Shown here in pieces: positions 1 to 64,000 of a stretch of 64,000 nt of DNA (its first letter is position 1; each line of letters starts with the position of its first letter). A program made the translations under genes and the position numbers. The notes below the pieces were generated by a model, which was given only the letters and a program-made list of their open reading frames with translations, ran no database searches and was not told where the DNA came from. This stretch comes from Paraniabella hibiscisoli (GTDB taxonomy: Bacteria; Bacteroidota; Bacteroidia; Chitinophagales; Chitinophagaceae), in assembly GCF_022512515.1 (NCBI RefSeq), contig NZ_JAKWBK010000001.1, positions 3,534,001 through 3,598,000 of the forward strand. The letters are read 5' to 3'.

Positions 1-648
1 CATGTTGGAAAATACAGCCGCCGTATAATCGCTGCCTTCACGTCCCAGCGTGGTGCTTTCATTTTCATCGGTGGCGCCGATAAATCCCTGGGTTAATACC
101 AGAGCACCTTCTGTTAAAACGGGGCGGATAAGCTCATCTACTTTTGCCTGTGTAAAGCTCCAATCAATATTGGCGTCTCTGAAATTGTCATCGGTTCTGA
201 TGATGTCCCGCACGTCTATCCATTCATTGCGAACGCCGGCTTCATTTAAATAATGGCTTACAATTGCAGTAGACATCAGCTCTCCCGAGCAAACAATCTG
301 GTCATAATAATAGTCATATTCCCTTACAGGCTGATCGTGCAATAACCATTCAACTTCGGTGAAGAAGTCCTTCAACTGAGCTTCGCAGGTAAGGTAGTTA
401 GTTACTAAAAGGTACTTGGCTGTATTTAAATGCTGCTGCTTCACTTGCTCAAAAAGCTGTAAAGCCTCCTCGTTTTTTTGCTGGTAGAACGCTTCTGCTA
501 CTTTTTCGAGGGCATTGGTAGTTTTGCCCATAGCAGAAATTACTACCAAAAGCTGTTCGTTTTGATACTGCACTAAAATATCACCAACATTTTTTATTCT
601 GTCGACACTATTTACCGAGGCTCCGCCAAACTTAAAAACTTTCACCAT
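1..648 (-). CDS. Aspartate kinase, N-terminal part (runs off window)
   Basis: Phosphorylates L-aspartate, the first step to lysine, threonine and methionine. 216 residues are visible from an ATG at 648 downward. The N-terminus VKVFKFGGASV is the amino-acid-kinase nucleotide motif (usually KFGGTS), and near the window edge LGREGSDYTAA matches the conserved aspartokinase GRGGSDYTA segment. The frame is intact over the visible part. The C-terminal ACT domains, or a possible fused homoserine dehydrogenase, lie outside the window, so mono- or bifunctional status cannot be decided. Confidence 0.9.
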   Translation of the reverse strand, partial: MVKVFKFGGASVNSVDRIKNVGDILVQYQNEQLLVVISAMGKTTNALEKVAEAFYQQKNEEALQLFEQVKQQHLNTAKYLLVTNYLTCEAQLKDFFTEVEWLLHDQPVREYDYYYDQIVCSGELMSTAIVSHYLNEAGVRNEWIDVRDIIRTDDNFRDANIDWSFTQAKVDELIRPVLTEGALVLTQGFIGATDENESTTLGREGSDYTAAVFSNM

Positions 649-794
649 TTGTATTTTTAGAAAGTGCAAATGTCGTGGTTTGTTGGCAATATTTTGAGCG
701 TCTGGCCCCAGTGCCTGTAGAAAAGCAGGTATAGTTTTTCTGATACAGCCAACTTTTCAACTGTCATCTGCCAACTAAATTGTAGTTTTAGCGC

Positions 795-1555
795 ATGGCA
801 AATGTGAAGATTTCTGTAAGGGACCTGGTAAAAAACTATGGCGATTTTAAGGCCGTTAAAGGCATTTCCTTCGATGTTTTTGAAAACGAAATATTTGGAT
901 TGCTGGGGCCTAATGGTGCAGGAAAGTCTACTACCCTCGAAATAATAGAAACACTTCGTAAAAAACAAGCGGCTCCGTACAGGTGGCAGGCTATGACCTG
1001 GATGAAAATCCTAATACCATCAAAGGGCTGATTGGCGTACAATTACAGGCCAGCAGTTATTATCCCGGTCTGAGTCTGCTGCAACTGATCGACCTGTTTG
1101 CAGGGTTATATAACCAGAAAGTGGACGGGATGGAATTGCTACGCTCCGTAAACCTGGAAGAAAAGGCAAAGGCGAAGTTCAAAGAGCTAAGCGGCGGTCA
1201 AAAGCAGCGTTTTTCGGTGGCTACCACGCTTATTAACCGGCCGCAGGTAATATTCCTGGATGAACCAACCACCGGCCTCGATCCGCAGGCACGCCGTAAT
1301 TTGTGGGAACTCATTAAAACAATTAAGGCGCAGGGAACCACCATCATTATTACTACGCATTATATGGATGAGGCAGAATATTTGTGTGATCGTATCGCTA
1401 TCATCGATGCAGGAAAGATTGTGGCCCTTGATACACCCGATAACCTGATCGACCACCTGGTCGACTCAGGCTTTGAACGACCAAGAGAGGTGAAGAAGGC
1501 CAACCTGGAAGATGTGTTTATTCAATTGACCGGTAAAACCCTTAGAGAAGCCTGA
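795..1555 (+). CDS. ABC-2 type transporter ATP-binding protein
   Basis: Cytoplasmic ATPase subunit of an ABC transporter of the CcmA/drug-export type, about 253 aa. Walker A is GPNGAGKST, the signature is LSGGQ, Walker B is VIFLDEPTTGLD, and the switch His is in TTHYMDEAE. The reading frame breaks once near 970, where one G appears lost between GCG and GCT; restoring it gives a continuous protein (..LRKKQAGSVQVAGYDLDE..). No permease gene follows: the next gene is an FKBP isomerase, so the membrane partner must be elsewhere or upstream of the window. The substrate cannot be inferred. Confidence 0.88.
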
Positions 1556-1620
1556 TTTATTTACCGGATGAATTGAATGAGTAGTATAGGTTTTATGAAT
1601 TATTTTTGAAAAAATGTTTT

Positions 1621-2064
1621 ATGGATTTGAATTTACAACAAAAATTACGTTCCGCTATGAATGAAAAAATAGAAAAGCAAAAACAGGAAGGCAGCGATTT
1701 TTTAGCCGCTAATAAAAGTAAAGAAGGAGTGCTGGAGCTGGAAGGTGGCATTCAGTATGAAGTGATCAAAGAAGGTACAGGTATACAACCTGAGTTGTCC
1801 GACTCAATAACTGCTCATTATAGAGGTGCATTATTAAGTGGTAAAGAATTTGATAGCTCTTTTAAACGCAACCAGCCTTTTACTGCACGCCTTACCCAAT
1901 TGATCCGAGGTTGGCAAATTGCTATTCCTCTGATGAAAGAAGGAAGCCACTGGAGATTGTGGATTCCTTCAGACCTGGCTTATGGTGACAGGGGAGCTGG
2001 TGGTGATATTCCGGGTGGCGCTACTTTATTGTTTGAAGTAGAGTTATTAAAAGTAAACAAGTAG
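1621..2064 (+). CDS. FKBP-type peptidyl-prolyl cis-trans isomerase
   Basis: Catalyses proline cis-trans isomerisation during protein folding. 147 aa from the ATG at 1621; a TTG five codons upstream is open but less likely. Residues 1-45 form a charged helical N-terminal region. The FKBP domain follows, with ITAHYRGALLSGKEFDSS, a central LIRGWQIAIPLMKEGSHW stretch and the C-terminal LAYGDRGAGGDIPGGATLLFEVELL. There is no clear signal peptide, so it is probably cytoplasmic. The next gene begins 4 bases after the stop, suggesting co-transcription. Confidence 0.9.
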   Translation: MDLNLQQKLRSAMNEKIEKQKQEGSDFLAANKSKEGVLELEGGIQYEVIKEGTGIQPELSDSITAHYRGALLSGKEFDSSFKRNQPFTARLTQLIRGWQIAIPLMKEGSHWRLWIPSDLAYGDRGAGGDIPGGATLLFEVELLKVNK

Positions 2065-2068
2065 GGAT

Positions 2069-2596
2069 TTGGAAATAGAAAATCAATATCCGATTGGACC
2101 CGCTTCTTTTGTAGAATTTTCTACAGCGGCAAAAGAAAGTGCATTGGGTGATATACAATTTTTACCCAATGCGCTGGAAGCCGCAATTCTGAACCTGGAT
2201 GAAGCGCAACTTCAAACGCCTTATCGTACAGGCGGCTGGACGGTTAACCAGGTGGTGCACCATGTGGCAGATAGTCATATGAATGCCTATATACGGTTTA
2301 AGCTCGGCTTGACAGAGCCAATACCTACTGTAAAACCCTATGAAGAACAATTATGGGCAGAGTTAAAAGATGTATCGCTTATCCCCATCAATGTGTCTAT
2401 CACTTTGCTGTTTGCATTGCATCAGCGCTGGTATGCTGCCCTAAAAGACCTGGATGATACCGCCTGGGAAAGATCCGTTTTTCATCCGGCATCACAAAAA
2501 GAATTATCCTTATGGTACTTGCTGCAAATGTATTCCTGGCATGGCAGGCACCATGTAGCACAAATCAATGGTTTAAGGGAGAAAATGAGATGGTAG
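2069..2596 (+). CDS. DinB/YfiT family putative metal-dependent hydrolase
   Basis: 175-aa four-helix-bundle protein of the DinB superfamily, YfiT/BstA-like. Members use a three-His metal site; some are bacillithiol transferases. QYPIGPASF near the start matches the typical YfiT N-terminus, and the metal-ligand regions are VNQVVHHVADSHMN and YSWHGRHHVAQI. No ATG fits this N-terminus, so a TTG at 2069, four bases after the FKBP stop, is the probable start. The thiol cofactor and substrate in this organism are unknown. Confidence 0.8.
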   Translation: MEIENQYPIGPASFVEFSTAAKESALGDIQFLPNALEAAILNLDEAQLQTPYRTGGWTVNQVVHHVADSHMNAYIRFKLGLTEPIPTVKPYEEQLWAELKDVSLIPINVSITLLFALHQRWYAALKDLDDTAWERSVFHPASQKELSLWYLLQMYSWHGRHHVAQINGLREKMRW

Positions 2597-2655
2597 GTTG
2601 ACTGGGGGACACAAATGAGCATCGGCTATGGACCATAAACCATCACCTGTGAACA

Positions 2656-3225
2656 ATGAACAAAAAAATAATGGAGATGAAATGGGAAATACTGAAATCG
2701 GAGCAATTATTTAATGATCTCTGGTTTAAAGTAAGAAAGGATACCTGTAAAACACCGCAGGGGAAAATTGTAGACCCTTATTATGTTTATGAATTCCCGA
2801 CCTGGGTTACCTGCTTCGCTTTAACGGCAGATAACAAGGTAGTAATGGAGTTGCAGTACCGGCATGCCATAGGTGAAACCTGCTGGGAGATTCCGGGAGG
2901 TTGTGTAGATGATACAGATGATAACCTCGAGTTCGCTATTAAAAGGGAACTTTTAGAAGAGACGGGGTATGAATTTGAAAATTTTGAATACCTGGGCAAA
3001 ACCTGTGCTAATCCATCTACCAATAATAACTGGATGCACATGTTCCTGGCAAGAGGCGGCAAAAAAACAGCTGATCAAAGCCTTGATGAGAATGAGGAAA
3101 TACATGTTGAGCTGATGGATCTGGAAGTTTTCAAAGAGAAATTCAGGAATAATGAGTTTATACAATCGATGCATGTGACCTGTATGCTGTATGCGTTGAT
3201 GAAGTTAGGAGAGTTGAAAGTGTGA
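2656..3225 (+). CDS. NUDIX hydrolase (ADP-ribose pyrophosphatase-like)
   Basis: Hydrolyses a nucleoside diphosphate linked to another moiety; the best guess is ADP-ribose, by overall architecture. 189 aa. The Nudix box lies around residues 80-105: the start CWEIPGG and the catalytic REXXEE core (KRELLEETGY) are present. The box has one extra residue and Asp in place of the first Glu compared with GX5EX7REUXEEXGU. ATG codons at residues 1, 6 and 8 are all possible starts. The spacing from the previous gene is 59 bases. A tandem repeat follows the stop. Confidence 0.85.
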   Translation: MNKKIMEMKWEILKSEQLFNDLWFKVRKDTCKTPQGKIVDPYYVYEFPTWVTCFALTADNKVVMELQYRHAIGETCWEIPGGCVDDTDDNLEFAIKRELLEETGYEFENFEYLGKTCANPSTNNNWMHMFLARGGKKTADQSLDENEEIHVELMDLEVFKEKFRNNEFIQSMHVTCMLYALMKLGELKV

Positions 3226-3231
3226 GTAGAG

Positions 3232-3306
3232 AGTGGTAAACAGTGAATAGTAAATGGTGAATGGTAAATAGTGAATGGTGAATAGTGAATGGTGAATAGT
3301 GAATGG
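3232..3306. repeat. Intergenic short tandem repeat (14-bp unit)
   Basis: Imperfect tandem repeat just after the NUDIX gene. The cleanest part, 3270-3306, is 2.6 copies of AGTGAATGGTGAAT; the flanks hold degenerate copies. Similar low-complexity intergenic stretches occur at 20265-20353 and 35474-35514. Translation of the other strand gives an artefactual SPFTIH-type peptide. No function is known to me. Confidence 0.8.
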
Positions 3307-3400
3307 CTAGTCGGTATTAGCATTTGTTTTTGTATCCGGGAACAAGCTTCTAATATCCATCATTCAGTATCCAACATCAAGTAACCCATATCCGGCATCC

Positions 3401-4009
3401 ATGTACCGCAAACAATTAAATAAAGACAAAGTAATGAAGGCCCTGATTAAGACACAGGGTGTTTATGTCATTGAGCCCCAAAAGAATGTTTGCCTGCAAC
3501 TTTGTGCTTCGATTATGAGCCAGCAGTTAAGTACCAAAGTAGCCACCGTTATCTATAACCGTTTTTTACAGCTGTTTAAATCGAAATCACCTAAGCCCGC
3601 TGATATATTGCAAGTGCCTCACGAAACTTTAAGAGGTATTGGCTTGTCGAATGCTAAAGCGCAGTATGTAAAAAATGTGTGCCATTTTTTTATTGAACAT
3701 CAATTAACCGATGCCAGGCTTTATAAAAAGAGTAATGACGAAATACTAGCGCTGTTAACGCAGATAAAGGGAGTGGGACAGTGGACTGTAGAAATGTTGC
3801 TGATGTTTACGCTGGCCAGACCTGATGTGTTTTCTACCGGCGACCTGGGTTTACAAAAAGCCATTGTTAAACTCTATAATGTGGAATACGCCAACCAAAA
3901 AGAACTTTTCGAGAAAATGAATACTATTGCCAATACCTGGGCACCTTACAGAACCTATGCCTGCCGGTATTTGTGGCGGGCTTTGGATATGCCACTGATT
4001 CCCTTATAA
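3401..4009 (+). CDS. DNA-3-methyladenine glycosylase II (AlkA-like, HhH-GPD)
   Basis: Removes alkylated bases in base-excision repair. 202 aa, a single HhH-GPD domain without the N-terminal AlkA domain of E. coli. The helix-hairpin-helix is LTQIKGVGQWTVEMLLMF (residues about 122-140), followed by the catalytic Asp region PDVFSTGDLGLQ. The C-terminal WAPYRTYACRYLWR is typical of the family. The gene converges with the lipoprotein gene on the other strand, leaving a 9-base gap. Confidence 0.9.
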   Translation: MYRKQLNKDKVMKALIKTQGVYVIEPQKNVCLQLCASIMSQQLSTKVATVIYNRFLQLFKSKSPKPADILQVPHETLRGIGLSNAKAQYVKNVCHFFIEHQLTDARLYKKSNDEILALLTQIKGVGQWTVEMLLMFTLARPDVFSTGDLGLQKAIVKLYNVEYANQKELFEKMNTIANTWAPYRTYACRYLWRALDMPLIPL

Positions 4010-4018
4010 TATTATCCT

Positions 4019-4452
4019 CTATTTTATTTTTCGGAACCTGTAAGTGCAACCTTCAATACAAAGTCCGCTGAGCTCTAAAGTATCTTTACTAACTCTGATA
4101 GGATAGAAAAAAGTGCTGTCATTGGAAGCCTGTTTAGTGAAATAGGTGACCTTCCAATTGTTTCTTAAGGTTGCCCCAAATTTCCCCTGGGGTGCTATTG
4201 AAGAAAACGGCCAGAATTCTGAACCTGTTCCATTGGTTAGCTGATAGGTAGAGTCTGCATGAATCGTAAGAACCAGCCCGTTTGCAACGTTTTCCCAATG
4301 CCAGGGCGATCCGGGTGATACATACTTTTCGGTGTGCTTCCACTCGCCAACCGCTTTATTGTCAGGATTGGGTACATAATCATTTACCGGTTGCTTTTTT
4401 CGCAGGCTGTAAAAAACGCCAGCGCAATGCAGGCGGTAAGGATACTTTTCAT
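4019..4452 (-). CDS. Small predicted lipoprotein, unknown function
   Basis: About 144 aa after correction of one frameshift near 4389, where a G is missing from a GG run. The N-terminus MKSILTACIALAFFTACEKS is a signal peptide with a lipobox (FTAC), so it should be anchored by a lipid on the periplasmic or outer-membrane side. The mature part contains VGEWKHTEKYVSPGSPWHW and ends in SGLCIEGCTYRFRKIK, resembling lipocalin-like small Bacteroidota lipoproteins, but I do not recognise a named family. It starts 12 bases after the GH29 stop and is probably co-transcribed with it. Confidence 0.7.
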
Positions 4453-4464
4453 ATTTGCCGTTTC

Positions 4465-5881
4465 TTATGAAGACGTAAACGCAATGGCAAGTGCAACAGT
4501 TTTTAAAGATTTTGGAATATATACCTTCACTTTACCGTTAGATAATTCCCATTTTAATTTTTGCTTTGTCTGTAATAGGGTCATAGTACTGCCTTTGGCC
4601 GGTATATTTCAGTCCATTCAATGGAAGCCGGTATAACGGTGTTCTCTTCGAGTGGAATCAAGGCATATAGTTTTTTGCCGGCTTTCGCTTTAGTAAAAAA
4701 TACGCTGCCATCCTTATAAATATCTGTAGCTCTCGTGTTGTAAATGGCTTCACCGTTGGCATCCATCCAATTGCCTATTTCTGCCAGCCGGTCAATAATG
4801 GGTTGTTGTAGCGTACCATCGGCACCTGGGCCTACGCCTAGTAGAAGACTTCCTCCTTTGGCCACAATTTCAATAAGGCTCGCAACAACTTTATGCGCCG
4901 ACTTAAAGTTTTCGTTGGGCACATACCCCAGGCACCGCCCAGTGTCATGCAGCTTTCCCATGGATTGTCGATCTTATGATCCGGTATGCGCTGTTCCGGT
5001 GTTTGGTAGTTTTCGTAAGGGCCATGAACGGTACGATCAACCACTAAGAGTCCGGGTTGTTTTTTACGCGCCATCGCTGCTATTTTCGGAATGTCCACGT
5101 CCTGGCTCCACTCAGGTATAGGGGCGCCCCAGCTTAATACTTCTGCATTTACGGTTTCTTTGGGGCGCACCCAGCCGCCATCCAGCCACAGCATATCCAT
5201 GCTGCCGTAATCAGTCATCAGTTCGCTGATCTGGTTATAAGTATATTGTTTGAATTTCTCCCATCGCCAGGGAAATTTCCTGATATCATAATTGTTGTTC
5301 CGGTTGGCTGTTTCATAAACCGGCCACCAATAGTTTTCGCTATGCCAATCGGGTTTTGAAAAGTAAGCGCCGATCATCATGCCTTCCTTTCTAAAAGCAT
5401 CAAAAACGTATTTAGCCACATTGGCTTTGGGATTGTTTTTAAAGGGGCCGCTGGTAATCTTAAAGTCAGTTTCTTTGGTATCGAACATGCAAAATCCATC
5501 ATGATGCTTGGTGGTGAATACGAGGTATTTCATGCCCGCCGTTTTTGCGGCCTTGGCCCATTGGTCGGGGTTGAAGTTAACGGGGTTGAAATCTTTTTGC
5601 AAACCCCAGTACCATTTTTTATAATCGCCATAATAAGAGTTGCTATCTCTGGTGATCCAATCTTCAGAGCAAAGGGACCATGACTCAATAATGCCCGGCA
5701 AGGCATACAATCCCCAGTGAATGATCATGCCAAACTTCTGATCCTGCCACTGATCCAGCTTTTGTTTTACCTGCGGATCGGCAGGCCATTCGTATTGAGT
5801 AGAGGAGGGGTGAATGCCTTGTTGCTGGGCGGTTAATGATACAGTTGTAAAAAGTATAATAAACGCTAAAAATATTTTCAT
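4465..5881 (-). CDS. Alpha-L-fucosidase, GH29
   Basis: Secreted retaining alpha-L-fucosidase, about 472 aa. Start at ATG 5881 (MKIFLAFIILFTTVSLTAQ, a signal peptide) rather than the upstream codon at 5911. Family marks: FGMIIHWGLYALPG, YLVFTTKHHDGFCMFDT, the nucleophile Asp in MLWLDGGW, and ESCMTLGGAWGY. The frame is broken twice, near 4928 and near 4601, each by one missing G. The corrected C-terminus contains PAKGSTMTLLQ and ends in the typical beta-rich domain. It lies at the end of the SusC/D region and probably cleaves terminal fucose from a glycan taken up there. Confidence 0.9.
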
Positions 5882-6029
5882 TTTTATGGTTTTTTTTTTT
5901 CGGATTTTCACATTAGGATGATCTTAAGGGCAAAAAAACTGATTCTTAGAGTCAAGGATCTCCCATACAAATATGTTCTCAGGTATAAGAAATGCTGTCA
6001 TACTTTTTAGAAGGGTAAAAATTATAAAT

Positions 6030-7307
6030 CTATGTTTTCATCCCCTCTTTGTAGGGAACATATATCATCAATAGTGTAAACATTTCCATTTTACTATCCA
6101 TGTTTTTAGCAGAGTAAACCACGGCCGGAGGATTATTTGGGTTATATGGGTTTTGCGAAGTATTGTCATATGAGCCATCTATTGTTAGAATAGATCGGGC
6201 GGGGATTTTAGTTAATTTTTTCATTCGATACATTTCCTGCCATTTATAATCCCAGTTTGGAATTGAAACAAGAGGAATGGTATCTTGTGTTGGTGTTACC
6301 GCATATGATTTAAATGATTTACCCAGCAAGTGCATATGAGGCCAAACGTACATAACCGACTGCGCGTCTCTTGTAGCCATTTTAAGTTGAAAATCATTTA
6401 TCTTATTGGGCTGGATTACAAAATTGGGTGTAATGTCCCGTTCTCCGATTCCCCTGACCCAAAACTAATTATTTTAATTTTACGCTGAATTGGCTGGCCG
6501 GTGGTGGTTAAGTTTATACCGAAATCAAAAAACTCTTTGACTGGTGTTGCTGAAAAGTGAACAGTAAAAATGATGACGCCTCTTTTCGGTAGCGTCCATC
6601 CAAATCCCTTCGGATATCTTTCTCCTGAAGCGCCGGGAATCCATCCGGTGTAGTAAATGGGTTTGTTAGAAAGATGGTCGTATTCTCTCAAATTTGCGTT
6701 GAGATTATCTGTTTCGATAAAGTTATTTCCGCCAGCTATACTAATGGCTGAGTCTTCAACGGAGAACACTCCGTAATTAACGTGATGAACTACTTTTTTA
6801 TTACTTGAAATAAATTCTATGCCTTCTATATTAACCTCCGATATTTGTTCAAAAGGAATTTTAAATAAAACAAAGCGTTCGGTATTGTCTCCTTTAACTG
6901 AATACTGGAAGTTTGACTTAATAGAAATACTGGTTTGATGTTTTTCAAAAACGTCTTTTTTAAAGATTGGGGAAGCGTTTTAGCTTTCTGTTCTTTTGCG
7001 CCATTTTGGATCCAATCTAAAAGCACTTTTTTCTCTTCATTTGTTAATGACTTGTCGTTTGAATAACTACAATAGCTATTGTCGGCTTTCCAGGGTGGCA
7101 TATATCCTGACTCTACCGCTGTTTTAATGGTAGTTACTTTCTTTTTTATGTCATTATAACTGATGAGTGAAAAAGGTGTGTCTCCGCCTGGTTTGTGGCA
7201 ATTGCCACATTTATCAACTATTATCTCAAGCGCGGATACAACCTGTGAGAATGCTGATGTTAACAAAATGAAATGGAACAGTAAAAAGAGGATTATTTTT
7301 TTCTCAT
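6030..7307 (-). CDS. Secreted cytochrome c / copper type II monooxygenase-like protein
   Basis: About 426 aa after three one-base repairs: poly-A near 7299, CCCC near 6968, GGGG near 6453. Order: signal peptide (MRKKIILFLLFHFILLTSAFS), a haem-binding CGNCHKPGG at about residue 35 with a likely axial Met in GYMPPWK, then a two-part beta-sandwich resembling peptidylglycine monooxygenase. Candidate copper ligands: KVVHHVNY, FTVHFSATP and VWPHMHLLGKSF. Known relatives use ascorbate or another electron donor to hydroxylate; the substrate here is unknown. It starts 6 bases after the redoxin stop. In some other phyla redoxin, cytochrome c and monooxygenase parts occur in one chain (from memory). Confidence 0.72.
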
Positions 7308-7313
7308 TTTATA

Positions 7314-7873
7314 TTAATCAATAAAACAGCCAATAGGCTTTATATAATCTATAACAGGAGTAGTGTTAGAAAGCACATCCGAAATCGCGTTTTGAAGATA
7401 GTTAATTTTAGGTTCGCTTTTCGTTTTTCCCAAGCCAACTACCCAATCATCAATTGCGCCATGGTATAAAATTTCCCCCTTCGATATAACAAAACACTCC
7501 GGAGTAATTTGGGCTTTTAGTGCTTTGGTTAACTTTCTTCCTTTATCGAGAATAAGTTCAAATGGTATTTCGTACTTCTTCTGAAATTGGCTATAATCTT
7601 TTCGTGGTGAGGTTGTGTCTGGAAAAACTCCATAGAAAGCAACATCTGGGTAAAATGTTTTGGACAGTTCGTTTAACGTACGTGTATATTTTTGAGAGAG
7701 TGGACAGTCAACAGAAAGAAAAATCACTACCTGTAATTTTTTAACAGAGTAAAATTTAATTTTTTTTCAGTTATCGTAGTGAGTGTCATAGTATCTGTCA
7801 AAGAATGTTTGTATTGAGCATTAGCAGATACCACTAAACAAATAAATAGTATTATAGAAAATAGCCTGAACAT
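7314..7873 (-). CDS. Secreted redoxin / thioredoxin-fold protein (AhpC/TSA-like)
   Basis: About 186 aa after adding one A near 7742. The signal peptide is MFRLFSIILFICLVVSANAQ; the thioredoxin-fold core begins VVIFLSVDCPLSQKYTRTL. The DCPLS motif has a single Cys in the redox position, so it is more peroxiredoxin-like than a CxxC thiol-disulfide exchanger. ITPECFVISKGEILYHGAIDD matches the cis-Pro and beta-hairpin part of the fold. It directly precedes the cytochrome c-copper monooxygenase gene and probably works with it in the periplasm. Its ATG follows a strong hairpin and T-run. Confidence 0.75.
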
Positions 7874-7907
7874 AAAAAAATCAGGATTGCGGTACCGCAA
7901 TCCTGAT
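7874..7907 (-). terminator. Perfect hairpin plus T-tract after SusD2
   Basis: A 28-bp perfect palindrome at 7880-7907 (arms ATCAGGATTGCG and its complement around GTAC) is followed on the minus strand by seven T. It lies 17 bases after the SusD2 stop and looks like an intrinsic terminator, but the T-run abuts the ATG of the redoxin gene, so it may also act as an attenuator or a translation block. Confidence 0.8.
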
Positions 7908-7923
7908 GAAGATACATTAAAAA

Positions 7924-9625
7924 TTATGGAACATCCCACCATACGCGGCCTGTTATATCTGTAAGGTTTCCGAAATTTGGGTCTTTCTGCATTTCTTCAA
8001 TAGCAGCTTTTGCATTTGAATAATTAAAATCACTGATAGATGGCACATTAATAGGCCATCTGCGAGGCATCTTGATTTCATTTCCGAGGTTTGTTTTTCT
8101 TTCAAACGGCATAACTACACCTGTTGTACTGGGATAGCCGGTTCGTCTTCTCAAAGCCCATCCTTCACTTGGATTTTTAAAGAAATTAATATATTGCTGT
8201 ACACAGACCTGTTCTACACCTTTAGCCGCATCGTATTTAATTGCAGGCATATTGAGGTAAGCAGCAATTTCGGCATCTGTAACTGCAGTGAATCCAACAA
8301 CTTTTGCATCGCTGCCCCACTCATTGTAATCTCTGATGGAAGCTTCGATGCCTTTTTTATACCAGTCTTCGGCATTTTCTGTAGTAATACCCCTTGCGGC
8401 CAATTCTGATCGCATAAAACAAACATCAGCATACATAATAATAGGGAAACTAACCAATCCCTGATTAATAGCACGATTAAAAAGAGCTAACTGTATTTCA
8501 GACGGATACATAATATTAGCCCCGGGAAAATTATTGAAGTAAAAGCTCTTGTCAGCTTGATTCAACGCTTCAGCGCCAATATAGCGGCCAACATAGTCCC
8601 CATCGTATGTAGCTGTTGCAGGAATAGTTCCTGCAGTCTTTGCCGCATTAAACTGAGTTAAAGTTATAGCTGTTTTTTTGTAAAAATTTCTTATCCTCGG
8701 GTCGCTATTGGTGCGCATGAAGTCAACCATGCCTTTTGGGCCGGCTATACTTGCAAAAGTAGCCCAGTTGCCTCCATTTACGTCATTGCTGCCCGCTTTG
8801 AAATACCAGGACGCGCTGCGACTATTGATAGGGCCTACATTATCTGCCAATACTTCATCGATAATTGCTTTTGCCGCGGCCGGTTTTCTTTTATACATAC
8901 GCATAGCAATTTTTAACCTAAGTGAGTTTGCAGCCATCGCCCAGTTTTGCGCTTCATTTGCTGTGCCATGGTAAAACAGATCGTATGTACCATAAAGCTG
9001 CTGGTTAGGTAGATTACTCTTTAACACAGCAACACTTGCTTTCAGTTCATTATCTAAAATGGTATATAATTGTTCCTGAGTTTCATACTTAGGTGTAAAA
9101 AGCGGAGGGGTTGTATACCTGGCTTTGAAGGCCCTCAGTATAAATAATGCTGCCCACAGCATCTGACAAATAAAATGCGCTATAAGCCATGGGTATATAG
9201 GTGATGGCATTGATATTTTCATACCTGGCCTTATCTGCATCGTTCATTTTGCTGATAATGTTACGTATTTCAACCAGGGCACCACCAGATCCGGTAGTTT
9301 CCCGGGTATAGAAATTGTCTGTACGGTAGGGGCGGGATGAAGCCGTCCAGATTGCAGTGTAATTGGAGGTGGACGCCAAATAAGCAGGCAAACCACCGGT
9401 TCTTACCCAGTAATCGGTCCAGGTTTGAATATTTCTGTTGATGTCATAATAAGCCTCAAAATCATTCAGATTTATTGCTATTACAGCATTGGGAAACAGC
9501 GTCTGGGGTATAGCATTTTCTGCCACAATCAAATCAGGGTCGGTGTTTATTTCAGCAAACTTTTCTCTGGAGCAAGCAGGAAGCAATATCGCTGCACCGA
9601 TTAGGTATTTAAAAAATTGTTTCAT
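7924..9625 (-). CDS. SusD/RagB-like outer-membrane lipoprotein (SusD2)
   Basis: Surface glycan-binding lipoprotein that forms the lid on its SusC partner, about 566 aa. The signal peptide with lipobox LLPACSREKF is near residue 20; INTDPD and the TPR-like helical body are typical of the SusD-like_2 group. The start is ATG 9625 (MKQFFKYLIG), not the ORF start at 9649. One frameshift near 9131 looks like one extra base in GGCC, an insertion rather than a loss. The gene starts 23 bases after the SusC2 stop, as expected for a SusC-SusD operon. Confidence 0.9.
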
Positions 9626-9648
9626 TATGTCTTTTTTAATTTCATTCA

Positions 9649-12600
9649 TTAAAAATCAGCATTAATGGAGAATCCGAATTGACGGAAATAAGGCGTTCCT
9701 CCTCTTTCAATAAATGCACCTGAGCTTGTCGAACTTAAATTATCGGGATTTACATCATCTGGTGCGCTATTATATAGGAACAGCAGATTGGTTCCAGTAA
9801 GCGATACTCTTAAGTTGTTCATTTTTATTTTAGATGCAATGTTTTGTGGGAGTTCGTAAGTAAATGAAACTTCCCTTAAGGACACCCAGGAGGATTCAAA
9901 GGCTGCCATAGATCTTAAGCCAGTTGCCCACCCGTAAGTATTATTATAATAGTCACCTGCTGGAGTTGGTTTAACCCATCCTTTCGCATAAGCATCAGCT
10001 ACTGTCATGCCGCCAACATCATGCTGTTGTCCATCCGGGCTAGCAGCAGCAGGGATTATTGTTCCAGGTGCAAATACACCTACAGGTAAAATACCATCAG
10101 TTCTTGTACCAGGGGCCTGACCGTTGTAGTTGGTTTTGCTCTCATAAGTTAACCCACCCAAATCAGCTGTTCTTCCGAAAAGGGTACTGTTTAACATACC
10201 ATATTGCGACCCATATCCATAAGTGGTTGAATATACCATGCCTCCAAACTTAGCATCCAAAAATGCACTCAATGTAAATCTTTTATAATTAAAGGTATTT
10301 CTTATACTGCCCAGGAACTTCGGTAAAGTAGATCCAATAACCGGATTACCATCACCTCCAACTGTAGGATTATAGGTTGTTGCACGTGCGTAGTAAAGAA
10401 TTGGGTTGCCTAATATGCCGCCGTTAGAAGAAAAACTAACCACAGGCATACCATTTAAAGGGCTTGCAATATTATTTCCCTGACCATCCCGTGCCTGATA
10501 AGAAGCGTAAGAGTAGGGGGCTACTATAGATCCATAATCGCCTCCAACCTGGCCAACTGAATAAATTCCATCATCCTGATCTAATGTTTGAAACTTAGCT
10601 CCAAAGGCTAATGAGAGTATTTTATTGCGATTTCTGGTGTAGTTAACTAATACATCCCAAGAGAAGTCACTTGTTTTTACAGGTGTTCCGAAAAGAGAAA
10701 ATTCGATACCTGTATTTTTAACCTCACCAGCATTTATCAAAGCGCTTCTAACTCCGCTTTCAGCAGGTATCGCCCCTGCTCCAAAAGGAAGAATCTGGTT
10801 TTTTGAGTTTTGTTGGTACCAGGTAAAGTCTCCACCCAATCTGTTTTTGAACATTTTAAATTCAAACCCTGTTTCGTATTTTGTATTACTTATTGGCACC
10901 AGGAAATTGTTAGGAAGCGCATCCCCGTTGATGCCATACCTAAGAATCGTATTGCCGTAGGCGTCTATATAATTGCCATAAGTTCTGTAAGAGCCTGTGC
11001 TGGTTCTGTAAGCATCTGTACCTCCACCCACTTTAGCATACGATAACCGTACTTTTGCAAAATCTATAACCTGAGGCATTTTAACAGCATCTGTAAATAC
11101 AAATGATAAGTCAGCTCCCGGATAAAAATAAGAATAGCTACCATGTCCGTCTCTGTAAATTAATGTACTATTCCAGTCATTTCTACCATATATGTTAAGG
11201 AATGCGAAATTCTTATAGCCAAAACTTCCCTGGTAAAATAGTGAGTTTATTTGTGTGCTGTTGGGCTTTTGTTCAACAGTATATATGTTCGACCCTGCAT
11301 TGTTTGATAATCTAAAAACATCTGGGACTATTAAACCATTAGTTCTTAAAAATACACCATGTGCTTCAGTTTTGTTCAACTCACCACCAGCCTTAATTAA
11401 AACATCAAAATCCCCAAATTTCTTAATGTAATTGAAGTTGCCGTTGTAGCGCGTTTGTCTAACTGTAGCTTCGTTTACCGAATATTCTCCTCCCGCAAAA
11501 TTGTCGTTCCTGCCTCTTACTTTTCCGGTATAGTAGGTGCCTACCTGGTTGTATGAAGCGCTTCCTTCAAACCGTAGCCATTTTGCCAGGTCCGCTCTCA
11601 AGTTAAAATTGCCTCTAAAGTTGTTTTCGTTCTGCTTGTATTTATTTTGAAATAGATACCAAAATGAATTATTAGGACCACCCAAACCTCTTTCTGTAAT
11701 TCCCCAAGGGCCGTATCAACATAATTATTTAGCCAGTAATTGTAATCGAAGTTTCTGGGAACCTGGTAACTGGATGAGTAAAGAATTGAATTGCCGCCCT
11801 GCAACGCCGGGTTGGTTGCATCACTTAAAGTGTAATTCGCATTGAAGTCCATCAACACAGCCTGTATAGGTCTGTGTGTTAACCTAAGTGAGAAATTGTT
11901 TCTTCCAAATTCATTATTGGGAGTTGCGGATTTCGCACTCAAATTTGAATATGAAAATCTAACAGTTGATTTTTCGTTGCCTCCGGAGATGCCAACGTTA
12001 GTATTCCTTGTAATACCTGTTCTGTATAGTGCCAACGGGTCGTTGTATCCTGGATTATTAGGTCTGTATTCTCCTGAAATATCCCTGAACATCTGGCCTG
12101 TCATTTCAGGTCCAAAGCTATAAGCGTAAGAGCCCGTATTAATTTGAAGTGTATCGGCTATAACTTTATTCCAATCATCGGCATGAACGCCGCCACCGAA
12201 TCTGTCTTGTAATTTTACTGTTTTATAAGCGCGTTCAAATAAGAGCGATTGAGAGAAGGAAACGCCAAGACCTCGTTGTGAAAACCCTTTTTTAGTCTTA
12301 ATAAGAATAACACCATTAGAAGCGCGGCTTCCATATAATGCTGTAACAGCGCCACCTTTTAAAACGGAAATAGATTCGATGTCATCCGGATTGACGTTTT
12401 TCAATATATTACCAAAATCCTGATCTCCACCTCGGTTGGGAAGTATAACCTGGTCATCCATAACGATATCGTCAATTACTACCAATGGTTGGTTGCCGTA
12501 AGGATCAAGACTGGCGCTTCCTCTTATCAGAAAACGCGTTGAAGCCTGCGGTCCTCCGGCATTAGGGGTAACTTGTAAACCCGGCACCATGCCTCGAAGC

Positions 12601-13032
12601 GCGTTTATGGGATTAACGTTGCCCGTGCGCCGTATATCATCTCCTGATATTTGGGTAATGGAATAACCCAGAGACCTTTTGCCCTGTTTTCACCAAATCC
12701 AGTCACTACAACTTCCTCTTCTAATTTCCCAGAACCCGCTTCAAGTACGATATTGAGTTCATCACCTGAGCCTACATTAACTCCTTTTGTGATATATCCT
12801 ACTGAAGAAAACTCTAAAACTGCTGCGCTATTATCTATCTCTATCGAATAGCGTCCCTGTTCATCGGTTATAACTGCTTTTACAGTTCCTTTAAGAGAAA
12901 CAGTGGCCGCAGCTAAGGGAGTGCCCTTGTCATCACTAACCACCCCCGGATGGTTCTTGTTGTTTGCGCTAACAAATAAGTACTATTTAATAGCAACAAC
13001 ACAAAGAATAGAAGTAGTTTTTTTTTCTTCAT
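9649..13032 (-). CDS. SusC/RagA TonB-linked outer-membrane transporter (SusC2)
   Basis: About 1128 aa beta-barrel importer for glycan or other large ligands. Order: signal peptide MKKKKLLLFFVLLLLNSTYL, carboxypeptidase-like regulatory domain (VVSDDKGTPLAAATVSLKG), TonB-box region EEEVVVTGFG, plug with PLVVIDDIV and YGSRASNGVILIKTKKG, then the barrel ending FRQFGFSINADF. Three frame breaks, near 12945 (G run), 12680 (A run) and 11700, each need one extra base. Paired with SusD2. The promoter region upstream contains a 16-bp palindrome and an A/T-rich motif. Confidence 0.93.
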
Positions 13033-13078
13033 ACCTGTTGTTTTTGATTTGATAAAAGTTTTGTAGACAGCCTAATGC

Positions 13079-13094
13079 AAGCGACTAGTCGCTT
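13079..13094. promoter_or_regulatory. 16-bp perfect palindrome upstream of SusC2
   Basis: AAGCGACTAGTCGCTT is perfectly self-complementary and lies 47 bases upstream of the SusC2 start. It could be a dimeric regulator site or a 5'-leader stem; no protein can be assigned. Confidence 0.5.
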
Positions 13095-13294
13095 CACATA
13101 GTATTGTTTAGTGTGACGTTACAGTTTACGGTTTAAATCCTAAAAAGTCCCTTCACTATTTCTTCGATATTCGGAGCAATAGTATCTTGGTAGTTCTGCT
13201 TACTGATGTTAGTTCTCTCAATATTCGCTATGGCACGCACCAGTATATGGTTTAATTGTTAAGTAAATGTAAACTATCTTTTTTATAATATACA

Positions 13295-13329
13295 ATACTT
13301 TTTAAATTTTTTTATAACTTTTGTTAAAC
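13295..13329. promoter_or_regulatory. A/T-rich motif shared with the ROK gene upstream region
   Basis: Starts ATACTTTTTAAATTTT and continues with ATAACTTTTGTTAAA. A similar stretch occurs at 20059-20095 upstream of the ROK regulator gene. NagC-like ROK proteins bind A/T-rich sites, so this is a candidate operator; low complexity makes the similarity weak evidence. Confidence 0.3.
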
Positions 13330-13470
13330 GGTTGTACGGTTTGATGTGAGGTTAGTTTTTGTTTTAAAGTGAAGTAGTAATAATATTTCCAAATCTTTGC
13401 TGTTTCAGAATGCTCCCAGCCCGTTTGAATTAACCTCCAGACTTAATAGCGTTAGTCAAGTAGCGAGGAA

Positions 13471-13500
13471 ACAAAAAACCGCCCGAGGGCGGTTCATTTT
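13471..13500. terminator. Bidirectional hairpin terminator after SusD1
   Basis: AACCGCCC, loop GA, GGGCGGTT at 13477-13494, with an A-run on the left and T-rich sequence on the right. On the minus strand it lies 26 bases past the SusD1 stop and is followed by a T-run, so it closes the SusC1/SusD1 transcript. Confidence 0.85.
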
Positions 13501-13520
13501 TGATTATATAGCTTTTCCGT

Positions 13521-15178
13521 CTAAGGCGCCCAATATACTTTTTGTATTGCCTGCGCATCCGGGTTAGCGCCATTAGTTGCTTTCATCCAGTTTTCGTGGT
13601 TATTGGTTTCCTCATCGTTTGGATAGGGAGTTTATTAAATACCTGCGGGGTGTAACCTGCTGCTTTGGGTGTTAGACCTGTTCTTCTTGCAATAGCCCAA
13701 GCCTCCGGTTGCTGCCATAAAGTAGCTAACCATGCCTGAGTTACGATCTTTTTAAGATTGCCTGTATTGTCGCCCGACACTAGTGCCACTTTAGGATTGG
13801 CCAGGAAATCGGAAATAGTGTTAGCCGCCAACGCGGGTTTAGATGATGGCCAGATGCCGCTGGTAGAAGACGCAACATAAGTATACCAGAAATTAATGGA
13901 GGCTGTTAATCCGGCCTGGTACTCCTGGTTGGCTTTGGCAAAATCAGCAGCTACACCCATACCCCGGGTATAAATTTCAGCTTTCAATAAATGAACATCT
14001 GCTTCAGAAATGATAATATAAGGAAGCATGGTATGATCTCTTACCAGGTAAAAATTAAAACCGGCAAATTTATTATCTGCCAAAGTATTAGGTGCTGCAG
14101 GTGCATTGGCATCTGTGTTGGGGTAAAGTGTGCTTGAACCCTCAGCTACAGATTTGTCCTGAGGCTGTGGTACCCATTTGCCCGAATTGTTTGGCATAAA
14201 CCATACATAAGTCCGCGGATCAAAGATGCCTGAGCCGTTGTCTGCACTACTGGAAGATATTTCATTCCATACATTTGAGCTCAAACGAATATTACTTACA
14301 GATGTTTCCCTGAACGCATACCACAACCTATCGTTATAGTCGGGATTTTGCGGTACTACAATTTTAGGATAGTTTCCGTAATTGTTTTGCCGCATCGCGT
14401 CCATGTCTGCATAAGTTATAGCGTTAGGAAGCGGTTTGTTCCCTCCGATAATGTCGGTAATGATCGGGTTGGCCAGGGCTGCATTTTTGGCATGTAACCG
14501 AACAGCGTAGCGTAATCGCAACGCATTGCCAAACTTGATCCATGAATCATAGTTGTTATTAAGGAACGACTCGTTACTACCCAGGGATACCTGGTCTGAA
14601 GCAGCAGTACCAACCTTGATCGAATTAACTGCGGTTGAGAGATCACCTAATACAAACTCGTATATACTTTGATCACTATCATAAGAGGGACGGTATTTAG
14701 TGGGATCACTGCTTGCATCACCTGCATTGGAATAGGGGATACTGCCGTAGCGATCTAACATAGATAAAGTTCTCGAAGATATCAATATGGTAGAGATTGC
14801 CCTTAAATTAGTAAAGGCTGCAGGATTTATATCTCCGTCTATTAGCTTAACGAGCAACTTGTAATCTGCCAGATCCCGATAGTAATTATTCCAATAACTT
14901 GAAATATAGTTAGTATAAGGCACTGTTACGTTTTGCACACCCTGCTGGTTTGCTAAGGGCATAAGCACACCAACATGTAGCGTATAATCTTCTTCGGTGG
15001 CTCTACGGCTTAACTGGTTAAACAAGGCTACCGGCGATGCCGTAGCAACCGACACATCTTTATAGGGACTGTTTATTTCTTCAAAATCTTTTGTACAGGA
15101 AGTCGACAGAAGCAGGCAAAGTACACCTGCACTGGCTGTAAACTTCGTAAAGATTTTAGATGATATATTTCTTTTCAT
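13521..15178 (-). CDS. SusD/RagB-like outer-membrane lipoprotein (SusD1)
   Basis: Glycan-binding lipoprotein, about 552 aa, partner of SusC1. The lipobox is LLLSTSCTKDFEEINS (Cys about residue 28). The helical body includes LDRYGSIPYSNAG, and the C-terminus is PYPNDEETNNHENW, the usual SusD-like_2 ending. The apparent early stop at 13583 comes from one missing C near 13627; with it restored the protein continues to 13521 and ends IQKVYWAP. It starts 41 bases after the SusC1 stop and is followed by a strong terminator. Confidence 0.92.
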
Positions 15179-15219
15179 AATGAACGACTTTTTTGAATTG
15201 ACAAATTCTGTTACCAGGA

Positions 15220-18200
15220 TTAGAATGATGTTCTTACGGTAAAACCGAAAGAGCGGGTTTTAGGCATAGAAGAATATTCAATACCCTGAACATTACCAAT
15301 ACCATTTACACCCTCGGGATTTAGCCCTTTAGGTATAGTTGTAAATATGTAAAACAAGTCGCGGCCATATACGGACAAGTTGAGGTTTTGCAGAAATCTG
15401 GTGGCTTTAACAACGTTCTGAGGTACCTGGTAAGAAAGAGAAACTTCTCTCATCTTCATCCAGGAGTTTTCAAATACAGCAGCCGAGCGCGGTACACCGA
15501 TATGGTTCCATGCTGAGTACGTACCAGCATATTTCCATAAATAATGAACTACATCATTGTTCGGGGTGCCATCAGCAAATACTCCTCCAAAATTAACACC
15601 TGTATTGGCGGTTGTTCCGTCAGGATATACATAAGGAAGACCTCCTCCGTTACGCTCTTTCAATGTTTCATTCAGGTTGCCGCTTCCCATTGCTGCAGCA
15701 TACGAACCGAAATAAGTGTCGCCTCCGATTTTCGCATCCGCTAATAAATACAGTGAAAAGTTTTTATACCTGAGGGTATTGGTAATACCGCCGGTGAGGA
15801 AAGGTTGTGAATTGCCAATAGGAACTTCATTGTTCGTTAAAACCCATTGGGTGCCGGCATAATAGGTCTGACCATTAGCTGTAAAAGTTACCGGTAAAGG
15901 ATTGCCCTGTGCGTCATTCTGGGTGCCAGTGGCGCGTTTTACAACTTTTTCGCCATTCAGATAAGTGTAGTCTTTGCCGTATAAAGTACCATAATATTCA
16001 CCTACAGCTACTCTTTGCGACACACCGGAACCACCGAAAAAGTTGCCGAGGTTTAGTTCTTCAATACCTTCAGATAGCTCCAGTACTTTGGTTCTTGCAT
16101 GTGCAGCATTTATGCCTATGTTCCAGGAAAAATCACTGGTTTTTACAGGTGTTGCACTAAGTACTAATTCAACACCATTGTTTGCCAATGATCCGGTATT
16201 GATGGTAATAGAATTATATCCGGAAGAAATAGGCAGCGGGTTACTCAGGATCTGGTTGAAGCTCTTCATCCAGTAAGTGGTTACATCCAGGGTGATCCTG
16301 TTTTTAAGGAAAGCGAGGTTGATACCTGCCTGGAAAGCCTGGCTGCGGGCTGGTTTAACACCGGGTATTTTAACATTGTCAGGTAAACTGGACGCCAGCA
16401 CTCCATTATAAGTATTACTTTCCAGCAAATTGTGTATAGCATAGGGGTCTGTATCACTCCCTGTTTCAGCATACGAAAGTTTGAACTTTCCAAAACTTAA
16501 CCAGGATGCATTATCTTTTAAGCCGCGAATTCCATCAGTAAATACATAGCTCATGTTTACAGAAGGGTAGAAATAGCTATTGTCAGTGGAAGGCAGGCTG
16601 CTCGACCAGTCATTACGGGCTGTAGCTTCCAGGAATAATAAATTTTTATAAGATAAATTGAGGAATGAATAAACAGAATTGATCTTTTTCGCATATTTAA
16701 GTTCTTCAGCGGGGTCGTTGGGAGGGGTGCCGTTATTCAAAGCAAATATGAATGGTTTTACAAATGGAGCACGGGTTGCATTACTAATTGCTTTGTCATT
16801 GCGATAGTAATTCTCACCACCAACTGTTAAACTGGCATTAAAGTCACTATTGATAAATCCATCTTTGTATAATCTTAAATAAGCAGTAAGGTTACGACTC
16901 ATATTGCGGCCCATCGTTTCTTTATAAACACCGTCTGCTTTACCTAAAACATCAATGGGATAAGTGATGAAAGTTGCCGCATCATTCGAATTATCTACGC
17001 CTCCCTGGGCTGTAACACTTAGGAAGTCTGTGAGGTCGGCGATTAATTTCAAACTTCCCAAAAATTGGTTCCGGGTGAAATCGTTATTATTTTTCATCAG
17101 GTTCCAATATTGATTATTAAGGTAGCCCGTGCTATAGGGGTATGCAGGAACATCCGTACCCGGATAACGACCATTGCCATTGGTGATATCTACACGTTCT
17201 CCATTGGGGCCAAAGGCCTGGGAAAACGCCAGTTCAGGGTTGTAATCTCTGGCCATTGAGTAAGTGGGGCCTGCCTGCCATGCAGCGCCTATTTGAGGAG
17301 CATTCAGCCTGTAGAAGTTAACATAGCTTGATGTAATCTCCCCACGAAGCCTATCACTTACTTTAAATGTAGATCCTAAATTAAAGTTGTTAGAGTGCAT
17401 CTTGCTATTGATCATGTTGGGCGTAGTGTTGTTTCGCGTATACGAAGCCCTGAACGTTGCTTTTTCTCCACCTCCCGAAACGGCTACATTATGCATTGCT
17501 ACAGAGCCATCAGGAAAAAATGCTTTCCAGTTGTTGGGCTGTGCAGAGTAAGGACGCAACACGCCGTCATAGTTCATAATAGGCTGATCATCAAACCTGG
17601 CGCCCCAGGAATAACTACCCGGATAACTAAAGTAGGAGTAAAAATCATAAGCATTAGGATAAGGTAAGCCACCATGCGAGTTGTTTACGTAGTTGCCACC
17701 AGGGTTGGTATTGTTTCCCACCTGCATTCGTTGCCCTTTACTATTAATAGGAAACCATTTAGATTGATCGGCGGTAGTCATACTGGCAACACCGCCTTGT
17801 CCGTATTCGTTCTGATAATCGAGCAACTCCCATGGTTTAGTTGCCCGGTACGAAAAACTGTAATCAACACCCAGGCCTGGCTTATTACCGCCTTTTTTAC
17901 GTGTAATTAAAATGACACCATTGGCTCCGCGGGCGCCATACAAAGCCGCCGCTTCTGGTCCTTTTAATACAGTAATGTCTTCGATATCTTCCTGGTTGAT
18001 CATATTCATACCGGTGCCCCAGTCGTTGTTACCTGATACATCGGCACCTACAGCGCCCAATACGGACTTGCCATTACCACCGTTATTGTTATTTACATTT
18101 ACCGGATCATTATTAATGGCTACACCATCAACAATGATTAAAGCGCGGTTATCACCTGTAAGTAATGTATTACCTCTTACCACAAGCCTCGATGACGCTC

Positions 18201-18689
18201 CGTCAGCACCACCGCCTGACTGGGAAATTTGCAGACCCGCGACCTTTCCCATAAGTCCCTGAGCGATAGTAGGGGCCTGAGCAATCGTAAGGTCATCGCC
18301 TTTTACTGTTTGTGCTGAATATCCCAACGAACGGGCTTCTCTTTTTATTCCGAGTGCCGTTACAACTACTTCTTCCATACCCGTTGCTTCGGATTTGGTG
18401 AGCACTACGGAAAGTGTGGTGTTAGTACCAATTGCCACTTCTTTGTTGGCATAACCCACTGAGCTGAATTCAAGAACGACATTATTACCGTTTACTGAAA
18501 GCGAAAAGCGTCCGTCCATATCACTAACACCACCTGTAGTAGTACCTTTTACCACAAAGACGCATTTCCGATCGGGCTTCCCTGATCATCTGTAACGGTG
18601 CCGGTCACTGTTCGCTGCTGGGCATGTGACAGGAGTGCGCAGCAACTCATCAGCAATGCGAACAATAGTTTTTGCATTGTTTTCTTCAT
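15220..18689 (-). CDS. SusC/RagA TonB-linked outer-membrane transporter (SusC1)
   Basis: About 1156 aa importer. The signal peptide MKKTMQKLLFALLMSCCALL is followed by the regulatory domain (VTGTVTDDQGSPIGNA), the TonB-box region MEEVVVTALGIKREARSLGY, and a plug with ALIIVDGVAINND and YGARGANGVILITRKKGG. The barrel ends RSFGFTVRTSF. One frameshift near 18556 (one T lost) separates the signal peptide from the rest. First structural gene after the ROK regulator, 100 bases away, and paired with SusD1. Its sequence is clearly different from SusC2, so this is not a recent duplication. Confidence 0.93.
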
Positions 18690-18789
18690 ACTTGTTCTTT
18701 TTGATTTTTAAGAAATCGATACCAGTAATTGACTAATTAAATAGTAAGAATGGGATTTTTTCAAATGGATTTTTAAATGTTAGAAATGT

Positions 18790-20011
18790 TTATAGTGCAA
18801 TCGTTTTTTCTGTTAATAGCCTGGGGAGCCGCTCGTAATTGTCCATGATCAGAGCAGTAGCCCCTACCAGTTCAGCATTATAACCCAGGGAAGATATCTT
18901 GATTTCGGTGTGTTCTGCGATTTTGGGAATGCAATGCTCATTAACGGCCTGCTGAATAGGCGCTACCCATACTTTTCCTGCTAATGAGCCAATACCGCTG
19001 ATGACTATCAGCTCGGGGTTCAATAAATGGATCAGGATGGAAACCCCCGGCCAATATTATAAGCAGCTTCAGAAATCAGGTCAATCGAAAATTTGTCGCC
19101 CTTTGAGCGGCTTCAATTATTTTTTTGGCTGATTCTTCAATGCGCTCTTTGTTCAGCTCTTTTAGAATAGAGGGTTGGGTAAGTTTTTTAAATTGCTGAA
19201 TACCTTTTTGAGCTACCACCATCATTGAGGTTTCGGTTTCCAGGCAGCCATGCTTGCCGCAACTACATATCTTATTATTATCAAAAAGGGGGATGTGGCT
19301 GAATTCTCCTGCAAAACCTTCCTTGCCTCTGAACAGTTTTCCATCGGCAATAATACCCAAACCAATGCCCCAGCCGATATTGATCACCATCACATGTTGT
19401 TTATTTTTGGCAGCACCCCACTTCAACTCTGCTAATCCTACCAGGCTGGAGTCGTTGTCGATTAGCGTAGGAATGTGCAGGGCTTCCTGTATCGTATTTA
19501 CGATAGAATCGCCATAACTGGGAAGAAAAGTGTGGTTAACCCCCTTCGCTACGTCTACAAAGCCGGGCATGCCAATACCAATACCGGCAATTTTCGATGC
19601 AGGAACGTTGGAATTGCTGATAAAAGTCTTAAGATGCTCAATCAGTTCATTCAGGCTGTTGGGGTTATTGGCTAATACCAAGTCGAATTTCTCCACCTCT
19701 CCAACAATATTATTGTCATTGGAAATAAGCGCTACACGTGTTACCAGCTGGTCCATTGCCACAGCTACCACATAAAATACGCCCGACTTGATGCTGTAGG
19801 TTTGCGGGCGTCTGCCGCCTGTGGAAGCCGCATAGCCTTTTTCAATCACCATTTTCATGCTGATGAGCTCGCTCAGGTATTGCGTGGTAAGAGGAATGCT
19901 CTTACCAATCAGATTACTTAAATCGGCACAGGACAACTGTTTATTGAAAAACAGGTGCTTTAAGATTTCCTTATAGAATTTCTGCTTTTTAGAAATGATG
20001 TTGGCAATCAT
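18790..20011 (-). CDS. ROK family transcriptional regulator (NagC/XylR-like)
   Basis: About 407 aa. The N-terminal winged helix (residues about 10-75, SCADLSNLIGKSIPLTTQYL) is fused to a ROK sugar-kinase-like domain with IGIGMPGFVD, GWGIGLGII and the zinc motif CSCGKHGCLE. Such proteins repress sugar genes until a sugar or sugar phosphate binds. Two frame breaks, near 19099 and 19046, each one missing G. It lies directly upstream of SusC1 in the same direction, so it most likely controls this region; an A/T-rich motif in its own upstream region suggests autoregulation. Confidence 0.88.
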
Positions 20012-20351
20012 ATTGATTATTTTCGTTAGGCAGTGTATTCAATTCTACATAAATATAGATACTTTTTTAAATTTTAAAAAACTTTTTAAAAAATTCACTA
20101 AACATTTTATTAACATAGCTGGTTTTGAGCATAGGGGTAGGTGCGGGAGGCATTACAGCAGAGTTAAGTGATTAGGAAAAGCTTAATATTTAATGTTGAA
20201 TTAGGCAACCTGTATGAGGCATTTAATTGTGAATACTTAAGAGGTGTTTTCTGTGGTAATAGGTACATCGTACATTAAACACCAGATACGGCATCAAAGA
20301 TCCTGTATCCCGCATCCAACATCTAATATCATACATATAACATCTTACATA
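20012..20351. other. Gap between ROK and miaE genes
   Basis: 340 bases without a gene. It holds the A/T-rich motif (20059-20095) near the ROK start and a low-complexity tract at 20265-20353 built from words such as GCATCCAACATCTAATATC. Nothing else was recognised. Confidence 0.6.
20059..20095. promoter_or_regulatory. A/T-rich motif upstream of the ROK gene
   Basis: ATACTTTTTTAAATTTTAAA followed by AAACTTTTTAAAAAATT, 48 bases upstream of the ROK start; similar to 13295-13329 before SusC2. Candidate ROK operator, weakly supported. Confidence 0.3.
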
Positions 20352-20353
20352 TC
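20265..20353. repeat. Low-complexity intergenic tract
   Basis: Degenerate words of the form (C/A)ATC(C/T)... repeated (CGGCATC, CGCATCC, ACATCTAATATC, ACATCTTACATATC). Same style as the tract before the AlkA gene at 3350-3400 (ATATCCATC, GTATCCAACATC, CATATCCGGCATCC). Confidence 0.6.
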
Positions 20354-20960
20354 AATGAATTCTATCACCCCTTAGCTCCAGATCTTTCATGATTTCCGTT
20401 TCATGGTTCAGCCATTCGCCCCAGCGTGCTCGAACTTTTTCTTTAGGCAGGTAGGTTTCTGCGAGTTCTATAAATAGCGTATAGTGACCGGCTTCGCTTT
20501 CCATAAAGCGCCGGTAAAATTTAGCCATGTAAGCGTCATTGAGCCCTTCGCTCAGGCGCTTAAACCGTTCACAACTGCGTGCTTCAATCATTGCCATCAT
20601 TAAGAGATGGTCTAAAAAGCGATCTTCCGGAGATCCGCCTTGTTGCTGAAATTCGATCAGTTTATTTACATAGAGGTCTTTTCGCTGCTTACCAAGTTTC
20701 AAGCCTCGCTTATGCAGTTCCTGTAACACCAGGCGAAAATGTCCCCATTCTTCGGTCACAATAGGGGCGAGGGAGGTTACGAGTTTTTCCCGATCGCTGT
20801 ATCTTTGTATTAGTGTGATACAGGTGGTGGCCGCTTTCTGCTCGCAATAAGCATGGTCTGTAAGTATGGCTTCCAGTGATATTTCTGCCAGGTTTACCCA
20901 GCGGGGATCTGTAGGAAGCTGAAGACCTAGTATGTTTTTGGTATCCTGGGATAAATTCAT
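20352..20960 (-). CDS. miaE: tRNA-(ms2io6A)-hydroxylase, MiaE-like
   Basis: Di-iron ferritin-like enzyme that hydroxylates the isopentenyl side chain of ms2i6A37 in tRNA. 202 aa. The metal-binding ExxH pairs are visible as EEWGHF (residues about 70-75) and ESEAGHYTLF (about 154-163), with further carboxylates in ILTDHAYCEQKAA and MIEARSCERF. The start is ATG 20960, divergent from rpsO across a 124-base region that holds a direct repeat. Full length and frame intact. Confidence 0.85.
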   Translation of the reverse strand: MNLSQDTKNILGLQLPTDPRWVNLAEISLEAILTDHAYCEQKAATTCITLIQRYSDREKLVTSLAPIVTEEWGHFRLVLQELHKRGLKLGKQRKDLYVNKLIEFQQQGGSPEDRFLDHLLMMAMIEARSCERFKRLSEGLNDAYMAKFYRRFMESEAGHYTLFIELAETYLPKEKVRARWGEWLNHETEIMKDLELRGDRIH

Positions 20961-20980
20961 GCGGTAAAAATCGCCATAAT

Positions 20981-21018
20981 ATCAGAAATATCAAATTTCG
21001 CATCAGAAATATCAAATT
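20981..21018. repeat. Two 17-bp direct repeats in the miaE-rpsO promoter region
   Basis: ATCAGAAATATCAAATT occurs at 20981-20997 and again, identically, at 21002-21018, a 21-bp period (two helical turns), just upstream of the rpsO promoter box. Possible operator or a simple duplication. Confidence 0.7.
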
Positions 21019-21024
21019 ATTCCT

Positions 21025-21032
21025 TACCTTTG
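21025..21032 (+). promoter_or_regulatory. Bacteroidota -7 box upstream of rpsO
   Basis: TACCTTTG matches the Bacteroidota -7 consensus TAnnTTTG; a TTTCG at about 20995-20999 could be a weak -33 element. Transcription would start about 45 bases before the rpsO ATG. Confidence 0.55.
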
Positions 21033-21084
21033 CCGCCTTAAATTATAGGATACAAAAACAGGATGACCTTTTAAAAAAGACAGT

Positions 21085-21354
21085 ATGCCACTTACAAAAG
21101 AAAGAAACGCACAGATTTTTGAACAATTTGGTGGAAGCGCCGCTAACACAGGTTCTATTGAGGGCCAGATTGCGCAGTTAACAGAGCGTATCAGCCAGAT
21201 CAGTAAGCACTTACAGCAAAATAAAAAAGATTTCTCTACTCACCGCGGTTTGATGCAGTTGGTAGGTAAGCGTAAAAGCTTGCTGAGTTATCTGCAAAAG
21301 CATAACCTTACCGGTTACCGTGCTTTAATTGAGAAACTAGGTTTAAGAAAATAG
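21085..21354 (+). CDS. rpsO: 30S ribosomal protein S15
   Basis: 89 aa, the usual S15 length. Binds 16S rRNA early in assembly of the small-subunit platform. FGGSAANTGSIEGQIAQLTE and DFSTHRGLMQLVGKRKSLLSYL are the diagnostic S15 segments. Followed by a strong hairpin terminator and then pnp, the same rpsO-pnp order found in many bacteria. Confidence 0.97.
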   Translation: MPLTKERNAQIFEQFGGSAANTGSIEGQIAQLTERISQISKHLQQNKKDFSTHRGLMQLVGKRKSLLSYLQKHNLTGYRALIEKLGLRK

Positions 21355-21436
21355 TATTTTCCATCTTGCAAAAGTTGGGAAAACGGTTCTATATCCTGGG
21401 TTTGATGCACTAATTTCAGACTTATTTATATATTTT

Positions 21437-21472
21437 GTATTCCCAACATCCGCTGTTGGGAATACGTGTTTT
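21437..21472 (+). terminator. rpsO terminator hairpin
   Basis: An 11-bp perfect stem, GTATTCCCAAC (21437-21447) with its complement at 21455-21465, a 7-base loop, then GTGTTTTT. It lies 83 bases past rpsO and 138 before pnp. It separates the two genes and could also be an RNase target in read-through transcripts. Confidence 0.8.
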
Positions 21473-21609
21473 TACCTGCTTGCAATTTTACCTGCTCAAT
21501 TTTTAAACAGAATACTGTTGGAAACGTTCTAACATGCGTTTTTTTAACAACAGAGTTACTGGTTGAGTAAGTTGCTTGCTTCACAATCAAATACTTACAA
21601 AAATATTTT

Positions 21610-23782
21610 ATGTTACAACAACCATTAAGAACAACCTTCGATTTAGGCGATGGCCGCGAAGTTGCTATAGAAACGGGTCGCCTTGCCCGCCAGGCAGATG
21701 GCTCGGTTACGGTAAGCGTAGGTAAAGCAGTATTGCTGGCTACCGTAGTTGCAAATAAAGAACCAAAAGAAGGACAAAGCTTTTTTCCTTTAACAGTTGA
21801 CTACCAGGAGAAATTTGCTTCTGCTGGTCGCATCCCGGGATCTTTCTTTAAACGTGAAGGTCGCTTAAGCGATTACGAGGTATTGATCTCCCGTTTAATT
21901 GACCGTGCGTTAAGACCTTTGTTCCCTGATGATTATTTCTGCGAGGTACAAGTGCTGGTTACATTGATCAGCAGCGATCCTGAAATATTGCCTGATGCAT
22001 TAGCTTGTTTAGCGGCATCGGCTGCATTGGCGGTTTCTGATGTGCCTATTAAGGAGATTTTGAGCGAAGTACGTGTTGCACGTATCGACGGCGCATTTAA
22101 AGTAAACCCTAACCGCACAGAATTGGCTACTGCTGATATGGATTTCATCGTAGCAGCTACTGAAAAGAACCTGATGATGGTGGAAGGAGAATCGCAGGAA
22201 TGCTCTGAAGCTGATCTGGTAAGTCTTTTGAGTGTGGCTCACGAGGCAATAAGGGTGCAAATAAAAGCACAGCAGCAGCTGAGAGATCTGAAAGGTGTAA
22301 CTACCAAAAGAGAATATACTTTACCTGCTATTAACGAAGCGGTAAAAGAACGTGTATATGCATTTGCAAGTGATAAGGTTTATGAGATAGCAAAGAGCAA
22401 ATCTGCTAAACACGACAGAACAGATCAGTTTAAAGCTTTGGAAGAGGAGTTGCTGGCTAAATTAGTTGAAGAATCAACTGAAGAGCTTCCTTTTACCGAT
22501 GTTGAAAAAGACTGGCTAAAAATATTACCACGATGTTCAGTACGATGTGGTAAGAGATATGGTTTTGAATGATCGTATCCGTTTGGACGGCAGACAACTG
22601 GATGAAATTCGTCCTTTAGATATGGAGGTAGATGTATTACCTTCTCCACATGGATCAGCTTTATTTACAAGAGGTGAAACTCAATCTATTACAACAGTTA
22701 CCTTAGGTACTGGTTTAGATGAGTTGCTGATTGAAACAGCTGCTTCTTCTAAATATTCCAAATTCATTTTGCACTATAACTTCCCTCCGTTCTCAACGGG
22801 TGAAGTAAAAATGATGCGTGGGCCTGGTCGCAGAGAAGTAGGACATGGTAACCTGGCAATGCGCTCTCTGAAACAAATGATGCCCGCTGATTCAGAATTT
22901 GGCTACACTGTTCGTGTGGTTAGCGATATTCTTGAGTCAAACGGTTCTTCTTCAATGGCTACCGTTTGCGCAGGTTCATTAGCGTTAATGGATGCCGGTG
23001 TACCTTTTCCAAAACACGTGGCAGGTATAGCTATGGGGTTGATTACCAAGGGAGATAAGTTTTCTATCTTAAGTGATATTTTAGGTGATGAAGACCACCT
23101 GGGAGATATGGACTTTAAGGTAACCGGAACTCGTGAAGGTATTTGCGGTGTGCAGATGGATATTAAAGTAGATGGTCTTCCCATGGAAGTGATGAGACAG
23201 GCATTGGATCAGGCGAAAGCAGGCAGATTACATATCCTGGAGTCTATGTACAAAGCAATACCTGAAGCAAGAGAAGAAGTGAAGCCTCACGCACCACGTG
23301 TGGTTAAGATGTTTATCGATAAAGAATTTATCGGAGCAGTGATCGGGCCAGGCGGTAAAGTAATACAGGAAATTCAGCGTGAAACCGGTGCTACGATCAA
23401 TATAGAGGAAGTAAACAATATGGGTGAGATCAGCATCTTTGGTGTAGAGAAATCAGCCGTAGCTAAAGCCGAAGACTGGATTAAAGGCATTGTTGCGGTT
23501 CCGGTTGTAGGTGATGTTTACGATGCTACAGTAAAATCGATAGTTGCTTTTGGTGCCTTTGTTGAATTTTTGCCAGGTAAACAAGGTTTGGTTCACATCA
23601 GTGAAGTAAGCTGGAAACGTTTAGAAACTTTGGAAGGGCTGGTAAAAGAAGGTGATTCGATGAAAGTGAAACTGATTGGAACAGATCCTAAGTCAGGTAA
23701 ATTTAAATTATCGAGAAAAGCTTTAATCCCTAAACCGGAAAGAAAACCGGAGCCAGGGGATGAAGCCGCAGCTCAGCAATAA
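21610..23782 (+). CDS. pnp: Polynucleotide phosphorylase
   Basis: 3'-to-5' phosphorolytic exoribonuclease and RNA-tailing enzyme, about 723 aa. Domains: first RNase PH domain (residues 1 to about 145), the alpha-helical linker, second RNase PH domain from about 330, KH domain ([16 protein letters not shown], about 570) and S1 domain ([20 protein letters not shown], about 640). The frame breaks once near 22522, where one extra A sits in an A-run; removing it gives [20 protein letters not shown]. As an essential-type housekeeping gene it supports the view that the breaks are errors. A terminator follows. Confidence 0.95.
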
Positions 23783-23788
23783 AATTTG

Positions 23789-23813
23789 AAGCCTCCGAAA
23801 GGGGGCTTTTTCT
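23789..23813 (+). terminator. pnp terminator
   Basis: AAGCCTCC, loop GAAA, GGGGGCTT then TTTCTTT, 7 bases after the pnp stop. An 8-bp stem including one G-U pair. Confidence 0.85.
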
Positions 23814-23886
23814 TTATAACCTGTATCTTTCCAACCTAAAACTTATTATTCTGCCAGATATTCGAACTATAAATGTAACGCGTTAT

Positions 23887-24636
23887 GTGACGCCTTTACG
23901 TGAGGGAGGCTCTCTGCCGGCGATAGCTGAAGGAGACGATGGCTTTTTATACGCATTGAAATTCAGAGGTGCCGGCCAGGGAATTAAGGCACTGGTTTCG
24001 GAATTTATTGGCGGTGAAGTAGCGAGGGTGCTGGCACTTAAAGTGCCTGAAATCGTATTTGCTTTCCTGGATGAAGCTTTTGGCCGAACCGAGCCGGATG
24101 AAGAGATTCAGGACCTTTTAAAGGCTAGCCAGGGCTTAAACCTGGCGCTTCATTATCTGAGCGGAGCCATTACTTATGATCCAGCCTTAAGTAAAACGGA
24201 TTCCTTACTGGCGTCTAAAATAGTATGGCTTGACGCCTTCCTTACCAATATGGATCGTACTGCCCGCAATACCAATATGCTGATATGGAACCGGGAGCTA
24301 TGGCTGATTGATCATGGTGCCAGCTTATATTTTCATCATAACTGGCAGAATTGGGAGGCACAAATGAAAAGCGCTTTTCCATTGATAAAGGATCATGTGT
24401 TATTGAAAGAGGCCGGCTTGTTAGAAGAAGCGGACCGTATATGCAGCGGCTTAATGAATGAAACTGTGATAGAAGAAATATTAAATGCATTACCCGAAGA
24501 GTGGCTGGCTTACGAAGAAACCAACGGTATGGCTGAGGAAACAAAAAAAGTGTACCGGGAGTTTCTCAACTTCAGGTTACAACATAGCAGTATATTTTTA
24601 AAACAAGCGATTGATGCAAGAGCAGCAATTATATGA
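23887..24636 (+). CDS. HipA-like kinase domain protein
   Basis: 249 aa from the GTG at 23887. Belongs to the small single-domain HipA-related kinases that occur with DUF3037 proteins. Catalytic-like segments: TNMDRTARNTNMLIW (catalytic loop) and LWLIDHGASLYF (metal-binding Asp). The N-terminal RYVTPLREGGSLPA is conserved in the family, and family-like sequence (LPDIRTINVT) continues upstream of the GTG to about 23851 without an ATG, GTG or TTG, so the true start is uncertain. The gene overlaps the DUF3037 gene by 23 bases. Substrate unknown; classical HipA phosphorylates glutamyl-tRNA synthetase. Confidence 0.75.
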   Translation: MTPLREGGSLPAIAEGDDGFLYALKFRGAGQGIKALVSEFIGGEVARVLALKVPEIVFAFLDEAFGRTEPDEEIQDLLKASQGLNLALHYLSGAITYDPALSKTDSLLASKIVWLDAFLTNMDRTARNTNMLIWNRELWLIDHGASLYFHHNWQNWEAQMKSAFPLIKDHVLLKEAGLLEEADRICSGLMNETVIEEILNALPEEWLAYEETNGMAEETKKVYREFLNFRLQHSSIFLKQAIDARAAII

Positions 24637-24999
24637 GTATGCGGTAATACGGGTGGTGCCGCGTGTGGAGCGTGAGGAGTTTGTGAATGCCGGCATTATA
24701 CTGTTCTGCAAAAAAACAAAGTATGTAGATTGCAGTCTTTCATTACCTGCAACCAAATTAAAATGCTTTGATCCCGGGATTGACCTGGATTTTATTGAGC
24801 AAAATCTCCGGGCATTTGAGAAGATTGCTTTGGGCGACCGGCTGAGCTCTTCTCCGATTGCTCAGTTAGATGCACCATCCCGATTCAGATGGCTCACCGC
24901 TATACGGAGCACGGTTATACAATGTTCTAAAGTTCACCGGGACTCACTACCAATTTACAGCTCGCCATGGAAAAGCTAATTGCAGAAATGGTACGATAG
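24614..24999 (+). CDS. DUF3037 family protein
   Basis: About 128 aa. YEYAVIRVVPRVEREEFVNAGIILFC is the DUF3037 hallmark N-terminus. One C is missing near 24939; with it the C-terminus becomes VHPGLTTNLQLAMEKLIAEM and the gene ends at 24999. Starts inside the 3' end of the HipA-like gene. The pair is known from many genomes, but its role is not established; a regulator-kinase or toxin-antitoxin-like relation is only a guess. Confidence 0.8.
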
Positions 25000-25022
25000 T
25001 AAGGTGTAAGGGGAAATACCTG

Positions 25023-26030
25023 TTACAGCTGTTTAGACCAGCGCTTCTTAAATAAAATACGATAACAGTCTTTAAGTATTAATATCCATCTGCCGGGAAA
25101 CAACAAAAGTTGTATCAGAAGCAGTATCCAGGCTTTGGGCTGGTGAAATGACGAATAAACTAATAAGGCTGCAGGTAAGAAGAGGTCGGTAAAATCAAGC
25201 AGGAGCGTTTGGTAATTGGATGTTTTATGGAGAAATGAAATAGGCTCCTGGTGTAATACCTTAAACCGGAGCAACATCAGTATCAGGTAAGCAATAAAGC
25301 TGTAATATACAAGAGTTATAGATAACGTATAAATTACGTAAAAGAGCGCAATCGACTCAATCAGTAAAAGCACCCATTCAATATATCTGAAATCTTTTGC
25401 CTCTCGCCGGGTAGCAAAAGTTTCTATACCTGACTTTATATCATTGTCCCGGTCTGTAAACTGATGCCACATAATTCCTCTTATACCACCGCAGGTAGCC
25501 CATACACCTATCGCCAAAAGCCAAAACCAGTTAATGGGATGTTTCGAGATGTAAGAAAGACTACTTACCATTAGCAGGTTAATAAATATGTGAGCACCGC
25601 TTGCGTCAGCCAGCACGCCCCATATGCCCCGGTTTTTAAGCCTGAATGGAGGTAAACTATACATGCTGAAGGCGATCCAGGGAATGGTGTAGAAAATACA
25701 GGACAGCCAGTCGGGATAATAGAAAAACGCTATAAAACAAATGCCGCATGCAATACAGATGATGGGCAAAAGCCATTTCACAAAAACAGGTAAAGAGGCC
25801 ATTTTGTTGGGCTTTCCGGCTCTTGCATCAACCTCAACGTCGCTGATGTCGTTGATAATACTTACATATATTGCCCCTATAATTACCGAAAGCAATATAA
25901 TAACTATGTGTCCGGATGCGTTAAAAAGGTTCTGATCATATAGTAGAAGGGTAGCGTACCCGATCCCAAGTATGGGAGGGAGTTTGTGATCCCACCAGTC
26001 GCCGGTTCTGATAAAGGCTGAAATATTCAT
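25023..26030 (-). CDS. UbiA family prenyltransferase
   Basis: Integral membrane enzyme, 335 aa with about 8-9 hydrophobic segments, that transfers a prenyl chain to an acceptor. Both Asp-rich motifs are present: NDISDVEVDARAGK (NDxxDxxxD, residues about 61-74) and HQFTDRDNDIKSG (DxxxD, about 192-204). The acceptor (aromatic, sugar or lipid) cannot be told. It is the last gene of the minus-strand group with two glycosyltransferases, an ABC exporter and a cyclase-like protein, 49 bases after the GT2 stop. The frame is intact. Confidence 0.88.
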   Translation of the reverse strand: MNISAFIRTGDWWDHKLPPILGIGYATLLLYDQNLFNASGHIVIILLSVIIGAIYVSIINDISDVEVDARAGKPNKMASLPVFVKWLLPIICIACGICFIAFFYYPDWLSCIFYTIPWIAFSMYSLPPFRLKNRGIWGVLADASGAHIFINLLMVSSLSYISKHPINWFWLLAIGVWATCGGIRGIMWHQFTDRDNDIKSGIETFATRREAKDFRYIEWVLLLIESIALFYVIYTLSITLVYYSFIAYLILMLLRFKVLHQEPISFLHKTSNYQTLLLDFTDLFLPAALLVYSSFHQPKAWILLLIQLLLFPGRWILILKDCYRILFKKRWSKQL

Positions 26031-26079
26031 TTAACGGGCTATTTTACCCATTTGGTGATTTTTTTATCCTTCATTCTAT

Positions 26080-27005
26080 TTACTCCAACATCACCACCTG
26101 CGGTATGCTTTTAAAGGTCTGGCGGGCATCCAGGTAAAATGATCGGGCAAGCAACTTAACCGTCTTTACCAGGTTAAACTCGCGAATAAGATTGTGCTTA
26201 GCTAATTCAACCAGGCTGTAAATATGCTTATTGCGCATTATTTTATAATGCGCGTTTTTCATCTTCGGCTTAAAATCGTAGAGCATCTTATCCATATCGG
26301 CAATGTATAGATGCTCCAGCACTTCGCTTCTCTTTCTACCGTCATAAACATTGATGGGGCCCACACATTTTTTCCAAAGGCGATCCAGTGTAAAAGCGGC
26401 TTTCCGTTCACCTGCATACAGTACTGAAAGATATAAATACCAATCATCTCCTACACGTATATTGTTATTCCAGCCCTGCTGTATAAGGCTCCTTTTTATA
26501 ACTGCTGAAGATGAAGGAGAGGGGCAGGCTTGTGCATAAACCGATCTTAATTCATTGAAGTCCAGATTTACCCAGCTTTCTTTTTTCTATGAAAGTAGGG
26601 TTGAATGAAAATATCGCTGGATAAAAAATCGTAAATTCTTCCGTTAGCATCTTCCTGGTCCCAGTTTGCAAAAACAAAATCCAGGTCATCTGCCTGTAGT
26701 TTTTGCACGCAACGTTCCAGGAAATCAGGATACCAGATATCATCAGAGTCGAGTGATGCTATGAATTTACCGGTTGCGTGCTTCAGGCCGGCATTTCTCG
26801 CGCTTGCCTGTCCGCCGTTCTCTTTACTAATTACAATGATATTGTGATAATTTTTTAAAACTTCAGCGGTGTGGTCTGCTGATCCATCATCTACTACGAT
26901 GATTTCTATATGCTTATAGGTTTGCGCTAGTACACTGTTTATTGAATGACTAACCGTATTAGCACGGTTATAAGTTGGTATTATGACGGAAACTAGAGGG
27001 TTCAT
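26080..27005 (-). CDS. Family 2 glycosyltransferase
   Basis: About 308 aa GT-A fold transferase using an NDP-sugar. PLVSVIIPTYNRANTVSHSI and IIVVDDGSADHTAEVL begin the fold; the DXD equivalent is SLDSDDIWYP. The C-terminal acceptor part includes GDDWYLYLSV. One A is missing from an A-run near 26583; corrected sequence reads RKKESWVNLDFNEL. It starts 7 bases after the GT4 gene, so the two are probably one transcript. Sugar and acceptor unknown. Confidence 0.88.
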
Positions 27006-27012
27006 TTGTAGC

Positions 27013-28174
27013 TCAAGATATTATTTTTATTATTAAATCTGAAAAAATACGCTCGGGTAGTGCCGGTACCTTTTCTTTTACAAATGCGTTCGCATTTTTA
27101 CCGATTAGCTCCCAGGAATTCCTGTTTTCCCACGCATCTTCCATCGCCTTAGCAAAATCTTTTACAGTTGCATCTGCAATAAAACCATTTACGCCGTGTT
27201 GTATGATCTCTGCATGTCCTCCCGCTGTACTTACTATCACTGGTCGTCCTACTGCCATTGCTTCCAGAGTTACCAGGGGTAATCCTTCACTCCTGGAGGG
27301 CAGGATAAGAGCATGATAAGAGGTCCAGAGGTTTTCGACATCATTTATATGTGCAGCGAATTTCACATTTTTAACATCCAGCATTTCGGCTAAATCCTGG
27401 AGGGCTTTTTGGTCCGGTCCGCCACCGATAAAACTTACTTCAATCGGGCGATCTTTCCAGGATTGATCTGCAAGAATTCGCAAAAGAATATCCTGTCCCT
27501 TATCCAGGATAAAAAAACGACCAATACATGCAAATTTATATAAATGTTCGGCGGTTGGCAAAGGGGAAATTTCCCGTTTAAATTTAATAGGGTTCCAAAT
27601 TACCTCAGCATGGGAAAAGCGAAAACCAAATTGCTCTTCTGTTAAATTGAGGTTTTGCTGAGATACAAAAAAGCATTTTTGAGCATTTTGCCAAACCTCG
27701 ATCATAATGGGGCGTTCCGTTTCAGACGGCCAAAAAAGTCTACGCCTTTATGGCTAATAATAGCATAAGGTATTTTCAGCTGGTAGCACTCATAAGCGTG
27801 ACCCAGGCCGTCGAAGTTGATGCCCTGATTGATCAGAACCAGGTCGGGTCTATCCTTGCTTAATTTTTTCTTAATTGTGCGGCATGTTCATTGTTGTAGT
27901 GAATCCTATTAGTGCCTTTGTTGAAAAACCGATTTTTTACTTTTTGAAAAGTTCGGCTGGCGAAGGTTTTAGGTTTAAATGCTACAAAGCGAACTCCCTG
28001 CGCTTTTGCTTTTATTATAGATGGGTGATGGGTATTAAACGTTTCTTTATAGAGGGTTACCTTGTGGTTTTGTTGTATGAGTATGGGCGCAGTTTGTGCC
28101 CACAATTCTTCACTTCCGCCCCAGTCATTGCTGCAGCAGGTTATAAATGCTATATGCTTTTGCCTCACTTTCAT
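27013..28174 (-). CDS. Family 4 glycosyltransferase
   Basis: About 387 aa, GT-B fold retaining glycosyltransferase. The N-terminal domain starts HIAFITCCSNDWGGSEELW, with the glycine turn that binds the acceptor; the C-terminal domain has FACIGRFFILDKGQDILL and the nucleotide-sugar EX7E motif in SRSEGLPLVTLEAMAVGRPV. Two frame breaks, near 27868 (A-run) and 27735 (T-run), each a missing base. Its ATG overlaps the end of the ABC exporter gene by four bases (ATGA), strong evidence for translational coupling with the exporter. Confidence 0.88.
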
Positions 28175-29997
28175 TTGGTTGTCGCCTTTTCTTTTTCAGC
28201 TACCGCATTTTCATTAAAAATAGATGCATAAGCTCCTTTGCGTTGCATGAGTTCTTCATCTGTACCCTCTTCTACCACTTTCCCGTCGGCTAAAACATAA
28301 ATGTAGTCGGCATGAAGTATGGCAGAACGTCTATGACTTATAATGACTGCTCCGCGATTGCCGATCCTATCTCTGAACGAACCAAACAGCTCCTTTTCAG
28401 AAACCGCATCCAGCGCGCTGGATGCTTCATCAAAAATGAGAAAACGTGCATCAGAATAGAAGCACCGGGCTAACGCAATTTTTTGCCATTGTCCAATGCT
28501 AACCTCCTTGCTGTCTTCAAATATTCTGCCCATTGTGGTTTCATAACCATCGGGGAATGACTCGATAAAGGAGGCGATACCCGATTTTTCAGCGGCTTCT
28601 TTAACGCGCTGTGGATTATAAGGTTGATGAATGTTGCCAAAGAAAATGTTCTCGCCGGCACTAAAACTATATCGGTTAAAATCCTGGAAAACCACTCCCA
28701 GTTGTTTACGGTACTCTAATGCGTTTAGCTGTTTGATATTCTTATTCCCGTATAGTATCTCTCCTTCAGTAGGATCGTACAGGCGGCAGAGTAGTTTTAT
28801 AAGTGTTGATTTTCCCGCTCCGTTCAAACCCACCAGGCCAATAATTTTGCCAGAGGGAATGGTTAGGTTGATACCGGAAATGGTTTGCTTATCTGTGTAA
28901 GGGTAGCTGAATTTTACATCCTTTAGTTTTATACAGATATCATTTTCCAAAGGCATTGATTCAGTATCAACATCCTTTTCCATATCATTTTCGAGTTGCA
29001 GCAATTCGAAAGAACTATTAATATAAATACTATTCTGATAAATATTTGAGATGCCCCCGAAATATTCTGAAGTAAACCAAATGCTTGTGGAAAAGCAAAA
29101 AGAAACAGTGAAATGTCTCCGGTGCTTGATTCACCGGATATAGCTCTTAAAGCAATAAACCCGATACAAAAGAAAATGCCCACATATGATAATGCGGTGG
29201 TGGCTACTTCGAGCTGGGTTTTTTCAAGCTAAGAGAAAGTTTCTCCTTAACAAGAATATTTCTGATCTCACTGAATTTCGTTTTAAGATGGGCGCCTAAC
29301 GAGTAGGTACGGATTTCTTTGGCGGCCGTGTCTGTTGTAATCAAGCTGCTGAAATAAGCTGATTTACGCTCTAATGGTGTTTGGGCTATCCGTAGCTCGT
29401 TCAGTTTTTTCGAATATTTTAAGCGAATAAATAAAGTAGGAATTATAAACAGGGCAATGATGGGCAGTAAAAGCCAGTTGATGAGTATGAGTACCGAAAC
29501 TACTGCCGCCAGGGATAAACAGTTCTTTAATATTTCAATTAATGTAGCAATAATCAGCCCGGGTTTGTCTGTCCCGGCCTCCATCGCTCTTTTTAAAATA
29601 TCATAGTAGGCCGGACTTTCGTAAAAAGAAAGCTGGAGATTTACTGCTTTTTCATGTACATTTTTGTTAATGAACTCTGAGACTTTGGTTGAAAGCACTT
29701 CAACAGAATAAGTACTGAACGATCTCAATATAAAATAAACAACACCGCTATTCCGCTAAAAATTACATAGCCGATAATATTGGTATGAGCAGCTCCGGCC
29801 TCCAGCTGTGTTTTCACAACCATGTCGATTAGTAACTTCATTAAATACAGGGACGCAAAAAAGGCAAGGGTCTCTAAAATAATGAGTGTTAAGGAAATGT
29901 ATAACCATCCCGGTGCAGCAGCTTTAACCAGGTTTAATATCCTCGGAAGATTTAAATTATTTTTAAGATGAAAAATTTTATTACGTATAGAAGGCAT
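28171..29997 (-). CDS. ABC exporter, fused membrane and ATPase domains
   Basis: About 609 aa half-transporter, likely a homodimer. The N-terminal membrane domain has several long hydrophobic helices (WLYISLTLIILETLAFFASL first) and no peptidase domain. The ATPase part has Walker A GLVGLNGAGKST, Q-loop VVFQDF, Walker B FLIFDEASSALD and H-loop IISHRRS. The signature is VSIGQWQ instead of LSGGQ, a variant seen in some exporters of peptides or glycolipids. Three one-base losses, near 29729, 29222 and 29055, break the frame. Sits between the cyclase-like and GT4 genes, so it probably exports the product of this group. Confidence 0.88.
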
Positions 29998-30002
29998 ATA
30001 AG

Positions 30003-30071
30003 TTATCTCACGAGTATGTAAACCAGTTTTTGTAATGGAATGAGGACAAATATAAAATGAACAAACGACAT
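30003..30071 (-). CDS. Tiny hydrophobic ORF before the ABC exporter
   Basis: A 22-codon ORF starting MSFVHFIFVLIPLQK, ending 5 bases before the exporter ATG. Strongly hydrophobic. The same frame is open upstream back to the cyclase-like stop codon. It could be a leader peptide, a lost piece of the exporter N-terminus, or chance. Confidence 0.25.
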   Translation of the reverse strand: MSFVHFIFVLIPLQKLVYILVR

Positions 30072-30113
30072 ATGCCGTGAAAGAAGGGGCTGTGGGTTAA
30101 TTTTAATCCATTT

Positions 30114-31160
30114 CTAATAGCGTAGTTTTAAACAAATGTAGAGCCTCAATACAATAAGCGGTTGTAGCTTCCTCGCTACCCCAAACCAGCGGCCCACCCG
30201 TAACCAGTTCATACCTTTGCCACTCTCCGTTAGAGCTTGTCTTGATAATAAAAGGGTTACATATTCTTCGATCTTAGGATCGATAACATTTAACTTAAGT
30301 AAAGAAGTTGTTGCGAGGGCTATTTCAAGATCACAGTGTTGAAAATTCTTGCTGCTATTTACCGCATTTTTTATTTTTTCCTCGAATAAAGATTTTATAT
30401 CCCAGACTTCAGGAATGTCCAGGTCGTACAATCTAGAAATAAAGTAATAATGAACGATTTCATTCAAATACCACTTGTCGGGTATTTTGCCTTTATTTTT
30501 GATCATTTCATCTATGATATGCTTCACTACGGGCTTCGTAATGTCATTATAACCCAGGTAAGAAACCACATTACAATTGATCACCAGGTCAATATCATTT
30601 CTACGATGAGTGGCGCTGGTCCAATACAAAAAGGTACTAATGGGCGCTTTGAGTTCCCTGGCGATAAGCCGCCAGTATTTTCGGGAATATTTGAAAAAAT
30701 TACTATGGAGTGTGAACCAGGTATAGAATAATCCCTGTTTGTTTCTATTTAAAAGAATTGTTTTGATGTTATCGGGGTACGAAACATTTCTTTTCCTCAA
30801 AAAATTACAAACTAATGCTGTGTCATCTACATCGGGTGGCAAAATTTTGAATTTCGGATGCCATTTCGCATAGAACTGCCATATGCCGCCTCTTACATCC
30901 TGGTACGAGAGATAGTTGGTTGATTTGGTTAATAGCTTGTCAACTAATGGATTGTCCTGGAAAGGTATAAGACAGTTTCCTATTTCTGCAGTGAATCCTG
31001 TATTGCTTTCCGGCACGCACCATTCCTGCATTGCAGCGTCCGGAGACATGTAAGTGGCAAATTCTCCGCTGGCCAATTGATGCTCTACCAAATAATTGAT
31101 TGCTTTTTCTATCGCTTTTTCGATCTTTTGTAGAAGGTCTTCTTTTGAGGGACTAATCAT
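30114..31160 (-). CDS. Class II terpene cyclase-like (prenyltransferase/squalene oxidase repeat) protein
   Basis: 348 aa, frame intact. It contains PPDVDDTALV at about residue 111: DVDD is the DXDD acid motif of class II (protonation-initiated) terpene cyclases such as squalene-hopene cyclase and copalyl diphosphate synthase. N-terminal AINYLVEHQLASGEFATY and GGIWQFYAKW resemble the QW-type repeats of alpha-toroid proteins. It is about half the size of squalene-hopene cyclase, so at most one toroid is present. No signal peptide. Starts 52 bases after ispE, an isoprenoid precursor gene, and precedes an ABC exporter. Cyclase activity is an inference; members of this fold may be non-catalytic. 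Confidence 0.6.
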   Translation of the reverse strand: MISPSKEDLLQKIEKAIEKAINYLVEHQLASGEFATYMSPDAAMQEWCVPESNTGFTAEIGNCLIPFQDNPLVDKLLTKSTNYLSYQDVRGGIWQFYAKWHPKFKILPPDVDDTALVCNFLRKRNVSYPDNIKTILLNRNKQGLFYTWFTLHSNFFKYSRKYWRLIARELKAPISTFLYWTSATHRRNDIDLVINCNVVSYLGYNDITKPVVKHIIDEMIKNKGKIPDKWYLNEIVHYYFISRLYDLDIPEVWDIKSLFEEKIKNAVNSSKNFQHCDLEIALATTSLLKLNVIDPKIEEYVTLLLSRQALTESGKGMNWLRVGRWFGVARKLQPLIVLRLYICLKLRY

Positions 31161-31212
31161 AATAGAAAATGAGTTAGTGGGTTATATAACCAGAAATCAA
31201 AAGCGGCTGTTT

Positions 31213-32006
31213 TCAGGAAATATTGTTTGGGAAGGTTGAGTTGTACAGGAGTGTTTTTTCGAATAAGCCGTATATCGTGCTACCGCTGCCGCTCATAATT
31301 GCAAATATAGCGCCTGCCTGGTACAATTGTTTTTTAATTGCCGCTGTTTCAGGAAACGCTTCAAAAACAGCATCCTCAAAATCATTAAAAATGTAATTTT
31401 TCCATTTGTGCGGAGGTTGGGCGATACTTGTCTTAAGGTTAAATTGAGGTGGCGCAGGTTTTAGCTGTCCGAATGCCCAGGGGGTTGAAATATGGATACC
31501 CGGGTTTACAATTACTATTTTGTAAGGGCTTAGATCTACCTTCACTTCTTCAAAAACTTCTCCGCGACCAGTTGCCAGTGATGGTTTGTTTAGAATGAAA
31601 AACGGGCAGTCGCTACCCAGTTGCAAAGCATAATGAAGCAGTTGTTGTTCAGTTAAACCGAGTGCGTATTTTTGGTTTAATGCTAATAAAGTATGAGCGC
31701 CATTGGCGCTTCCGGCTCGAGCCCTGCTCCGGCAGGCAGGTTTTTTAAGAGGTAAAAATGAACAGGCGGAAGGGCATGGAAGTCCTTTTTCAACAGATTC
31801 CAGGCTTTAATAATGATATTATTTTCAGCAGACCCCGGAATAGATTGGCCTACAACTGTAATGCCTGTTTGGGGCGCATCTATAAGCTCAATAACATCGT
31901 AAAATGGCAGGGGAAAGAAAACGGTTTCGAGATTGTGATAACCATCCGGCCTTTTTGCGGTAATATATAAACCAATGTTGATTTTACAATTAGAAAACCG
32001 GATCAA
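31213..32006 (-). CDS. ispE: 4-diphosphocytidyl-2-C-methyl-D-erythritol kinase
   Basis: GHMP kinase of the MEP pathway, phosphorylating CDP-ME on the way to isopentenyl diphosphate. About 264 aa. N-terminal CKINIGLYITAKRPDGYHNL is diagnostic, the GHMP phosphate loop is LPAGAGLGAGSANGAH, and the C-terminal MSGSGSTIYGLFE is motif III. One G is missing near 31718. It lies just upstream of the DVDD protein in the same direction; as a core gene this may be coincidence or may reflect an isoprenoid theme. Confidence 0.93.
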
Positions 32007-32081
32007 GGTGGTTGGTATAATAGGTGAGGAGTAATGATGCCTGATGATAAACTATCATACTCTTATAGATACTGTACGCTG

Positions 32082-32679
32082 CTATTTATTCTTCCTGCTG
32101 TTCAGCTCGTCTCTGATGGCGATAGCTCTCATGTAATCTTCGCTTTCCAAAACCTCGTTCAGCAGTTTATTAAGTTCCTCAACATTCATGTTTTTAAGAT
32201 CATTATCTGCGCTCTCGGCTACAGTTGCACTTATAGCTTCTGCATTTTCAGTTTCGGATGTCTGGTTTTTTTCATCCATAACAATGCCGGCATTACTTAA
32301 AATATTTTCGTAAGTATAGATGGGGCATCCAAAACGAACAGCCAATGCAATGGCATCAGAAGTACGGCTGTCAATTTCTATGGTATCGTGATCAGAGGAG
32401 CAAACCAACTTACTGAAGAAAATACCTTCCTGCAGATCGGAGATGATAATTTCGTGCAGGTCGATAGAGAATGCCGTCATGAAATTTTTCATCAGGTCAT
32501 GCGTTAAAGGCCGGCTTGGATTCATTTTTTCCAATGCCACGGCAATAGCCTGCGCTTCAAATCCGCCAATTACTATCGGCAACCGCGCAAACCATTTACT
32601 TCCCCTAAAACTACCGCATATGAATGCGTTTGAGTAATACTGTGAGAAAGCGCTACGACTTCTAATTCAATTTTTTCAT
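32082..32679 (-). CDS. Bifunctional nuclease domain (DUF151) protein with UVR motif
   Basis: About 199 aa. The DUF151 domain covers the N-terminal two thirds (LPIVIGGFEAQAIAVALEKM, SRTSDAIALAVRFGCPIY); the C-terminus carries a UvrB/UvrC-type helical motif (VEELNKLLNEVLESEDYMRA). Proteins of this type are annotated as bifunctional nucleases, mainly by homology. Two frame breaks in the first third, near 32672 (A-run) and 32583 (missing C); the corrected start is MKKIELEVVALSHSIT. Divergent from cmk, separated by 216 bases. Confidence 0.85.
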
Positions 32680-32895
32680 AAAAACAAGCCACGAAACTAA
32701 GGATTTTTAGCGTTAAAAAGAAGTCGTATAAAGGCTATGGGTTGTTTTTTATGAAACCCTAATATTTAACACGATCTTACTTTGAACGCTTTCTTATGCT
32801 CCCGTTATTAGCAAATACGTCACCGCCTGCTCAAATATTAGTTAAAAGAATAAGGATTTAAATTTTATCTTTATAGAAATATCGATAGCCTTTTA

Positions 32896-33579
32896 ATGAG
32901 TGACAAGAAAATCATAATAGCGATAGATGGAAAGTCGAGCTGTGGTAAAAGTACCATAGCTAAACAGCTGGCAAAAGAACTGAGTTATGTATATGTGGAC
33001 AGCGGGGCAATGTATAGAGCCATTACACTCTATTTCTTAAGGAACAATATCGATATTAATGATGCAACACAGATCAAAGAAGCGCTTGACGAAATAGAAT
33101 TGGATTTTCGGTTAAACGAACAAAGCTCACAGGTAGAAATGTTTTTGAACGATGAAAATGTGGAGTATCTGATCCGCGAAATGATCGTTGCTGAAAAAGT
33201 GAGCGAAGTAGCAGCACTGGGAGCGGTTAGGGATTTCGCAGTAAACCAGCAGCAGAAAATGGGACAACGAAAAGGCGTTATTATGGATGGCCGGGATATT
33301 GGAACCGTAGTCTTTCCTCATGCAGAGCTCAAGTTGTTCTTAACTGCCGATAATGCCGTGAGGGTAGAAAGGCGATTCAAGGAATTGTATCAGAAAAACC
33401 CCAATATAACTATAGAAGAAGTAGCACATAATATAGAAATGCGTGACTATATCGACGCTAACCGTGAAATAAGCCCTTTACGAAAAGCGAAAGATGCTAT
33501 CGAAATAAATAATACGCATCTCACACATGAGGAGCAGCTTGAAAAAGTACTGGAACTTGCTAACGGACTTTTGAAATAG
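32896..33579 (+). CDS. cmk: Cytidylate kinase
   Basis: Phosphorylates CMP and dCMP. 227 aa, frame intact. P-loop IAIDGKSSCGKSTIAKQL at the N-terminus, YVDSGAMYRAIT for CMP binding, and VIMDGRDIGTVVFPHAELK, the usual signature. Normal length for the family. Confidence 0.95.
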   Translation: MSDKKIIIAIDGKSSCGKSTIAKQLAKELSYVYVDSGAMYRAITLYFLRNNIDINDATQIKEALDEIELDFRLNEQSSQVEMFLNDENVEYLIREMIVAEKVSEVAALGAVRDFAVNQQQKMGQRKGVIMDGRDIGTVVFPHAELKLFLTADNAVRVERRFKELYQKNPNITIEEVAHNIEMRDYIDANREISPLRKAKDAIEINNTHLTHEEQLEKVLELANGLLK

Positions 33580-33636
33580 ATCAAGGGGCATAGTGCTGTT
33601 CAAAAATTCTAAACTTTAACGATTAAACCGGCATGT

Positions 33637-34744
33637 ATGAAAACCAGGAGAGCATTCTTGCAAAAAATAGGTATGGCTTCTGCGAGCATTCCTTTTTAAG
33701 TACTGACCTTTTCCATCTGAATTTTAACCAGGAGCTGAGGGAGGATGGCGTTGTATTACGGGTAGCCTTAATGGGACTAGGAGGTTATGCCAGCCGTGTA
33801 GCCGAATCTATACAGAATTGCCGTAGGGTAAAAATAACAGCCCTGGTAAGTGGTACCCCGAAAAGCTTCAAACCTGGGGCAAAAAATACAATATACCGGA
33901 AAGTAGTTGCTACAACTACCAGAATTTCGACAATATCCGATCAAATAAAGCAGTAGATGTGGTATATGTTATCACGCCTAATGCGCTGCATCATGATCAT
34001 GTTATACGGGCTGCTAAAGCCGGCAAGCATGTGATTTGTGAAAAACCGCTTGCCATAAGTGTGAAAGAGGGAAAGGAAATGCTGGATGCCTGTAATAAGG
34101 CTGGTGTAAAATTGCTGGTGGGCTATCGCATGCATTTTGAACCCACCACACTGGAAGTGATACGCATGCGTAACGCAGGAGAGTTTGGGAGTATAAAGTT
34201 CTTCCAGGGGCTTTGCGGTTTTAGAATTGGTGATCCTACCCAGTGGCGTCTGAATAGGGCATTGGCCGGTGGCGGATCACTTATGGATATTGGCATTTAT
34301 GCTTTAAATGGCAGCCGGTACATGGTGGGAGAAGAACCGATTTGGGTTACTGCGCAGGAAACCAAAACCGATCCGGTAAAGTTTAAAGAGGGTGTGGATG
34401 AAACCATACAGTTCCAATTAGGCTTTCAGAGCGGAGCCACAGCTTCCTGTCTTTCTACTTACAATATGAATCACCTGGATAAGTTTTTCCTGAACGGTGA
34501 TAAAGGCTTTGCAGAAATGCAGCCGTCTATAGGGTATGGTCCTATTAAGGCACGCACACATAAAGGTGCTGTTGATGCGCCTGTAGTTGTGCATCAAACG
34601 GTGCAGATGGATGAAATGGCCGACATTATACTGGATGGAAAAAAGCCTGTTGTAGCGTCAGATGGTGAGGAAGGACTAAAAGATCTTAAAATTATAGAAG
34701 CTATTTACAAGGCAGCAGCCAGCGGACAAAAAATAGCTTTATAG
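33637..34744 (+). CDS. Gfo/Idh/MocA oxidoreductase with twin-arginine signal
   Basis: NAD(P)-dependent oxidoreductase acting on a sugar or derivative, about 369 aa. The start is ATG 33637; MKTRRAFLQKIGMASASIPF is a Tat-type signal, so the folded enzyme should be exported to the periplasm. The Rossmann motif is VALMGLGGYASRVAE, then AGKHVICEKPLA and the C-terminal GDPTQWRLNRALAGGGSLMDIGIY of the glucose-fructose oxidoreductase group. Two frame breaks, near 33695 (T-run) and 33875 (missing G). The 3' end overlaps trmN6 by 6 bases, convergently. Confidence 0.85.
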
Positions 34745-35455
34745 ATAGAGGTAATAATCTCTAAGGAGACGTGTGAAAGCCTGGCTGTAAGTACCGGCTT
34801 CCTTAATTTTTATTTTGTTTTCAGCAGTTGTAGTTGCGTTAAAAGAACCGCTGATCAGTACCCTGAATGCATCATGGTTTTCTGTCTGATGCACGGTTAC
34901 CATTTCATTGATAAAGAGACTGCTTGTGGTAATCAGCTGTAGCAATTCTGTCAGTCGTTTATAGGGTAATAAAAGATAGAAATTCCCACCAGGAGTAAGC
35001 TGACGGGCAATGAGCTGTAACAGCTCCGGCAGCTTTAATCCTTCATCGTGATGTGCAATATTTTTGCCCTCCACTAAACCTTTCAGGTCATTTTCGTAAA
35101 AGGGTGGATTGCTGATAATAACATCATATTTTTTATCGTAAGGAAACCGTAGTGCGTCAGCGTGGTAGATCGTAACCTGGCTGGCAAAAGGACTATTGGC
35201 TATATTATTAAGACTTTGCAGGTAGTCTGTCTTTTGAATTTCAATACTTTCAACAGACGCCCTTGTTTGTTGAGCGATCATTAAACTTAATAACCCACTA
35301 CCGCTGCCTATATCTAATACGCTTTTGCCGTCATCAAGATTGGTTAAATGGTCAGCCACCCAGGCCCCAAACAGGCAGGAGTCGGTGGTAACCTTCATAC
35401 TGCATTGGTCATGGTGGATCGTAAATTGCTTAAACCTGAAATATGGATTGGGCAA
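34739..35455 (-). CDS. tRNA1(Val) (adenine(37)-N6)-methyltransferase, TrmN6/YfiC-like
   Basis: SAM-dependent N6-adenine methyltransferase for tRNA. 238 aa. SAM motif I is VLDIGSGSGLLSLMIAQ and the catalytic motif is IISNPPFYENDL (NPPF), with MKVTTDSCLFGAW upstream as in YfiC. Frame intact. It converges with the oxidoreductase gene. Confidence 0.87.
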   Translation of the reverse strand: MPNPYFRFKQFTIHHDQCSMKVTTDSCLFGAWVADHLTNLDDGKSVLDIGSGSGLLSLMIAQQTRASVESIEIQKTDYLQSLNNIANSPFASQVTIYHADALRFPYDKKYDVIISNPPFYENDLKGLVEGKNIAHHDEGLKLPELLQLIARQLTPGGNFYLLLPYKRLTELLQLITTSSLFINEMVTVHQTENHDAFRVLISGSFNATTTAENKIKIKEAGTYSQAFTRLLRDYYLYL

Positions 35456-35460
35456 GGGAT

Positions 35461-35518
35461 GAGGAGGGTGTGGCGAATGATGAATGGTGAGTTATGAATG
35501 ATGAGTAATGAGCGGATA
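35461..35518. repeat. Low-complexity intergenic tract
   Basis: Degenerate GAATGATGAATGGTGA-type words between trmN6 and tsaD, related in composition to the tandem repeat at 3232-3306. Confidence 0.55.
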
Positions 35519-35524
35519 TTAGTA

Positions 35525-36565
35525 CTACTGGAATCCGCGGGCTGCAGGTTGTGCTGTTAATGAAGCAAAATCTCCTGCCAGTAACTTATAATAGGCTGTA
35601 ATGGCAATCATCCCCGCATTGTCGGTGCAATATTGAAACTCGGGAATAAACACATTCCAGCCGTTCTTTTCACCCATCTCGGTGAAAGCTGCTCGAAGTC
35701 CGCTGTTGGCCGATACACCGCCTGCAATACAAATATCTTTTATGCCCAGCTCCCTGGCTGCCTTACTGAACTTATTCAGTAAAATGGTAATGATCCTTTT
35801 TTGAATAGAAGCACAAATATCTGCCAGGTTATTATCTATAAATTGCTTTTTATCTTCTTCAGAGGCTGCAAACTCCTGTTTGTACACCTGGCTTTTACCC
35901 GCATTCATCAGGAAATATAGTATGGCCGTTTTAAGGCCGCTAAAGCTAAAATTATATTCCGGGATTTTAGGCTCAGGAAACTGGAAGCGATCAGCATTCC
36001 CTTCTTTGGCATATTTATCAATCAATGGGCCGCCCGGGTAGGGAAGGCCTAGCAATTTAGCTGATTTGTCAAAAGCTTCACCTGCAGCATCGTCAATAGT
36101 TTCGCCAATCACCTCCATCTCTACCGCACTTTTGCAAAGTACGATCTGGGTATGACCACCACTAACTGTGAGACATAAAAAAGGGAACGAAGGTTTTTTA
36201 TCCGGTATCAGGTTAGCCAATACATGGGCCTGCATGTGGTTTACGGTAATTAAAGGTTTGTTCAGCGATAACGCCAGCGATTTTGCAAACTCTGCTCCAA
36301 CAAGCAGTGAACCAATAAGGCCCGGCGCCTGGGTGAATGCAAAAGCATCTACTTCTGATAATGTTTTGCCGGCTTTATTCAAAGCAACATCTACTACCGG
36401 CACTATGTTTTGTAAATGAGCCCTCGAAGCCAGTTCGGGAATAACACCGCCATATTGGGCATGTACTGCCTGCGTGGCAATATTGTTGGATAATATTTGT
36501 CCGTCTTCACAAATGGCTGCGGAGGTTTCATCACAGCTCGATTCTATAGCTAGAATTATAGGCAT
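35525..36565 (-). CDS. tsaD: tRNA N6-adenosine threonylcarbamoyltransferase
   Basis: Transfers threonylcarbamoyl to A37 of ANN-decoding tRNAs, with TsaB and TsaE. 346 aa from ATG 36565; a TTG two codons upstream is less likely. Diagnostic segments: ILAIESSCDETSAAI, the metal ligands in VNHMQAHV, LTVSGGHTQIV and the C-terminal YCTDNAGMIA. Frame intact, normal length. Confidence 0.95.
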   Translation of the reverse strand: MPIILAIESSCDETSAAICEDGQILSNNIATQAVHAQYGGVIPELASRAHLQNIVPVVDVALNKAGKTLSEVDAFAFTQAPGLIGSLLVGAEFAKSLALSLNKPLITVNHMQAHVLANLIPDKKPSFPFLCLTVSGGHTQIVLCKSAVEMEVIGETIDDAAGEAFDKSAKLLGLPYPGGPLIDKYAKEGNADRFQFPEPKIPEYNFSFSGLKTAILYFLMNAGKSQVYKQEFAASEEDKKQFIDNNLADICASIQKRIITILLNKFSKAARELGIKDICIAGGVSANSGLRAAFTEMGEKNGWNVFIPEFQYCTDNAGMIAITAYYKLLAGDFASLTAQPAARGFQ

Positions 36566-36669
36566 GTGCAAAAGTAAGGTTTGTGTGGTTTAGTTGACTA
36601 GTTGAAAAGTTGATTAAGGTAAAGCAAAAAGTGCCGTTTCAGACACCTTGTTAACTAATCAGCTAAATA

Positions 36670-37875
36670 CTAGCTCCTGATGGCTACTACCGGGTCCATC
36701 TTGGCTGCCTGCATTGCGGGAATAATTCCGGCGACAATGCCTACCAGAACACAGATGAAAAAGGTCCAGGCCATATTGGTGACAGAAACATAAATAGGAA
36801 ATTCGAGCACTTTTGTAAGAATAAACGCCAGTATTACTACTAATGCGAGACCTATAATGCCACCGATAATACAAAGAAATGCCGCTTCGAGCAGAAATTC
36901 TGTGAGAATAATATGGCGCTTGGCACCGATAGCTTTTTTAATCCTATCTGTGGTGTGCGTTCTTTAACCGTTACAAACATAATATTGGCTACACCGAACA
37001 GGCCTACAATCAGGCTGATGCCACCAATTATAGCACCACCGATATTAAGTCCCACAAAAGCTGCTTCTACTTCCTTACTGATATCGTTCAGGTCATTCAA
37101 AGCAAAGTCAGATTCTTTGGTAGGACTTAAGCGGTGAATGCTTCGCATTACGCCTTCCAGCTCGTCTTTTAAAATAGAACTGGTAATAATATGCTCGTAA
37201 CCTTTTACCATTATTTTGGGGTCAGAAAATCTTTCGAGATAGATCGTCTTTGCGAATGCATAGGGTATAATAATGCTTTTATCGTAGTCCCAACCGCCTG
37301 TTAATTGCTTTCCTTGTTTTTTAATAACACCTATTACCTTTACTAGTCTTCCCTTTAGCTTAATATCTTTATTAATGGCAGCCTCTGGCAGGGTAAAGAG
37401 TTTCGTGGCCACCTCATCTCCAATTACAGCTACATTAGTTCCATAATTAAATTCGGCATCAGAAATATACCGGCCATGGGCAAACGTGAGTTTTTGAATC
37501 TGGTTGTATTCTTCACTGGCGCCGTAAACTTTAACGCCGCTCAAAATGGAACCGCTGAACTCGATATTGTCGGAAACATCATAAAAAAAGCAGCATATTG
37601 GGTACTGGGAGAACGCTCTTTGATCTGTTTGAGTTCGTGGTGTTTGGGGTAGGGGCGGTTTACAAATTTCCACCAGGGATAATCGGGGCCTCCGCTCCAA
37701 ACCCATTTATCGATGAAAATGATATTATCACCCATCGATTTTATTTCGTTCTGTATATTGCGCTGAAGGCTGTTTACAGTTGCCAACACACCAATAATGC
37801 AGAAGATGCCAATGGTTACGCCAAACAAACTTAAAAAGTCCGTAGCTTGTTTTTCAACAGCTCCTGTAAAGCCAT
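36670..37875 (-). CDS. MacB-like ABC transporter permease (FtsX fold)
   Basis: About 402 aa. One N-terminal helix (FGVTIGIFCIIGVLATV), a large periplasmic domain, then three C-terminal helices ending PAMQAAKMDPVVAIRS, the typical MacB/LolC-type ending. MALQELLKNKLRTF is the usual cytoplasmic start. Three frame breaks, near 37835 (T-run), 37585 and 36935 (A-run). No ATPase gene is adjacent; the nearest ATPases in the window belong to other systems. Role likely lipoprotein, peptide or drug efflux with an outer-membrane partner. Confidence 0.85.
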
Positions 37876-37971
37876 TTTAAAACTATTGCCTATTATTTCT
37901 AATGTTGAACGTATAGCGTTATACTATTTAACAGGCAATTTAATATTTAATATCGGGAAAAGGAACGCTGT

Positions 37972-39692
37972 TTACTCAAACAGCTCATATTTTGTTTTGG
38001 GACGTCTTGTTTCTAACCATTGAAAACCTTCCAGCCTTGCTTCAGTAGGTTTTTTTTCTTTGATGGGGTAGAGCGTCGATTTTACATTAGAAATATCAGC
38101 TACTTTATATAGTTGCTTATCTGCAAAATGAAAAAGCATCAAGTCCGATTCCACATATTGTACACCTATAAAAGCACTGTCACTATCCTGCAAAAAATAA
38201 ATTCTTTTTGGGGACCCCTTTGCTCTTACAGAATCGATATTGCCATCTGAGAAAAAAGCATCTATCCGGGTAGATTGTATCTGGTTGTAGGCCCGGGTAT
38301 TGCCTCCCAGGTAATTTACCATAAATCCATTTTTGTAGGCTTCCATCCATTTGGGTTGCTTATTCTTGGTGTGCATCAAAATGGTATCACCGGTGATCTG
38401 GCTCTTTTCCCCATACTACAGGGTTTTGGTAAAGACGAAAGGTGGAATCTCTAAAGGAGTAAAATAAGCTGTCCGAAACGGCCTGCATGGAGTCCGAATA
38501 GATCCTTACATTATGAAAAGCCTCGAAATACCGGTCTGTACTATCATTAGAAGCTTTTAGATTTTTCTGAAATGTCTGGGAAATAACCTTTGCATCTTTT
38601 TTATCCGTTACTACTATGCTGTCGCCAATAATAACGCTGTCGGTACGGCTTACGCTATCTATAACCGGTGGTAAGGTAACGGTCTCGAACAGGTCAGAAA
38701 GTTTGGCGCTGAACAAGGTGTCTGCAGCTACGTAAATGGAATCATTATCCTGTTTAATGATCATCACAGGTTTTTGGGTTGCCAGTATAGCATCGTTGAG
38801 CCTGTTCTGAAAAATGGTATTGGCTATGATAATGGTACCTCTTACTGAATCTACGGCGATAGCATTGCCTTCTGCTCTCGCTATATTATCATCCAGGTAT
38901 ACTTTGTCCGCATTCAGGGTAGACTTATTGTCGTCGTTGATAAAAGGTCGCTGGCCAAACTCTGCCTGCCCGGTTTTGAGGTTATAAAAGCCTTCTTTAG
39001 TATCGATGCTTCTTCTTGCACTGTCTTTTATATGAGTCATCGATATAAAAGTAGCTATCTGCGAAACGGTGTTATATTGTAAAGAATCGGCGGTTATTTT
39101 GTAAGCGGGGTCGTTTACAATTACATTTTTCTTAAAGAATACATCTTTTACATCAGCGTAATATTCTCCCTCCTTGCTGGTAATAACTGTTTTTTTATTA
39201 ACCACTTTACCACCTTGCTTATAAATACCCGTATTGGTAATCATATTATAAACCAGGCTGGGCGTAGTAAGTGTTGCCTGTCCATCTGTAAGCCGCACAT
39301 TGCCATCAAGATTGGCTACCTGTGGAGTGCCGAAATACTTCAGGTGATCGGAATAAATATTAGTGGTGTCAGCATCATTGATATGAACATGTCCCCAGGC
39401 CTCGAAAGTATTTTGCCTGTCATTTTTAATAGCTTTATCAGCCTTAAAAATTGTTTTACCCTGCTGTAGTATCACGTCGCCTTCCAGTACGGTAAGGCTG
39501 TTGGTATCCGATTCCTTTTTAAGGGAAAGGGTATTAGCATTTAGTATTTTTATCGTGTCTTTAAGAACTAATTTCTCTGCATTGTTAGCATGTTTGGTAA
39601 TGGAGCTTGTAGTGCTATAGGCAACGAAACATCCCAGCACCAGCAGTGCAACGGGGAAAAAAATGGAGCGATTTTGAAGTTTTTGTTATCAC
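37972..39692 (-). CDS. OstA/LptA-like organic solvent tolerance protein
   Basis: About 572 aa beta-jellyroll protein with repeated OstA-type strands (LTVLEGDVILQQGKTIFKAD, FEAWGHVHINDADTTNIYSD), predicted to form a periplasmic bridge for LPS transport. An N-terminal hydrophobic segment (PVALLVLGCFVAYS) follows a probable GTG start at 39692. Two frame breaks are extra bases: a T-run near 39660 and an A-run near 38395. The position next to mlaD-like and amidase genes, with lptD-like divergently beyond, fits an outer-membrane assembly group. Confidence 0.8.
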
Positions 39693-39723
39693 CTGGGTAC
39701 TGAATCTTTTATTGCAGGAGCAG

Positions 39724-40671
39724 TTAATTCACCTGCTTTATTTTTTTGCCGAACACTGATATATTTACGTAGCGCTTGGGATGTACCCTCAGGTCATCCA
39801 GCAATATTTCTGCACTCAGTAATACATCGTTCATTTTATTATACAATTGCCTGTCACTGGTTAAAGCACCCAGGCTTCCGTTTGGACTGGTAATATTGTT
39901 GATAGCAGCATGCAGATCTGAGATGGTTAAATTTAAGCTATCCACTGTTTTTTGAAACTGTAATTGTTTTAGGTTACCGGTAAACGTATTGGCGTTAACT
40001 AAAATGCCTTCGATGGCTTCATTTTGATTCTTCAAATTGCCGGTAATAGCGCTAACATTATCCAATGTGGCTGCCAAAGGCTTATTAACGCCGTTTAGCA
40101 ACGCATTTAAGGAGGCGGTAGAATAATTTAAGTTGGCGATGGCATTCTGAACATCGCGTTGTGTATTGGCATTTAAGATCTGGTTGAAATTGGATAACAA
40201 CAAGGTAACCGAATCAGCCACCGTTTTTATCTTTGTCATCAACGGTTTTGCCTCTGAAGAAAGGTTGCCTAAAAGACCGGCTTCTTCTTTTGTTGCTATC
40301 CTGTTTCCGTCAGCGATTAAAGTGGTAGAACTACCTCTTTCAATAACAATATTGGAAGAGCCTAACAGGCTTCCCTCGATATAAGCGACCGAATTGGAAG
40401 GTATATGCACATCTTCTGTGATACTCAATACTACCTTTACGGCAGTAACATTCTCATCAGCAGGCTCCATAGAATAAACAGTACCTACCGTGAGGCCGTT
40501 TATTTTAACGAAATTTGATTTCTCCAATCCGCCTACCGATTTGAAAATGGCATAAATTTTAGGTGTGCGGTTAAAAATATCTTTGGCTTTTAAGAACCTG
40601 AAACCAATAATTAATAAAGCTATAGACACAAGTGCCAGTACACCTACTTTTACTTCATTTGAAATTTTCAT
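39724..40671 (-). CDS. MlaD family (MCE domain) lipid transport protein
   Basis: 315 aa, frame intact. N-terminal anchor KVGVLALVSIALLIIGFRFL, then the MCE domain (VGGLEKSNFVKINGLTVGTV, ..LLGSSNIVIERG) and a C-terminal helical tail. Such proteins form hexamers that shuttle phospholipids between membranes. Starts 31 bases before the OstA-like gene, same strand. Confidence 0.88.
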   Translation of the reverse strand: MKISNEVKVGVLALVSIALLIIGFRFLKAKDIFNRTPKIYAIFKSVGGLEKSNFVKINGLTVGTVYSMEPADENVTAVKVVLSITEDVHIPSNSVAYIEGSLLGSSNIVIERGSSTTLIADGNRIATKEEAGLLGNLSSEAKPLMTKIKTVADSVTLLLSNFNQILNANTQRDVQNAIANLNYSTASLNALLNGVNKPLAATLDNVSAITGNLKNQNEAIEGILVNANTFTGNLKQLQFQKTVDSLNLTISDLHAAINNITSPNGSLGALTSDRQLYNKMNDVLLSAEILLDDLRVHPKRYVNISVFGKKIKQVN

Positions 40672-40834
40672 TGTACAAATTTACTTTAGGTTTAAACGCC
40701 GGGTAGCGTGCGACATATTTCTGATAGTCAAATTAATAAGTATTACAATATCTGCCTAAGACAAATTATATGCCTGATTTTCTTTTAATCAGTTATTGGT
40801 TAATCATTTGGCAAAGTAGCTTAAATAAGTTGGT

Positions 40835-41776
40835 TTAACCATATTTTTCAAGATAAACCTTTACAGCATTAACAATATCTTTAACAATAGTGTTTTGTCC
40901 CTCTTCGCTCATCAGGTAAGCCTGGTCTTCGTTGTTACTGATAAATCCCATCTCTACAAGGATGCTGGGCATACCTGTAGCCTGTAACACCCAGATGCCC
41001 TTATGATTACGTTGTTGTACGCCGCGGCTGTTTCGTCCACTGGATATAAACTCTTTCTCCACCAGTGTAGCGAGGGCATAACTTTTACGAAAATAATGCT
41101 GTGCATAGATCAGCATACGGGCTTTTTCGGCCGGATCATTCAGATCGGGTAATTTTAAGCTGTCCGCATCCTGGTCTTCACCTTCCTCGTTATAATAATC
41201 TTCGTCATCATCGGGTACATTATTTTTTAAGGAGGAAAGCTTCTGATCGTTTTTGTTTACCGCCCAGATGTAGGTTTCAGTTCCTTTGGCTTTGTTTTCA
41301 ACCCATACATCCTGGTAGCTGTTCACATAGTAGGTTTGTTTTACTTTCTTTTTGCCCTTTTTACCATGCGGGTGCGGGCTTCTCTGCCTACTACCTTTTT
41401 GGTATACCAGCCCCCGGTTTTCTACCTGCTGCATTACAATGCAGAGAAATGAAAAGGTCTCCATGATTTTCGTTGGCAAATTGCGCCCGGTACCTGTTAG
41501 CCGCATTGGCGTTCGTATTCCCTCCAGGAAGGGGAAAGCTGGCTCTGGTTTCAAGGGTTTTGATCGATGGAAAGGTTTCTCTTAGCGCCCTGGCCAGTTT
41601 TAATCCTACGGCGAGTGTAATGGTCGCTTCATTGGTTTCGGTGCCTCTTGCTCCAACATCGGGGCCTCCGTGGCGGCATCAACAACTATTGTTTTAACGG
41701 ATGAAGTGTTTTGCTGAGCTTGCGCTATACCTAAACAATTAAGAATGCAACCAGCAAGAAATAAGAATCGGATCAT
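40835..41776 (-). CDS. N-acetylmuramoyl-L-alanine amidase (Amidase_3)
   Basis: Zinc enzyme that cuts the peptide from peptidoglycan. About 314 aa with signal peptide (MIRFLFLAGCILNCLGIAQA). Zinc and catalytic motifs: VVDAGHGGPDVGARG, ANENHGDLFISLHCNAAG and the C-terminal LVEMGFISN with the catalytic Glu. Between the last two lies an insert of about 100 residues, first Lys-rich, then acidic (DDDEDYYNEEGEDQD). Three missing bases (near 41675, 41400 and 41365) break the frame. Divergent from the LptD gene. Confidence 0.88.
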
Positions 41777-41998
41777 TAATTTATAGAATAAAATTTTTAG
41801 GTTATTTTTCTTGTAGAAAAGCCCCTGGATTTTATATGTATGTTAACTATTGAGTTCGCTTTGTTGCATTTACATACGGGCGCAGAACATATTTTTTGTT
41901 AAAAATCGATATATGTACCACTATGCACCATTTTTCATTCGAACGCATGAAATTAGAATGAAAAATTTACTGTACGTTTGCGAACTTTGAGAGAACCA
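41777..41998. promoter_or_regulatory. Divergent promoter region, with -7 box TACGTTTG
   Basis: 222 bases between the amidase and LptD genes. TACGTTTG at 41973-41980 (plus strand) fits TAnnTTTG and would start transcription about 12 bases before the LptD ATG. No clear -33 element. Confidence 0.45.
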
Positions 41999-44943
41999 AT
42001 GCGCAAATTTAAAAGAATTTACCATGCCGTACTTATACTTACTGTTATCTTCCTTTTAACGGTGAGTAAACAAATTGGCGCTATTAATTTTTTATTTAAA
42101 AGAATTCCTGCTTATGAAGAGAAAAATAAGCAGATCGAATCTTTTTTCGACAACTGATACAGTTCCATTAACAAAAGATACACTTCTTTCTAAGCTGAAA
42201 GATACCTTACCCGGCCTCACGGATACGCTTCCATTGCCAGACAGTACTTTAACTGACAGCGCATCCAGGCAAACTGTTGATACATTCAGCCTGAAAATTT
42301 CTAAAGACAGTTTAGATTCCCGCGTAGAATATGAAGCAAGAGACTCTGCAATAGGATTTGTGCAGGAAAAAGTTATCCAGCTGTACGGTAAGGCAAAAAC
42401 GCAGTACCAAACCAGCTCATTACAGGCTCCTTATATGAAGCTCAACCAGGCAACAGGTGTTGTGTCAGCCAGGGCAGGCAGGGATAGTACCGGAGCTGTA
42501 ACTGACTACATCGATATGAATGACGGGCAAAGCCAGTATAAGTCAGATAGCCTTGATTATAATTTTCAAACGCAGCGTGGTTTAATACGGGGCACTATCT
42601 CTCAGCAAGGGGAAATGTTTGTGCACTCTCATATTGCTAAAAAGGTAAATGAAAACACCGTATATGCTACCGGCAACTTTTTTACCACCTGTAATTTAGA
42701 TCATCCGCACTTTGGATTCAGGGCTAATAAAGCGAAAATTGTCAATAAAAAGCTGGCGGTTACAGGGGCTGTTCGTCCCGAGTTCGACTCGGTACCAGTG
42801 CCAATTTACCTGCCGTTTGGTTTTTACCCGCTTTACCAGGGACGCCACTCGGGTGTTATGGCCCCCAGTTTTGAAACTAACGACCAGGAAGGAGTAGGCT
42901 TATCTGGCCTGGGTTATTACCTGGGTATTAGTGATTACTGGGATGTGCAGTTTTTTGGTGATATCTATTCTTTTGGAACCTGGAGAGCCAACGCAAATCC
43001 TACGTATAGAAAATTGTACAAATACCAGGGTAATATGAATATTGGTATCCAGAGTACCAAGAGAAATACCAGGGGCGATCCTGATTATTATAAGAGTATG
43101 ACCTACTCTTTAAACTGGTCTCATAGTTCTGATAGCCGCTCCAGGCCGGGTGTAAATTTTGGGGCCAATGTTAACTTTAGTTCGACAGGTTATAATCGTA
43201 ACCTCTCTAATGTGCCAATGGCGCCTTATAATAATGTTTTTGGTTCTTCTATCACGTACTCCAAGCAATGGCAGGATAAGCCCTTCAACCTGTCGTTATC
43301 CATGAACCACAGCCAGAACAATGCCTCCAGGTTAATGACGGTTAACTTTCCAACCGCCAACTTTGCGGTAACGACTATCTATCCCCTTCAAAAAAGGAAA
43401 GCGTGGGTAAAAAGAAGTGGTATGAGCAACTGGGTATTGGCTATAATGGTAGCTTTAGAAACGATTTCAACTTTTATGACTCCTGTCTTATTCAAAAAGT
43501 AATGACCTGATTGGTAACCGTCGTATTTTAAAATATCTTTTGGATACTGCCCGTTGGAGCGCCAATCACAGTATTCCCATTACATTATCTCTCCCGTCTA
43601 TATTAAACGGAGCCCTGGTAATTGCACCTTCTATTTCCTATTCGCAGGAGTGGGTAGACGGGGTGACCACAATGAACTGGGGCCCGAAAACATTTTACAG
43701 GCGTAACTTAGCTAATAGCGCCGATAGTGCGTACCAAAAAGATACTATAGTAGCCAATATACAGAGGGGCCTGAAAATTAAGCAACAAACTTCGTTCGGC
43801 ATATCATTTAATACAGCGCTATATGGTGGTTATGAGTTTAAAGGAGAAAAGATAAAGGCAATACGACACGTAATGCGGCCTACCTTCGGTTTAAACTATA
43901 CACCGGATTTGACCCGTAGATATTGGAAGGATGTTCAGATTGACAGTCTTGGAACAAGGGCTTTATATAATCAGTTGGAGGGTTTATATTCCAGGCCGGT
44001 TAGTCAGTTCACCAGCAGGGAGTCGGGAGGTATCAGCTTTGGTTTAGACAATAACCTGGAAATGAAAGTAAGGGCGAAACCGAAGAAAAAGAAAGCAACC
44101 AGCAGCACCGCAGCAACAGAAGGGGACGAAGCCGATAAGGAAAAGGATTCTTTTGTTGATACCAAAAAAGAAGATGCTGAAAATGGTATTAAGAAAATAA
44201 AGCTGGTAGATGGATTTGGGTTTAACGGATCGTACAACTTCCTTGCAGACAGTTTAAAATTGTCGCCGATAAGTATGTATTTCAGAACGAATCTTTTTGA
44301 AAAAATAAATCTGAATGCTTCTGCCACACTGGTTCCCTATAAATTAAATGAGTCAGGGTATGCTACTTCTACTTATGCCTGGGCGGGTGATGGAGGCTTC
44401 AAGGTAGGTACGGTAACCAATGCGAGTATTTCTATGAGCACAAGCTTTCAAAGCAAACCCAAAGATCCGGAAAAGGCAAAAGCAAGGGAGAAAATTATCA
44501 ATGATAACTTGAATGATCCTATGCTGCAGGGTGATCAAACAAGGTTAATGGAATACATGCGTCAGAATCCAGCACAGTTTGTGGATTTCAATACACCTTG
44601 GTCTATTAACTTATCTTATTCTTTAAATTATTCCCGCCAAAACCGCAATCCGCTTACTTTACAAAGTAGTAGCAGTCCTATTACATCCAGTGTTAACTTT
44701 AATGGAAGCTTTAACCTTACCCCTAAATGGAATTTTAGCGTAAATGGTTATTACGATTTCTCAACGGCAAAGGTCCAGACTTTTTCTATGGCTATCTCAA
44801 GAGACCTGCATTGCTGGCAAATGGCTATTAATGTAACACCAATCGGTTTATACCGCTTTTTTAATTTCACCATCAGCCCTAAAGCGGGCATACTACAGGA
44901 TCTAAAAATTAATCGTAGCCGTTCTTTCGTAGGAGGCAGATAA
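41999..44943 (+). CDS. LptD-like LPS assembly outer-membrane protein
   Basis: About 981 aa beta-barrel that inserts LPS into the outer leaflet. The N-terminus MRKFKRIYHAVLILTVIFLL is a signal or anchor, followed by a Thr/Asp-rich linker with repeated DTL/DTLP words (residues about 50-95), an OstA-like jellyroll, and the barrel (..PLYQGRHSGVMAPSFE..). A Lys/Glu-rich loop, including KKKKATSSTAATEGDEADKE, lies near residue 690. Frame breaks: one extra T near 42143, missing bases near 43405 and 43490. Converges with the methyltransferase gene. Confidence 0.87.
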
Positions 44944-44954
44944 TAAGGTGTTTA

Positions 44955-45610
44955 TTAAGATGCTTTCTTTTGCGCAAAAACAAATTCAGCAAAGCCCAGG
45001 ATATCCCAAAAGATATTGGCATTAAGTTTTTTAGTGCTTAATAAGCCTGCTAATAACCTGAATGGTGTTAGTAAGATGAATAATTTGTTACGACGGGTAC
45101 CGGATTGTATAACTGTACAGTTATTGTTTTCGAATATTGCTGATACTTCTTTTACAGAATAAAGTCTCACATGCGTAGGATCGTCCTTGAAGTTTAACGT
45201 GCCGTGCATGCTCGGCAAATGCATACTTTTTTCACCTGGGTATTCTATATAAAAGTAGCCGTTGGGTTTTAATTTTTTAATTAAGGCTGGTAAAACCAGG
45301 TCTCCGTTATGAAGATGCTCGATCACATGCGCCATCCTGATAAAGTCAAAATAGCTGTCGGGGATGATGTCGAGGTTAAGTAGCGTAAGGTCCAGCTCGT
45401 AAAAGCTATGCATGGCAGCAAAGTCGCTTTCGTCGTTATTGAAATCTCTTACAATATCCAGTCCATGATACTCACAGTTGGGGAAAATAGCTTTTGTTTT
45501 GGAAGCCGATCGGTTACCCGCCCCCACATCCAAAAACGTAAAAGGCGCGTTGCCAAATGCTTTGTTGATGTGAATGATTTTGGGCGTTTGTTTTTTAGAA
45601 AGCGAAGCAT
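44955..45610 (-). CDS. Class I SAM-dependent methyltransferase
   Basis: About 218 aa. SAM motif I FLDVGAGNRSASKTK, post-I HGLDIVRDF, and FIRMAHVIEHLHNGDLVLPAL typical of methyltransferase-11 types that act on sugars or lipids. YPGEKSMHLPSMHGTLNF is a family feature without an assigned role. One A is missing near 45592; the corrected start is MLRFLKKQTPKI. It lies 19 bases after the acyltransferase gene on the same strand, so an envelope lipid or glycan substrate is possible. Confidence 0.82.
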
Positions 45611-45629
45611 GATATGTTGATGGGTCTGA

Positions 45630-46371
45630 TTATTTTTGAAGCGTATTTTTCGCAATATGATCATACATAGTGCTAAATACTTTTTCTTTTAATTGTAATG
45701 GTGAAATATCTTTAGAAGAGATTGGCTTAAGAAAACGTATCTCCAGTTTCTTAGGTAGAAAGAAAAAAGTTTTATGTAAGGGGACAGCTTCCTTCGTACC
45801 TGAAATAATGCCGGGATAATGTCCGTTTTTGTTTCATAAGCCAGCTTGAAAGCACCGCTGTAAAAGGGCTTTAACGGTTCTGTCGTTCGATTCCTGGTTC
45901 CTTCCGGATAAATACACATATGCATTCCCGTTCTCAAAACCCATTTCATTTTTTCGAAGCTTACCCGGCGACTTTTTCACTTTTCCTGTCCACCAGTACC
46001 GATCCCTTGGCATAGTAAAGACCAAATAAAGGTATTTTGGCAAAACTCATTTTAGCGATGGTTTTATTCGGGCCCGGAATAAAAGGAGATGAAAGTGGGA
46101 TATCCAGGAGCGAATTGTGGTTACAGGTAACGATATAGCTTTTACCTTTTTCAAAATGTTCTTTACCGGTTACTCTAAATGGGCAGCCGATCAGGAACAG
46201 CCATATCCGCATCCATACCCGGGAGATCCTTATCAGGAAATGCGTTCCGCCTGGTTCAGGGATCAGGTAAGAAATTAGTGAAATGGGTAATATGATCAGA
46301 AATGTTATAACAAAACTCAGCAGCCCCCAGGTGGCCCAAACTCTGCCCGCTATCTCTTTGAAAATGGTCAT
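45630..46371 (-). CDS. plsC: 1-acyl-sn-glycerol-3-phosphate acyltransferase
   Basis: Adds the second acyl chain to make phosphatidic acid. About 247 aa with an N-terminal membrane helix (LLSFVITFLIILPISLISYL). The catalytic HX4D is in TCNHNSLLDIP and the acceptor-binding motif is IYPEGTRNRT. Two one-base losses near 45975 (A-run) and 45795 (missing G) break the frame; the corrected C-terminus contains KTFFFLPKKLEIRFL, as in the family. Confidence 0.9.
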
Positions 46372-46721
46372 GCGTATTTTTGAATCTCAGCAAAAATAAT
46401 AGATTTCAATTTTGACTATTGATCTTTTAATTTAGGACGAGGAGTTATATAGTTATCCGATAAATATGACCTGCTATTTGTTTCTCGAAGAGCACACAGG
46501 GAAGCAGAGGGACAGCGAAAAGGTTTTGAGTTGTTGAAAATTGGTTGTTGATTATTAAATATTTCCACCTCACCACTTTCCATTCCCCACTAGCGTTTAC
46601 AATTTAGCACATTACATGGAGAGAAGCATAGGTGCGGAGAATAATGCCTATTGAAACTTTGAATCTTGAATATGGAACATTGAACATTTCCTTCCTCGCC
46701 ATTCCCTACTTGCCTGCTTTT
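46372..46721. other. Gap between plsC and ung
   Basis: 350 bases, no gene seen. 46555-46700 contains degenerate low-complexity words (CACTTTCCATTCCCCACT, TTTGAATCTTGAATATGGAA) of the same kind as the intergenic repeats elsewhere. Confidence 0.5.
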
Positions 46722-47392
46722 CTACAATTTCCAATCTACCGGCTCAATACCTTTTTCCATCAGGTATTTGTTGGTTTTTGAAAAATGCTGGCATCCCAGG
46801 AACCCGGCATGTGCGGATAAAGGAGAGGGGTGTGCGGCTTTAAGAACATGATGTTTGGTTTCGTCAATAAACGCTGCTTTTTCCTGCGCAAATTTTCCCC
46901 ACAACAAAAACACCACATGCTCTTTTTCTTCAGCAATTTTTTTAATCACTGCATCTGTAAACTGTGCCCAGCCAATTTTGGCATGGCTCATAGGTTCTGC
47001 AGCACGAACGGTTAAGGAGGCATTCAACAGGAAAACGCCTTCTGCTGCCCATTTGCTCAGGTCGCCATCCTTCGGTCTTTCCATACCTATATCAGTCTGC
47101 AATTCTTTAAAAATATTAACCAGAGAAGGGGCGCGGGTACTCCTGGTTGTACAGAGAAACATAAACCATGGGCCTGTCCCGGGCCATGATAAGGATCCTG
47201 TCCCAGTATGAGCACTTTTACTTTATCAAATGGGGTAGAATTGAAAGCATTAAAGATCATGGGGCCGGGAGGATAAATAATTTTCTTTTGCTCCCTTTCC
47301 GTTTTAAGATGATTAACAATATTGGAAAAGTAAGGCTTGCTAAATTCGCCTTGCAGCTTTTCTTTCCATGAAGCTTCTATCTGAACATCCAT
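46722..47392 (-). CDS. ung: Uracil-DNA glycosylase, family 1
   Basis: Removes uracil from DNA. About 223 aa, normal length. Water-activating loop [14 protein letters not shown], the 4-Pro region VPAPPSLVNIF, the uracil-binding LLNASLTVR and the Leu loop [11 protein letters not shown] are all present. One C is missing near 47133 in a C-run. Divergent from cbpA. Confidence 0.94.
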
Positions 47393-47540
47393 TGATTTTG
47401 TAATTTAAGTCTCAAACCTACCTAAAATTTTTCAATCATGAAATCAGGTGGCCATGCAATGGGATGATTTTTGTATACTTATTAGAGAAGGCAGACCATA
47501 TTAAAGAAAAGATGTAAATTACTATAATGATTTTTAAACT

Positions 47541-48452
47541 ATGGAATATATAGATTATTATAAAGTGCTCGGTGTAGAAAAAAATGCAACGGCCGATGAT
47601 ATTAAAAAAGCCTATCGTAAGCTGGCCCGGAAGCATCATCCCGATTTGAATCCCAATGATCCCGAGGCAGTGAAAACATTTCAGCAGATCAACGAAGCAC
47701 ATGAAGTATTAAGTGATCCTGAGAAAAGGAAGAAATACGATCAGTATGGAAAAGACTGGAAGCATGCAGATCAGTTTGAACAAGCCCGTCAGCAAAGGCA
47801 GCAGGAGCGTGGCCCGCAGCAGGGTTATGGCAATGACGAATATTTTTCCTACAGCAATGAAGGAGACTTCTCTGACTTTTTCTCCCAGATGTTTGGTGGA
47901 ATGGGCGGCCGCTCATCGCAAGGCAATGTAAAATACAAGGGGCAGGATTACCGGGCCGAAGTGAAGCTGAACCTGAGCGAAGCTTACAAAACCCATCAGC
48001 AAACCTTTACAGTGAACGGTAAGAATATTCGTATAACGGTACCTGCTGGTATTGAAAACGGCCAGGAGATTAAAATTAAAGGATATGGGGGTGCTGGTGT
48101 AAACGGAGGTCCTGCGGGGGACCTGTTCATAACTTTTCAGGTCTTTAACGATACTTCCTTTACGCGAAAAGGTAATGACCTGTATAGAGAAGTGCCTGTC
48201 AGTTTGTACAAAGCGGTTTTAGGTGGAGAAGAAACTGTTGAAACAATAGATGGAAAAGTGAAGCTTACCTTACAACCCCAAACACCTAACGGCACCAAAG
48301 TGCGGCTAAAGGGAAAAGGATTTCCGGTGTATAAAAGCGAAGGTAATTTCGGAGATTTTTATATTACCTGGCAGGTGGCATTGCCAACACATCTCACAGA
48401 AAAAGAAAAAGAACTATTTCAACAACTGGCCGATGAAGCCTCTAAAAAATAA
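47541..48452 (+). CDS. cbpA: Curved DNA-binding protein / DnaJ-family co-chaperone
   Basis: 303 aa, frame intact. J-domain at residues 1-70 with the HPD motif ([14 protein letters not shown]), a Gly/Phe-rich and Gln-rich linker (residues about 75-125), then two C-terminal beta domains ([20 protein letters not shown]). Lacks the DnaJ zinc finger, so CbpA type. A cbpM-like gene starts 3 bases after its stop. Confidence 0.92.
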
Positions 48453-48455
48453 GCT

Positions 48456-48728
48456 ATGACTAACGAAAACAATATTTTAATAGAGGAGTGCTGTAAACAT
48501 TACCGCATTGAAACGTCTTTTGTAAAAACCCTAAACGAATATGGATTGGTTGAACTGAGTTATACCAACGAGTCTTATTTTATTCACAACGATCAGCTCT
48601 CATCGTTAGAAAAATATGTACACCTGTATTACGACCTCGATATCAATTTTGAAGGTATAGAAGCGATCAGCCATTTATTAAATAAGATCGAGCATTTACA
48701 GCATGAGTTGCGTCGCCTGAAAGGATAG
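48456..48728 (+). CDS. cbpM: Chaperone modulator CbpM
   Basis: 90 aa MerR-like small protein that binds the J-domain of CbpA and inhibits it. Contains CCKHYRIETSFVKTLNEYGLVEL and ends in a coiled-coil (LLNKIEHLQHELRRLKG). Directly after cbpA, the usual arrangement. Confidence 0.88.
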   Translation: MTNENNILIEECCKHYRIETSFVKTLNEYGLVELSYTNESYFIHNDQLSSLEKYVHLYYDLDINFEGIEAISHLLNKIEHLQHELRRLKG

Positions 48729-48750
48729 ATGCTGTAAATACACTCAATAA

Positions 48751-51996
<3,246 letters not shown>

Positions 51997-52035
51997 TTAC
52001 TAAATGTAGATTCATAGCTATAAGTGTCTTTGATT

Positions 52036-52052
52036 TTTGCGCAAACGGTTGC
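52036..52052. promoter_or_regulatory. LacI-type operator upstream of the GH109 gene
   Basis: TTTGCGCAAACGGTTGC, with the GCAAACGGTTGC core, 99 bases before the GH109 start. Same motif as 48754-48770 in the opposite orientation. Confidence 0.65.
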
Positions 52053-52151
52053 GTGAAGCGATACATAACCGAATCACTACCTTAGTCGTGTCAAAATAAT
52101 ATTTAACGAAAGTCCATATTGAAAGACGAATCATTCACAAAAAAACTATTT

Positions 52152-53582
52152 ATGAACAGGTTGAAAATTCTTTTCGTAGCTGTTACTTCCCTGGCACTAA
52201 CCGTGCAAAGTTTGGAAAGCTTCGGACAGACCTCTAAATCAGGAACTCAAAAAACAAAAACAGACAGATCCATTGTTACTCCGGTTCCGGTACGTCCCGC
52301 AGGACAAAAGGATATGCTGGGCTATGCAGCGCCCAAGATACCAGTGGTAAGAGTAGGGTTTATCGGTTTAGGTATGCGAGGGCCGGGCGCTGTAGAACGT
52401 TGGACTCATATTCCCAATACGAAGATCATTGCAGTAGCCGACCTCAGACCGGAAAGGGTAGAGGCTGCCCAGAAGATTCTTGATAAGAATAATGTAACAC
52501 GTGCCGCTGAATATTCCGGTTCAGAAGATGCCTGGAAGAAATTATGCGAGCGAACCGATATCGACCTGGTATATATCGCTACAGATTGGAAGCATCACGT
52601 TCCGATGGCGTTGTATGCAATGCAAAAAGGCAAACACGTAGCTATTGAAGTGCCGGCTGCAATGAACATGAAAGATATATGGGACCTGATCAACACCTCA
52701 GAGAAAACACGTAAACATTGTATGATGCTCGAAAATTGCGTGTACGATTTTTTTGAGCTGACTACTTTAAACATGGCGCAAAAAGGTTTATTCGGAGAAG
52801 TAATTCATGCCGAAGGGGCTTATATCCACCAGTTGTCTCAGTTCTGGGATGATTACTGGAATAACTGGCGCCTGGACTACAATAAAAACTTCAGGGGCGA
52901 TATTTATCCCACACATGGTATTGGACCGGTTTGCCAGGCATTAAATATTCATCGCGGTGACAAAATGAACTTTTTGGTTTCTGTAGATACGAAGTCTTTT
53001 AACGGTCGTGATGAGTGGAAGAAAATGAAGGGTGAAGATCCGGGTGAATTTAAAAATGGTGATCAAACCATTACCATGATCAAAACGCAGAATGGTAAAA
53101 CCATGCAGATACAGCATAATGTTATGACGCCGCGCCCTTACTCGCGTATGTACCAGTTAACAGGTACCAAAGGATTCGCTAATAAATATCCTTTAGAAGG
53201 CTACGCTATAGGTGGAGATCAGCTTTCGGCTGATGATGTACCTAATCATGAAAAATTAAGTGCTCATAGCTATGTATCTAAGGATGTGAAAGACGCATTA
53301 ATGAAGAAATACAAACATCCTATTCACCAGGAGTTAGAGGAAACAGCAAAGAAGGTAGGCGGACATGGCGGAATGGATTTTATCATGGACTATCGCCTGG
53401 CGTATTGTTTACAAAATGGTCTTCCTTTAGACATGGATGTTTATGATCTGGCTGAATGGTGCTCTTTAGCTGAGTTATCTGCAGTTTCTCTGGATAATGG
53501 AAGCGCACCAGTATCAATTCCCGACTTTACCCGTGGCTCATGGAACAAAATACAGGGTTATAAGCATGCATTCGTTAAATAA
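52152..53582 (+). CDS. GH109 family glycosidase (Gfo/Idh/MocA fold)
   Basis: NAD-dependent glycosidase using a redox-elimination mechanism; characterised members cleave alpha-N-acetylgalactosamine. 476 aa from the ATG at 52152 (signal peptide MNRLKILFVAVTSLALTV). Rossmann motif VGFIGLGMRGPGAVERW, then KGKHVAIEVPAA, and the family segments YPTHGIGPVCQALNI and GGHGGMDFIMDYRLAYCL. Frame intact. Follows the GH2 gene and shares its operator motif; a terminator lies after it. Exact substrate is inferred from the family. Confidence 0.85.
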   Translation: MNRLKILFVAVTSLALTVQSLESFGQTSKSGTQKTKTDRSIVTPVPVRPAGQKDMLGYAAPKIPVVRVGFIGLGMRGPGAVERWTHIPNTKIIAVADLRPERVEAAQKILDKNNVTRAAEYSGSEDAWKKLCERTDIDLVYIATDWKHHVPMALYAMQKGKHVAIEVPAAMNMKDIWDLINTSEKTRKHCMMLENCVYDFFELTTLNMAQKGLFGEVIHAEGAYIHQLSQFWDDYWNNWRLDYNKNFRGDIYPTHGIGPVCQALNIHRGDKMNFLVSVDTKSFNGRDEWKKMKGEDPGEFKNGDQTITMIKTQNGKTMQIQHNVMTPRPYSRMYQLTGTKGFANKYPLEGYAIGGDQLSADDVPNHEKLSAHSYVSKDVKDALMKKYKHPIHQELEETAKKVGGHGGMDFIMDYRLAYCLQNGLPLDMDVYDLAEWCSLAELSAVSLDNGSAPVSIPDFTRGSWNKIQGYKHAFVK

Positions 53583-53640
53583 AAAGAGGGCATAAAACTC
53601 ATATAAACTTTCTCTTAGTGCAATCAGTTAGAAAATAGAA

Positions 53641-53668
53641 ATGCCTCCGGCGACGGAGGCATTTTCTT
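53641..53668 (+). terminator. Terminator after GH109
   Basis: ATGCCTCCG, loop GCGA, CGGAGGCAT, then TTTCTT. Nearly the same sequence recurs at 54091-54114. Confidence 0.85.
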
Positions 53669-54090
53669 ATATACGAGGAGTATTAATTAGATGACATATT
53701 TTTAAGCTAGCTGTAATAATCTGCTGCAGTTTAGCTGTTCGGTTTTTATTACCCAATCACATTGAAGCTTAACCTATTTCTAAATTATCACAATCCTTTA
53801 AAGCAACCAACAATCAATCATCTACAAAAGCATTTGGAATTTATGGTTTGAATGCAATTATTGTTGATAGACTAGATGTATATGCTTACAATATTTCTCG
53901 CCCAGCCAGCTTCGTCGATAACCTGCGAGCAGACGAAATTGAAATGTTAGAACTTGGGGCGGCTGTTAGGTGTCTTTATACTATCGAAAATTGCAAATGA
54001 AGAATGGGGAAACGGCGATAAATGTTGATGCTCTCGAAGACCTAATTACTAAGAAAATCTAAATTATTCCATCTACCTAAAAACCTTAAA
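53669..54090. other. Gap between two matching terminators
   Basis: About 420 bases with no complete gene. One frame on the plus strand is open over 53773-54000 (listed separately). Nothing else recognised. Confidence 0.5.
53773..54000 (+). other. Open frame without a start codon, possible gene remnant
   Basis: 75 codons, stop to stop, with protein-like composition (KAFGIYGLNAIIVDRLD, SFVDNLRADEIEMLELGAAV). No good ATG; a TTG occurs before NAIIVD. I recognise no family. Could be a remnant or a frameshifted small gene. Confidence 0.3.
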
Positions 54091-54114
54091 ATGCCTCCGA
54101 CGAGGGAGGCATTT
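54091..54114. terminator. Second GCCTCC hairpin, terminator for the DUF4097 gene
   Basis: ATGCCTCC, loop GACGAG, GGAGGCAT, with T-rich sequence on both sides (TTTAAGG on the minus strand, TTTCC on the plus strand). It is 52 bases past the DUF4097 stop and probably ends that minus-strand operon. Confidence 0.75.
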
Positions 54115-54165
54115 TCCTATATGTATCACGAACGGAGTGACTATGAGTGCATGTTTCCTTGAATA

Positions 54166-55070
54166 TTACTTCAATGTAATATCTCCGAAACTGCTGCTAA
54201 TGTTTACTGAGGCCTTACCGGATCCCTGCGAACCTGAATAGGTTTTATCGAATGTAGGTCCGTATCTGTTATCCTTGGTCTTGTTTATAATATCTAGCTT
54301 ACTGTTGTTTTTCAGGCTTCCAAAACTCGTTTTGATATTAAGCGTAGTATTGAGTTTCGACGATACATTGATCGAAACATCGGAGTAAGATACTTTCATG
54401 TCCAGCTTTTCCAGGTTGTCATTTAATCCCACTTTGGTTCCCTTACAAAAGTCAATTGTACTGGATATGATACCTGAAAGATTGTCAATTTTCATATCTG
54501 AGTAAGAGATTTTGATTTTACCATCATTAATTGCAGTAGAAATAAGCGAGCCAAATTCTACATTTACATCTTTTGCTTTTTGGAGTTTACCTGTCACAAT
54601 CGGGCCAAATGATTGTTTGATATTGATCTCACCCTCCCAGTCAGGTATACTAGTACTTCCAAATTCGTTCTTAACATCCAGTGGATTACCGGCCGGCATG
54701 TATACCATATAATTAATTTCCATTTTTGATTTTTGCCCTTTGGTATTGTTATTACCCCGGAATTTGGTAGTAAAAGTAACAGGATTGCCATCGCTGCTTT
54801 CGATAGAAATATTGTCAAGAATACCTTGCGCCACACGTTCATTTTCAGAAAATGCTATGATGGTTACATCTACTTTTACCTCGTTCCGGTCCCAGGCTTT
54901 TACTTCTACCTTTCCAAACTGGTTAGCAATTTTTACCTTTTGGCCACCTGATAAAGCATAGCTCTTACTATAGGTTTTTCTTTTTCGTTGAAGTTATCGG
55001 CGTGCGCAGCGTAGGTTGTTAGTGCAAACAGCAGAAACAACAGGCTACAGATTTTTATAGTTCTTCTCAT
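54166..55070 (-). CDS. DUF4097-type beta-strand repeat protein
   Basis: About 301 aa, exported (signal peptide MRRTIKICSLLFLLFALTTYAAHA). The mature part, ALSGGQKVKIANQFGKVEV onward, has short repeated beta-strand units (VNVEFGSLIS, MKVSYSDVSINVSS, IKTSFGSL), as in beta-helix adhesin-like DUF4097/DUF2807 proteins. One A is missing near 54975. Third gene of the sigma/anti-sigma operon; its start overlaps the end of the anti-sigma gene. Probably a surface or periplasmic protein of the sigma regulon; function unknown. Confidence 0.75.
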
Positions 55071-55754
55071 CGTTAATGTTCTTTTTTTGTGTACTTGTTT
55101 TAAAATCTCGAGTTGTTTATTGAGCAGATCTGCTTGCATTTTTAAGTTGCCAATCATGGCTTCCAGTAATTTTTCGCTGTTTACTCCCTTGGATAGCTGC
55201 GATTTTAACGCATCGTAGGATGTTTCCAGCATTTCGGCGTCCCTGGAGAATTCTTTATAAAGCTCAGGCTCCGTTTTTTTGAGTTCTTTCATCTGTCCCT
55301 GCTTTATTTCAATCAGCCTTACATAATGATATAGTTCCTCTTCTTCAATGCTCCTTTGAGGGGCCGTACTTTTCTCTTTTTGGGGATCGTTCCCTGCCAT
55401 TTGACTATGGGGACTATCGGTCGTAACCAGGGGCTGTTCCCCGCTAACTGTTTCCGGGCCCTTGTTAACCATAACGGGGGTACTGTCGGTTTCACTGCTG
55501 GTTGCTGACGCAATTTCGGGTGCCTGGCTGCCTGTGCGATTGAGGTTATAAAAAACAACGGCTGTAGTTACCACTAAAGCTACAACGGCAGCTACCTTCA
55601 TCCAGCTTTTTAAAGCGAATACCCTGCCTTTGGACGGAGCTTCCTTAGTTACGTCCAGCTTTCCTTCAATGCGTTGCCATAAAGCATCAGATGGGGTATA
55701 GTCATCAAATGCATTTTTATTATTCCTGATAAAATCTTCCAGTTTCTTACTCAT
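55045..55754 (-). CDS. Anti-sigma factor-like membrane protein
   Basis: About 236 aa. N-terminal cytoplasmic part MSKKLEDFIRNNKNAFDDYT, one membrane helix WMKVAAVVALVVTTAVVFYN (residues about 55-74), then a Ser/Thr/Pro-rich linker and a periplasmic helical end (IGNLKMQADLLNKQLEIL). The raw sequence has no stop between sigma factor, this gene and DUF4097, because one A is missing near 55788 and one near 55090; restored, each gene ends normally. Likely sequesters the adjacent sigma factor. Confidence 0.78.
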
Positions 55755-55764
55755 GCTATAGCGT

Positions 55765-56296
55765 TTACTGTATCGATCCTTTTTCCTTGCGCGATGGTAG
55801 ATCGTTCTTACATTATTATGAGATACATTGAGAAGCGTGGCAATTTCTTCCTGTTTCAGGCCATCTATAACAAATAAATTAAAGATCACGCGATAATTTT
55901 CGGGGAGCTTTTCAATTGCTTTTTTATTCTGTCGATATCCGCCGAAAAGTCATCTTCATCTAATTCTGCGCTGTCTCCGGCATTGATGTTACTAATCTCT
56001 GTATCCACCCATTGAATCTTCTTCTTTCTCAGCAGGCTAATAGATTTGTTAATGACAATCCTGCGTAGCCATGCTTCAAAAGAACTCTTATAAGTGAACC
56101 GGTCCAGGCTGTTAAAAGCATCTATGAAAGCCTCCTGTACCGTATCTTCTGCATCTGCCAGGTTGTTCAATACACGCATACTACTGTTCAACATAGCCTT
56201 GGCATATCGGTGATACACATCATAAAAGGCCTGCTTATTGCCCTCGCGGCAAAGTTCCACCTGTTCATCCAATGCTATTTCTACCGTAAGGTTCAA
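55765..56296 (-). CDS. RNA polymerase ECF sigma-70 factor
   Basis: About 177 aa. Region 2: FYDVYHRYAKAMLNSSMRV and DAEDTVQEAFIDAFNSLDRF; region 4: NYRVIFNLFVIDGLKQEEIATLLNVS with the DNA-binding helix NVRTIYHRARKK. Two A-run losses near 55920 and 55788. Followed 10 bases later by the anti-sigma gene. Signal unknown; no FecR-type domain, so not an iron-siderophore type. Confidence 0.9.
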
Positions 56297-56763
56297 TGTT
56301 AGTATTTGCGTCTTTTATATAATAATAGCAAAAAAGAGAAGAATGTTACACTTTATCAAAAAAAATAAATTTCTCTTAAATTGAATTTTTAAAACTTTGA
56401 AAATCAGTATTTTGTTGTGTGCTTAAAGGGTTTGTTTGAGTGGTAACATCAATTAAAAGATTGATTGCAGATAAATAAGTGGGAGAAGTCAAGGTAGGCT
56501 AATCACTTAATGGATGCGAATTTTTAATTGGGTTGTTCATATAGCTAATCACCGCAATGTATTTTGGAGAATTAAATTGTACGTTTACGGATTATTTTAT
56601 ATATATTAGGGGTGGAGTCTTCGTTGTTTTACCGGGAATAATTTCAGATGCTGATAGGTTATATTGGCGTAACCTTTAAATTTACCTTCTACAAAACAAT
56701 ATATAACTGATTACTCGTGTGCTAGAGGGCTGTTCTACCGTCTTTTTAGCATAGTCGGTATTT

Positions 56764-56771
56764 TATGTTTG
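56764..56771 (+). promoter_or_regulatory. Bacteroidota -7 box (TATGTTTG)
   Basis: Fits TAnnTTTG. A T-rich TTTTTAG about 20 bases upstream may stand for the -33 element. It would give a leader of about 110 bases before the small ORF. Confidence 0.4.
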
Positions 56772-56848
56772 CAGCCTCAATAGGAGATCGAATGATGCAA
56801 TTTACTTTTAGCGAGTTTACAATACAGTAGTTGAGTGTATAAAGAATA

Positions 56849-56870
56849 GACCCCTGTGGAAACAGGGGTC
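56849..56870 (+). other. Leader hairpin before a small ORF
   Basis: GACCCCTGT, loop GGAA, ACAGGGGTC: a perfect 9-bp stem with no T-run after it, 20 bases before an ATG. More like a stable 5'-leader element than a terminator. Confidence 0.6.
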
Positions 56871-56890
56871 GCAACCAAAACTAACTGCTT

Positions 56891-56998
56891 ATGAGAAAAT
56901 CTTTATTTAGAATAAATATTGTAAAACTTGTTTGTGATAAAAATTGCAATAACTATGCCATCTGTTTAAATGGAGGACTTTTCAACTTTAAATGTTGA
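56891..56998 (+). CDS. Small cysteine-containing peptide, unrecognised
   Basis: 35 codons: starts MRKSLFRINIVKLVCDKNC and ends with a Cys. Basic N-terminus, four Cys (positions about 15, 19, 24, 35) and a GG in LNGGLFNF. Preceded by a promoter-like box and a hairpin. No modification or transport genes adjoin it, so a peptide natural product role is only a possibility. May be spurious. Confidence 0.35.
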   Translation: MRKSLFRINIVKLVCDKNCNNYAICLNGGLFNFKC

Positions 56999-57012
56999 AA
57001 GTTGGCATTGTT

Positions 57013-57470
57013 TTAACATTTTCTTCTTTTGGCCATTGCTATAAATAGCAATCCGCTAATAGTTAGCAAAACCACTGCGCCAATATACCGGCTACGATCT
57101 ATTTGGCTTATCTCCAGGCGCTGTTTTTGTTTTTGAATATCCGTTACTTGCCTGATGAAATTGGAAGCATTGGCGTCATCATAAGCGCCATAGGCATCGA
57201 TCAAAGTGCCTTTACTGCCATCTGCAGTGCTGATCAAATAAAGTATGGCATTATCTGCCGGATCGCTTTCTCCCTCAAACCGGTAAAAATCGTCAATACT
57301 TACTTCTGTGGGGTGGTAATATTGGTCCTTGCTATCCCAAAGCATGCCGTTAGGATTTACGTTGAAGTTGGTATCATAACCTTTTTTACTGCGTTATTAA
57401 CCAGGTCGGATAATGTGGTCATTTTTTCAGACGAAGTATCTTCCTGAAGGTCGTTTGTTTTTGTAGTCAT
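57013..57470 (-). CDS. Hypothetical protein with C-terminal membrane anchor
   Basis: About 152 aa after restoring one G near 57381. N-terminus MTTKTNDLQEDTSSEKMTTL, a soluble middle with AILYLISTADGSKGTLIDAYG, and one C-terminal helix YIGAVVLLTISGLLFIAMA followed by KRRK. Tail-anchored topology is likely. I recognise no family. It is divergent from the dehydrogenase remnant and not clearly in an operon. Confidence 0.55.
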
Positions 57471-57505
57471 AACGATAAGTTTTCGATTACATTTTATACA
57501 TTATT

Positions 57506-57754
57506 GTGAGGTCAAAAATGCTGCCGTTTTCATGTGCGGATAAAGAGGCGCAGCTAACCGGCTGCCACACTATATTATGGGATGGCGGCACTAAAGATGT
57601 AGTAGCACAGATCAGAGACCTGACTGAAGGTCGTAGCACAAATGTCTGTATTGATGCAGTGGGCTTTGAGCCATCAAGAAATATATTAGAGAAGGCCAAG
57701 GCTGTGATCAATTTTGAAGCAGGATCGGTTAAGGTGCTACAATATCTTCAATAA
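57506..57754 (+). pseudogene. Remnant of a zinc-dependent alcohol/formaldehyde dehydrogenase
   Basis: About 80 codons resembling the cofactor-domain part of formaldehyde dehydrogenases: TGCHTILWDGGTKDVVAQI, DLTEGRSTNVCIDAVGFEPS. N-terminal catalytic zinc domain and C-terminus are missing, and sequence inside the Rossmann fold is lost. The following 200 bases have weak traces only. Unlike other breaks in the window, this cannot be repaired by single bases, so it is a genuine fragment. Confidence 0.65.
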
Positions 57755-57963
57755 AAAGAAGATGATTGCTTAAAAGTGGTGTTAGATACCTGGAAATACT
57801 GTGTCGCTTATGTGGAATTATTTACCCGCTGGTACCGGAGCGGTGGTTAATAATGGAAGAATCGCCACATCCGGGTCTTTCATTTACTACTTTGAGTTTG
57901 TATGGTAGCGATGGCTTTATTCTTGTTACTACTTTGTATACTTAAATCCTATCTATAATTATT

Positions 57964-58500
57964 ATGGCAAAGACATCTAATACAAAGAAAGTAGTGAAGT
58001 CTGCTTCAAACGGACTTGCAGATTTGTTAACGCAACGACTTCAAAGTATATATTGGGCTGAATCGGAATTGTTAAAAACCTTGCCTCAATTAAAAGAGCA
58101 GAGCAATTCTCAGAAGTTACAGGCCGCTATTACCGAGCATATTGCACAAACTCAAATGCATGTTACGAGACTCGAAGAGATATTCTCTGCATTGAAGGAA
58201 AAAGCTGGGGCAATAAAATGCGAAGGACTACAGGGGATTTTAAAAGAAGGTGCAGTAACGATCAGTCAGGCTGAAGAAGGCCCTGTTCGTGATGCAGCTA
58301 TCATTGGCGCCTGCCAGTTGGTAGAACATTATGAAATAGCCTCTTATGGCACTCTGGCGGCTTACGCAAAAGTTTTGAATGAAAAGCAGGTGTTGGATCT
58401 TCTTTTAAAAACATTAACAGAAGAAAAGAAGTCCGACCAGATCTTATCTGCTATAGCCGACACTCAGCTGAATGCTTCAGCAACAACAAGTCGGGCCTAG
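57964..58500 (+). CDS. DUF892 ferritin-like protein (YciF/YciE type)
   Basis: 178 aa, frame intact. Four-helix bundle with LLTQRLQSIYWAESELLKTL and EHIAQTQMHVTRLEEIF, where Glu and His are likely di-iron ligands, repeated in QLVEHYEIASYGTL. Related proteins are induced by general stress. It is 40 bases before the catalase gene and probably in the same stress operon. Confidence 0.87.
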   Translation: MAKTSNTKKVVKSASNGLADLLTQRLQSIYWAESELLKTLPQLKEQSNSQKLQAAITEHIAQTQMHVTRLEEIFSALKEKAGAIKCEGLQGILKEGAVTISQAEEGPVRDAAIIGACQLVEHYEIASYGTLAAYAKVLNEKQVLDLLLKTLTEEKKSDQILSAIADTQLNASATTSRA

Positions 58501-58540
58501 CATTCAATTTTTAACAAACAAAATTTAAAACATTGTATAG

Positions 58541-60671
58541 ATGGAAGATAACAATAAGAGCTACAACAACGGTAATGATCCCAAGGCAGAACAATTGAAA
58601 GCATATACCAGCAATCACCAGGGAGAATTTTTGAATACCAACCAGGGGCTAAAGATCAATGATGATCAAAACTCTTTAAGGTCGGGTGACAGGGGAGCTA
58701 CCTTATTGGAGGATTTTATCCTTCGCGAAAAAATTACGCATTTCGATCATGAGCGTATTCCCGAAAGAATCGTTCATGCAAGAGGCTCAGGGGCTCATGG
58801 ATATTTTGAGTTATATGAGTCGCAGGAGAAATATACAAAAGCAAAATTGTTTACAGATACGTCTGTTAAAACACCAATTTTTGTAAGATTCTCCACTGTT
58901 GCCGGATCGAGAGGCTCAACTGATTTGGCAAGAGACGTAAGAGGCTTCGCCGTTAAGTTTTACACGCAGGAGGGTAACTATGACCTTGTAGGTAATAATA
59001 TGCCTGTGTTTTTATACAGGATGCCTTGAAATTTCCAGATCTTGTTCATGCGGTGAAGCCTGAGCCACATAATGAAATTCCTCAGGCGGCGTCTGCACAT
59101 GATACCTTTTGGGATTTTATAGGACAGATGCCGGAAAGCATGCACATGATACAATGGCTCATGAGCGACCGGGCTATTCCACGTAGTCTTAGAATGATGG
59201 AAGGTTTTGGCGTACACACTTTCCGTTTTATTAATGCCGATAACAAGGCGAGCTTTGTAAAATTTCACTGGAAGCCTTTGTTGGGTGTGCATTCCGTAGC
59301 ATGGGATGAAGCGCAGCGGATATCTGGCAAAAACAGCGATTTTCATAAGCAGGATCTTTGGGAAGCGATAGATCAGGGACAATATCCTGAATGGGAACTG
59401 GGTGTGCAGATAGTTCCTGAAGAAGAGGAACATAATTTTCCTTTCGATCTGCTGGATCCCACTAAGATCATCCCGGAAGAGATGGTACCGGTTCAAAGGA
59501 TAGGAAAAATAACCTTGAACCGTAATCCTGATAATTTTTTTGCAGAGACAGAGCAGATCGCTTTTCATCCGGGCCATTTGATACCAGGTATTGATTTTAC
59601 CAATGATCCTTTACTACAGGGACGATTGTTCTCTTATACAGATACGCAGTTGTCACGTTTGGGTGGACCTAATTTTCACGAAATACCTATAAACCGTTCC
59701 ATTCCTGAGGTGCACAACCACCAGCGCGATGGCATGCACCGGATGCAAATCAACAAGGGTAAGGTAGCGTATAATCCCAATACTTTGGCTGGCGGTTGCC
59801 CCTATCAGGCGATGATGGCAGAAGGTGGCTTTCATTCTTACGAAGAGCGGATTGACGCTAAAAAAGTGAGAGCCCGCAGCCGCAGCTTCTTTGATCATTT
59901 CAGTCAGGCCACTTTATTCTACAACAGTCAGTCTGAAATAGAAAAGCGCCATATACAGAACGCCTTTTCTTTCGAGCTGGGGAAAGTGTTGGTAGAAGGT
60001 ATAAGGCAAAGAATCGTTGACATGTTGTTGGAGGTAGATGCCGACCTGGCCAATATCGTAGCTGCTAACCTGGGATTAACACCTAAAAAATTACCACAAC
60101 CTATTACGGGCAGTATTCCTGCAGATGGAGATACTGAAGCGCATTATTCTTTTAAAGAAGGATTACCGGTTGCGGTATCGGAAGCTTTGAGCATGCAGAA
60201 TACCATTAAGGATATTAAAACCCGCAAAATTGCCATATTGGCGGCAGATGGAGTTAATGGTGAGGCTTTATTGGAACTAAAAACAACATTGGTAGAAGCT
60301 GGCGCCACCTGTAAAGTTATAGCGCCGAAGCAAGGTTTATCAACGCCGATAATGGCGATCTGGTTAAAGTAGATGAAAGTTTTCTAATTTCTTCCTCAGT
60401 TTTATATGACGCGGTTTTTATAGCCGATCATTCCAATACGGCCATGCTGGAGGGTTGTAAGGATGCTCTGCATTTTATAGCGGAAAGTTTTAAGCATTGT
60501 AAAGCTATCGGCGCTACCAAAACAAGCAGTTCGTTATTGCAGATCGTATTGCCAGGGGATGCTATTAAAAGTAAGGGAGTGATCACCAATGGTAATGCTA
60601 AAGCATTTATGGACGCGGTTGCACAGCATCGCTTCTGGGAAAGGGAGGAAACACCGGTAGTGGCCGCCTGA
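58541..60671 (+). CDS. katE: Large-subunit (clade II) catalase, HPII-like
   Basis: Decomposes hydrogen peroxide. About 710 aa, the long HPII form. Catalytic His in [14 protein letters not shown], heme-ligand Tyr in [17 protein letters not shown], and a C-terminal flavodoxin-like domain ([18 protein letters not shown]). Two one-base losses near 59017 (T-run) and 60338 (missing A). Between DUF892 and an SDR gene, a common stress set. Confidence 0.93.
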
Positions 60672-60705
60672 TCTTTTAACCATTCTAAACACAACAATAT
60701 TTGAT

Positions 60706-61568
60706 ATGTCAAAGTTAAAACCTAAAAAAGAGGTAAATCCTCCACAGGAACAGCCGAGGCCGGGGCTGGAAGAGCAAATGAAACCCGTACCGGAAACCAA
60801 CCCTTTAAACCGGGGATCAGGTAAATTACAATCGAAGAAAGTATTAATAACCGGGGAGATAGCGGCATTGGTAAGGCAGTGGCGAAGTTGTTTGCCAGTG
60901 AAGGTGCTGCAATTGCACTTTGTTATTTGAATGAAGACGAAGATGCCGATAGGGCAAAAGCAGACATAGAAAAGTGGGGAGCGGACTGTATATTGATACC
61001 CGCTGATATTAGCAGCGAAGACAGTTGCAGGGAGGTTGTAAAGATAGCCGTGGAAGGATTGGGCGGACTGGATATACTGGTAAACAATGCGGCTGCCCAA
61101 TGGGAGCAGGAAGATATTGCGGATATTAGCACAGAGCAGCTGCTAAAGACATTTGCTACTAATTTCTTCTCCTGCTTCTGGATGACCAAGTATGCGTTGG
61201 AGCATTTAGAAGAAGGCGCCTGCATTATCAATACAACCTCCGTAACCGCCTATCGGGGAAGTCCTACATTAATGGACTATGCAGCCACCAAGGGAGCTAT
61301 CGTGGCTTTCACCCGTAGCCTGGCAGACAGCCTGGTGAAGAGAGGCATAAGGGTAAATGCCGTCGCGCCTGGGCCTATCTGGACACCGTTAATTGTTTCA
61401 TCATTTGACGCTAAAAAGGTTTCCGAATTTGGAAGTGATACACCTATGCAGCGACCCGGCCAGCCTAACGAAGTGGCGCCGAGCTATCTCTTCCTTGCCT
61501 CAGATGACAATAGTTATATGACGGGGCAGGTATTGCATCCCAATGGAGGTGAAATCATTAATGCCTGA
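60706..61568 (+). CDS. SDR family oxidoreductase (YghA/YhdF-like)
   Basis: About 287 aa NAD(P)-dependent oxidoreductase. Pro-rich N-terminal extension (NPPQEQPRPGLEEQ) typical of stress-related SDRs, cofactor motif TGGDSGIGKAVAKLF, NNAA in DILVNNAAAQW, and the catalytic YxxxK in DYAATKGAIVAF. One G is missing near 60857. Starts 34 bases after katE. Substrate unknown. Confidence 0.9.
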
Positions 61569-61716
61569 TATTGCTATCGGTCATTACTTATGGTTGTAAG
61601 CCGCTCCGATACCTCTTTTCAATGGTACTCCCGGTTATAAATCTGTAAAAGCGATTACGGCTGGCACGTTAAATGCTATTGTTATTACACATGTATTTAA
61701 CTGATAAATAAAGTGT

Positions 61717-62824
61717 ATGAAAAGAAGGAAAGATGCGGGGCCGTCAACTGATTCGGCCCTCGGCGAAAAAGAAAGAATTATTGTGGTGGGCGGCTCAGCA
61801 GGAGGGGTAAATGCTTTAAGAACTTTTGTTAAGGGGCTGCCGCATGATTTCACAGCGCGGTTTTTATAACATGGCATATGTCTGCTGACTCGAGTGGCAT
61901 CTTACCCGAATTATTAAGCCAAGTTACTGTATTGAAAGTGGCGCATGCGTTAGACTATGAGCCTATTCAACCCGGGCGCATTTATGTAGCCCCGCCAGAT
62001 CACCACTTGCTAATTGAGTCGGGACATCTTAGAGTGACCCGTGGCCCCAAAGAGAATCGTTTCCGGCCCGCCATCGATCCGCTATTCCGTTCTGCCGCTT
62101 ATGCCTATAAAAACCGTGTGATAGGAGTAATTGTATCAGGTGCGCTCGATGATGGTGTGGCGGGACTCTGGACTATCAAAAACAATGGCGGTATTGCCGT
62201 TGTACAAGACCCTGATGATGCCGATATTCCTTCGATGCCTCAGAACGCCTTAAGGGAAGCGCCAGTAGATTATTGTATACCTGCCGCTGATTTTCCTGCT
62301 TTGCTGCAAAAGCTTATTAAACAAAAGTTACCTCCCGGCGTTCAAAGGAGCAAGTATTACCCATAAAACTAGAGAAAGATATAGCAGGTGAAACAAGGGG
62401 CGCCGGTATGAAGGCCTTTAGTATGGGAGAGTTAAGCCCGTTTTCCTGCCCCGAATGCCATGGGGTATTGGCAAGGATCAAAGAAGGGGATGTGCTTCGT
62501 TTTCGTTGCCATACGGGTCATGCCTATTCTGCCGATACTTTGTTGTTTGCACTCACCGACCAGATCGAGCAGCAATTGTATAGTGCTATGCGGGGCATGG
62601 AAGAAAGTGTTCTTTTGTTGAATCACATGGGTGATCATTATGCAGAAGACAATGAACCTGTTAAGGCAGCCTTCTGTTTTAAAAAGGCCAAAGAAGCAGA
62701 AGACAGATCCCGGCAGGTGCGTAGTGTTATACGCAGCCAGGAACTTTTAACGAGAGCACGTGTTGCGGAAGATGGAGCGATGGGGAAAAACATAACCGTA
62801 GAAAAAGCAAGGTCTGGGCAGTAG
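61717..62824 (+). CDS. CheB-type methylesterase with C-terminal Cys-rich domain
   Basis: About 369 aa. CheB catalytic triad parts: Ser in VVGGSAGGVNALR, His in ITWHMSAD, and Asp in VSGALDDGVAGL. The C-terminal part has FSCPECHGVLARIKEG and RFRCHTGHAYSAD, a likely zinc-binding CxxC/CxxxH element often seen in CheB proteins linked to CheR hybrids. Two one-base losses near 61866 (T-run) and 62360 (missing C). Followed by a CheB-CheR hybrid gene. Confidence 0.87.
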
Positions 62825-62870
62825 GTTATATATTGCGGTGACAATTAACCCATCAACACAAATTAGCAGA

Positions 62871-64000
62871 ATGACAAACCTACTTGACAGCCAGGGAGGA
62901 AAGGACAAAGCAGAGGGATTTAAGAAAGAGGAACCTTTTAGGGTGGTAGTGTTAGGTACAGCAGCAGGAGGGAGAGTAGCATTGGATGACTTTTTCAGGC
63001 AACCTGTTCCTAAGGATACTTCTTACATTATAGCTGCGCATCTTTATGAAGATGAGCTGGACGCATTGAGCAATTCATTGAGAAGTATCAGCTCAATGCA
63101 GGTAACTATTGCGAAAGAAAAAATTTCATTCGAACCCAATCGTATCTATATTCTTGCATCCAATGGCGGATGGCGTGTTGCAGGAGACTTTTGGGTGGTC
63201 TCACCTGATGAAGACGAGATAACTCATCCGATAGATGGTCTGATGCAGCAGGTAAGCGCTTTTTTGGAATGAATACTATAGAGTCATTCTTTCCGGAAAA
63301 GGAACAGATGGAGCTGAAGGTGTAAGGAGTATTAAAAAGGCCGGAGGAATCGTTTTTGTACAAAATCCGCGCGAAGCCCTTGAAAGTGAAATGTGCCGCA
63401 ATGCAATTATGACCGAATGTGTAGATGAAGTACTGTCTGCCGGGGATATTCCCGCTCGGATTCAGGCTATTAAAGAATACCGGGTTAAAGTTCCTGCACA
63501 GCAGGATGCTGCGGCAGATGCCGGGCTGCAGCAGCGGGCGCTGGAGCATATCTTTGACGAGATCGTTCATCACACCGGGCATGATTTTACCAATTATAAA
63601 AAGCCCACACTACTGCGAAGGATTGAGCGACGCCTGGCTGTACATCAGTTGCCGGATTTATCCTCTTACGCCTCCTTTATTTCCGGGCATAGTGAAGAAG
63701 TGTCGGCATTGGTCAACGATCTGCTGATATCTGTTACCAGCTTTTTCAGAGATGCTAAAGCGTTTGATACATTGGAGCGGGAAGTATTGCCCATGCTATT
63801 AAAGCCCAAGAAAAAAGAAGACCTGCTGAGAATATGGATACCAGGTTGTGCAACTGGCGAGGAAGCTTACACTATTGCTATTTTATGTGCTGAAAAAGCG
63901 GCTGATATCAAAGAGTTGCCCAGGATACAGATTTTTGCGACTGATATTGATACACAGGCCATCAGTGTTGCCCGTGAAGGATTATACACGGCCAGCGAAT
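62871..64000 (+). CDS. CheB-CheR hybrid signalling protein, N-terminal part (runs off window)
   Basis: Start ATG 62871; the frame breaks once near 63264 (one extra T). First a CheB-like domain (VVVLGTAAGGRVALDDFF, VILSGKGTDGAEGV), then from about residue 210 a CheR methyltransferase (HHTGHDFTNYKKPTLLRRI, SVTSFFRDAKAFDTLE, SAM motif IWIPGCATGEEAYTIAI). The CheB part has Ala where the catalytic Ser normally is (GTAAGG against GASAGG), so its esterase is probably inactive. PAS and histidine kinase domains usual for this family would lie beyond the window. Confidence 0.85.

Follow-up and report, generated by a model that had tools for sequence, protein, structure and literature searches.

The most likely product of one gene in the window, the 64,000-nucleotide stretch of Paraniabella hibiscisoli DNA analyzed here, is a single-domain enzyme that cyclizes linear isoprenoid chains. 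In our preferred reading, to which we assign a probability of about 0.7, it acts as a free-standing monodomain class II cyclase in partnership with a UbiA-family prenyltransferase, and its product would then be glycosylated and exported. This reading builds on family-wide profile matches and the model of an orthologue, on the conservation of catalytic residues, on the motifs of the UbiA proteins, and on a conserved gene cassette that includes one UbiA-toroid fusion.

The toroid gene and its neighbors

The features of the locus are listed below; residue numbers are those of the window protein, AstC and AsDMS are characterized cyclases, and related loci carry L numbers.

30103..31160, minus strand: TC-beta toroid, predicted monodomain class II-type terpene cyclase (ORF as called, 30114-31160)
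30822..30833, minus strand: acid motif D110-V-D112-D113 (D112, presumed proton donor), mapped by hand to AstC D271/D273 and AsDMS D331/D333
30570..30572, minus strand: Asn197, mapped by hand to AstC N324, an acid-positioning residue
30468..30470, minus strand: Tyr231, mapped by hand to AstC Y361 and AsDMS Y427
28171..29997, minus strand: ABC exporter, MsbA-like half transporter, in three ORF pieces (604 aa and unbroken in L010)
27013..28174, minus strand: GT4-type glycosyltransferase (WGGSEELW...), in ORF pieces
26080..27005, minus strand: GT2-type glycosyltransferase, in ORF pieces
25023..26030, minus strand: UbiA-family prenyltransferase, with NDxxDxxxD and HQxxDxxxD both intact
31213..32006, minus strand: ispE, the MEP-pathway kinase, an isoprenoid-precursor gene, in two ORF pieces, 52 bases upstream of the toroid gene and on the same strand

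The annotated C-terminus of the toroid is wrong, as the last ~35 residues of the called ORF are out of frame. The frame shifts near position 30230, and the true C-terminus lies in the next frame, from ~30231 to a stop at ~30103. There, 42 residues (30106-30231) begin with NGEWQRYELVTGGPLVWGSEEATTAYCIEALHLF..., which agrees with WGSEEATTAYCIEAL in the relatives; the stretch as a whole, NGEWQRYELVTGGPLVWGSEEATTAYCIEALHLFKTTLLEMD, restores the WGSEExTTAxxxEAL-like ending of the family. The window assembly is noisy (83% complete). The exporter, both glycosyltransferases, and ispE are split in the window and unbroken in the relative L010, so that the broken frames at this locus look like assembly error.

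Taken alone, the window protein gave no match at an E value of ≤1 in Pfam or, by phmmer, in the Protein Data Bank (PDB), and its NCBIfam search returned nothing beyond a chance-level match to RNAP delta. A profile search of its own genome detected no squalene-hopene cyclase domain (PF13249).

Members and distribution of the family

Toroid relatives were present in 6 of 16 genomes of the same genus (own genome excluded) and in none of the 42 other genomes of that sample. Species genomes provided 23 loci, from Niabella, Pedobacter, Hymenobacter, Chitinophaga, other Chitinophagaceae, Fibrivirga, Paracnuella, Bacteroidetes metagenome-assembled genomes (MAGs), and one Anaerolineae MAG, and further relatives were found in one Nostoc and on one Novosphingobium plasmid. 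Matches at an E value of ≤1e-10 occurred in 6 of 395 genomes of the phylum samples (own genome included), and 4 of 201 genomes from the phylum of the Anaerolineae genome matched at ≤1e-8 (that genome included). No toroid relative was detected in the viral contigs searched. The distribution of the family is sporadic.

Altogether, we retained 37 distinct toroid loci and aligned 38 proteins, the window protein included. Both counts contain L059 (which holds L044) and L068, two profile-only finds that have no tblastn match to the reference toroid. Loci retrieved more than once were counted once (L016 = L011, L017 = L012, L022 = L014, L058/L060 = L036, L039/L040/L042 = L054/L055/L056, and L043/L045 = L057). 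Unbroken free-standing members are mostly 337 to 373 aa long, and most carry the C-terminal stretch described above; exceptions in size are the fusions (Nostoc, L038, and L066), the distant L057, L067, and L068 (311 to 319 aa), and L044 (526 aa). In the tree, the members from UbiA cassettes had a monophyly support of 0.318 and were not resolved as a group.

Two loci differ in architecture. L031 harbors tandem toroids (8884-9972 and 9983-11035), the first of which lacks NRxxxGLFYTW and keeps the Asp pair. The L044 protein (1468-3048, minus strand; identical to L059 8784-10364) has a hydrophobic N-terminus, matches the family profile at 1.4e-16, and keeps the Asp pair, the Asn, and the Tyr, with no cassette around it.

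Profile and fold comparisons

The sequence-only reading had proposed a profile search against class II cyclases. With a profile of 28 members (A5), all 23 PDB sequences matched at an E value of ≤1 were class II-type cyclases, judged by the names of the molecules or the titles of the entries, among them 6ij1, which bears only the name "Prenylcyclase." AsDMS was the best match (1.5e-17); the values were 4.4e-9 for AstC, 1.4e-5 for squalene-hopene cyclase (SHC), and 0.19 for MstE.

A model of L016, an intact orthologue (pLDDT, 88.9; pTM, 0.90), pointed in the same direction. It shows the alpha/alpha toroid fold of a beta domain and superimposes on AsDMS with a Z score of 29.5 (2.9 Å, 289 residues aligned), on MstE with 28.5 (3.3 Å, 303 residues aligned), and on SHC with 26.5; Foldseek likewise ranked AsDMS first. 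The model thus spans the single free-standing beta domain of MstE over 303 residues, and it consists of a single toroid, not of the beta and gamma domains of SHC and oxidosqualene cyclase (OSC). A HAD-like phosphatase domain was matched neither in the window protein nor in the 28 members scanned. Another model, from a set of seven sequences headed by the frameshifted window protein, was of poor quality (pLDDT, 62.6) and was kept out of the fold search. For the window protein, the predicted cyclase assignment accordingly comes from the family profile and the orthologue model. The sequence-only reading had called the protein half-size, a label that is misleading because MstE is reported to be a whole enzyme with one toroid.

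Pfam matches among the 28 members were to SQHop_cyclase_C (16/28; best E value, 5.4e-5) and, weakly, to pectate lyase, another toroid (13/28; best, 3.1e-4). The matches to pectate lyase and to TED_complement were set aside as general toroid similarity. Non-cyclase toroids (cellobiose 2-epimerases and AprG) reached Z scores of about 20 to 23 against the L016 model, the range in which true class II cyclases such as human OSC (22.5), CPS (22.0), and Rv3377c (21.6) also fall. Fold alone is therefore no proof of cyclization, and the residues carry more weight.

Catalytic residues

Equivalent residues were mapped by hand along the profile alignments, in which AstC D271/D273/N324/Y361 correspond to D109/D111/N196/Y230 of L016 and to D110/D112/N197/Y231 of the window protein. 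The sequence PPDVDDTALV, which had first drawn attention to the 348-aa ORF (30114..31160, minus strand), is indeed there, and its Asp pair is kept in 38 of 38 relatives, so that the motif is beyond chance. The sequence-only reading had made its case depend on the conservation of the aspartates in homologs. This holds for the first two, at the AstC D271 and D273 positions, each of which is Asp in 38/38 aligned proteins; the third, at the AstC T274 position, is not strict (26 D, 8 S, and 4 N). The acid-positioning network of AstC is retained as well, with Asn at the N324 position in 35/38 (Ser in L024, L029, and L056) and Tyr at the Y361 position in 37/38 (Cys in L068).

These positions are known to matter in the two closest enzymes. 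Mutation of D271, N324, Y361, or T274 in AstC and of D331, D333, or Y427 in AsDMS is reported to abolish all product, the structure identifies D273 as the acid of AstC, and the diphosphate is described as bound by AstC K314 and AsDMS R378 (PMC12365925, PMC13244436). Against the main reading stands the variability of the third motif position, given that T274 is essential there in AstC. Residue-level alignment to AsDMS and AstC suggests that the acid motif of the window protein would face the toroid cavity.

The same data bear on a toroid that merely binds or presents a prenyl chain or a glycan. Such a role would agree with a fold common to non-cyclase toroids and with the loss of NRxxxGLFYTW in the first L031 paralogue, but that paralogue also retains the acid pair, and the Asp pair, Asn, and Tyr persist across Bacteroidota, a cyanobacterium, and an alphaproteobacterium. 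Since the catalytic residues are conserved, we consider this alternative, which the sequence-only reading had also raised, improbable. Profile, model, and alignment favor instead the minimal cyclase named in that reading, now specified as a complete single-toroid class II-type cyclase with conserved catalytic residues.

The gene cassette around the toroid

The toroid had been described as lying beside UbiA and an exporter. The exporter is directly adjacent; UbiA follows only after this gene and those of the two glycosyltransferases. The ispE gene is also found directly upstream of the toroid in L010 (by profile match) and L012 (by similar sequence).

We examined the surroundings of the toroid in 37 loci (29 loci plus L054 to L057 and L059, and L066 to L068). 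An intact UbiA prenyltransferase was present in 30 of the fetched loci. Seven loci lack it, a point against the main reading: L023, L036 (the same place as L058), L057, and L067 are near a contig end (within about 3.3 kb), and L059, L066, and L068 have about 8 to 9 kb on each side. The chance of finding a UbiA gene within ±10 kb is roughly 1.6%, as calculated for the own genome alone (about 5 over-cutoff places in 6.1 Mb). A GT4 gene accompanied UbiA in 28 of the 30 loci (all but L008 and L038) and a GT2 gene likewise in 28 (all but L038 and L055), although L008 has just a domain of more distant glycosyltransferases. ABC exporters occurred in 28 of the 30 (all but L055 and L056) and are of two unrelated types, MsbA-like in 19 and Wzt-like in 9. 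Across loci, the gene order varies and the exporter types swap, with UbiA as the constant. In Nostoc, a single ORF of 1,218 aa corresponds to a fusion of PhyH, UbiA, toroid, and TPR; L038 has a PhyH-toroid fusion.

Sequence distances between toroids and between UbiA proteins correlate over 22 loci (r = 0.74), a value reached in 0 of 2,000 permutations. For all pairs among toroid, UbiA, GT4, and GT2, r ranged from 0.57 to 0.83 over these 22 of 30 loci (0 of 2,000 permutations each); the loci are related and not independent, and the correlation may reflect species descent alone. Eight loci did not enter this comparison: three with broken genes (the window, L011, and L014), two lacking GT4 (L008 and L038), and L054 to L056, which had not been added.

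The UbiA proteins have intact Asp motifs, with NDxxDxxxD and HQxxDxxxD invariant in 15 of 15 aligned sequences. Among solved enzymes, they come closest to chlorophyll synthase (2.9e-5) and DGGGP synthase (0.15), and they have weak NCBIfam matches to homogentisate phytyltransferase (9/15; best, 9.3e-10) and chlorophyll synthase (7/15). A possible match in the literature, Ubi-297 (PMC9235831), was rejected, as its gene is part of the ebo cluster and the text does not contain the word "cyclase."

In L025 to L028, L032, and L056 (Hymenobacter and one other genome), the locus also encodes a large protein that combines an acyltransferase domain with a cytochrome P450-like domain at the C-terminus; Pfam was run on L026 only, and the other loci were assigned by similarity.

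Distant members in other contexts

Some distant members occur in different surroundings. The L057 toroid (1803-2762; L043 is the same place) has genes for NHLM ABC1 and ABC2 exporters, an NHLP precursor, and radical SAM and SPASM proteins nearby. The L066 toroid (8412-9761, minus strand) begins with an NHLP-leader-like domain (5.8e-11; 42.1 bits against a cutoff of 50.9) and is located near an NHLM ABC1-like exporter (just under its own cutoff), an NHLP precursor, and a tryptophan-halogenase-like gene. A cluster for ribosomal peptides here contains a protein that resembles class II cyclases. Both proteins keep the catalytic Asp pair, the Asn, and the Tyr.

These two members, one of them fused to a leader-like domain, are what speaks for a toroid acting on peptides, a substrate that the sequence-only reading had guessed at. 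At the window locus this guess found no support: the cassette exporter tested (that of L010) lacks a C39 peptidase domain, and an unsystematic look at the small ORFs of the cassette brought up no precursor peptide. We regard a peptide-acting toroid as the least probable of the readings, and highly improbable.

In L067, a polyprenyl-synthase gene (PF00348, 1.4e-26) sits at the contig end, with a single gene between it and the toroid. Near the toroids of the Anaerolineae phylum, two proteins (L058 15017-16009, minus strand, and L068 5935-6921) contain acidic stretches that, by eye, recall class I isoprenoid synthases; neither gave a meaningful Pfam or NCBIfam match.

Proposed reaction and order of steps

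As a monodomain cyclase, the protein would bind a linear polyprenyl chain inside the toroid and use D112 to protonate its terminal double bond. N197 and Y231 would hold D112 in place, and D110 may assist, perhaps as a base, as has been proposed for AstC. The substrate could be a prenyl diphosphate that is cyclized with the diphosphate kept and then serves as the donor for UbiA, or a chain already linked to an acceptor by UbiA, the order of MstE. Glycosylation by the GT4 and GT2 enzymes would follow, and the ABC exporter (MsbA-type here and Wzm/Wzt-type elsewhere) would carry the product to the cell surface or past it. The two orders are variants of the main reading, and we weigh them as shares within it.

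If cyclization comes first, the toroid would yield a cyclic prenyl diphosphate, drimane- or labdane-like, as donor for UbiA. The nearest solved relatives, AsDMS and AstC, cyclize farnesyl diphosphate (FPP), and AstC, reported to have no phosphatase activity, yields a pyrophosphate product. L067 has a polyprenyl-synthase-like gene in the vicinity of its toroid. The phosphate-binding basic position of these enzymes (AstC K314/AsDMS R378) is occupied by Arg or Lys in 28/38 members, but it is nonbasic or a gap in the other 10, including L025, L026, and L028 from Hymenobacter and L024 and L029 from Chitinophaga. UbiA enzymes normally use linear donors, which counts against this order. We give it the larger share, still short of half; its small advantage reflects the free diphosphates that the nearest enzymes use as substrates.

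If prenylation comes first, UbiA would load an acceptor such as homogentisate or hydroxybenzoate, and the toroid would cyclize the attached chain. MstE, reported to be a monodomain class II cyclase that uses geranylgeranyl dihydroxybenzoate, offers a precedent. UbiA and the toroid are neighbors and are fused in Nostoc, and homogentisate phytyltransferase is the commonest, albeit weak, NCBIfam match of the UbiA members. However, no recurring aromatic-acceptor gene was noticed beside the five cassette genes in the partly annotated flanks, the profile is closer to the free-FPP enzymes AsDMS and AstC than to MstE, and the basic residue kept in 28/38 members also argues against this order, which we therefore regard as conceivable, with the lesser share.

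Significance and comparison with known cyclases

The combination of a toroid with UbiA, two glycosyltransferases, and an ABC exporter suggests an undescribed exported sugar-terpenoid in several bacterial groups. More tentatively, the cassette may be a sporadic module, found in Bacteroidota and an alphaproteobacterium and partly fused in a cyanobacterium, for an undescribed surface or secreted glycolipid. Its lipid would be a cyclic terpenoid made by the UbiA/monodomain-cyclase pair and exported by an MsbA-type or O-antigen-type (Wzm/Wzt) transporter, with a side branch of the family modifying ribosomal peptides in NHLP clusters. Monodomain class II cyclases as such are already known. In the literature searched, whose coverage leaves out most subscription journals, we found no paper on the cassette or the family.

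If the main reading is right, monodomain class II cyclases extend to an uncharacterized family with genetic ties to prenyl transfer, glycosylation, and export, and the cassette points to an undescribed class of bacterial sugar-terpenoids. The fusions to UbiA and to an NHLP-leader-like domain are handles on the substrates that one-domain cyclases may accept. As Pfam matches are absent for the window protein and weak for its relatives, such clusters may escape genome mining.

HAD-fused class II cyclases have been described before (PMC9128629, PMC12365925, PMC13244436). The best match of the family in both sequence and fold is one of these HAD-TC-beta proteins, the bacterial drimenol synthase AsDMS of Aquimarina spongiae. 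The equivalents of its Asp331, Asp333, and Tyr427 are kept and an NRN..G stretch is common to both, but the window family lacks the HAD phosphatase domain, has UbiA, glycosyltransferase, and exporter neighbors, and carries DxDD, DxDS, or DxDN in place of DxDTT. With AstC, the fungal drim-8-ene-11-yl pyrophosphate synthase, it shares the equivalents of Asp271, Asp273, Asn324, and Tyr361 and, in 28/38 members, a basic residue at the K314 position; in contrast to AstC, it is bacterial, free of a HAD domain, and part of a cassette. MstE, the merosterolic acid synthase of Scytonema, was reported in 2020 as the first monodomain class II cyclase and is described as acting on a prenylated aromatic acid. 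It resembles the window family in size, in its single free-standing toroid, and in having an acid Asp motif, but it is distant in sequence (E value, 0.19), and in the window family UbiA is accompanied by glycosyltransferases and an exporter. SHC and the class II diterpene cyclases, finally, share with the family a beta domain with an Asp acid motif, but they possess a second (gamma) domain where the window family has one toroid.
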